Positions 1 through 30,568 of a DNA stretch of 30,568 bases are shown here, piece by piece (the stretch's first letter is position 1; each line of letters begins with the position of its first letter). This DNA is from a virus: positions 1 to 30,568 of IMG/VR virus record IMGVR_UViG_3300012936_000095; one strand, written 5' to 3'. Under the pieces are notes generated by a model, which made no database searches, had not been told where the DNA came from, and saw only the letters and a list, made by a program, of their open reading frames with translations. The position numbers and the translations under genes are program-made.

Positions 1-214
1 AGTTTTCTTGCCATACATCAAAACGCAATGCGAATTGATTAGAGGCTTGATTCATTTTGCGCTTAGTTGTGACGGTTTCCCATCCATCAGTGTTGAGCGT
101 AACCTTGTTGTCATTCCATGCAACAATCTGTGTTTGGTGATATGTTACACCGCCGCTACTATCTTTGTTCCACCATGTAGTAGCGTAATTACTTAGTTTA
201 TCCATTCTAGGCAT
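1..214 (-). CDS. Hypothetical phage protein, 3' end cut by left window edge
   Basis: This leftward gene starts with ATG at 214 behind a very good ribosome site (GGAGGAACAAATG) and stays open for 71 codons to position 1, so its C-terminus lies outside the window. The visible product begins MPRMDKLSNYATTWWN and contains the stretch TVTTKRKMNQASNQF. From memory, that pattern belongs to a small phage protein family of unknown function with an N-terminal YHQTQIVAW-like segment. Its start overlaps the stop of the upstream leftward gene by 8 nt, so it is the third gene of a leftward operon. No catalytic motif is seen. The reading is convincing; the function is unknown. Confidence 0.75.
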   Translation of the reverse strand, partial: MPRMDKLSNYATTWWNKDSSGGVTYHQTQIVAWNDNKVTLNTDGWETVTTKRKMNQASNQFALRFDVWQEN

Positions 215-392
215 TTGTTCCTCCGTATAGTTTTTCTTCAGCCCAAAAAACAAAAGACTGTAGTTCGTCTCCCTCTGAAATATTGTTGTCACTTGCACAT
301 TGTTTAAGAGCCGATCTAGGTTCAAGATCCTCAAACATATCAAGTAAGGTTAAAGCTTCATCAAAAGCTTGTGAAAATCTACCGTCTGTCAT
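207..392 (-). CDS. Small acidic hypothetical protein (61 aa)
   Basis: The gene codes for a 61-residue acidic protein with a central FEDLEPRSALKQCASDNNIS segment and a C-terminal aromatic/acidic part (FVFWAEEKLYGG). It looks like one helical domain; no enzyme motif, signal peptide or membrane segment is present. Its ATG at 392 follows the stop of the upstream gene with no gap, and its stop overlaps the next gene's start by 8 nt, so translation is probably coupled through the trio. I recall similar short proteins in other phage early regions but cannot name a function. The coding call rests on operon packing and a plausible amino-acid composition. Confidence 0.7.
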   Translation of the reverse strand: MTDGRFSQAFDEALTLLDMFEDLEPRSALKQCASDNNISEGDELQSFVFWAEEKLYGGTNA

Positions 393-968
393 TTAACAAT
401 CTTCCTCACTCATCCAACAAATTCCCCATGCAACATCATAAAGACCATCTTTGTTAGGTTGTTGATTCTTGAAATCTTCCCAATATTCTTGATCATCTTC
501 ATCTATGAAACTCTCAGGAAACACATCTTTCACGATTTTTTGAAACGTGGACTTGTCAGTATAAGGTTGTAACCATCCATTCCAACGACCATCAGACGGT
601 TTATAAAAACCCTCATAAATGGGATCGTTCTCATCGTTGTACAATCCAAAGTTAGTTTTGATATAATCAGTATTAGATGCCTCTACTATTCTATAAGTGC
701 CGTCATGGTATTCACCATTAGCCCAATCAAATAACATGGTTTCTAAATCAATTAGATGATCGCTCTGATAGTCGCTACGATCTAGGAAAAGATGAAACGG
801 TTTATCAGAATTTTCATCGTGTAAAATATACAAGTGATTTTCAATGTAATCATTTGCTTTTGGAAAGTCTTGATCAGATGTTAAATAAACATAACCTTTT
901 ACAGTTCTGTCATGATCCCAACTTATCAAGTTATCTACGTAAACTTTTCTGAATGTTGTTATAGTCAT
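393..968 (-). CDS. Acidic hypothetical protein (191 aa), first gene of leftward operon
   Basis: A 191-residue, Asp/Glu-rich, aromatic-rich soluble protein. The N-terminus (MTITTFRKVYVDNLISWDH) looks like a beta-rich start, and the C-terminus ends in a Trp/Cys-containing acidic tail (WGICWMSEEDC). There is no signal peptide, transmembrane segment or known catalytic motif. The start is well supported: ATG at 968 lies six bases after GAGG in the leader GAGGTATACAATG, and a sigma70-like promoter lies 28 nt upstream of the ATG. Being first behind a promoter with an overlapping palindrome, it is probably an early, repressible gene. The acidity could suit a host-takeover or DNA-mimic role, but nothing specific supports that. 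Confidence 0.75.
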   Translation of the reverse strand: MTITTFRKVYVDNLISWDHDRTVKGYVYLTSDQDFPKANDYIENHLYILHDENSDKPFHLFLDRSDYQSDHLIDLETMLFDWANGEYHDGTYRIVEASNTDYIKTNFGLYNDENDPIYEGFYKPSDGRWNGWLQPYTDKSTFQKIVKDVFPESFIDEDDQEYWEDFKNQQPNKDGLYDVAWGICWMSEEDC

Positions 969-995
969 TGTATACCTCTTTATTGTTATGCCCTC

Positions 996-1023
996 ATTCT
1001 ATAGAAGTGACACGCCGTGTCAA
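996..1023 (-). promoter_or_regulatory. Leftward sigma70-like promoter
   Basis: Read on the minus strand, this is TTGACA (1023-1018), a 16-nt spacer and TAGAAT (1001-996), close to the bacterial sigma70 consensus. It points at the acidic protein whose ATG is at 968. The spacer and the edge of the -35 box carry a perfect palindrome, as expected of a repressible early promoter. No transcription start has been measured. Confidence 0.65.
1008..1022. promoter_or_regulatory. Palindromic operator candidate
   Basis: TGACACG-C-CGTGTCA is a perfect inverted repeat with 7-bp arms and a 1-bp centre. It overlaps the -35 box and spacer of the leftward promoter. A second half-site, TGACACG, lies at 1067-1073 near the possible rightward promoter. 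The geometry fits a dimeric repressor site controlling one or both divergent promoters. TGACA half-sites also occur next to the HTH gene at 29043, so that protein is the natural candidate binder; this link is inference. Confidence 0.5.
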
Positions 1024-1035
1024 CTAAATAATTAT

Positions 1036-1064
1036 TTGTAATCTATCGCCGCTTGGTTTATGCT
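1036..1064 (+). promoter_or_regulatory. Weak candidate rightward promoter ahead of the late block
   Basis: TTGTAA (1036-1041), a 17-nt spacer and TATGCT (1059-1064) match the sigma70 pattern partially. It is the best rightward candidate in the 969-1155 gap and would transcribe through the hairpin at 1117 into the terminase genes. The match is weak and the true late promoter could be recognised by a different polymerase or lie elsewhere. Confidence 0.25.
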
Positions 1065-1116
1065 TATGACACGGTACAAGGTTCCTAGCCTGTGACTTTG
1101 TATGCCTCAATAACTA

Positions 1117-1142
1117 GCCCCTCTTTATGGGGGGCGCTTTTT
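1117..1142 (+). terminator. Rho-independent-type terminator just before the small terminase
   Basis: GCCCCTC, a TTTAT loop, then GGGGGGC give a 7-bp stem (one T-G pair), followed by GC and a run of five T. On the plus strand this is a standard intrinsic terminator. It ends right at the ribosome site of the small terminase gene, so it would stop transcription from the weak promoter at 1036 or attenuate it. Late genes then need antitermination, a leaky hairpin or a promoter inside this region. Confidence 0.55.
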
Positions 1143-1155
1143 GAAGGAAATCGAT

Positions 1156-1590
1156 TTGAGTAGACGCAGTGTAAATACGGTGATTATGGAGAAAATCGTT
1201 GACCGCTTGGCATCAGGCGAGACGCTTGTTGACATCACAAAAGACAAGGCAATGCCGAGCTATAGAGCCGTTACAAGAGCCGTTGCAGCTGATGAAGATT
1301 TATGGGCGCTTTATCGCAAAGGGCGCATTCTCCAAGCTGAGTTTTATGCGGATAAAATCAATGGGCTTGCAATGGAACCATTGCCTGAGGGCGATGTGCG
1401 TTTTCTCAATGCTGAGGTAAACAGACGGCGTCTTGAGATTGACACACTGAAATGGACAACGGCTCGTAATCAGCCATTCGGAATACGTGACAAGAAAGAG
1501 GATCAACCGCAAGCTCAGACCTTCACGATTTCATGGAGCGGAGGTGACACCGCTATTAACGCACATGAGGATGAAGAGGTATTGCATTGA
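1156..1590 (+). CDS. Terminase small subunit (probable)
   Basis: The small terminase recognises the phage DNA end and hands it to the large terminase for packaging. The protein (144 aa from this start) has the usual layout: an N-terminal helix-turn-helix-like part (IMEKIVDRLASGETLVDITK, then AMPSYRAVTRAVAADEDLWALY), a helical AEFYADKINGLA region and the RRRLEIDTLKWTTARNQPFG segment typical of Sf6-type small terminases. Start: TTG at 1156 has AAGGA seven bases upstream, whereas the in-frame TTG at 1141 has no ribosome site and sits in the terminator tail. ATG at 1186 is also possible. Its place two genes before the large subunit supports the call. Identification is by pattern, not by search. 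Confidence 0.7.
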   Translation: MSRRSVNTVIMEKIVDRLASGETLVDITKDKAMPSYRAVTRAVAADEDLWALYRKGRILQAEFYADKINGLAMEPLPEGDVRFLNAEVNRRRLEIDTLKWTTARNQPFGIRDKKEDQPQAQTFTISWSGGDTAINAHEDEEVLH

Positions 1591-1691
1591 ACGCACTAGC
1601 CAACATCCTGAGTGGCCGATCTACGCGCGTGAAGAGCAAAACGTTTTCGCATAATACATATTATGTTAACAAAACGCCGTATTTGCTGTAG
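1587..1691 (+). CDS. Possible 34-aa ORF coupled to the small terminase
   Basis: A TTG at 1587 overlaps the small terminase stop (TTGA) and has GAGG nine bases upstream. It opens a 34-codon frame (MNALANILSGRSTRVKSKTF...) ending at 1691. The product is basic and has no recognised motif. Stop/start overlap and the GAGG box favour translation; the small size and non-ATG start argue against. It is listed only as a possibility. Confidence 0.25.
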   Translation: MNALANILSGRSTRVKSKTFSHNTYYVNKTPYLL

Positions 1692-1781
1692 TTTGCCGCA
1701 TTTTTGGCGATACAGACCCCCCACCCTCCCAGAATCACCGCGCCTCTTCTTGCTACATAATATACCTGCGGAGCAGTTACC
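1591..1781. other. Gap between terminase genes with palindromes and a C-rich tract
   Basis: About 190 bases carry no convincing gene apart from the doubtful 34-aa ORF. They hold a palindrome AAAACGTTTT (1638-1647), an inverted repeat CATAATA-CA-TATTATG (1650-1665) and a pyrimidine tract CCCCCCACCCTCCC (1717-1730). Late phage operons rarely leave such a gap, and the position beside the terminase genes fits a packaging (cos or pac) site or an internal promoter. Neither is demonstrated. Confidence 0.4.
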
Positions 1782-1976
1782 GTGCCACACACACTGACCC
1801 CAGACCAACACGCAATGCTAGGTCATCTCTCAGAGCTGCGGAGAAGCGTTGTAGAGGGCGAAAGCCATCGGGAGCAGTTTGAGGCTGCGGTATTGCTTAT
1901 TGATCTGTACGAGGCTATCTTAGAGTTAAATGGCATATTGATATATGAAGATCAGGAGAGGATTGTTCGGCAGTGA
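1782..1976 (+). CDS. Small helical hypothetical protein upstream of TerL (64 aa)
   Basis: A GTG start at 1782 has GGAG about eight bases upstream. The 64-residue product is mostly charged and helical (MLGHLSELRRSVVEGESHRE, then FEAAVLLIDLYEAILELNG). No catalytic, membrane or DNA-binding motif is clear. Its TGA overlaps the GTG of the large terminase (GTGA), so it is cotranslated with TerL. It could be a packaging accessory protein because of position alone; the function is unknown. Confidence 0.6.
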   Translation: MPHTLTPDQHAMLGHLSELRRSVVEGESHREQFEAAVLLIDLYEAILELNGILIYEDQERIVRQ

Positions 1977-3250
1977 CGCATATAGAGATACCGTATCAGC
2001 CGCGTCCATTGCAGATGGAGTTGCACAATGAGATGCAAGAGAAGCGGTGGGGTGTTGTTGTATGTCATCGAAGGTTTGGAAAGACTGTCTGGGCGATCAA
2101 TCATATATTGAGGCACTCTCTTCTTAGCAACAAGAGTAACCCAAGGTATGCGTATATGGCTCCTACGTATAGGCAAGCTAAGAATGTGGCTTGGGATTAT
2201 CTGAAGCATTTTGCTGGTAAGATACCGAATGTGAAGTTTCATGAGACGGAGTTGCGGTGTGACTTGCCTACTGGTGCGAGGATTAGTTTGTTGGGTGCTG
2301 AGAACCCAGATAGTTTACGTGGGATATATTTGGATGGGTGTGTGATGGACGAGGTTGCTGACATGCCAGAGAGTGTGTTTCCAGAAGTATTGAGGCCGGC
2401 ATTATCTGATAGGAAGGGATTTTGTATATTTGTGGGAACACCGAAGGGGCATAATGCTTTCTTTGATTTTTATGAACAGGCTGCATCGAGTGATGATTGG
2501 TTGTCTGCGGTGTACAAGGCGAGTGAGACAGGGATATTGGATGACGAGGAGTTGGATGCTGCTCGTGCTATGATGTCTGTGGATCAGTATGCTCAGGAGT
2601 TTGAGTGTAGTTGGAACGCGAATGTGCCTGGTGCTATATATGGCAAGGAGTTGGAAGAGGCTACGATAGGGGGTCGTATTACGAATGTGCCGTATGATCC
2701 TAGTCACAAGGTAGATACCTGGTGGGATTTAGGTGTTGGGGATAGTACGGCGATTTGGTTTACTCAGAATGTGGGTCGTGCTGTTCATGTGATAGATTAT
2801 TATGAGAATAGGAATGAGGGGTTGCCGCATTATTGCCAGCTTCTTAATTCTAAGCAGTATTTATATGGAACGCATAATGCACCGCATGATATAGAGGTGC
2901 GTGAGTTGGGGAGTGGTAAGAGTAGACGAGAGGTTGCGTGGGATCTGGGTTTGAATTTTAGGGTTGTTCCTAAGCTTCCTGTTGAGGATGGGATACATGC
3001 GGCTCAGATGCTGATACCAAGGCTTTGGTTTGATCGTGATAAATGTAAGCAAGGGTTGGAGTGTTTGCGGCAGTATCATAGGGCGTATAACGATAGAACG
3101 CGGACGTATCGAGCTACCCCGGTGCATGACTGGTCAAGTCACTCAGCCGATGCGTTTCGATACCTTGCGGTGGGTTTAAGAGAGAGTGGGCCAAGTCATA
3201 AAGCCCCACAAGTACAAGCGGTGATGGATTATGACCCATTTGCAGCTTAA
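1973..3250 (+). CDS. Terminase large subunit (packaging ATPase/nuclease)
   Basis: TerL pumps DNA into the prohead with ATP and cuts the concatemer. The 425-aa protein has an N-terminal ATPase with Walker A CHRRFGKT (residues 31-38), a YMAPTYRQAKNVAW helix motif, Walker B CVMDE (123-127) and the coupling motif FVGTPKG (153-159). The C-terminal RNase-H-fold nuclease is shown by the WWDLGVGDSTA segment (250-260) and the closing HDWSSHSADAFRYLA motif. The length is usual for this class. It starts with GTG overlapping the previous stop, and its last 20 nt overlap the acetyltransferase gene. This is one of the safest calls in the window. Confidence 0.95.
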   Translation: MTHIEIPYQPRPLQMELHNEMQEKRWGVVVCHRRFGKTVWAINHILRHSLLSNKSNPRYAYMAPTYRQAKNVAWDYLKHFAGKIPNVKFHETELRCDLPTGARISLLGAENPDSLRGIYLDGCVMDEVADMPESVFPEVLRPALSDRKGFCIFVGTPKGHNAFFDFYEQAASSDDWLSAVYKASETGILDDEELDAARAMMSVDQYAQEFECSWNANVPGAIYGKELEEATIGGRITNVPYDPSHKVDTWWDLGVGDSTAIWFTQNVGRAVHVIDYYENRNEGLPHYCQLLNSKQYLYGTHNAPHDIEVRELGSGKSRREVAWDLGLNFRVVPKLPVEDGIHAAQMLIPRLWFDRDKCKQGLECLRQYHRAYNDRTRTYRATPVHDWSSHSADAFRYLAVGLRESGPSHKAPQVQAVMDYDPFAA

Positions 3251-3704
3251 TACGAAAGAATATTGCGTAGCGCAGATTTCAGACGTGCCAGAGGTGGTTG
3301 AGTTGTGTGCGAGGTTTCATAAAGAGAGTTGGCAGGTGTTTGCGGACTTTGATTATGATAAAATGACGAGTTGGATTGTTGAGAAGGTGCGAAATGAAGA
3401 GGATCAAATCTTCTTGGCAAAAAAGCACGGAGAGGTCATAGGTGTGTTAATTGGGATGATTTTTTCGTTTCCGTATAGTAACACACTAGTCGGGGGCGAT
3501 TATATCTGGTATGTTGTACCTCAAGAGCGCGGTGGAATAGCTGGTGTTAGGCTTATGAAGATGTTTGAAGCGTGGGCTAAAGAGAATGGTGCAGTTCGTG
3601 TTATGACAGGTGCAACGTCTGGTATTGCGTCAAACAGGGCTGCTAGGTTAATGATGCGTCTAGGCTTTGAGCCTATGGGTTCGTTTATGCAGAAGGAGAT
3701 ATAG
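3231..3704 (+). CDS. GNAT-family N-acetyltransferase
   Basis: A 157-residue protein with the GNAT fold: N-terminal VVELCARFHKESW helix, central strands (IFLAKKHGEVIGVLIGMIFS), the acetyl-CoA pyrophosphate loop VVPQERGGIAGVRLM (Q-x-x-G-x-A type) and the C-terminal SNRAARLMMRLGFEPMG motif shared by many acetyltransferases. It would transfer an acetyl group from acetyl-CoA to an amine; the substrate is unknown. ATG at 3231 lies inside the end of terL in another frame, so the two are translationally coupled. An acetyltransferase between terminase and portal occurs in other podoviruses, which suggests modification of a virion or host protein, but that is inference. Confidence 0.85.
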   Translation: MTHLQLNTKEYCVAQISDVPEVVELCARFHKESWQVFADFDYDKMTSWIVEKVRNEEDQIFLAKKHGEVIGVLIGMIFSFPYSNTLVGGDYIWYVVPQERGGIAGVRLMKMFEAWAKENGAVRVMTGATSGIASNRAARLMMRLGFEPMGSFMQKEI

Positions 3705-3705
3705 T

Positions 3706-4281
3706 ATGGGTAGTTTGTGCGGCAGTAGAAGAAGCCCCGGTGCAAGACCACCTGGAACAAAAAAAAGTAGTTTACGAAAAATTACTGATGATGTGTTGAT
3801 GGATACTGGTCTAAAGCAAAAAGACGCTGATTACTTCTCTCGATTGCCAGAACGCCAGAGAAGAAGTCAGGAAGCATTGGCTGCTATGCGTGATCGGCGT
3901 AGAAAGCGTAATGATGATAAAGTTACTACGACTACTGACACCACAACAGACACAACAGATACAACTACTGATACAGATACTGATACAACTGCAACAACAA
4001 CTACGACAGCAACTACCCCCACTCCCCCACCACCACCCCCACCCTTTACAGAAACGGTAGATACAGGTGCGGATACAACATATAAGGGTGGAGATGTAAG
4101 TGTTGGCGATGTGATTGATAACCGTGTTGTAACGAGTGAAACGGAGGCTGACGCTATTGAAAGCACCGGGAAAGGTAGAGTTTCAACGATTGCAACAAGT
4201 CCTAGAGGGTTGCTTGGAATTGGTAGACCCGGGCAAACAAGGCGCAGGCGCTCTTTAATGGGCGGTGGTTTAATCAGATGA
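3706..4281 (+). CDS. Low-complexity protein with Thr/Asp and Pro tracts (191 aa)
   Basis: The start is ATG 3706, which has AGAAGGAG eight bases upstream; a longer in-frame reading from 3667 lacks such a site and overlaps the GNAT gene. The product has a basic N-terminal third (MGSLCGSRRSPGARPPG..., PERQRRSQEALAAM), a Thr/Asp-rich tract (about residues 72-105), seven consecutive prolines, a predicted-beta segment and a basic C-terminus ending RRRRSLMGGGLIR. No fold is recognised. Proteins of this style often sit between terminase and portal in marine podoviruses; the tracts look like flexible linkers in a minor virion or packaging protein. Its stop overlaps the next ATG (ATGA). Confidence 0.7.
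   Translation: MGSLCGSRRSPGARPPGTKKSSLRKITDDVLMDTGLKQKDADYFSRLPERQRRSQEALAAMRDRRRKRNDDKVTTTTDTTTDTTDTTTDTDTDTTATTTTTATTPTPPPPPPPFTETVDTGADTTYKGGDVSVGDVIDNRVVTSETEADAIESTGKGRVSTIATSPRGLLGIGRPGQTRRRRSLMGGGLIR
3922..4046 (+). repeat. ACA/ACT-rich and CCA/CCC-rich low-complexity tract
   Basis: An in-frame simple repeat of ACN and GAN codons followed by CCN codons encodes the Thr/Asp stretch and seven prolines of the 191-aa protein. Codons vary within the tract, so it is not a perfect microsatellite. It produces a Val/Ser-rich open frame on the opposite strand, which is a shadow. Confidence 0.8.
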
Positions 4282-4484
4282 TTATGTATCGTAGAAACAT
4301 TGCTGGTGAGATGGGTGCAAAGTCGGCGCAACCTGCGAAGCGGCGTGTGGATATGACGGTTGATCCTTTAGAGCGTCTTAATCAAAAGATGGCTGGTAGA
4401 ACGCAAGGTGGTTCTACAGAAGGGTTGGCAACGACTAACAAGAAGAAAAAACGTTCTCTTATGAATAACTATGGAATGATGTAA
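4278..4484 (+). CDS. Small basic hypothetical protein before the portal (68 aa)
   Basis: A basic 68-residue protein. ATG 4278 overlaps the previous stop (ATGA); a second in-frame ATG at 4284 is an alternative start. It contains a VDPLERLNQKMAG helix and ends in a lysine run and KKRSLMNNYGMM. That tail resembles tails of small proteins near 26.3 kb and the RRRRSLMGGG end of its neighbour. No known domain. The stop overlaps the portal start by one base (TAATG). Its position suggests a minor capsid, connector or packaging-associated role, which is unproven. Confidence 0.65.
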   Translation: MIMYRRNIAGEMGAKSAQPAKRRVDMTVDPLERLNQKMAGRTQGGSTEGLATTNKKKKRSLMNNYGMM

Positions 4485-6082
4485 TGCCACAGATCTTACC
4501 GTTGATAGCGCAACTTGATAGACGTTATAAATCTTTGCAAAGCTCACGCTCTAATTGGGAACGTCATTGGCAAGAGTTAGCTGATTTTATGTTGCCGCGT
4601 AAAGCAGACATAACCAAGAAAAGAACGCAAGGTGATAAACGTACAGAGTTAATCTATGACGGCACAGCGATCCATGCTGTTGAGCTTTTATCGTCTAGCT
4701 TGCATGGTATGCTTACATCTCCTAGCACCCCTTGGTTTTCTATGCGGTATCGAGATCCCTCATTACAAAATGACGATATGGCAAATGAGTGGTTGGAATT
4801 GTGCCTTGATCAAATGTACCAGGCTTTTAACAGATCGAACTTTCAGCAAGAGATACATGAGCTTTATTATGATCTTGTAGTGTTTGGCACTGCTGCTTTT
4901 TATGTTGAAGGTGATAAAGAGGGTTTGCGGTTTTCATGTAGGCATATTGCAGAGATTACGGTAGCAGAAGATGCCAATGGTAAAGTAGATACAATATATA
5001 GAAAGTTTAAGATTTCTGCTCGTGCTGCGGCGCAGCGCTTTGGTGAGGAAACTCTACCAGCACAAATGGCAAAAGATTTTAAAAATGAGCCACACAAAGA
5101 GCATGAGATAATTCATGCGATATATCCGCGTGGAGAAACAAAAGGTCGTAAGGCACAGAACAAGGCAATAGCGTCTGTTTATTATCATGCAGACACTAGA
5201 CAGTTATTGTCTGAAGGTGGCTTTGATGATTTTCCGTTTATGGTTCCGCGTTTCGTAAAAGATAGCGTAAGTACGTATGGCAGAAGTCCAGCAATGAACG
5301 CACTGCCAGATGTAAAGATGCTAAACAAAATGTCAGAAATAACAATCAGGGCAAGTCAGAAACAAGTTGACCCACCTCTGATGGTTCCAGATGACGGATT
5401 TATGTTGCCTGTACGTACAACACCGGGTGCGTTGAATTTTTACAGAACAGGTACAAGAGATAGGCTAGAGCCTCTTAATATTGGAGCAAACAATCCTCTC
5501 GGTTTAAACATGGAAGAGCAAAGACGTAATGCAATACGTCAGGCTTTCTATGTGGATCAGTTGTTGATGTCGCAAGGGCCAGCGATGACAGCGACTGAAG
5601 TGTTGCAGCGAAACGAGGAAAAGATGCGGCTATTAGGACCAGTTCTCGGTAGGCTCCAGTCCGAATTGCTCCAGCCCCTTATCTCCAGATCTTTTGCGCT
5701 GCTGCTCAGGAACGGACTCCTCCCAGCCGCGCCTGAGCAACTACAAGGCCAAGACATTGATATTGAGTATGTCTCACCGCTTGCTAAGGCTCAGAGGCTT
5801 ACAGATCTACAGTCAATGTTGCGTGGCTTTGAGGTAATGATGCAGGTAGCAGAGATTGCGCCTGTGATGGATTATCTCGATGATGATAAGCTTGTGCAGT
5901 ATCTTGTAGAGGTAACAGGTATTCCGGCACGAGTTATCAGAAGCAATGAAGAGGTACGGCGCTTGCGCGAAGAAAAAGCAGAGCAAGAAGCGGCGCAGCA
6001 AGAAATGCAGCAACAAATGATGCAAGCGGAGACCGCGCAAAAAGTAGCGCCACTTATTAAAGCAGCAGGGGCTGTTGAATAA
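4484..6082 (+). CDS. Portal / head-to-tail connector protein (T7 gp8-like)
   Basis: The portal forms the dodecameric channel at one capsid vertex, through which DNA enters and leaves and onto which the tail attaches. The 532-aa length matches T7 gp8 (536 aa). Typical features are the N-terminal WERHWQELADFMLPR helix, TAIHAVELLSSSLHGMLTSP, the YYDLVVFGTAAFYVE segment, YGRSPAMNALPDVKMLN and MTATEVLQRNEEKMRLLGPV. The C-terminus is a Glu/Gln/Ala coiled coil (RRLREEKAEQEAAQQEMQQQ). It is coupled to both neighbours by TAATG overlaps. About 100 bp near 5641-5745 use C-ending codons and are GC-richer than the rest. Confidence 0.93.
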   Translation: MPQILPLIAQLDRRYKSLQSSRSNWERHWQELADFMLPRKADITKKRTQGDKRTELIYDGTAIHAVELLSSSLHGMLTSPSTPWFSMRYRDPSLQNDDMANEWLELCLDQMYQAFNRSNFQQEIHELYYDLVVFGTAAFYVEGDKEGLRFSCRHIAEITVAEDANGKVDTIYRKFKISARAAAQRFGEETLPAQMAKDFKNEPHKEHEIIHAIYPRGETKGRKAQNKAIASVYYHADTRQLLSEGGFDDFPFMVPRFVKDSVSTYGRSPAMNALPDVKMLNKMSEITIRASQKQVDPPLMVPDDGFMLPVRTTPGALNFYRTGTRDRLEPLNIGANNPLGLNMEEQRRNAIRQAFYVDQLLMSQGPAMTATEVLQRNEEKMRLLGPVLGRLQSELLQPLISRSFALLLRNGLLPAAPEQLQGQDIDIEYVSPLAKAQRLTDLQSMLRGFEVMMQVAEIAPVMDYLDDDKLVQYLVEVTGIPARVIRSNEEVRRLREEKAEQEAAQQEMQQQMMQAETAQKVAPLIKAAGAVE

Positions 6083-6291
6083 TGAAAGAGATAGAAGAGT
6101 TAAAATTGACTTATAGACGCACGTTCAACACAGAGGACGGCGAAAGAGTGTTGAGTGATCTCAAGTCTAGATTTGGATTTGAGGCAACCACGTTTACTGG
6201 CGATCCATACCAAACTGCATTTAACGAAGGACAACGAGCAGCACTGCTGCTGATCGTCAGGATGTTGTCCGAAGGGAAGGAACCGCAATGA
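6082..6291 (+). CDS. Bbp19-like small phage protein (69 aa)
   Basis: A 69-residue protein with YRRTFNTEDGERVLSDLK near the N-terminus and FTGDPYQTAFNEGQRAALL in the middle. This is the pattern of the Bbp19-like phage family (name from memory), which typically lies between portal and scaffold/capsid genes, as here. The family has no assigned biochemical role; position suggests a head-assembly accessory. The gene overlaps the portal stop (TAATG) and the scaffold start (ATGA), so translation is coupled on both sides. Confidence 0.75.
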   Translation: MKEIEELKLTYRRTFNTEDGERVLSDLKSRFGFEATTFTGDPYQTAFNEGQRAALLLIVRMLSEGKEPQ

Positions 6292-7115
6292 GCGAAGAGG
6301 CAATCCAAGATACTGGATCTCAAGAAGCTGCACCAGAAGCTGTTGTAGCACAAGCTGCACCAGAAACCGCACCAGTTGGCTTTTTAGAAAGCTTACCAGA
6401 AGAGCTACGCAATGAACCATCACTACGTAACTTTACTGACCCTGGTGCACTAGCGAAAAGCTATGTACATGCACAACGCATGATTGGAGCCGACAAGGTA
6501 GCCATACCTGGTAAATCTGCAACGCCAGAAGAATGGCGTGAGGTGTTTACAAAACTTGGCGCACCACAAGAAGCAAATGCCTATGAGTTTGCAGAAAGTG
6601 AAGTTTCAGTAAGTGATGATCTAATTGGGAACTTTCGTGAACGTGCATTGACTGCTGGTCTTACAAATGCACAAGCAAATGAAATGATGGGTTTTGTCAG
6701 AGATACAATCAGTGGCTTGGAAACTGATATGACTGAGACCACAGAGAAAGCTTTGCATGAAGGTGAGCAAGAATTACGTCAGGAGTTTGGTCAAGCGTTT
6801 GACCAGAGACTTGAGCTTGCACAAATGGCAGCAAGAGATTTGCTTGGTGATACAGAAATATTTGATAATATCATTTTATCTGACGGGCGAATGTTAGGGG
6901 ATCATCCAATGGTTGTAAAGATGTTTTCGCAGTTAGCGGAACAGATTGGAGAAGATAACCTTGAAGGCGCACCATCAGAGCTTATAATGACACCACAAGA
7001 GGCTCAACGTCAAATTTCAGAGATGACTAGACGTGATGGGCCATACTGGGATAAGATGCACCCAGAGCATGACACTTACATTCAAGAAGTGTTACGTCTC
7101 AGGGAGTATGTTTAG
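6288..7115 (+). CDS. Capsid scaffolding protein
   Basis: Scaffolds guide capsid subunits into the prohead and then leave. This 275-aa protein has the usual signs: an acidic Ala/Glu/Pro-rich disordered N-terminus (EEAIQDTGSQEAAPEAVV), a LPEELRNEPSLRNFTDPGALAKSY motif region seen in many podovirus scaffolds (about residues 36-60), long helices through the middle (LTNAQANEMMGFVRDTIS) and a C-terminal MTPQEAQRQISEMTRRDGPY segment followed by a charged tail. It lies directly before the capsid gene. ATG 6288 overlaps the preceding stop and follows GAAGGGAAGGA. No protease motif is seen. Confidence 0.88.
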   Translation: MSEEAIQDTGSQEAAPEAVVAQAAPETAPVGFLESLPEELRNEPSLRNFTDPGALAKSYVHAQRMIGADKVAIPGKSATPEEWREVFTKLGAPQEANAYEFAESEVSVSDDLIGNFRERALTAGLTNAQANEMMGFVRDTISGLETDMTETTEKALHEGEQELRQEFGQAFDQRLELAQMAARDLLGDTEIFDNIILSDGRMLGDHPMVVKMFSQLAEQIGEDNLEGAPSELIMTPQEAQRQISEMTRRDGPYWDKMHPEHDTYIQEVLRLREYV

Positions 7116-7243
7116 TGGATAACCGCAAGGCCCACGAGAAAGCTTGTAGACAAGCGGAATAGCTGCCCTAAGCAGTAGCATTGGCCCCTCTGGGATAACC
7201 AGGCGAAGCAAACCCGAAACTGAAACTGTAAAGGAGAGACGTA
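7116..7243 (+). promoter_or_regulatory. Structured leader upstream of the major capsid gene
   Basis: This 128-nt non-coding stretch can form several small hairpins: GTGG-ATAA-CCGC (7115-7126), GCTTG-TAGA-CAAGC (7142-7155), CTGC-CCTAA-GCAG (7163-7175) and CTGG-GATAA-CCAG (7190-7202). GGATAACC occurs twice (7117-7124 and 7193-7200). It ends in a strong ribosome site, AAAGGAGA, about 7 nt before the capsid ATG. Nearly all other genes in this block overlap or touch, so the gap is probably functional, for example mRNA stabilisation, processing or a capsid-boosting promoter. No clear -35/-10 pair was found. Confidence 0.45.
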
Positions 7244-8104
7244 ATGTCAACCCAAATTACTACAGCTTTTGTCAATCAGTTTTCTTCAAACGTCCAAATG
7301 CTATCGCAGCAAATGGGTTCTCTATTGCGTACAGCGGTAGATTCAGAAAGCGTGAATGGCGAAAAAGCTTTTTTTGACCAAGTGGGTGCAGCATCTGCTG
7401 TCCTACGTACTTCACGCCATGCGGATACGCCGTTGGTGGAAACACCACACAGCAGACGTATGGTAACAATGTCAGACTATGAGTACGCTGACTTGATCGA
7501 CGATCAGGACAAAGTGCGTTTACTTGTTGATCCGACTTCAACCTACAGCCGTGCAGCAGCAGCAGCTATGGGTCGTGCTATGGATGATGTAATCATCACA
7601 GCAGCTCTTGGTACTGCAAACACTGGTAAAGACGGTAGCACTTCTACAGCGCTTCCATCAGGCCAGAAAATTGCTCATGGTTCTGCTGGTTTGACTATTG
7701 CCAAACTAGTAAGCGCTAAAGAGTTACTTGATGCAGCAAGTGTTGATCCGTCAATACCACGTTACATCGTTGTATCTCCAAAGCAAATCAGTGATTTGTT
7801 GAACAACACAACCGTGACTTCAAGTGATTTCAATACCGTAAAAGCTTTGGCTCAAGGTGAAATCAACTCGTTTGTGGGCTTTCAATTCATCGTATCTAAC
7901 CGTCTAAACACAGACAGTAACAGTGACCGTCAGGTTATTGCGTTTGCGTCAGATGGTATTAAGCTTGCTGTTGGTAAAGAACCAGCCGCACGTATTGATG
8001 AACGAGCCGACAAGTCATATTCAACGCAAGTCTACTACTGTCAGTCTATCGGTGCTACACGCATGGAAGAAGAAAAAGTAGTAGAAATTGCTTGTAACGA
8101 GTAA
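7244..8104 (+). CDS. Major capsid protein
   Basis: The 286-aa product forms the icosahedral shell. The order scaffold - leader - this gene - decoration protein - tail genes, the length and the sequence style fit a podovirus major capsid with an HK97-like fold. Recognisable parts are the N-terminal helix (ITTAFVNQFSSNVQMLSQQM), the GEKAFFDQVGAASAVLRTSRH loop region, DYEYADLIDDQDKVRLLVDPTSTYSRAAAAAMGRAMDDVII, and the late VGFQFIVSNRL and SIGATRMEEEKVVEIACNE strands near the C-terminus. Codon use is more GC-ending than in neighbours, consistent with high expression. The ribosome site AAAGGAGA is strong. No decoration insert is seen. Confidence 0.9.
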   Translation: MSTQITTAFVNQFSSNVQMLSQQMGSLLRTAVDSESVNGEKAFFDQVGAASAVLRTSRHADTPLVETPHSRRMVTMSDYEYADLIDDQDKVRLLVDPTSTYSRAAAAAMGRAMDDVIITAALGTANTGKDGSTSTALPSGQKIAHGSAGLTIAKLVSAKELLDAASVDPSIPRYIVVSPKQISDLLNNTTVTSSDFNTVKALAQGEINSFVGFQFIVSNRLNTDSNSDRQVIAFASDGIKLAVGKEPAARIDERADKSYSTQVYYCQSIGATRMEEEKVVEIACNE

Positions 8105-8116
8105 GGAGACTGAAAA

Positions 8117-8578
8117 ATGGCTACTGTTTATTCGACACAACGCACTAATTCACGAGCAACTCCAGCCGTGATGAACAAAGCAAATGAGCTAGGTGGACGT
8201 ATCCGCGTTGCTCATGGCACATACGAAGCATCTTCATTAGCGTCTGGTGACGTTATTGAAATGTTTATTCTTCCAGATGGCGCAAGATTGCTAGAAGGAT
8301 CACTTGCACATGATGCAATGGGTTCATCTACAACTTTGTCAGTTGGCTATGCTGCACACACAGACGCTGACGGTTCTGCCGTATCTGCATCTGCTGCTGC
8401 ATATAAGGCTGCTGCTGCGTCTACATCTGCACAGAAGGTAGACATTCTTGCTACTTTGGCTCTTGGCTCAGGCACAGAGACAAATACCAATGAAGATGGT
8501 GTTGCTATTACAGTTACTATGGGCGGCGCTGCTGGTACTGGTACTGTAGAGCTAACCATTAAGTATGTGGTTGACTAA
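8117..8578 (+). CDS. Probable head decoration / capsid-associated protein (153 aa)
   Basis: A 153-residue Ala/Thr/Gly-rich, beta-prone protein following the capsid gene after a 12-nt gap with GTAAGGAGAC. It begins MATVYSTQRTNSRATPAVMN and contains the strand-turn pattern GDVIEMFILPDGARLLEGSLAHDAMGSSTTLSVGY (about residues 44-78), a form common in proteins encoded next to podovirus capsid genes. The middle has an Ala-rich run (SASAAAYKAAAASTSAQ). A shell-decorating or stabilising role is inferred from position and composition; no assigned fold is visible. A strong terminator follows immediately. Confidence 0.65.
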   Translation: MATVYSTQRTNSRATPAVMNKANELGGRIRVAHGTYEASSLASGDVIEMFILPDGARLLEGSLAHDAMGSSTTLSVGYAAHTDADGSAVSASAAAYKAAAASTSAQKVDILATLALGSGTETNTNEDGVAITVTMGGAAGTGTVELTIKYVVD

Positions 8579-8585
8579 CTAGGAT

Positions 8586-8610
8586 GGGGCGGTTCGCCGC
8601 CCCTTCTTTT
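8586..8610 (+). terminator. Strong intrinsic terminator with TTCG loop
   Basis: GGGGCGG - TTCG - CCGCCCC is a perfect 7-bp GC stem with a stable tetraloop, followed by TTCTTTT. It lies just after the capsid and decoration genes and before the tail genes, a typical place to make capsid mRNA more abundant than downstream mRNA. Partial read-through must occur, since no tail promoter is obvious. Confidence 0.85.
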
Positions 8611-8625
8611 ATATGGAGACAGTTG

Positions 8626-9231
8626 ATGGCAAGTACGGTTGATATAGCTAACTACGCACTTAATCTTTTAGGAGCGTCAAACATTTCTAGCTTTTCTGAA
8701 AACAGTAAAGCGGCTCGTGTTGTTAATCAGTTTTACGAAGGAACGAGAGATGCGGTGTTTAGATCACACCCTTGGAATTGTTTGATTGTCAGAGCAGAGC
8801 TTGCACAAGATAGCACTGCACCTAACTTTGGATATACATATCAGTATGCACTTCCAGCAGATCCATTTTGTTTACGAGTTTTAGAGTTCAGCAATGGCTC
8901 TCTGTCATATCCACAAGACAATATGACAAACAATTCTGGTGGTCCTGTGTTTGCAATAGAGGGCAGAAAGCTAGTGACTGATGAAGGCACAGCAAAGATA
9001 AAGTACATTGCAAAGATTACAGATCCACAGCAATACGATCCAAGTCTCATACAAGCGTTGTCTGCTCGATTAGCGTCTAACATTGCATATGCAATCACAG
9101 GCTCTAACAGCGTTGTACAGACGATGTACGCCAAGTATGAAGCTGAGGTCAAGGAAGCACGGTTCAACGATGCTACAGAGAGCGCTACACAGCGTCTGGA
9201 AGCAAGTGACTTGATTGAGAGTAGGTTCTAG
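8626..9231 (+). CDS. Tail tubular protein A (T7 gp11-like gatekeeper)
   Basis: The 201-aa protein matches T7 gp11 in size (196 aa) and order. It forms the ring joining the portal to the nozzle. Typical features are the N-terminal VDIANYALNLLGASNISSFS, the KAARVVNQFYEGTRDAVFRSHPWNCL motif, YALPADPFCLRVLEF, and the C-terminal helix ALSARLASNIAYAITGS. The start is ATG 8626 with TGGAGAC upstream; an in-frame ATG at 8584 would run through the terminator hairpin and is unlikely. It is followed after 2 nt by tail tubular B. Confidence 0.9.
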   Translation: MASTVDIANYALNLLGASNISSFSENSKAARVVNQFYEGTRDAVFRSHPWNCLIVRAELAQDSTAPNFGYTYQYALPADPFCLRVLEFSNGSLSYPQDNMTNNSGGPVFAIEGRKLVTDEGTAKIKYIAKITDPQQYDPSLIQALSARLASNIAYAITGSNSVVQTMYAKYEAEVKEARFNDATESATQRLEASDLIESRF

Positions 9232-9233
9232 GA

Positions 9234-11237
9234 ATGGCAAGAAGCGCACCTGCCCTAAGTTCTTTTACCGCTGGTGAGATAAGCCCTAGACTAGAGGGCA
9301 GAACGAATATTGAAAAATATCGTGAAGGATTATCAGATCTTACGAACATGGTGGTGATGCCGCACGGTGGTGCAACAAGACGCCCCGGCACTGAGTATTT
9401 AGGTGAGGTGAAGAGTAGCTCAGTTAAAACACGGCTTATTCCGTTTCAGTTTAAAACAAGTGATACGTATATTCTTGAGTTTGGTAATCAGATTATGAGA
9501 GTGTTTCGTAATGATCTACAGGTCTTAAACTCTTCCGCAAAAACAATTACTGCCGCAACAAAGGCAAACCCCGGTGTATTCACAAGCAACAGTCACGGTT
9601 TCAGCAACGGTGACGAAGTTTTTGTTGATAGCTTAGGAGGTATGACAGAGGTAAATGGTAGGAATTATTTAGTAGCAAATTCAAGCACTAACACTTTTTC
9701 TTTGCAAGATCTATTTGGAAATGACATAAATACTACCAGCTTTACAACTTATACATCTGGCGGCACTGCAACAGAAATCTTTGAAGTTGCAACGCCGTAT
9801 TCTGAGGCTGACTTATTTGATATTAGATTTGCTCAATCTGCGGATACAATGTATCTTGTGCATCCATCATATGATATACGCACCTTAACAAGATCGGATC
9901 ACAATAATTGGACATTCGCTACACTTTCTATTACTGGATCTCCCTCACCAGGATTAAGTGGATCGGATGATAGGCCAAGTTGCGTTTCGTTTTTTGAGCA
10001 AAGACTTGTATTCGCAGGTACAAATAATAATCCGCAAAGTATCTGGTTTAGCAAAAACGGGAATTATACAAACTTCACAGTAGGTACTGCTTCTGACGAT
10101 GCGTTGATCTACACCATTGCGTCAAATCAAGTAAATGCTATTCGTTATCTCTCTGCAACAAGAGTGCTCACGATTGGTACGTCTGGCGGTGAATATGTGC
10201 TTACGTCAACAAATGATGGGCCGATAACACCTACAACAACATTAATACGCAAGTATTCTAACTATGGATCAGCGCCAATTGACCCTGTACAAGTTGCTGA
10301 TGTTACGTTGTTTGTGCAACGTGGCGCACGTAAAGTTAGAGAGTTTAAGTTTGTTGGTAATGTTAATACTGGTGGGTATTCTGCCCCTGATATGACGATA
10401 CTTGCAGAGCATATCACAGATGGCGGTCTTACACAGTTTGCGTATCAACAAGAGCCAGATAGTGTTGTGTGGGCTACAAGAGCAGACGGTACGCTTTTAG
10501 GAATGACATATAGACGTGAAGAAGAGGTTGTTGCTTGGCATAAGCATGTAATCGGCGGTGCTTTTAGCGGTGGTCAAGCTGTGGTAGAAAGCATTGCAAC
10601 ATTGCCGTCTGATAGTGGTGAAGATGAATTGTACATGATTGTGAAGCGCACAATCAACAGTGTAACAAAAAGATACGTTGAGAAACTTAAATTGTTTGAC
10701 TTTGGCGCAAATACAACAAGTGCTTTCTTTGTGGATAGCGGATTATCGTATAGTGGCAGTGCAATCAATAGTTTGTCTGGCTTGCATCACTTGCCAGGTG
10801 AAAGTGTATCTGTGTTGGCTAATGGTGCAAGCCATCCTGATAAAACCGTTGCATCTGGAAGCATTTCGCTTGATTTCTCTGCAACAAGTGCGTCTGTGGG
10901 CTTTGGATTTACAAGCAATTTAGAAACATTGCGTATTGAAAGCGGCTCTGTTGATGGCACAAGTCAGGGCAAACCAAAGCGTATTCATGCAATTACGTTG
11001 AGATTGTTTGAAACAGTTGGTGTAGAAGTTGGTAATGGTGCATCTGACTTAGACCGTATACCATTTAGGGATAGTTCTATGGGTATGGATACTGCCATAC
11101 CATTGTTCACAGGAGATAAAGAGATAGAGTTTCCTGGTGGGTTTGAAGATGATGACCGTATTTTTGTGAGGCAAACGCAACCACTACCATTGACGGTATT
11201 GGCGTTGTTCCCACGCATGAATACATTTGATTTGTGA
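9234..11237 (+). CDS. Tail tubular protein B (T7 gp12-like nozzle)
   Basis: The 667-aa protein forms the tail nozzle. The N-terminus has the family signature FTAGEISPRLEGRTNIEKY then LTNMVVMPHGGATRRPGTEYLGEV. An inserted beta module at about residues 100-165 (GVFTSNSHGFSNGDEVFVDS, then NGRNYLVANSSTNTFSLQD) resembles the FCCH domain often found in phage nozzle proteins. Next come APTPYSEADLF-like DIRFAQSADTMYLVHPSY and RPSCVSFFEQRLVFAGTNN, typical of the propeller. The C-terminal part is beta-rich. T7 gp12 is somewhat longer (794 aa). It begins two bases after tail tubular A. Confidence 0.9.
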   Translation: MARSAPALSSFTAGEISPRLEGRTNIEKYREGLSDLTNMVVMPHGGATRRPGTEYLGEVKSSSVKTRLIPFQFKTSDTYILEFGNQIMRVFRNDLQVLNSSAKTITAATKANPGVFTSNSHGFSNGDEVFVDSLGGMTEVNGRNYLVANSSTNTFSLQDLFGNDINTTSFTTYTSGGTATEIFEVATPYSEADLFDIRFAQSADTMYLVHPSYDIRTLTRSDHNNWTFATLSITGSPSPGLSGSDDRPSCVSFFEQRLVFAGTNNNPQSIWFSKNGNYTNFTVGTASDDALIYTIASNQVNAIRYLSATRVLTIGTSGGEYVLTSTNDGPITPTTTLIRKYSNYGSAPIDPVQVADVTLFVQRGARKVREFKFVGNVNTGGYSAPDMTILAEHITDGGLTQFAYQQEPDSVVWATRADGTLLGMTYRREEEVVAWHKHVIGGAFSGGQAVVESIATLPSDSGEDELYMIVKRTINSVTKRYVEKLKLFDFGANTTSAFFVDSGLSYSGSAINSLSGLHHLPGESVSVLANGASHPDKTVASGSISLDFSATSASVGFGFTSNLETLRIESGSVDGTSQGKPKRIHAITLRLFETVGVEVGNGASDLDRIPFRDSSMGMDTAIPLFTGDKEIEFPGGFEDDDRIFVRQTQPLPLTVLALFPRMNTFDL

Positions 11238-11245
11238 GGTAGATT

Positions 11246-11854
11246 ATGGGCGCTGTTTGCACAGGAATACAAGTTTTTACAGGATTGACTGGCGCTATCA
11301 AACAGAAAAATGCGTCTGATAAAGCTGCTGAGAAAGCGCAAGCAGCGGCAAACTTCAATGCAGAGATGATTGAGCGCGATATTGGTTTGCTTGAAAGACA
11401 ACGCGGTATTATCAATGCGCAGTTTGGAATTGATAAAGTAAGAAATCGTAGGGCGTTTGAAAGGGAAATACAAAGTGAAGTAAGAGCAAATACAGGATAC
11501 GCTGGTTTTGATATGCACATGGGCACACCTCTTACTACTCTAAGAATAAATGCCAGAGAGTTTGACTATCAAGCGGCTGTTAATGAGTTTAACAATGAAA
11601 TGACAAATATGCAGATAAGTGATGCTCAAGAAGAGGCACGTCTTAATGCTGAGTTAGCACGTATGGAGGGTAGCGGCGCTGCTGCTAGTTTACGTGCTCA
11701 AGGTACTGCGTCTTTAATAAGTGGATTAGGTCAAGTAGCAGGTCTTGGCTATCAACGCGGAATATTCGGTTCTGGTCCACAATATTCTACAAGAGCGTCA
11801 GGATCTAACTTTACAACTAGCCCACGCCCAATGCCACGTCCTTTGTTGAGGTAA
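11246..11854 (+). CDS. Internal virion protein (T7 gp14-like)
   Basis: A 202-aa protein in the position of T7 gp14 (196 aa), the ejection protein thought to form the outer-membrane pore. It starts with a short apolar segment (MGAVCTGIQVFTGLTGAI), then a long Ala/Glu/Arg-rich helix (KQKNASDKAAEKAQAAANFN, then LLERQRGIINAQFG) including the GYAGFDMHMGTPLTTLR motif found in related proteins, an AELARMEGSGAAASLRAQGTA helix and a Gly/Pro-rich tail. Start ATG 11246 follows GTGAGGT. The gene order nozzle - gp14 - gp15 - gp16 supports the name. Confidence 0.82.
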   Translation: MGAVCTGIQVFTGLTGAIKQKNASDKAAEKAQAAANFNAEMIERDIGLLERQRGIINAQFGIDKVRNRRAFEREIQSEVRANTGYAGFDMHMGTPLTTLRINAREFDYQAAVNEFNNEMTNMQISDAQEEARLNAELARMEGSGAAASLRAQGTASLISGLGQVAGLGYQRGIFGSGPQYSTRASGSNFTTSPRPMPRPLLR

Positions 11855-11858
11855 GAAC

Positions 11859-14327
11859 ATGAGAATACCAGTATATCGAGCAGAAGGAAGAGTAAGCACA
11901 GACATGCCAGGGCGTCCTATACGTGCAAGGCGAAGTGTGGCTAGAGAAGCTGAACAGGAGTTGGCAAAGGCTGCACCAGCAAAAGCTGCGTTGGCTGCAA
12001 TCGGTGAATACGCTGAAACACGCTACAAGATGGAAACAAAGAACAATCTTGATAATGCGTTGTTAGATGCACAAGAGGCGTTGCGTGAAAGACGTGAAGA
12101 GCTTGCCAAGTCAGATCTGTATGGCAATGTTCTTGATGGTGATGATCCAATATGGACGCGAGAGACAAGTAAACTACAGCGTGAGTTATCTGAAAAAGTA
12201 GGGCGTGATAGATATGCACAGCAACAGTTTCAGTCACAGTTTCGTCAGTTAGAGATACAGAATAGATTTGCGTTACGCGGTGACATTGATCGCCGTGTTG
12301 AGATTGCCTCTCTGCAAAACAGAGAAAGAAAACTAACAGACGTTGAAAACCAAATAGCAAATGGTCAGGATCTCAGTGTCATATCTATGGCATTGCAAGG
12401 TGTTGTAAACGATACACAGAAAATGGCGCAGATAAAGGCTGGTGATCTTAGCAGTCTTACAAAACAACAATACGCTATGATTTACAACGGTACGATACGT
12501 GCGCTTACAAGGTATGCAGATAGCGCAACGAGTGGTGTACTTGCGATAGATGAAATGCGCCGTGCGCTACGTGATAGCTTGCCAAGTGACTTTTATGGTC
12601 CAGAAAAAGAGGAAAAGCCTGTTGGAGAGGAAGCACTTTCATCCTCTGGCGGTGCGTATGTTTATGGCTTGATGAAAATGTTAAGCCCAGAAGATCAGGC
12701 AAAGATGCTGAAAGCTGTAGGTGGTTTGCAAACTTTCTTTGAAGGTCCAACCATTGCAGAGCAAAAAGCACAAGATCTTGCAGAAATTCATAGAAGTGAA
12801 TTATCGTCATCAATAAGTGTTTATACTGACAATTTGCCAACGCAAACTTTACCTGAAGAAACAATTACAAAATTAGAAACATCTGTAGCAAGCATACTGC
12901 CAAAAATAGAACCCGAAAAGGGGGCTAAAATGGTAGAAGATCTTAACGATCTTAAGCAGCTCAACTCCTTAAAGATTGGTTTAGGGCGAGAAGCTACATT
13001 AAAAAATATAGACGCTTATGTTGATTTCTACGCAAAAGGAGTGCAAGGGCGTGGTGGCGAAGGTATTGACACGAAGTTTGAAGAAAAAGCATTGAAAATG
13101 GCGGTTGATTTGCGAGACGCCATAACAACGCAACTTGACGTAAAAGGTGACGCTATCGCTTTTGCTGAGGCAAATAAGATGGACACCGTAAATATAGAAC
13201 CTGTGGATTTATCTATTGAAGCTATAAACACAGGTCAAAGTGGTTTGGAAAAAAGAATAGAGGCTGGTAAAAAAATTAAGGATTTAAACGGACTTAACTA
13301 TACGCCAATACTCTCTCAAGCAGAAGCAGATATAATGATACAAAGCATTGAAGGTGTTGAGGCGTCTGATGCGGTTGCGTATTTACAGCGCATGAAATTG
13401 TTTCTTGCGCCAATGGATAGAGCATTTCTCTTTGAAAGTTTGAGGCGCAAAGGATTATCAAAAGAATATGTACAAGCGATGTTTATTGATGATTTTAAGA
13501 TTGCTGGTGACTTAGTTGCTACTAAAAATTTAGAGTTAGCAGAACTCAAAAAAGGTTTGCCGTCTATTAAAACATCAGGCACTACAGGTGTTACACAAAC
13601 ACTTAACAATCTGCCTTTATTTGAAGATTATGCTGCTGCATACGTAACAGGTGGTGACGGTGCAGCTTCTATAAAACTGCTCAATGAGCAACGTGATATG
13701 GCAGAAAAACTTGCTTTTTATTATGTAAAAACACAAGATATGGAAGTGGCTGACGCTGTAGAAAAAGCAGTAGAAAGTATTTTCCCCGGTGATGTTTTGG
13801 TTGGCAGAAATGAAAACCTTATTGTGCCAAAAGGATTTAAGTCAGAGAATGTTTCAACATCTTTGCAAACACTCGTTAAGCCAAATGTATTAGACCAATT
13901 TGATATTGTGCCATTATCAGACCCAAGATATGAGGGCTTTCAAAATCTTGCTGTTAGTCAACAAGCATTAATAAACAACGGTAAGTGGCTTAACAACGGC
14001 ACTGGTGACGGTGTTATATTGCATTACAACTTAGAGGGTACGTTTATACCTGTTCTTATAGGCGATGGAACACAAGCTTTCGAGCTTATGTTTAAAGATT
14101 TAGAAAAAATGGATTTGTTGGCTCTTATGGCAAACAAAGAAAAGCTTACACTAAAAACAATACAAGAAAACTTTGCTATTGGATACAAAAGTAGACCTAC
14201 ACAATACACTGGCACAGGAACGTTAATTGTAGAACCAACACAAACGGATATGCCTGGGTTGGGTGATTTAGATGCAGAAGCAAAAAAACGAATAGATGAA
14301 GCGCAACAGCAGTATTTTCAGCAATAA
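11859..14327 (+). CDS. Large internal virion protein (T7 gp15 position)
   Basis: An 822-aa, charged, mostly helical protein right after the gp14-like gene, as T7 gp15 (747 aa). The N-terminus is basic (MRIPVYRAEGRVSTDMPGRP IRARR region), followed by long coiled-coil-like helices (ELAKAAPAKAALAAIGEYAE, LDNALLDAQEALRERREELA). The C-terminal third has a more globular part with GNGTGDGVILHYNLEGTFIP-like turns. No lysozyme or transglycosylase catalytic motif is clear to me. Such proteins are released into the host periplasm and form part of the DNA ejection tube. Assignment rests on order, size and composition. Confidence 0.75.
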   Translation: MRIPVYRAEGRVSTDMPGRPIRARRSVAREAEQELAKAAPAKAALAAIGEYAETRYKMETKNNLDNALLDAQEALRERREELAKSDLYGNVLDGDDPIWTRETSKLQRELSEKVGRDRYAQQQFQSQFRQLEIQNRFALRGDIDRRVEIASLQNRERKLTDVENQIANGQDLSVISMALQGVVNDTQKMAQIKAGDLSSLTKQQYAMIYNGTIRALTRYADSATSGVLAIDEMRRALRDSLPSDFYGPEKEEKPVGEEALSSSGGAYVYGLMKMLSPEDQAKMLKAVGGLQTFFEGPTIAEQKAQDLAEIHRSELSSSISVYTDNLPTQTLPEETITKLETSVASILPKIEPEKGAKMVEDLNDLKQLNSLKIGLGREATLKNIDAYVDFYAKGVQGRGGEGIDTKFEEKALKMAVDLRDAITTQLDVKGDAIAFAEANKMDTVNIEPVDLSIEAINTGQSGLEKRIEAGKKIKDLNGLNYTPILSQAEADIMIQSIEGVEASDAVAYLQRMKLFLAPMDRAFLFESLRRKGLSKEYVQAMFIDDFKIAGDLVATKNLELAELKKGLPSIKTSGTTGVTQTLNNLPLFEDYAAAYVTGGDGAASIKLLNEQRDMAEKLAFYYVKTQDMEVADAVEKAVESIFPGDVLVGRNENLIVPKGFKSENVSTSLQTLVKPNVLDQFDIVPLSDPRYEGFQNLAVSQQALINNGKWLNNGTGDGVILHYNLEGTFIPVLIGDGTQAFELMFKDLEKMDLLALMANKEKLTLKTIQENFAIGYKSRPTQYTGTGTLIVEPTQTDMPGLGDLDAEAKKRIDEAQQQYFQQ

Positions 14328-14336
14328 AGGTAACTA

Positions 14337-16184
14337 ATGCGTCCACGTCCGTTAAATCAAGATAGTGCAGTAGTCAGGGCTACCGGGTTTGCTGATTTAA
14401 GTATTTCGGCTGGGCAAGTATTTAAGCAAGCACTTGAAGCTCCCACCGTGGGCAACTTACTGTCTCAATCGTACAAAACATCTAACAGTTTATATAACAA
14501 CGCGACAGAAGAAGAAAAAGAAGAGTTTAGAGAGCAACAAAGACAACGTGATTTACGAAAGTCAGGGCTTGAAGCGCAGTTACGTATTGAAACAGATCCT
14601 ATTAAAAGAGAGCAGCTTCTTGGTGAAATAGATCAGCTATACAAAGAAAAAGAAACACAACGCGATTATTACTCTCAGAAAATGATTGAGGATGGTAGGT
14701 TAATTACTGCCGAAGCGTTAAACGAAGAATACGGTGATTTCTATACGTTTGAAAAACCAGAGTCACGAGAAGTGGCAGAAATGCTTGTTAAGAATGTACG
14801 AGAGGAGCTTGTACGCAATGCAATACTTGAAAAGGGTTTAGATGGTGTTGCTGGTTACACGGCGCTTTTAAGCGGCGCTTTGCTTGCGGCTGCAACAGAT
14901 CCTATAGAGCTTGGCGCAGCATTTATACCGTATTTTGGGCAAGCAAGACGTGCGGCTACTGTTGCTCGATTTGGCAAAGTTAAAGGGCGTACTGCTATAG
15001 GTGCTGCGGAAGGTCTTGCCGGATCTCTAGTAACAGAACCTTTGTACTATGGATTATCTCAACAACTACAGCTTGATTATAGCATGGGCGAGGCGTTGCT
15101 GAATGTTGGCGTAGGCACATTGCTTGGATCTGGCATTGGTACTATTGCTGGTCTTACTGCTAGACGGATAGATATAAAAGAAGTTGCTCGTGATAGTGGT
15201 GTGCCAGATGACATATTTCCTGAGCAACAACGTATAAGTGAGGCAGATGCAGTTGCAGAAACACAGCGTAGAAATAAAAACACATACAAAAACAATGGTG
15301 TGTTTGGAGGGCAACGGATTGGAAATGTTGTTTTAAGACAATTTGTAAACGACAATGAAATAGACGTGTCTCCTGTTATGCCGAGGTACGCAAAACGTCC
15401 ACAAACTCTAGTAGAGTTTATAAAGGATCGTGGTGGTATAAATGATGATAAAGGACCATTGAAAGGAAAATTAAGTAAACAAGGTATAAAAGCTCGTACT
15501 GGATACGTTACAAAAAAAGGAAGTCGCGTTTCTTTTTTAAGTAACAAAGATTCTGATTTAGATTTAGTTGAAGCAACGGAAATAGCTTTTGATGGCGGTT
15601 ATCTCGGCAATAATAATGTAAACGAATTTTTACAAAGAATAGATGAAGATTTAAATGGTGATTATACTTTTTCATTAGCAGATCAGGAACAAGGAGATTT
15701 GTGGAGAAAATATCATCAGGGAAAAAATGATTTTGAAAAAGAAACAGAAGCTCGTAATTTAATCCGGCAACAAATAAAAGATACGACTGGACGCGATTTA
15801 ACAGACACTGAGGTTGCTATACTTTCAGATGAAATAAACCGCACTGGTGTAGATTTAGAAGATGCCGCGAAATCTGTACAAATTAAGTTAGATAATTTTC
15901 AAGCACAAATGCTTGCGAGAAACGGTCAATCAATATCAAACGATGTAGGTGCAGATGTAAACTCGGCAGAACGATTTGACGAATTGTTGCCGCAAGTGCA
16001 AGATGAATTTGAGTTTGATGCGGAGTTAGAGCAAAATGAAGCAATTATAAGACAGTATGAGGAAAACGGCGATTTAGACGCAGAAGATCTCAAAGAGCTT
16101 GAAGAGATACGTCAGATAGAAGAAAAAGCTGAGGCATATCAAGACCTTACGAGAATGGCAGCTATTTGTACGGCGAGGGCGTAA
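14337..16184 (+). CDS. Internal virion / ejection protein with apolar segments (615 aa)
   Basis: Start ATG 14337 has AAAGG upstream. After a charged helical N-terminus (EEEKEEFREQQRQRDLRKSG) there are apolar, Gly/Ala-rich stretches at about residues 178-285 (VAGYTALLSGALLAAATDPI; MGEALLNVGVGTLLGSGIGT) that look able to insert into a membrane. This is expected for a T7 gp16-type ejection component that crosses the inner membrane. The C-terminal half is hydrophilic and acidic, ending in helices (LEEIRQIEEKAEAYQDLTRM). T7 has one 1318-aa gp16; here this gene and the next may share its role. The stop overlaps the next ATG (TAATG). Confidence 0.72.
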   Translation: MRPRPLNQDSAVVRATGFADLSISAGQVFKQALEAPTVGNLLSQSYKTSNSLYNNATEEEKEEFREQQRQRDLRKSGLEAQLRIETDPIKREQLLGEIDQLYKEKETQRDYYSQKMIEDGRLITAEALNEEYGDFYTFEKPESREVAEMLVKNVREELVRNAILEKGLDGVAGYTALLSGALLAAATDPIELGAAFIPYFGQARRAATVARFGKVKGRTAIGAAEGLAGSLVTEPLYYGLSQQLQLDYSMGEALLNVGVGTLLGSGIGTIAGLTARRIDIKEVARDSGVPDDIFPEQQRISEADAVAETQRRNKNTYKNNGVFGGQRIGNVVLRQFVNDNEIDVSPVMPRYAKRPQTLVEFIKDRGGINDDKGPLKGKLSKQGIKARTGYVTKKGSRVSFLSNKDSDLDLVEATEIAFDGGYLGNNNVNEFLQRIDEDLNGDYTFSLADQEQGDLWRKYHQGKNDFEKETEARNLIRQQIKDTTGRDLTDTEVAILSDEINRTGVDLEDAAKSVQIKLDNFQAQMLARNGQSISNDVGADVNSAERFDELLPQVQDEFEFDAELEQNEAIIRQYEENGDLDAEDLKELEEIRQIEEKAEAYQDLTRMAAICTARA

Positions 16185-18673
16185 TGGCAGATTGTTTAAA
16201 ACTTATAGATGACGCAAACAATGGTAGGCTTACAGACCAAGAGCTATCTGATATTATTGAGGATTTGCAATCTGCTAAAAATGCACAGAGAGCCGCAAGT
16301 AAGTTAGAGTCCGTAGAAGAAAGCATATTTGAGCGTGGTGCGTATCTTGTAAAAGAAGCAGAGCTTGCTGCTAAGATAGAAAAACGCAATCGTTACATAA
16401 ACATTTTACGCGAAAAGAATTTGCTTGAACTAGCAGATCGAGCAGACAAAGCTGTAAACGATCCGTCATTAGGATTAGAAGCGGCGTTGGTTGGTGTAAA
16501 TGCTGGGTTTGAAGGTGCTCTTAGATCTGTTGACAGCCTTATGAACTCACTAGGCGGTCAATATTTTGGTGGCATGATTGCTGACTTAAAAAAAGCAAAG
16601 TTGCTTACTGACTTTAATACTATGCGTAAAGATTTAGAAATTGAGGTATCAAGGGCATTGGCAAATCTTAATAAAAAAGTGCCAGAGACAGATATTGATG
16701 CAAGCCCGAAGGCACAGAAAATTGCAAAGATTATGTTTAAATATCAGCGTACAGCTTTGCACAGAGAAAACAAAGCTGGTGCGTTTATACGATTAAAAGA
16801 AGGTCGTGTTGTTAGAGCAAGCCATGATCCAAGCAAACTTACTAAAGTAGGTAAAGATGCGTGGGTTGATTATATGTCAGAGGGTGGACGTATAAATTGG
16901 TCTAAAACAGCTAATGGTGATTTTGCAAATGCAGATGATGCAGCAAAACGTGGTTTTTTAGAAAGATCTTATCAGGCTATTGTTACTGGAAATCGTATAG
17001 GCAGCGATAAAACAGAATTATCAAAAGCTTTTACAGGATCAAAAAACCTAGCAAAAGCAAGAAGCGAAAGTGCTGTGTTTACTTTTAAAGATGCAGACAC
17101 TTGGTATGAGTACGATCAGCAATTTGGGCGTGGTTCATTACGTGAGGCTTTTGTGCAAGATCTCCAAGGTTCTATGAGATCTATTGCTTTACTAGAGCAG
17201 TTTGGCACAAATCCAGAAGAACTTTTTAAAAGAGTACAGAAAAAACTTTTAGATAAACACCAAAACGACTTAAAAAAATCACAAAGATTACAGCGTAAAA
17301 ACTCAATATTAAATTTTAATGCAATGCTTGATGAGGTTACAGGTGACGTAAACATTGGATCGCACACTAAGTTAGCTCGTTATTTGCACTTTTACAGAGC
17401 AATACAAACAATGGCAAAACTAGGTGGCGCTGCTGTGTCTGCTTTTTCTGATGTAGCGTTTATGGCATCAAATCGTATGTATCAGGGTCGTAGTCTTATG
17501 GACGCTTGGGGTGATAGCTTTGGTGCTTTGTTTAGAGGCATGAACCAAGGTGAAATGCGTGAGTTTGCAGATAGACTTGGGGTTGGCTTAGAAAGTCAGT
17601 TAGGTGATTTTATGTCACGGTTCAATGCCTCCGATGATATACCAGGCAATACATCAAAACTGCTAAACAAATTTTTTAAGCTAAATTTATTACAGCCTTG
17701 GACAGAAGCTAACAAGCGTGGTGTTACGCTTATGATCGCCAATGATCTAGGCAGAGAGGCTAGTAAGACTTTTGACAATCTTGCGCCTGATTTACAGCGG
17801 TTGCTGAGTATCTATGGCATAGATGCGGTCAAATGGAACGCGGTACGCAAGGGTGTTAAAAAGGGGCCAGATGGTAGAGATTACATTGTGCCCGGTGAAA
17901 TACCAGACGAAAGTGTAAGAGAAAATATGTTTAACTTGCTTACAAACGAAGCAGAGTTTTCCGTACCATCTCCCGGCGCAAGAGAACGTGCAATACTACG
18001 ACAAGGGTATAGACCCGGTACTTTTGCTGGTGAAGCAATACGTTTTGTAGGTCAATTCAAGTCTTTTGGTGTGTTAGGTATTACTAAGAATATCGGACGT
18101 CATGCGTATGGCACAGGTGCTAAGAACAAACGTGAGATTTTTGCTAGAGGTGTAGGTGGAAATCTCGGCTTAATAAATACCATAGTTGGCACAACGGTTA
18201 TGGGTTACTTTGTTATGCAAGCCAAAGAGGTTATGAAGGGCAGAGAGCCTAGACCAGCTTCACCAGAAACATTCTTAGCTGCTGCATTGCAAGGCGGTGG
18301 GCTTGGTATATACGGCGATTTCTTGTTTGGTCGCGCAACTCGATTTGGTGGTGGCACATTAGAAACAGCGATAGGGCCGGGCATAGCTGCTGGGTTTGAG
18401 GGATTAGATCTTATGCTTAGGTATAGAGATCAGTTGCTTACAGGTGACGAAGATGTACGTGGTGACGCGGTAAGGTTCTTTAAAAGCAACATGCCACTGG
18501 CAAATTTATTTTATACGCAACAAGCACTTGATTATATGATATGGTATCAGTTGCAAGAAACGATCAACCCAGGGTATCTACAGCGTATGGAACAAAGAAT
18601 ACGGCGCGAAAACAATCAGGACTTTATAGTACCGCCTTCTAGTGTCGTTGCAACAGGTGGAGGTTTTAGATGA
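16184..18673 (+). CDS. Large internal virion / ejection protein (829 aa)
   Basis: The start chosen is ATG 16184, which overlaps the previous stop (TAATG); an in-frame TTG at 16166 is less likely. The product starts MADCLKLIDDANNGRLTDQE, then long helices (LQSAKNAQRAASKLESVEES). The central and C-terminal parts have patterns such as RYLHFYRAIQTMAKLGGAAV, LNLLQPWTEANKRGVTLMIA and FAGEAIRFVGQFKSFGVLGI, plus possible apolar helices (LGLINTIVGTTVMGYFVMQA). It is most likely the C-terminal half equivalent of T7 gp16, part of the DNA ejection channel. No catalytic motif was found. It ends 51 nt before the tail fibre gene. Confidence 0.75.
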   Translation: MADCLKLIDDANNGRLTDQELSDIIEDLQSAKNAQRAASKLESVEESIFERGAYLVKEAELAAKIEKRNRYINILREKNLLELADRADKAVNDPSLGLEAALVGVNAGFEGALRSVDSLMNSLGGQYFGGMIADLKKAKLLTDFNTMRKDLEIEVSRALANLNKKVPETDIDASPKAQKIAKIMFKYQRTALHRENKAGAFIRLKEGRVVRASHDPSKLTKVGKDAWVDYMSEGGRINWSKTANGDFANADDAAKRGFLERSYQAIVTGNRIGSDKTELSKAFTGSKNLAKARSESAVFTFKDADTWYEYDQQFGRGSLREAFVQDLQGSMRSIALLEQFGTNPEELFKRVQKKLLDKHQNDLKKSQRLQRKNSILNFNAMLDEVTGDVNIGSHTKLARYLHFYRAIQTMAKLGGAAVSAFSDVAFMASNRMYQGRSLMDAWGDSFGALFRGMNQGEMREFADRLGVGLESQLGDFMSRFNASDDIPGNTSKLLNKFFKLNLLQPWTEANKRGVTLMIANDLGREASKTFDNLAPDLQRLLSIYGIDAVKWNAVRKGVKKGPDGRDYIVPGEIPDESVRENMFNLLTNEAEFSVPSPGARERAILRQGYRPGTFAGEAIRFVGQFKSFGVLGITKNIGRHAYGTGAKNKREIFARGVGGNLGLINTIVGTTVMGYFVMQAKEVMKGREPRPASPETFLAAALQGGGLGIYGDFLFGRATRFGGGTLETAIGPGIAAGFEGLDLMLRYRDQLLTGDEDVRGDAVRFFKSNMPLANLFYTQQALDYMIWYQLQETINPGYLQRMEQRIRRENNQDFIVPPSSVVATGGGFR

Positions 18674-18724
18674 CTGTTCAAATCATTAAATTCGTGGTAA
18701 AACACTCTTAGTAGAGGATGTAAC

Positions 18725-21280
18725 ATGACAGTAAGTAGTAGCACAAACAAAGTAAGTTACAGTGGCAACGGTTCGCTAACCACGTTTGCTTACACGTTCA
18801 AGATATTCGACGAGGATGATCTAACAGTTATTCTTAGGGCGGCAGATGGCACAGAAACCACACAAACTATAACGACACACTACACAGTAACAGGTGTAGG
18901 TGTAGCTAGTGGTGGTAACGTGGTGTTTGGGTCTGCCCCGGCAAGCGGTGTTACGGTGGTTATCATACGTGAGCAGCCATTAACACAAGGATTAGATCTT
19001 GTTCCTAATGATCCGTTTCCGGCGCAATCGCTAGAAGAAAGCTTAGACAAGCTAACCTTTATGGCGCAAAAGCACGAAGAAGAACTTAGTCGTGCTATTA
19101 AGGCATCACGTACAAACACGCTAACTGGGTCTGAGTTTACCATCTCTGCAAGTGATAGGGCTAATAAAGTGTTTGCATTTGATAGCTCTGGTAATGTGAG
19201 TATTACATCTGAGCTTGGTACATTTAAAGGTAATTGGTCAGCGTCTATTGCATACGTGCAACGCGACATTGTTAAAGACACAAGCACTAATAATATCTTT
19301 ATAGCTAACACAGCGCACACTAGTTCTGGCGCACAACCACTGACTACAAATACCGACAGTGCAAAATGGGATTTGTTAGTCGATGCTGCAAGTGCAACAA
19401 CATCAGCTACTAATGCTGCTACGTCAGAAACTAATGCAGCAACTAGCGCAACCAACGCGGCTACAAGCGCTACAAATGCTGCGACTAGCGAAACCAATGC
19501 GGCAACATCAGCTACAAATGCTGCGACTAGCGCAACATCTGCTGCAAGTTCTGCAACATCCGCAGCTGCAAGCTATGATACTTTTGATGATAGATACCTC
19601 GGTGCTAAATCTACATCAGGTGGTGATCCTAGCACTGACAATGATGGTGATGCTCTTGTTGACGGTGCGTTATTTTTTGACACCACTAACAATGTAATGA
19701 AGGTGTACAACTTAGGTACGACTACGTGGCTACGTACAACGCCAACAACGACTGACCAAGGTCATATAAATACTGTTTCTGGCATTTCGGCTAATGTAAC
19801 TACTGTCGCTGGAATAAGTAGCAACGTCACAACAGTAGCTGGTATAAGCTCGGACGTAACAACCGTTGCGGCAGATGGTACAGACATTGGTACAGTCGCT
19901 GGTATATCTTCTAACGTAACAACAGTAGCTGGTATATCGGGGAATGTAACGACTGTTGCCGGGATTAGCTCAGATGTTACAGCGGTGGCTGGTGATGCTA
20001 CTGACATAGGCACTGTTGCTACTAATATATCTAACGTCAATGCGGTGGGTGGTATATCTGCTAATGTAACTACGGTTGCTGGTATTGCATCAAATGTGAC
20101 TACGGTTGCCGGGATTAGCGCTAATGTTACTACAGTTGCTGGAGACACTACAAACATAGGAACGATTGCCACAAACTTAAACGGTACTGATACTATTGGA
20201 ACAGTGGCTGGATCAATTAGTAATGTTAATAGTGTTGGTGGCTCTATTTCAAATGTTAATACTGTTGCAAGTAGCATTAGTGATGTTAATAGCTTTGCTA
20301 ATCAGTACAGAATAAGTGCTCAAAACCCAACAGCAAGCTTAGACGCTGGAGACTTGGCGTATGTAACAGACGATAGTGTTTTAAAATATTTCAACGGTAC
20401 AAGTTGGGTATCAATTTCACCGGGCATTGGTAATGTATCCGATGATACCTCTCCAACGCTTGGCGGTGTGTTACAAACAAATGGAAATAATATAGAGTTT
20501 CCTGATAGTAGTGGCGCTGAAAACAATAGACTAAAGTTTGGCGCTAGTGATGATTTGGAGATTTATTTTGATGGGACTGACAGCAATATAGTTGCTGCTG
20601 GTGGGGCGAGTTCTCATTTAAATGTTTATGTCGAGGATGATTTTATTATCCGTCACGGCACTCCATCTTCATCTGAGGTCATGGCAAGTTTTCTTAATGA
20701 TGGTGCTGTCAATCTTTATTATAATAATTCAATACGCCTTTATACTTCTAACAATGGTGTTAATGTAAGTGGTGACCTTATTACATCTGATGATTTATTT
20801 GTTAATGGTGGATTTGCTCGTATTCAAGCAAGTACAGCGCCTACATTACAAATTAAAAGCACTGATACAACAGGAACAGAGGATCAAGAACTAGGAAGCC
20901 TTGAGTTTTATGGTTCAGATAGCACAAGTCCAGGGGCTGGTGTCAAAGCTTCTATTAAAGGTGTTATTCAAGGAACAAATGGTAACGCTACAAGTTTGCA
21001 ATTTTCAACAACAAATTCTGCTAATGAAACCCTTGCTATCGAGATTGATAGGTATGGAAATCTACTATTATATGACAACAACAGTATTAGGTTTTATGAT
21101 ACTGATGATAGTCATTTTGTTGGCATTGATGTTCCATCATCAGTTACAGAAACTTATACAATTACTTTACCAGCTGCTGGCCCTGACGCGGATCAAATAC
21201 TTGTGTCGGATACAAATGGAAATACAGTTTGGGAAAACAAACCAGTGGCTGCTGGCGGCACAGCATTTTCAGCCTTTTAG
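18725..21280 (+). CDS. Tail fibre protein with T7-type N-terminal domain
   Basis: The 851-aa protein begins with the T7 gp17-like attachment domain (VSYSGNGSLTTFAYTFKIFD, then LDLVPNDPFPAQSLEESLDK, residues 1-130) that docks on the gp11/gp12 tail. Next come the AWSASIAYVQRDIV-type module (about 165-220), eight heptads of ATSATNA type (226-281), a DRYLGAKSTSGGDPSTDNDG linker, about fourteen degenerate decapeptides of GISxNVTTVA type (about 346-525), a beta-rich shaft and a C-terminal VSDTNGNTVWENKPV tip. Such repeats form trimeric coiled coils and fibrous shafts. It should bind the host surface directly or hold the next protein. Start: ATG 18725 with AGAGGA upstream. Confidence 0.9.
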   Translation: MTVSSSTNKVSYSGNGSLTTFAYTFKIFDEDDLTVILRAADGTETTQTITTHYTVTGVGVASGGNVVFGSAPASGVTVVIIREQPLTQGLDLVPNDPFPAQSLEESLDKLTFMAQKHEEELSRAIKASRTNTLTGSEFTISASDRANKVFAFDSSGNVSITSELGTFKGNWSASIAYVQRDIVKDTSTNNIFIANTAHTSSGAQPLTTNTDSAKWDLLVDAASATTSATNAATSETNAATSATNAATSATNAATSETNAATSATNAATSATSAASSATSAAASYDTFDDRYLGAKSTSGGDPSTDNDGDALVDGALFFDTTNNVMKVYNLGTTTWLRTTPTTTDQGHINTVSGISANVTTVAGISSNVTTVAGISSDVTTVAADGTDIGTVAGISSNVTTVAGISGNVTTVAGISSDVTAVAGDATDIGTVATNISNVNAVGGISANVTTVAGIASNVTTVAGISANVTTVAGDTTNIGTIATNLNGTDTIGTVAGSISNVNSVGGSISNVNTVASSISDVNSFANQYRISAQNPTASLDAGDLAYVTDDSVLKYFNGTSWVSISPGIGNVSDDTSPTLGGVLQTNGNNIEFPDSSGAENNRLKFGASDDLEIYFDGTDSNIVAAGGASSHLNVYVEDDFIIRHGTPSSSEVMASFLNDGAVNLYYNNSIRLYTSNNGVNVSGDLITSDDLFVNGGFARIQASTAPTLQIKSTDTTGTEDQELGSLEFYGSDSTSPGAGVKASIKGVIQGTNGNATSLQFSTTNSANETLAIEIDRYGNLLLYDNNSIRFYDTDDSHFVGIDVPSSVTETYTITLPAAGPDADQILVSDTNGNTVWENKPVAAGGTAFSAF
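19400..19567 (+). repeat. Eight in-frame 21-bp repeats (ATSATNA heptads)
   Basis: The segment encodes eight 7-residue units of the form A-T-S-(A/E)-T-(N/S)-A in the tail fibre. Synonymous codons vary between copies, which shows selection on the protein rather than recent slippage. Ala at two heptad positions suits a tight trimeric coiled coil. Confidence 0.85.
19763..20299 (+). repeat. Degenerate 30-bp repeats (GISxNVTTVA decapeptides)
   Basis: The tail fibre shaft repeats a 10-residue pattern GIS(S/A/G)(N/D)VTTVA, with variants DxTDIGTVA and SISNVNxVG. Nucleotide copies differ widely. Similar xxVxTVAG repeats are common in phage fibres and are expected to form a beta-helical or triple-beta shaft. 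The array also creates a long Val/Thr/Pro-rich shadow frame on the minus strand. Confidence 0.85.
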
Positions 21281-21290
21281 GAGATAACAA

Positions 21291-22010
21291 ATGGCACGAA
21301 ATATAAAATTAATTAATGGCTCTTATATAGCTCAAACAACAAATCAGTTTGATAATGCCTCAACAGGCTACACAGTTCCAAGTGCTAAAATTGCAAGAAT
21401 AGGATTTAATGTAAGTTCTATTGGTGGTCGATCCTCATCCTCTAGTAGCTCTAGGGGTGCTATGGGTGGATTTTACGCTGGGGCAGCTGGATCAAGCACA
21501 ACTGGAGCGGATACAAACAGAATCTTATTCGCCTATGATAGTGGCGCACGTTCTAGTACTAGTTATACTTTTGGTGTGTGTACGGTTTCATATGATCCAA
21601 ATCATGGCCATAAATGGAGCATTCAGGCTAATAATGAAGCTAGTCACCCACGACTTTGGATTGGTGACAATATGCGAGAAAAGTACACAACAAGAAATAA
21701 TACGCTTTGGGGTGAGAATAATATTACTAAGGCAACTAGTAATTCTACTTCTAGTAATTGGGGTACATTATATTGGTCGGGTGATAGTAATAGCACTTTC
21801 CTTAATCAGAGACATCATTTCGTTCCTCATAGTCAACAAACGCACTCTGGATCAACACATTCTCGTGGACAGTTTCAAGGGGCGTGTCATGCTGTTGCTG
21901 GAGAAACCATTTATATTTTCGATTATGCCCCTTATGAGCAAACCACTTGGAATAAACACGCTTTTAGCAAAGTTCAATATAGTTTGTTTATTATAGAAGA
22001 AGATGAATAG
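21291..22010 (+). CDS. Fibre-adjacent protein, possible receptor-binding tip (239 aa)
   Basis: A 239-aa protein starting MARNIKLINGSYIAQTTNQF with GGAGATAAC upstream, 10 nt after the tail fibre gene. It has a Ser-rich loop (GGRSSSSSSSRGAMGGFYAG), a beta-like core (NRILFAYDSGARSSTSYTFG) and a His-rich late section (RHHFVPHSQQTHSGSTHSRG). The composition (Gly, Ser, Thr, aromatic, His) suits an exposed beta-rich virion protein. Its place right after the fibre suggests a distal tip, adhesin or fibre chaperone. I do not recognise a family. His-rich metal-binding loops, as in some fibre tips, are a possibility only. Confidence 0.65.
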   Translation: MARNIKLINGSYIAQTTNQFDNASTGYTVPSAKIARIGFNVSSIGGRSSSSSSSRGAMGGFYAGAAGSSTTGADTNRILFAYDSGARSSTSYTFGVCTVSYDPNHGHKWSIQANNEASHPRLWIGDNMREKYTTRNNTLWGENNITKATSNSTSSNWGTLYWSGDSNSTFLNQRHHFVPHSQQTHSGSTHSRGQFQGACHAVAGETIYIFDYAPYEQTTWNKHAFSKVQYSLFIIEEDE

Positions 22011-22019
22011 GAGATTATT

Positions 22020-22328
22020 ATGAAGGTTAAGTTTTTTAATAATACTACTGGTATAGAACAGGGCGATTTTATTGTGCCTCCTTCTAATGTATCAGGCTTT
22101 GATGTTTCTACACATCACGGAGCAAACAGTACTGCTATGGTTTCTGATGAAAGTAATTTAGAAGTTTTAGTTGATGGTGCTAAATATGTTTTAGATGTAT
22201 CTAATGAACCATCAGAAACAGAAACACAGTATGCAGAGCTTACTGGTTATGAAGCTAAAACTGGTGGTGGTTATCAAGGAACTTGGCAAATGGTTACTAA
22301 GCCAGAAGAACCATCTGACCCAGAATAA
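22020..22328 (+). CDS. Small hypothetical protein after fibre genes (102 aa)
   Basis: A 102-aa acidic protein, with ATG 22020 behind a clear TAGGAGATTATT ribosome site and 9 nt after the previous stop. It starts MKVKFFNNTTGIEQGDFIVP, has a FDVSTHHGANSTAMV loop and ends in a Pro/Glu-rich tail (KPEEPSDPE). Beta-rich composition suggests a small soluble domain. It is likely cotranscribed with the fibre genes and could be a fibre assembly factor or minor tail component. No family is recognised. Confidence 0.6.
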   Translation: MKVKFFNNTTGIEQGDFIVPPSNVSGFDVSTHHGANSTAMVSDESNLEVLVDGAKYVLDVSNEPSETETQYAELTGYEAKTGGGYQGTWQMVTKPEEPSDPE

Positions 22329-22339
22329 GAGATTAGCTA

Positions 22340-22531
22340 ATGGATAAACGAACAGTAGCATCAGCGCATGAGCGAATAGATGAATTGCAGATACAAGTTG
22401 CGGAGATAAAGACTGAGATGAAGATACAATTTAAAGACCTTTACAACCGCATCAAAAGGCTAGAAGCAATCATGATTGGTATTAGTGGCGCGAGTTTACT
22501 GTTGCTATTACGAATGACATTTTTGAGCTAG
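22340..22531 (+). CDS. Coiled-coil protein with C-terminal membrane segment (63 aa, XhlA-like)
   Basis: A 63-residue protein with a heptad-like charged helix (HERIDELQIQVAEIKTEMKI, then LYNRIKRLEAIM) followed by one C-terminal transmembrane stretch (IGISGASLLLLLRMTFL). This layout matches the XhlA-type haemolysin/holin-helper proteins found next to phage holins and endolysins. Here it opens a run of membrane proteins ending in an endolysin, which supports a lysis-related role. Sequence similarity beyond layout cannot be judged by eye. Confidence 0.6.
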   Translation: MDKRTVASAHERIDELQIQVAEIKTEMKIQFKDLYNRIKRLEAIMIGISGASLLLLLRMTFLS

Positions 22532-22535
22532 GCAA

Positions 22536-23012
22536 ATGGACCCGGTTAGTTGCGTTGCTTTAGCCACAGGCGCTTTCAAAGCACTAAAGGGCGCTATTGG
22601 AGCCGGGAAAGATTTGCAAGAAATGACAGGCCAACTTTCTACTTGGGGTAAAGCTTTCTCTGATTTTACTAACCTTGAGGAAAGAGAAAAGAACCCACCA
22701 TTCTGGAAAAAAACATTTCGAGGTTCTGATGAAGAAACTGCTCTTGAAATCTTTGCTAACAAAAAGAAGATGGAACAAATGCGTTCTGAAATAAAAGAGC
22801 ATATCACTTGGCATTACGGAAAATCAGCATGGGATGAGGTTCTGGCGATTGAGGCTAGTATGCGTAAAAGACGCAAGGACGAGCTATACAGAAAGCAAGC
22901 TCAGATTGATGCAGCAATAAACTTTGCAATTGGTGCTGTTATTTTTGTTATCAGTGGTGGAATACTGTTTCTTGGCTTTTACGCTCTTGGCAAATGGCAA
23001 GGGCGTTGGTGA
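22536..23012 (+). CDS. Membrane-anchored helical protein of unknown function (158 aa)
   Basis: The N-terminal apolar helix (VSCVALATGAFKALKGAIGA) is followed by a charged helical region (MTGQLSTWGKAFSDFTNLEE; ETALEIFANKKKMEQMRSEI) and a clear C-terminal transmembrane helix (NFAIGAVIFVISGGILFLGF, residues about 129-148) with a short basic tail. I recall similar proteins in many marine phages near lysis genes, without assigned function. Its stop overlaps the next start (TGATG). Roles in lysis control or fibre-to-lysis transition are only inferred from position. Confidence 0.65.
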   Translation: MDPVSCVALATGAFKALKGAIGAGKDLQEMTGQLSTWGKAFSDFTNLEEREKNPPFWKKTFRGSDEETALEIFANKKKMEQMRSEIKEHITWHYGKSAWDEVLAIEASMRKRRKDELYRKQAQIDAAINFAIGAVIFVISGGILFLGFYALGKWQGRW

Positions 23013-23173
23013 TGTGGGTGTTGCTTTGGTTGCAAGTAATAAGCGGTAATTTTGATCACTACCATGTAGGCAGTTATTCAAGTGAAGAAGCTTGTAAGGT
23101 TGCTCAGAAAGAAGCTAAGGTGTTGGTAACAAACAATAATTCTAAAGTGGTGTGTATAAAAATTGAACGGTGA
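23012..23173 (+). CDS. Tiny secreted-looking protein with two cysteines (53 aa)
   Basis: ATG 23012 overlaps the preceding TGA (an in-frame GTG lies at 23009). The 53-residue product starts with an apolar segment MWVLLWLQVISG and then has HYHVGSYSSEEACKVAQKEA and VVCIKI. The two cysteines (28 and 48) could form a periplasmic disulfide. This pattern (hydrophobic start, YxxGxYSSxEEC, VxCI) is one I know from small phage proteins near lysis genes; their function is unknown. Its stop overlaps the next GTG (GTGA). Coding confidence comes from the overlap chain and the recognisable pattern. Confidence 0.65.
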   Translation: MWVLLWLQVISGNFDHYHVGSYSSEEACKVAQKEAKVLVTNNNSKVVCIKIER

Positions 23174-23283
23174 TATTAAAGGAATGGCGCAACAAATATA
23201 TTGTGTATGACAAGTCAGGAAAAGTTGTTATAATTACACGCGAGAAAAAGATAGCGATAAAACACGCGAGGTCGCTGAAATGA
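23170..23283 (+). CDS. Tiny basic hypothetical protein (37 aa)
   Basis: GTG 23170 overlaps the previous stop (GTGA), and the TGA at 23281-23283 overlaps the next ATG (ATGA). The 37-residue product is Lys/Arg-rich with a beta-like core (NKYIVYDKSGKVVIITREKK) and a short basic tail. The overlap geometry at both ends exactly fills what would otherwise be a 106-nt gap in a gapless operon, which argues for real translation. No family or function is known. Confidence 0.5.
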   Translation: MILKEWRNKYIVYDKSGKVVIITREKKIAIKHARSLK

Positions 23284-23627
23284 CAGAGTTTGAGAAAGCA
23301 GATATAAACGGTAACGGCGTTATTGAGAAAGCTGAGTGGAACAAACTGGCTTTGGAAGATCGCAGACTTGAGATGATTGACAGAGACTTGAAGCGCAATG
23401 CGGAGCGTAGGTTTACCGGGTTTGCTCTTGCCGGGATGTTGATCTATCCGTTTATTATTCTCTTAGCGTCTGTTCTTGGCTTTGACAAAGCGGCAAGTCT
23501 TATCACAGATATAGCAAGTGTATACGTGATAGCTGCATCAGGCGTGGTTGCTGCGTTTATGGGATTTAATGCGTATGCTGCGAAAGCGGAGCCGAAGAAA
23601 GCAAGCATACAAATGGAGGGTGAGTAA
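23280..23627 (+). CDS. EF-hand plus two-TM membrane protein (115 aa)
   Basis: Residues 8-19 (DINGNGVIEKAE) are a canonical EF-hand calcium loop: D at 1, N at 3, N at 5, G at 6, I at 8, E at 12. A charged helix follows (LEDRRLEMIDRDLKRNAERR), then two transmembrane segments (about 46-68, FTGFALAGMLIYPFIILLAS; and 76-98, IASVYVIAASGVVAAFMGF) and a short Lys/Glu tail. The layout suggests a small holin-like or holin-regulating protein whose cytoplasmic head could sense Ca2+ or Mg2+. I recall relatives in marine phages. It overlaps both neighbours (ATGA, TAATG) in the lysis chain. Confidence 0.75.
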   Translation: MTEFEKADINGNGVIEKAEWNKLALEDRRLEMIDRDLKRNAERRFTGFALAGMLIYPFIILLASVLGFDKAASLITDIASVYVIAASGVVAAFMGFNAYAAKAEPKKASIQMEGE

Positions 23628-24013
23628 TGTTACAAAGCTTGATAGGGCCGATAGCAGAATTAGCTGGTGGTTGGCTAAAGGGCAAAGCAGATGCACAAGC
23701 TGCTGCTGCTAATCTAAAGCTAGTTGAGGCCGAAGCCAAAGCTACCATTATGAAGTCTGCTGCTACGAGCGAGGCTGAGTGGGAAAAGCTCATGGCTCAA
23801 GGCACTATGAACTCATGGAAAGACGAGTACCTGGTAATTCTTTTCAGCATACCATTGATCCTAGTGTTCACTGGTGAATGGGGCCGTACAGTTGTTGCAG
23901 AGGGGTTTACAGCGCTGGAACAGATGCCTGAGTGGTATCAGTATACTTTGGGCGTAATCGTAGCTAGTAGCTTTGCCGTAAGATCTGCAACTAAATTCTT
24001 TGGGAAGAAATAA
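23627..24013 (+). CDS. Holin, three-TM GTA type (probable)
   Basis: The 128-aa protein begins with an apolar helix (LIGPIAELAGGWLKGKADAQ), then an Ala/Glu-rich amphipathic helix (AAAANLKLVEAEAKATIMKS), and two strong transmembrane segments (EYLVILFSIPLILVFTGEWG; WYQYTLGVIVASSFAVRSAT), ending FFGKK. The LWKDEYLVIL-like WKDEYL motif and order match the 3-TM holin family known from gene transfer agents and many alphaproteobacterial phages. It would make the inner-membrane hole that triggers lysis. It lies two genes before the endolysin and is coupled by TAATG overlaps on both sides. Confidence 0.8.
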   Translation: MLQSLIGPIAELAGGWLKGKADAQAAAANLKLVEAEAKATIMKSAATSEAEWEKLMAQGTMNSWKDEYLVILFSIPLILVFTGEWGRTVVAEGFTALEQMPEWYQYTLGVIVASSFAVRSATKFFGKK

Positions 24014-24282
24014 TGACTGATTTAAAAATACCTGTAGCTCTCGTCTTTGCAATGGCTGTACAGCTCGTTGGTTTAGTATGGTATATTAGTTCTATCGTAC
24101 ATGATATAGAACACTTGAAGCAAACTGTTTCGGCGCAAGATGAACTTATCCGTTTGATAGATCAGGACGTAAATGATCTGTGGGCTTTCTGTACTTTTAC
24201 CGAAAACAAGTGGGCAGAGGCTTACACAAGTGATATGGTGTACGAAAGATTGTGCGGAACAAAGGAGTTTGTTGAGCAATGA
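24013..24282 (+). CDS. N-terminally membrane-anchored protein, possible spanin (89 aa)
   Basis: One N-terminal transmembrane helix (IPVALVFAMAVQLVGLVWYI, residues 6-25) is followed by a helical periplasmic part (IVHDIEHLKQTVSAQDELIR) and a Trp/Cys-containing end. One TM plus a coiled coil, between holin and endolysin, is the layout of an inner-membrane spanin (Rz-like), but the coil is short and no Rz1-like lipoprotein partner is seen. Another reading is a holin-associated regulator. It overlaps the holin stop (TAATG) and the endolysin start (ATGA). Confidence 0.6.
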   Translation: MTDLKIPVALVFAMAVQLVGLVWYISSIVHDIEHLKQTVSAQDELIRLIDQDVNDLWAFCTFTENKWAEAYTSDMVYERLCGTKEFVEQ

Positions 24283-24734
24283 CTTTTAAATTAGGAAAGC
24301 GTAGCCTTGAAAGATTAGAAGGTGTAGACGAGCGTATGGTTGCTGTTGTTAAACACGCAATCGGTGTAAGTAAAATTGATTTCGGTTGTATTTGTGGGAT
24401 TAGAACCATTGAAGAACAAAAAGCATTGGTTGCAAAAGGTGCAAGTCAGACCATGAAGTCTAAGCATATTGATGGTATCGCCGTTGATTTAATGGCGTAC
24501 ATTGGTAGCCGAGCAAGTTGGGAACTTAATTTGTATGACGATATAGCTGATGCAATGGCAGAGGGTGCAAGAGTTTGTGATGTTCCTGTGCGTTGGGGTG
24601 CAGCATGGACTGTACCAAACATAGCGCATTGGGATGGCACGATGGAGGCTGCAATGAATGATTATATTGATACAAGGCGTGGTCAAGGTCGCAGACCGTT
24701 TATTGATGGTCCACATTTTGAGTTGATGGTGTAG
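24279..24734 (+). CDS. Endolysin, M15 peptidase (L-alanyl-D-glutamate / D-Ala-D-Ala type)
   Basis: The 151-aa protein has the zinc peptidase M15 pattern: SKHIDGIAVDL gives H63 and D70 as metal ligands (HxxGxAxD), and the C-terminal DGPHFE gives H146 with D143 as the likely catalytic acid, as in the T5 endolysin. The N-terminal half carries the FGCICGIRTIEEQKALVAKG segment typical of this family. It would cut the peptide stems of peptidoglycan at lysis. There is no signal peptide, so release depends on the holin. It is the last gene of the lysis chain, joined by ATGA to the gene before it. Confidence 0.9.
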   Translation: MTFKLGKRSLERLEGVDERMVAVVKHAIGVSKIDFGCICGIRTIEEQKALVAKGASQTMKSKHIDGIAVDLMAYIGSRASWELNLYDDIADAMAEGARVCDVPVRWGAAWTVPNIAHWDGTMEAAMNDYIDTRRGQGRRPFIDGPHFELMV

Positions 24735-24736
24735 TC

Positions 24737-24916
24737 ATGGCAAAGAGCACAGTCAATAAAGCTAAGATTTACACAAAGCCTGAGATGCGAAAGCGTCAGT
24801 TTCGATCAATACTTAATAGTAGTGTTCAAGGAACAGCCGCCGGAAAGTGGTCGGCTCGGAAAGCACAACTCCTTGCAAAAAGATACAAAGCTGCTGGTGG
24901 AGGATATAAGTCGTGA
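24737..24916 (+). CDS. Small basic phage protein (59 aa)
   Basis: ATG 24737 lies two nt after the endolysin stop. The 59-aa, Lys/Arg-rich product starts MAKSTVNKAKIYTKPEMRKR and has GKWSARKAQLLAKRYKAAGG near its C-terminus. I recall very similar proteins in many phages next to other tiny basic proteins; none has a known function. The strong basic charge suggests nucleic-acid binding or capsid-interior packaging with DNA, but this is inference. Its TGA overlaps the following GTG by 4 nt (GTGA). Confidence 0.75.
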   Translation: MAKSTVNKAKIYTKPEMRKRQFRSILNSSVQGTAAGKWSARKAQLLAKRYKAAGGGYKS

Positions 24917-25146
24917 AAGCTCCGCAACGATCTCTGATGAATTGGGGAAAACAAAACTGGCGTACTAAGTCTGGTAAGAAATCTAGTGAAACTGGTGAGC
25001 GTTACTTGCCAGAGAAAGCAATCAAGGCTTTGACACCAGAAGAGTACGCTGCGACTACACGAGCTAAACGTGCTGGTGGTGGCACTGGTCAGACTGTACC
25101 ACAGCCAAAAAAGATTAGAGATAAGACAAGAAAATATCGGAGTTAG
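24913..25146 (+). CDS. Small basic protein with RSLMNW motif (77 aa)
   Basis: GTG 24913 overlaps the previous stop; GGAGG lies about ten bases upstream. The product begins MKAPQRSLMNWGKQNWRTKS and continues ETGERYLPEKAIKALTPEEY, ending in a basic tail (PKKIRDKTRKYRS). This belongs to a widespread small phage family (possibly the one labelled DUF5872, from memory). It is often found with the two flanking basic proteins, as here. Function is unknown. High charge and late position suggest a virion-internal or DNA-associated protein. Confidence 0.75.
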   Translation: MKAPQRSLMNWGKQNWRTKSGKKSSETGERYLPEKAIKALTPEEYAATTRAKRAGGGTGQTVPQPKKIRDKTRKYRS

Positions 25147-25148
25147 AT

Positions 25149-25460
25149 ATGGCTAAGACACCAGCATGGCAACGCAAAGAAGGTAAGGCAAAGAAGGGTG
25201 GTCTTAACGAAGAGGGTCGTAGGTCTTACGAAAAAGAGAACCCAGGCTCAGATCTCAAAGCACCTGTGAAGTCTGGAAACAACCCTAGACGTGCATCGTT
25301 TTTACAGCGCATGGGTAATATGAAGGGTCCAGAGCGCGATGAAAAAGGTGAACCAACTCGGTTGCTGCTGTCTTTGAGAGCTTGGGGTGCATCAAGCAAG
25401 GCTGATGCCAGAGCAAAGGGCAAGCGCATATCAGCTATAAATAAAAAGAAGAAAGCCTGA
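25149..25460 (+). CDS. Small basic protein with TPAWQRKEGK motif (103 aa)
   Basis: A 103-aa very basic protein starting MAKTPAWQRKEGKAKKGGLN, with NNPRRASFLQRMGNMKGPER and RLLLSLRAWGASSKADARAK further on and a lysine-rich end. The pattern matches a known phage/viral family of unknown function (DUF6321-like, number from memory). It follows the previous gene by 2 nt, and its stop overlaps the next ATG by one base. Aromatic-basic repeats suggest binding to nucleic acid or to an anionic surface. No catalytic residues are evident. Confidence 0.75.
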   Translation: MAKTPAWQRKEGKAKKGGLNEEGRRSYEKENPGSDLKAPVKSGNNPRRASFLQRMGNMKGPERDEKGEPTRLLLSLRAWGASSKADARAKGKRISAINKKKKA

Positions 25461-26182
25461 TGGGATACTTTCACGAAGAAGTTGACAGTCCACATGCGCT
25501 ATTGGAGATTGCTTCTGAACGTATTACGGAGATTGTTCCTGTAAACATATTTGGTTTTAACAGAACCATTGGCACAGACTACGAAACAATCTGGAACAAC
25601 GGAGCGACATATACCTATCCTGGTTCTGCTGTTCAGATGGATGTAGTAAGCAGCAGCGCAAGTGATACCATGACATTGTTGATCTCTGGTCTTGATAGCA
25701 ACTACGATGCGTTGGCAGAGATTGTTACAGTCAATGGCACTGCTACGGTTACAACGACAAACAGTTTTCTACGCATAAACTCAGCTACTATTCTGTCTGG
25801 ATCTAACGTAGGCAATATAACGATTAGCAATGGTGGAACGGCATACGCATACCTAGAAGCGGCAATAGGCACAACTCAAGCCTGTGTTTATTCTGTAGCA
25901 CGTAACCATTCTTTATATTTATTTAGAATATCGCTTACCTCTGGTACCGTAAACGGTAATCAGTATCTTAGCTACCGCAATAGAATAGATAATAGCTCAG
26001 GGCGCATCCTACGTGTGGCAGAAGCAACTTGGAAAGAAGGTATGCAGACATTTGATCGGCAGATACCCTTTAGAATTTCTCCGAAAAATGATATACAGTT
26101 TGAAGCAAAGTCAAACGCAAGCACAAACGAAGCAAGTATTTTTATTGAAGCATTATTGATGAAGGAGAAGTTTGATGCCTGA
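25460..26182 (+). CDS. Beta-rich probable virion protein (240 aa)
   Basis: A 240-aa protein that overlaps the previous stop (TGATG). It reads FGFNRTIGTDYETIWNNGAT, then repeated strands such as VVSSSASDTMTLLISGLDSN, LAEIVTVNGTATVTTTNSFL and AYLEAAIGTTQACVYSVARN, ending IFIEALLMKEKFDA. I recall this arrangement (an ETIW-NG-TY start, a V/T-rich beta sandwich with a GLDxNY motif) in many marine phage proteins taken as virion-associated. Its exact role is not known. Position among tiny basic proteins, away from head and tail genes, is unusual for a major structural part; a decoration or tip protein is possible. Confidence 0.7.
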   Translation: MGYFHEEVDSPHALLEIASERITEIVPVNIFGFNRTIGTDYETIWNNGATYTYPGSAVQMDVVSSSASDTMTLLISGLDSNYDALAEIVTVNGTATVTTTNSFLRINSATILSGSNVGNITISNGGTAYAYLEAAIGTTQACVYSVARNHSLYLFRISLTSGTVNGNQYLSYRNRIDNSSGRILRVAEATWKEGMQTFDRQIPFRISPKNDIQFEAKSNASTNEASIFIEALLMKEKFDA

Positions 26183-26336
26183 GAGATTAGAACGTAGCCT
26201 GATGAACCAGGCAAAGAAAAAAGGTCTTACTGGTAAAGAAAGAGACAAATATGTATATGGTACGTTGACTAAGGTTGCCGGACCAAAGGGAAGTAAACAA
26301 GCAGCGAGGACAGGAAATGTACGGAAAAAAACGTAA
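26175..26336 (+). CDS. Tiny basic protein with RSLMNQ motif (53 aa)
   Basis: ATG 26175 overlaps the end of the previous gene by 8 nt and has GAAGGAGAAG upstream. The 53-aa product begins MPERLERSLMNQAKKKGLTG and ends in a Lys/Arg-rich tail (ARTGNVRKKT); its centre KERDKYVYGTLTKVAG looks helical. It is the kind of short basic late protein that automated callers miss. No function is known. It shares the [KR]SLMN motif with other small proteins in this phage. Confidence 0.7.
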   Translation: MPERLERSLMNQAKKKGLTGKERDKYVYGTLTKVAGPKGSKQAARTGNVRKKT

Positions 26337-26382
26337 ACCTAAAAAGTCTATGATGAATGGCGGCTATGGCAAAGGCAGCTAA
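26317..26382 (+). CDS. Very small basic peptide with KSMMN motif (21 aa)
   Basis: ATG 26317 lies inside the end of the previous gene in another frame, with GAGGA six bases upstream. It gives a 21-residue peptide starting MYGKKRKPKKSMMNGG and ending GYGKGS. The product is mostly Lys/Gly. A peptide this short needs independent proof of translation, but the ribosome site and the shared KSMMN motif with the next gene make it plausible. Confidence 0.45.
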   Translation: MYGKKRKPKKSMMNGGYGKGS

Positions 26383-26524
26383 ACATTACTTGCCAAGTGG
26401 CAAAGAGTACACCGGGCCTACACATAAAATGCCTGACGGCTCTTTGCATACTGGAGCAAAGCACACAAAAAGCAGTCAGGTTTTGTCGCATAAGAAACCA
26501 AAGTCTATGATGAACAAGAAATAG
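26366..26524 (+). CDS. Tiny basic protein with C-terminal KSMMNKK (52 aa)
   Basis: ATG 26366 (an in-frame ATG at 26357 would add three residues) opens a 52-aa product beginning MAKAAKHYLPSGKEYTGPTH and continuing KMPDGSLHTGAKHTKSSQVL, ending KPKSMMNKK. The KHYxxxGKEYxGxTHKMPDGxxHTGxxHT pattern is one I know from small phage and host-related proteins of unknown function. Several His residues might bind metal. It is the last rightward gene of the late block; its TAG directly abuts the TAG of the leftward gene that follows. Confidence 0.65.
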   Translation: MAKAAKHYLPSGKEYTGPTHKMPDGSLHTGAKHTKSSQVLSHKKPKSMMNKK

Positions 26525-26740
26525 CTATGGTCTTGGCATAGGCTTTACGTAGTCTTTGGAAACTACGTTAGTGCCTTTGCAGTATAAAGATACGTCTGTT
26601 CCATATGGCTCAAGTATATCTGACATATGTTCTAAGCTGTATGAGCAATCATCAAAGCTTGGTAGTAGTATGCTTGTGTTTAGCTCTTCACCTTGGACAA
26701 AGTAACTTATCATCATAAATGTAAAATATGTTTTTATCAT
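26525..26740 (-). CDS. Small leftward protein with signal-like N-terminus and two cysteines (71 aa)
   Basis: The product starts with an apolar signal-like segment (MIKTYFTFMMISYFVQG) followed by a soluble acidic part with two cysteines (FDDCSYSLEHMS and VSLYCKGTNVV). It is probably secreted to the periplasm, where the cysteines could pair. The start is supported by the leader GAGGTATACACAATG, closely like that of the leftward gene at 968. It lies last in the leftward operon, separated from the gene before it by a 62-nt gap with a strong hairpin. No family is recognised; superinfection exclusion is one possible role for such proteins, without direct support. Confidence 0.65.
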   Translation of the reverse strand: MIKTYFTFMMISYFVQGEELNTSILLPSFDDCSYSLEHMSDILEPYGTDVSLYCKGTNVVSKDYVKPMPRP

Positions 26741-26775
26741 TGTGTATACCTCACAGTTAATTTATTGTTGTGTCT

Positions 26776-26798
26776 GGGGCAGAACCTCCGTCTGCCCC
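26776..26798. other. Strong hairpin between leftward genes
   Basis: GGGGCAGA - ACCTCCG - TCTGCCCC is a perfect 8-bp stem with a 7-nt loop, directly after the stop of the 80-aa gene. Neither side has a T-run, so it is not a standard intrinsic terminator in either direction. It could stabilise the 3' end of the recombination operon mRNA, be a processing site, or act as a rho-assisted terminator for late read-through. Confidence 0.6.
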
Positions 26799-26802
26799 AC
26801 GA

Positions 26803-27045
26803 CTATTTCCAAGGCTCCATAGGCAGCGTTATATTACGCTTACGTTCTACAGTGTCTATTGTTGTCTTGCCTGTACCGTTTGCCCGATGAAACTCCACAC
26901 CCATCCTATACGCAAGTGTGCGTAGGTTTGACGGATCTATGCCTAACTTTTCAGCAGCAGTTTTTATAGTAAATTCTTTGTACTGCTCAAGAAGTTCTTT
27001 TGTCTCGTAATAGTAACGAGTTTTTAAAGCTGGGTATGGTTTCAT
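26803..27045 (-). CDS. Small helix-turn-helix-like protein (80 aa)
   Basis: The 80-aa basic protein has a helical segment FTIKTAAEKLGIDPSNLRTL (residues 25-44) with the spacing of a helix-turn-helix (AAEKLG turn, then a recognition helix), preceded by YYYETKELLEQYKE and followed by AYRMGVEFHRANG. It is likely a DNA-binding regulator or accessory of the recombination operon. The ATG at 27045 lies 2 nt after the previous stop with no clear ribosome site, so translation is probably by re-initiation. The fold is inferred from spacing only. Confidence 0.6.
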   Translation of the reverse strand: MKPYPALKTRYYYETKELLEQYKEFTIKTAAEKLGIDPSNLRTLAYRMGVEFHRANGTGKTTIDTVERKRNITLPMEPWK

Positions 27046-27047
27046 GG

Positions 27048-27386
27048 CTAAAATGGAATTTCATCCTCTCCCAAAGGAGTTTCAGTTGTTTGTTGTTGCA
27101 TTGGTTGCTCTTCCATTGGTTTGTTAGGAAACAAAGGGAAGCTTGCAACTTTGGGCCACATCTTGGGATCATCTCCGTTTCGATGTTGTAGCTGTACGCT
27201 CACAGATATGCCATGATCTATCATTGCTTTCTTTACCTTTTCAGCTACAGCAAGCGTAGCCTGGTCAAAGCGCTTGTCCTTTGGTACGTTGATCCATGCT
27301 GAAGCTCTCATTTCTACAGCCTGTCCGTTGTTCATAAAGCCATCTATTGTTAGTGACTTTACTCCTAGTGTTGGTCTATTGCTCAA
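27048..27386 (-). CDS. Putative ssDNA-binding-type protein with SSB-like tail (112 aa)
   Basis: The 112-aa product has a beta-rich N-terminal part (LGVKSLTIDGFMNNGQAVEM RASAWIN region), then a Gln/Pro/Glu-rich linker (KPMEEQPMQQQTTETP) and ends GEDEIPF. An acidic tail ending in aromatic-Pro-Phe is the hallmark by which bacterial SSB proteins recruit DNA repair enzymes. Its position, overlapping the annealing protein gene by 11 nt, fits a role in recombination. No convincing OB-fold signature is seen, so it could also be a protein that borrows the SSB tail to bind host SSB partners. Confidence 0.6.
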   Translation of the reverse strand: MSNRPTLGVKSLTIDGFMNNGQAVEMRASAWINVPKDKRFDQATLAVAEKVKKAMIDHGISVSVQLQHRNGDDPKMWPKVASFPLFPNKPMEEQPMQQQTTETPLGEDEIPF

Positions 27387-28002
27387 AGCTATTCTCCTTT
27401 TCTGTTAATCTTTGCACTAGCCTTTGAAATAATTCTGGATACTGATTTTTAAGCTCGTCTAACCAAGCATCATCAGTCTTTCTATCAACATCGGCAAGCT
27501 CTCGTTTGGACTTTGCCGCCTGATATTTTTCGGTGAGGTCTTTACACCATGCCACCCACTCACCTTGGTTCTGTGGCATACCGTTTGTCTGTGCTTGCGT
27601 TTCATCTATCGCCTGTTCTTTTCTCTTGGCTGCAACAAGCTCATTGGCTGAAGCATAGCTACCACCGTGTAGCCCAATGGATGCTAAGGCTCTACCTATC
27701 GCGGAGGTTTCACAGTTCTCTATGGCGCTTGTTTTGTTTACGTTTGAAGATCCTCTTATTTCTTCAGCGTACCCACTGCCGATTATCATTCCGTCTTTGT
27801 TCTTAATGAAGGCTTGCACTATAACACGTTGTCCATTGTCATCAACGATATTTGTTTCAATGCCCATATCAGTACCAAAAGCTTTTCGGAAAGCTTCGAC
27901 ACGCACAAATACTTCTGTGTACTTTTTACCACCACGTTGCGTTACACCGTGAGTACGGTTGAGGTCATTGACCTCAGCCATTGCTTTAATTAAATCTGTC
28001 AT
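27376..28002 (-). CDS. ERF-family single-strand annealing protein (recombinase)
   Basis: ERF/Rad52-like phage proteins anneal complementary single strands during replication-linked recombination. The 208-aa protein has the core (KYTEVFVRVEAFRKAFGTDM, IVQAFIKNKDGMIIGSGYAE) and the signature SAIENCETSAIGRALASIGL, where the GRALA helix region is diagnostic, followed by a charged helical C-terminus (KDLTEKYQAAKSKRELADVD). It overlaps the exonuclease stop by 4 nt (ATGA) and is followed by the SSB-tailed protein, the usual exonuclease-annealase-SSB order of Red-like modules. It is probably an early gene, transcribed leftward. Confidence 0.85.
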   Translation of the reverse strand: MTDLIKAMAEVNDLNRTHGVTQRGGKKYTEVFVRVEAFRKAFGTDMGIETNIVDDNGQRVIVQAFIKNKDGMIIGSGYAEEIRGSSNVNKTSAIENCETSAIGRALASIGLHGGSYASANELVAAKRKEQAIDETQAQTNGMPQNQGEWVAWCKDLTEKYQAAKSKRELADVDRKTDDAWLDELKNQYPELFQRLVQRLTEKENSFEQ

Positions 28003-28973
28003 CTTTTACCAAACAATCCTTTCGCCATCATAAAAAACTCAGGCGCTAAATCACGCCACACAAAACTGTCTGCAAAATGCGGATCAGTTAAATTAAGCAG
28101 ATCAACTACATCATCTGCAACTTTCATTAATTTTTCTCTGCGTCTGCAAGCTACAGAAATATCGTGCAACGCATGTTCAAGCTCTTGCTCTGTAGGCTGT
28201 AAGACTACGTAGCCCAACCTATTAGCGTACACAATCTTAGGCACTATCTTTGACAGATGCCAATACCCGGCAAGCTGTGTTAGGTGTGGTGCTTTTATTT
28301 TCTTTGGCAATGAGTTTGCTCGTGGGCTGTCTGTATGTGCCTGTTGATCCCATTGTGTCTTTAGCTCTACACGCCCCTCTCCGTAATCTGGTTTGCCAAA
28401 GTACGGTAGCTCACAATGCGGTATGTTACCGAATAAATCTATCTCTCCGACAATACGGTTTGCCCCTGACATTGCCTCACGTATACCACTTGCAGCGTTT
28501 TCACAGACCAAAGAAAATTCAGCCATTGTAGGTTCTTTGGATTTCTTACCTTCAGCATCATAGCAAATATTTTCTCTGTGAGCTAACACAGCCTTGTCTA
28601 CATCCATGTCGTGCCAATAGGGTGGCTCGTATCCGTGTAGCATATTGATTGCTTCACCGTAGGCTTCCGTTACGTCTGCATCTTCCACAAGCAACATATC
28701 CGTATAGACTTGTACGGCTCTACCACTGACCATGTTTGTGTTGTCGCTATACTGAGTTTTGCCTTGTGGGTCTTTGTAGTACGCACTATCGTACAATACT
28801 TTCCTTGCCCAACCCTGATCGCCTTCTATGTCACCACGTAGTATTGCCCAAGCTTTATCACGCATTGGGCGCAGCACTGACTTATCAAAGAATGTCCAGG
28901 CATCAGGTGTGCTCGGATTGCTGTGCCACTTGTAATTGAACCTATCAGCCCAGTCTGTTTTTCGTATGCCCAT
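27999..28973 (-). CDS. PD-(D/E)XK exonuclease (Red-alpha/RecB-like partner of the annealase)
   Basis: The 324-aa protein carries the nuclease core GKPDYGEGRVELKT: D196 and the E203-x-K205 triad, with the upstream GEIDLFGN strand. This PD-(D/E)XK arrangement degrades one strand of duplex DNA to make the substrate for the annealing protein. The N-terminus (MGIRKTDWADRFNYKWHSNP) and the C-terminal helical region (TDPHFADSFVWRDLAPEFFM) are not diagnostic. It is first in the leftward operon, with the ribosome site AAGAGGTATAACAAATG. The pairing with ERF supports a Red-type role; Cas4-like activity is an alternative. Confidence 0.82.
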   Translation of the reverse strand: MGIRKTDWADRFNYKWHSNPSTPDAWTFFDKSVLRPMRDKAWAILRGDIEGDQGWARKVLYDSAYYKDPQGKTQYSDNTNMVSGRAVQVYTDMLLVEDADVTEAYGEAINMLHGYEPPYWHDMDVDKAVLAHRENICYDAEGKKSKEPTMAEFSLVCENAASGIREAMSGANRIVGEIDLFGNIPHCELPYFGKPDYGEGRVELKTQWDQQAHTDSPRANSLPKKIKAPHLTQLAGYWHLSKIVPKIVYANRLGYVVLQPTEQELEHALHDISVACRRREKLMKVADDVVDLLNLTDPHFADSFVWRDLAPEFFMMAKGLFGKR

Positions 28974-28985
28974 TTGTTATACCTC

Positions 28986-29030
28986 TTGACATTTAGTGAC
29001 AAAGATGCACGATATGTCAAATATAGTCAA
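28986..29030. promoter_or_regulatory. Control region between divergent operons, facing TTGACA boxes
   Basis: TTGACAT (28986-28992) and its inverted copy ATGTCAA (29014-29020) face each other across 21 nt, with further TGACA (28997-29001) and AGTCAA (29025-29030) half-sites. Read on each strand, TTGACA at this spacing could serve as a -35 box: rightward toward 29043 and leftward toward 28973. The -10 boxes are weak (CGATAT or GATATG rightward, ACTAAA or TAAATG leftward). The promoters would overlap, and a protein bound to the repeats would control both. The HTH gene next door is a candidate. Confidence 0.5.
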
Positions 29031-29042
29031 GGGGTTTTATAG

Positions 29043-29246
29043 ATGAAATTAGAAGAATATCGTAAAAACGCAAAGATGACACTGAAGCAGCTTGCAGAAA
29101 AAGTAGGCGCTCCACATGCTACCGTTGTACGGCGTTGGTGTTTGCCTATCGACCACAAGGATTACAAGATACCATCTGCTAAGTATATGAATTTAATACA
29201 AGATGCAACGATGGGGCAAGTTACGCCCAACGATTTTTACAGATGA
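29043..29246 (+). CDS. Cro/CI-like helix-turn-helix regulator (67 aa)
   Basis: The 67-aa protein has an N-terminal helix-turn-helix of the Cro/XRE type: MTLKQLAEKVGAPHATVVRR (residues 11-30), with the QLAEKVG turn and a recognition helix, then a C-terminal TPNDFYR end known from Cro-like phage repressors. It lies right next to the inverted TTGACA repeats, as expected of an auto-regulated switch protein. The ATG of the methyltransferase overlaps its stop (ATGA), so both are cotranslated. It could regulate both the recombination operon and its own operon. Confidence 0.75.
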   Translation: MKLEEYRKNAKMTLKQLAEKVGAPHATVVRRWCLPIDHKDYKIPSAKYMNLIQDATMGQVTPNDFYR

Positions 29247-30388
29247 ATTTACTACGTCATGTTGATTTATGTTCGGGTATCGGAGGTTTTGCTTTAGGGT
29301 TTCAGTGGGCAAATTTGAGTAAGCCTATTATGTTTTGTGATATAGAACCTTGGAGTAGACAGATCCTGTCAAAGCATTGGCCTGACGTTCCAATTGCTAC
29401 AGATGTAAAGGAGTTAGCAAATGACCCAAATGGACTTGTTCCAGACTGCGACATCCTCACAGCCGGATACCCATGCCAACCATTTTCACAAGCCGGGCAG
29501 CGAAGAGGCAGTGAAGATGACCGACATATCTGGCCGTACATATTTTCCATTGTTCAAAGAAAACGACCGTCTTGGTGCGTTTTCGAGAATGTTTTTGGGC
29601 ACGTCACTTTGGGGCTCGACGAAGTGTTATCTGACCTGGAAGGGGAAGGCTACGCCACAAGGCCGTTCGTTGTTCCAGCTTGTGCCGTTGACGCATATCA
29701 CCGAAGAGACAGACTTTGGATCATCTGTAGAAATGTGGAGAACTCCAATGGCGGCAGACGGTACACACAATCACTGTTTGGCTCCGAGCGTAGTAGAGGG
29801 GAAAACGACTTTAACACTAACGAACCAAGTCAAAGGTGGGATAGCAGGGCTTTGGACAACACCAAACACGATGGATCACCTACCCCAACGGTCAAAGGAA
29901 GCATTGGAAAGGCAAGCAAACACCACACGCAAGGGCAGAACAAGACCAGCCAATCTCAGAGAGCAAGTGAACCCAGAGACAGTGGAAGCGTGGGAGAAAG
30001 CGCAAGAACCACAGATGTGGCCGACACCCAGAGCTTGTTCAGCAATGTCGGCAGAGAACATACACAACAGAGTGAAGGACAAGTTTCCGAACTTGGAGAG
30101 CGAAGTAGCGAGATCAATGTGGCCGACACCGTCAGCAAGCGACAACAGGGATCGCGGTCACGTAGGGATGCCGGCAATAAAAAGACGCATGGAAAAGGGA
30201 AAGCAACTGAACCTATCAATGGTAGTGCCGGAAGTTTCTGGGAGCCTGAACCCAGAGTGGGTAGAGTGGCTAATGGGGTATCCAAGAGGGTGGACCGACT
30301 TAAAGGATTAGGCAACGCAATCGTACCTCAGATAGCAATGAGGATTGGGCAGACAATAAAGCATATAGAGGAACAAGATGGGCGGTAA
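29243..30388 (+). CDS. C5-cytosine DNA methyltransferase
   Basis: The 381-aa enzyme methylates cytosine at C5 with S-adenosylmethionine. Visible motifs: I, DLCSGIGGF (8-16); catalytic PCQ (77-79) in AGYPCQPFSQAG; ENV (115-117); HRRDRLW (153-159); and late RLKGLGNAIVPQ (352-363). The region from about 165 to 333 is Ser/Asn/Gly-rich low-complexity and replaces a normal target recognition domain; it is exactly the part over which a second ORF is read in another frame. The start ATG overlaps the HTH stop. It probably protects phage DNA from host restriction; the target sequence is unknown. Function of the unusual middle is not clear. Confidence 0.88.
   Translation: MNLLRHVDLCSGIGGFALGFQWANLSKPIMFCDIEPWSRQILSKHWPDVPIATDVKELANDPNGLVPDCDILTAGYPCQPFSQAGQRRGSEDDRHIWPYIFSIVQRKRPSWCVFENVFGHVTLGLDEVLSDLEGEGYATRPFVVPACAVDAYHRRDRLWIICRNVENSNGGRRYTQSLFGSERSRGENDFNTNEPSQRWDSRALDNTKHDGSPTPTVKGSIGKASKHHTQGQNKTSQSQRASEPRDSGSVGESARTTDVADTQSLFSNVGREHTQQSEGQVSELGERSSEINVADTVSKRQQGSRSRRDAGNKKTHGKGKATEPINGSAGSFWEPEPRVGRVANGVSKRVDRLKGLGNAIVPQIAMRIGQTIKHIEEQDGR
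29421..30311 (+). CDS. Nested phage protein in the +1 frame of the methyltransferase (296 aa)
   Basis: An ORF of 296 codons lies entirely inside the methyltransferase gene, one base shifted. ATG 29421 has AAAGGAG exactly seven bases upstream. The protein has a recognisable phage layout: SGRTYFPLFKENDRLGAFSR, then LGTSLWGSTKCYLTWKGKAT, then four copies of a W-x-TP motif (MWRTP, LWTTP, MWPTP, MWPTP), and the C-terminus GSLNPEWVEWLMGYPRGWTD. I know these segments from phage proteins found with cytosine methyltransferases, function unassigned. A plausible role is target recognition or partnership with the methylase, which lacks a normal recognition domain; that is inference. Both frames carry conserved motifs, so this is unlikely to be a chance ORF. 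Confidence 0.75.
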   Translation: MTQMDLFQTATSSQPDTHANHFHKPGSEEAVKMTDISGRTYFPLFKENDRLGAFSRMFLGTSLWGSTKCYLTWKGKATPQGRSLFQLVPLTHITEETDFGSSVEMWRTPMAADGTHNHCLAPSVVEGKTTLTLTNQVKGGIAGLWTTPNTMDHLPQRSKEALERQANTTRKGRTRPANLREQVNPETVEAWEKAQEPQMWPTPRACSAMSAENIHNRVKDKFPNLESEVARSMWPTPSASDNRDRGHVGMPAIKRRMEKGKQLNLSMVVPEVSGSLNPEWVEWLMGYPRGWTDLKD

Positions 30389-30568
30389 AGCGAGTAGAGA
30401 TAAGGGCGCAAATTTCGAGCGCGAGATAGTAAACCTACATAAATCATGGGGCGTTGATGCGGAGCGTATTCCGTTGTCAGGAGCCGTCAAAGGGAATTAT
30501 TCGGGTGATTTAAAGATCGGCCCACAACAGGCTTTGCTTGCTGAGTGCAAGCGAAGAGCCAGAGCATA
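30378..30568 (+). CDS. Holliday-junction-resolvase-like PD-(D/E)XK nuclease, cut by right edge
   Basis: ATG 30378 overlaps the methyltransferase end by 11 nt, with AGAGGAA five bases before it. The 63 visible residues read KGANFEREIVNLHKSWGVDA, then ERIPLSGAVKGNYSGDLKIG and LLAECKRRARA. E14, D44, E56 and K58 form a PD-(D/E)XK active-site pattern (E...D...E-x-K), and the ER-x-PLSG segment is typical of Hjc-like resolvases of phages. It would cut branched DNA before packaging. The C-terminus is outside the window, so length and remaining motifs cannot be checked. Confidence 0.8.
   Translation, partial: MGGKASRDKGANFEREIVNLHKSWGVDAERIPLSGAVKGNYSGDLKIGPQQALLAECKRRARA

Follow-up and report, generated by a model that had tools for sequence, protein, structure and literature searches.

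Gene content of the locus

The window, meaning the whole stretch of DNA that was analyzed (30,568 bases of a virus record), was identified as a tailed-phage fragment carrying terminase, head-tail adaptor, and major head and tail genes. It contains a C5-cytosine methyltransferase open reading frame (MT) and, entirely within it and on the same strand, a nested open reading frame (NE) with which it shares almost 900 bases (Table 1). The stop codon of the HTH gene upstream overlaps the MT start in the bases ATGA, and these two genes are therefore probably carried on the same transcript. The first-pass annotation had described a nested frame inside a cytosine methyltransferase, with its own AAAGGAG site seven bases before the ATG, the catalytic PCQ within the overlap, and the end motifs of both proteins read from the same bases. 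Its coordinates for the nested frame were exact, and the frame relation, the ribosome site, the position of PCQ, and the shared bases of the two ends were all confirmed.

Table 1. Features of the methyltransferase locus and their positions in the window.
Feature	Position	Strand	Remarks
Small HTH protein gene	29043..29246	+	adjoins MT upstream, near right end of window
MT, C5-cytosine methyltransferase ORF, 381 aa	29243..30388	+	PF00145 1.1e-35; phrog_363 6.7e-65
MT motif I DLCSGIGGF	29264-29290	+	from sequence
AAAGGAG, Shine-Dalgarno site of NE	29407..29413	+	seven bases upstream of ATG 29421
NE, nested ORF, 296 aa + stop, ATG start	29421..30311	+	+1 frame relative to MT; phrog_1008
NE N-terminal domain, residues 1-105 (SGRTYFPLFK..STKCYLTWKGK)	29421..29735	+	overlaps MT catalytic domain; both frames constrained
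MT PCQ	29471-29479	+	inside NE overlap
MT ENV	29585-29593	+	from sequence
MT motif VIII region	29687-29725	+	from sequence
NE variable array, four WxTP modules	29736..30245	+	anchors WRTP 29736, WTTP 29853, WPTP 30018, WPTP 30120
NE C-terminal segment LNPEWVEWLMGYPRGWTDL, motif-IX-like	30246..30302	+	from sequence pattern and position
MT motif IX/X-type end EPRVGRVANGV..RLKGLGNAIVPQIA	30248-30337	+	from sequence
PDDEXK/Holliday-junction resolvase gene, start only	30378..30568	+	overlaps MT end; contig end cuts gene

Database searches with both translations placed MT in PF00145 and phrog_363 and NE in phrog_1008 (E 1.7e-31, residues 4-168), a family labelled "DNA methyltransferase" whose profile also matched all 106 NE proteins scanned. 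The C5 methyltransferase motifs I, IV (PCQ), VI (ENV), VIII, and X are present in MT in their usual order, in agreement with the PF00145 match. NE gave no match in Pfam or NCBIfam and has no sequence relatives in the PDB, and when modeled alone it yielded a low-confidence fold (pLDDT 65.5, pTM 0.31) with no Foldseek match. A search for an RNA element gave no Rfam match.

Protein coding in both frames of the overlap

Over the overlap the third same-strand frame contains 22 stops compared to none in the MT and NE frames. Synonymous shuffling of MT introduced a mean of 8.0 stops into NE and the reciprocal shuffling of NE a mean of 9.4 stops into MT, with 0/500 shuffles leaving the other frame open in either direction. 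The nested frame is thus no accident, in keeping with the earlier statement that frames of this kind are rarely accidental. The NE profile scored 339 bits on the real +1 frame, while 200 MT-synonymous shuffles averaged 95 bits and peaked at 142. The mean shuffle score of 95 bits is bleed-through from MT conservation, such that bare E-values for the nested frame (e.g., 6e-25) overstate the case unless they are accompanied by a shuffle control.

The first sample of loci was gathered via nested peptides and may hence carry an ascertainment bias; both frames were open across its 63 distinct loci, invariably in the same +1 relation. A second sample of 80 relatives was for this reason found only via the first 59 MT residues, which lie outside the NE overlap. 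The nested ORF was present in 79 of these, the contig of the 80th stopping before the NE position, and the two samples agreed, both being composed of fairly close relatives with some contigs that truncate both frames. Routine interruption of the nested frame by stops in homologues, which the first-pass annotation had named as evidence against its proposal, was thus not what the relatives displayed. Among individual phage genomes, NE was supported with 0/200 shuffles as high in Paenibacillus phage Shelly, Xanthomonas phage PhiXhv-5, Salmonella phage epsilon15, Mycobacterium phage Nitzel, Stenotrophomonas phage S72, Bacteroides phage BS-TP4, and Rhodobacter phage RcMaeve. The NE signal did not exceed shuffles in the canonical C5 methyltransferases of Klebsiella phage Miro, Streptococcus phage IPP54, and Staphylococcus phage CUB-EPI_14. 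Further relatives were identified in bacterial assemblies of many phyla, where they presumably represent prophages.

The translation start of NE is also conserved. The MT lysine codon within the Shine-Dalgarno site was AAG in 65/65 distinct relatives compared to 123/174 lysines elsewhere in the non-overlapping part of MT (Fisher P 1.7e-8), and the NE start codon was ATG or GTG in 63/65 distinct loci. Codon usage within the overlap, compared for a hint as to the older frame, was depressed in both frames, with NE slightly closer to the usage of the phage itself.

Substitution rates by codon position separate the constraints on the two frames, MT position 3 corresponding to NE position 2 and MT position 1 to NE position 3. 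For 29 independent pairs, each sequence being used once, the MT position-1/position-3 rates were.100/.293 before the overlap,.104/.134 over the first 105 NE codons,.130/.035 in the module region,.118/.040 over the last 27 NE codons, and.051/.252 after the overlap, and the same pattern was obtained from 494 non-independent pairs. The freedom of MT-silent sites was roughly halved at the start of NE. The relation was reversed in the module region, with MT position 3 below position 1 in 23 pairs and the opposite in 3, NE being the better conserved frame in the middle of the overlap. In the first part of the overlap, MT-silent changes favored NE-conservative outcomes (0/2000 simulations as high), and NE-silent changes favored MT-conservative outcomes in all parts. 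The NE-silent changes also avoided creating MT stops, with 0 observed vs. 14.2 expected in the first part, 4 vs. 26.6 in the module region, and 2 vs. 10.4 at the NE end. Both frames are therefore protein-coding throughout the overlap and under purifying selection in both, and the dominant frame switches along the gene. The nested frame is hence selected at the protein level and not neutral, as the first-pass annotation had anticipated, and the dual coding of MT and NE is real to near certainty.

A passive nested ORF, that is, a long frame left open by the amino acid and codon composition of MT with a similarity that echoes MT conservation, would account for the mean of 95 bits that this conservation alone produces off-frame in the window. 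It would not account for the shuffle results, the reversal of position-specific rates in the module region, the un-nested NE copy found in one relative (L275, described below), or the methyltransferases of Miro, IPP54, and CUB-EPI_14 that carry no NE signal above shuffles, and it was regarded as extremely improbable. The simple case of a chance ORF was rejected on the synonymous shuffles, the position rates, and the un-nested copy.

The ShiLan domain, a hidden HNH frame, is a documented case of an out-of-frame gene in phage methylases (PMC11855218), and the nested frame could by the same token be an invading element concealed in the methylase. This has very little probability for NE, which has no HNH or other nuclease match, whose first 105 codons overlap conserved catalytic motifs and not an insertion, and without which MT is essentially absent among close relatives. 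NE differs from ShiLan, an inserted homing element, in being neither a nuclease nor an insertion. A hidden nuclease of the ShiLan kind was rejected as no HNH match was obtained for the window NE, and among 106 NE relatives the search for HNH gave one isolated weak GH-E match (E 0.024). A separate observation that recalls ShiLan-type elements was made in a Muribaculaceae assembly (L272 1786-2532), where an in-frame HNH-type insertion (CECCG..HHPDY..LCQKCH) lies directly before PCQ in a C5 methyltransferase and is followed by a stop, with the nested frame continuing downstream.

Architecture of the two proteins and of rearranged relatives

MT retains motifs I-VIII and X, and residues G12-G15, P77-C78-Q79, E115-N116-V117, R155/R157, and G357-N358 were invariant or nearly so in 92-96 relatives. 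In the predicted structure, residues 1-165 and 350-378 were confident and residues 172-341 mostly had pLDDT <50. The MT profile aligned to M.HhaI over the catalytic part only, and the model matched M.HhaI, M.HaeIII, and DNMT1 over about 170-200 residues. Neither the predicted structure nor the profile match of MT contained a folded target-recognition domain between motifs VIII and IX. The low pLDDT at 172-341 and the confinement of matches to the catalytic part indicate that the place of target recognition in MT is probably empty or unfolded and that an overprinted linker connects VIII with X. Over the NE modules this linker is of the VADT type and predicted to be disordered, and its repetitive character is explained by the bases of the WPTP anchors, which read VADT in the MT frame. 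Just before motif X, MT keeps a conserved segment of its own (R341..R349..R352), and MT may for this reason need no motif IX in trans.

NE consists of a conserved N-terminal domain (best predicted at residues of about 28-90), a variable middle, and a near-invariant end, LNPxWVEWLMGYPxGWT. The middle is an array of modules that each start with WxTP, and 518 such modules in 174 NE proteins had a median of 40 aa (interquartile range 34-42). The modules are shuffled between phages: the same types recur beside different neighbors, giving 129 distinct module orders in the 174 proteins, and NE length ranges from about 168 to 493 aa. The longest form (493 aa, L222 2167-3645) carries a near-exact tandem duplication of two modules with both frames open, which suggests the repeated WPTP/VADT bases as sites of duplication by which arrays lengthen. 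The LNPxWVEWLMGYP end occupies the motif IX position, its putative assignment as a second-chain motif IX being judged by position, pattern, and the alignment of locus L293.

The modules and the LNP segment also occur in other arrangements. Three actinophages (Mycobacterium phage Wachhund gp69, Gordonia phage Jabberwocky gp4, and Mycobacterium phage Tweety gp72) combine the catalytic domain in cis with LPTP modules, an LNPxFxEWMMGxP-type segment (LNPAFxEWMMGLP-type), and motif X within a single ORF. In Mycobacterium phage MeeZee (gp78, gp77) and Arthrobacter phage JaNo (gp79, gp80) these are split over two adjacent genes, with the catalytic part in one and the modules, IX, and X in its neighbor. 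Locus L293 has a LNPDWVEWLMGYP segment in the MT frame just before LGNSVVP, and PF00145 aligned to almost the whole protein (3-334 to profile 2-322, 4.8e-50); the distance from LNPDWVEWLMGYP to GN is 29 residues, compared to 29 in the canonical enzyme of Miro and 34 in that of CUB-EPI_14. At L275 an un-nested NE gene lies directly downstream of MT, and at L138 (542-2082) MT is closed between motifs VIII and X to give two ORFs with NE (765-1688) whole, each of these two loci being known from a single assembly in which an error is possible. Taken together, the fused, split, L293, L275, and L138 forms suggest that the functional place of the modules and the LNP segment is between the catalytic domain and motif X, and that this place may be filled in cis, from the following gene, or from the nested frame.

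Other irregular loci were noted. In Gordonia phage GordTnk2 (L311 1502-2372) MT ends directly after motif VIII and an ORF at 1743-2372 with an NE-type end continues in the other frame, of which only a part (2166-2375) is annotated. In a Clostridia assembly (L268 2134-3182) the catalytic part of MT runs through a frame switch into an NE end (MNPEWVEWLMGYPIGWTEL), with motif X on a separate ORF, although an assembly error is possible. In L212 and L083, which are the same contig, MT has a stop near the contig end and NE is open, reflecting a real loss or a contig-end error. Traces of the NE N-terminal domain in the +1 frame of actinophages with the cis or split arrangement were weak (2 to 27/200 shuffles as high; Wachhund 0/200), and in view of the bleed-through control the presence of N-domain relics in the cis-type phages is offered as a suggestion.

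Even with real dual coding, NE could be an independent protein such as a regulator, a restriction inhibitor, or a DNA-binding factor, and MT could work alone with an atypical flexible recognition segment. The missing Pfam and PDB matches of NE, the conserved segment that MT retains before motif X, the protein-level selection that also acts on the MT frame in the module region, and the un-nested NE at L275 are all compatible with such independence. It was nevertheless considered unlikely, given that several actinophages have modules and an LNP-type end built covalently into one chain between the catalytic domain and motif X, which is difficult to reconcile with a role elsewhere, and that L138 has a whole NE where the MT frame is closed over the modules.

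The in-frame fusions, together with MeeZee, JaNo, and GordTnk2 in which the MT ORF ends after motif VIII and a second frame continues, would also fit a programmed +1 frameshift from the MT catalytic domain into the NE modules and motif IX that produces one chimeric chain. The conserved Shine-Dalgarno site and start codon of NE argue against this mechanism, as does the return of motif X to the MT frame in the window type, which would require two shifts; an unsystematic look identified no slippery site, and the probability given to a frameshift is low.

A proposed two-subunit enzyme and its precedents

The preferred reading, held with a probability of roughly 0.68, is that MT and NE form a two-subunit C5-cytosine methyltransferase, in which the gene of the catalytic subunit also carries, overprinted, that of the specificity subunit. 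MT would be the catalytic subunit, providing AdoMet binding, the PCQ nucleophile, ENV, and motifs VIII and X, and NE, translated from its own Shine-Dalgarno site, would be the specificity subunit. The WxTP modules of about 40 aa would read the DNA targets, a role as target-recognition units for which the odds are judged to be even, and the motif-IX-like end of NE would dock at the usual junction of motif IX with the catalytic domain. The two proteins would assemble and methylate the phage DNA, with escape from host restriction as the most likely benefit, and gain, loss, and shuffling of modules would change the targets and hence the protected sequences. The array itself is modular, and in other phages modules share a chain with the catalytic domain; the assembly of MT with NE, the reading of targets by the modules, and the anti-restriction role are what we infer from sequence. 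Assembly is made plausible by the established complementation between fragments of C5 methyltransferases split between motif VIII and the target-recognition domain (TRD; PMC3404938).

The first-pass annotation had suggested that the two proteins may form a compact modification system, the nested one making up for a function that the methylase has lost, and the outline of this proposal is supported, with its functional step as the putative part. The lost function may be named more closely as target recognition, since MT is predicted to have no folded target-recognition domain and NE holds a module array and a motif-IX-like segment that stand in cis in other phages.

By analogy, the nearest precedent is M.EcoHK31I, whose small subunit is translated in an alternative frame that overlaps the gene of the large subunit. 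As outlined in PMC3404938, this two-polypeptide C5 methyltransferase (YGGCCR) has motifs I-VIII and X on the large subunit and motif IX on the smaller polypeptide, with both chains needed (citing Lee et al., 1995). The likeness lies in MT holding motifs I-VIII and X and in NE being encoded in an overlapping alternative frame, and it would extend to the motif-IX-like segment of NE. The same source outlines a TRD predicted in the large subunit of M.EcoHK31I (PMC3404938), whereas, as far as the two can be compared by description, the TRD region of MT is predicted to be disordered and NE holds the variable module array. NE further differs in its variable length and in also covering the catalytic motifs. 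In M.AquI, motifs I-VIII are on one chain and the later specificity/IX part on another (PMC3404938), and the split actinophage genes MeeZee gp78/gp77 and JaNo gp79/gp80 look similar to it. M.AquI differs from the window type in that IX and X are both on its small subunit, whereas here X is on MT and the second gene is nested.

The modules may have a counterpart in the multispecific phage C5 methyltransferases, where modules of about 40 aa are likewise found and are plastic. In these enzymes (SPR, phi3T, and H2 type) tandem target-recognizing modules in a described sequential order lie between motifs VIII and IX (Wilke et al., 1988, as reported in PMC8936443). Their modules belong to the same chain and frame, in contrast to the WxTP modules of this locus, putatively each with a target of its own, which are in the other frame and chain. 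The existence of a widespread phage methyltransferase family, in which an exchangeable array of modules of about 40 aa and motif IX are overprinted on the catalytic gene, the dominant frame switches, and retargeting proceeds by shuffling with both frames open, is a proposition that could fall either way. If it is true, phages retarget their methyltransferase by module shuffling while both frames stay open, and the interchangeable modules would be a testable source of new cytosine-methylation specificities. Same-strand overlaps of about 900 bases with both frames selected across hundreds of relatives are rare, and the two overlapping products here appear to be parts of one enzyme. The relatives also constitute a large natural data set for the evolution of dual coding, with the switch of the dominant frame and with fused and split forms for comparison.

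The nested frame has been annotated before. Gp56 of Paenibacillus larvae phage Shelly ("g55 internal gene") is the same nested frame entered as a CDS by the depositors, as is an overlapping CDS pair of Xanthomonas phage PhiXhv-5. A literature search found annotation only, and, in the papers searched, no description of the coding status, selection, modules, or role of the frame. With two-polypeptide enzymes known and no paper found on the MT/NE overlap, the form appears to be undescribed, and its kind to resemble M.AquI and M.EcoHK31I. The second product is usually missed or labelled a duplicate methyltransferase, and many phage "DNA methyltransferase" genes are thus candidates for re-annotation. 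PHROGs 1008, 31772, and 10223, all labelled "DNA methyltransferase", match the nested frame, and part of the public phage methyltransferase label therefore probably refers to the second subunit.
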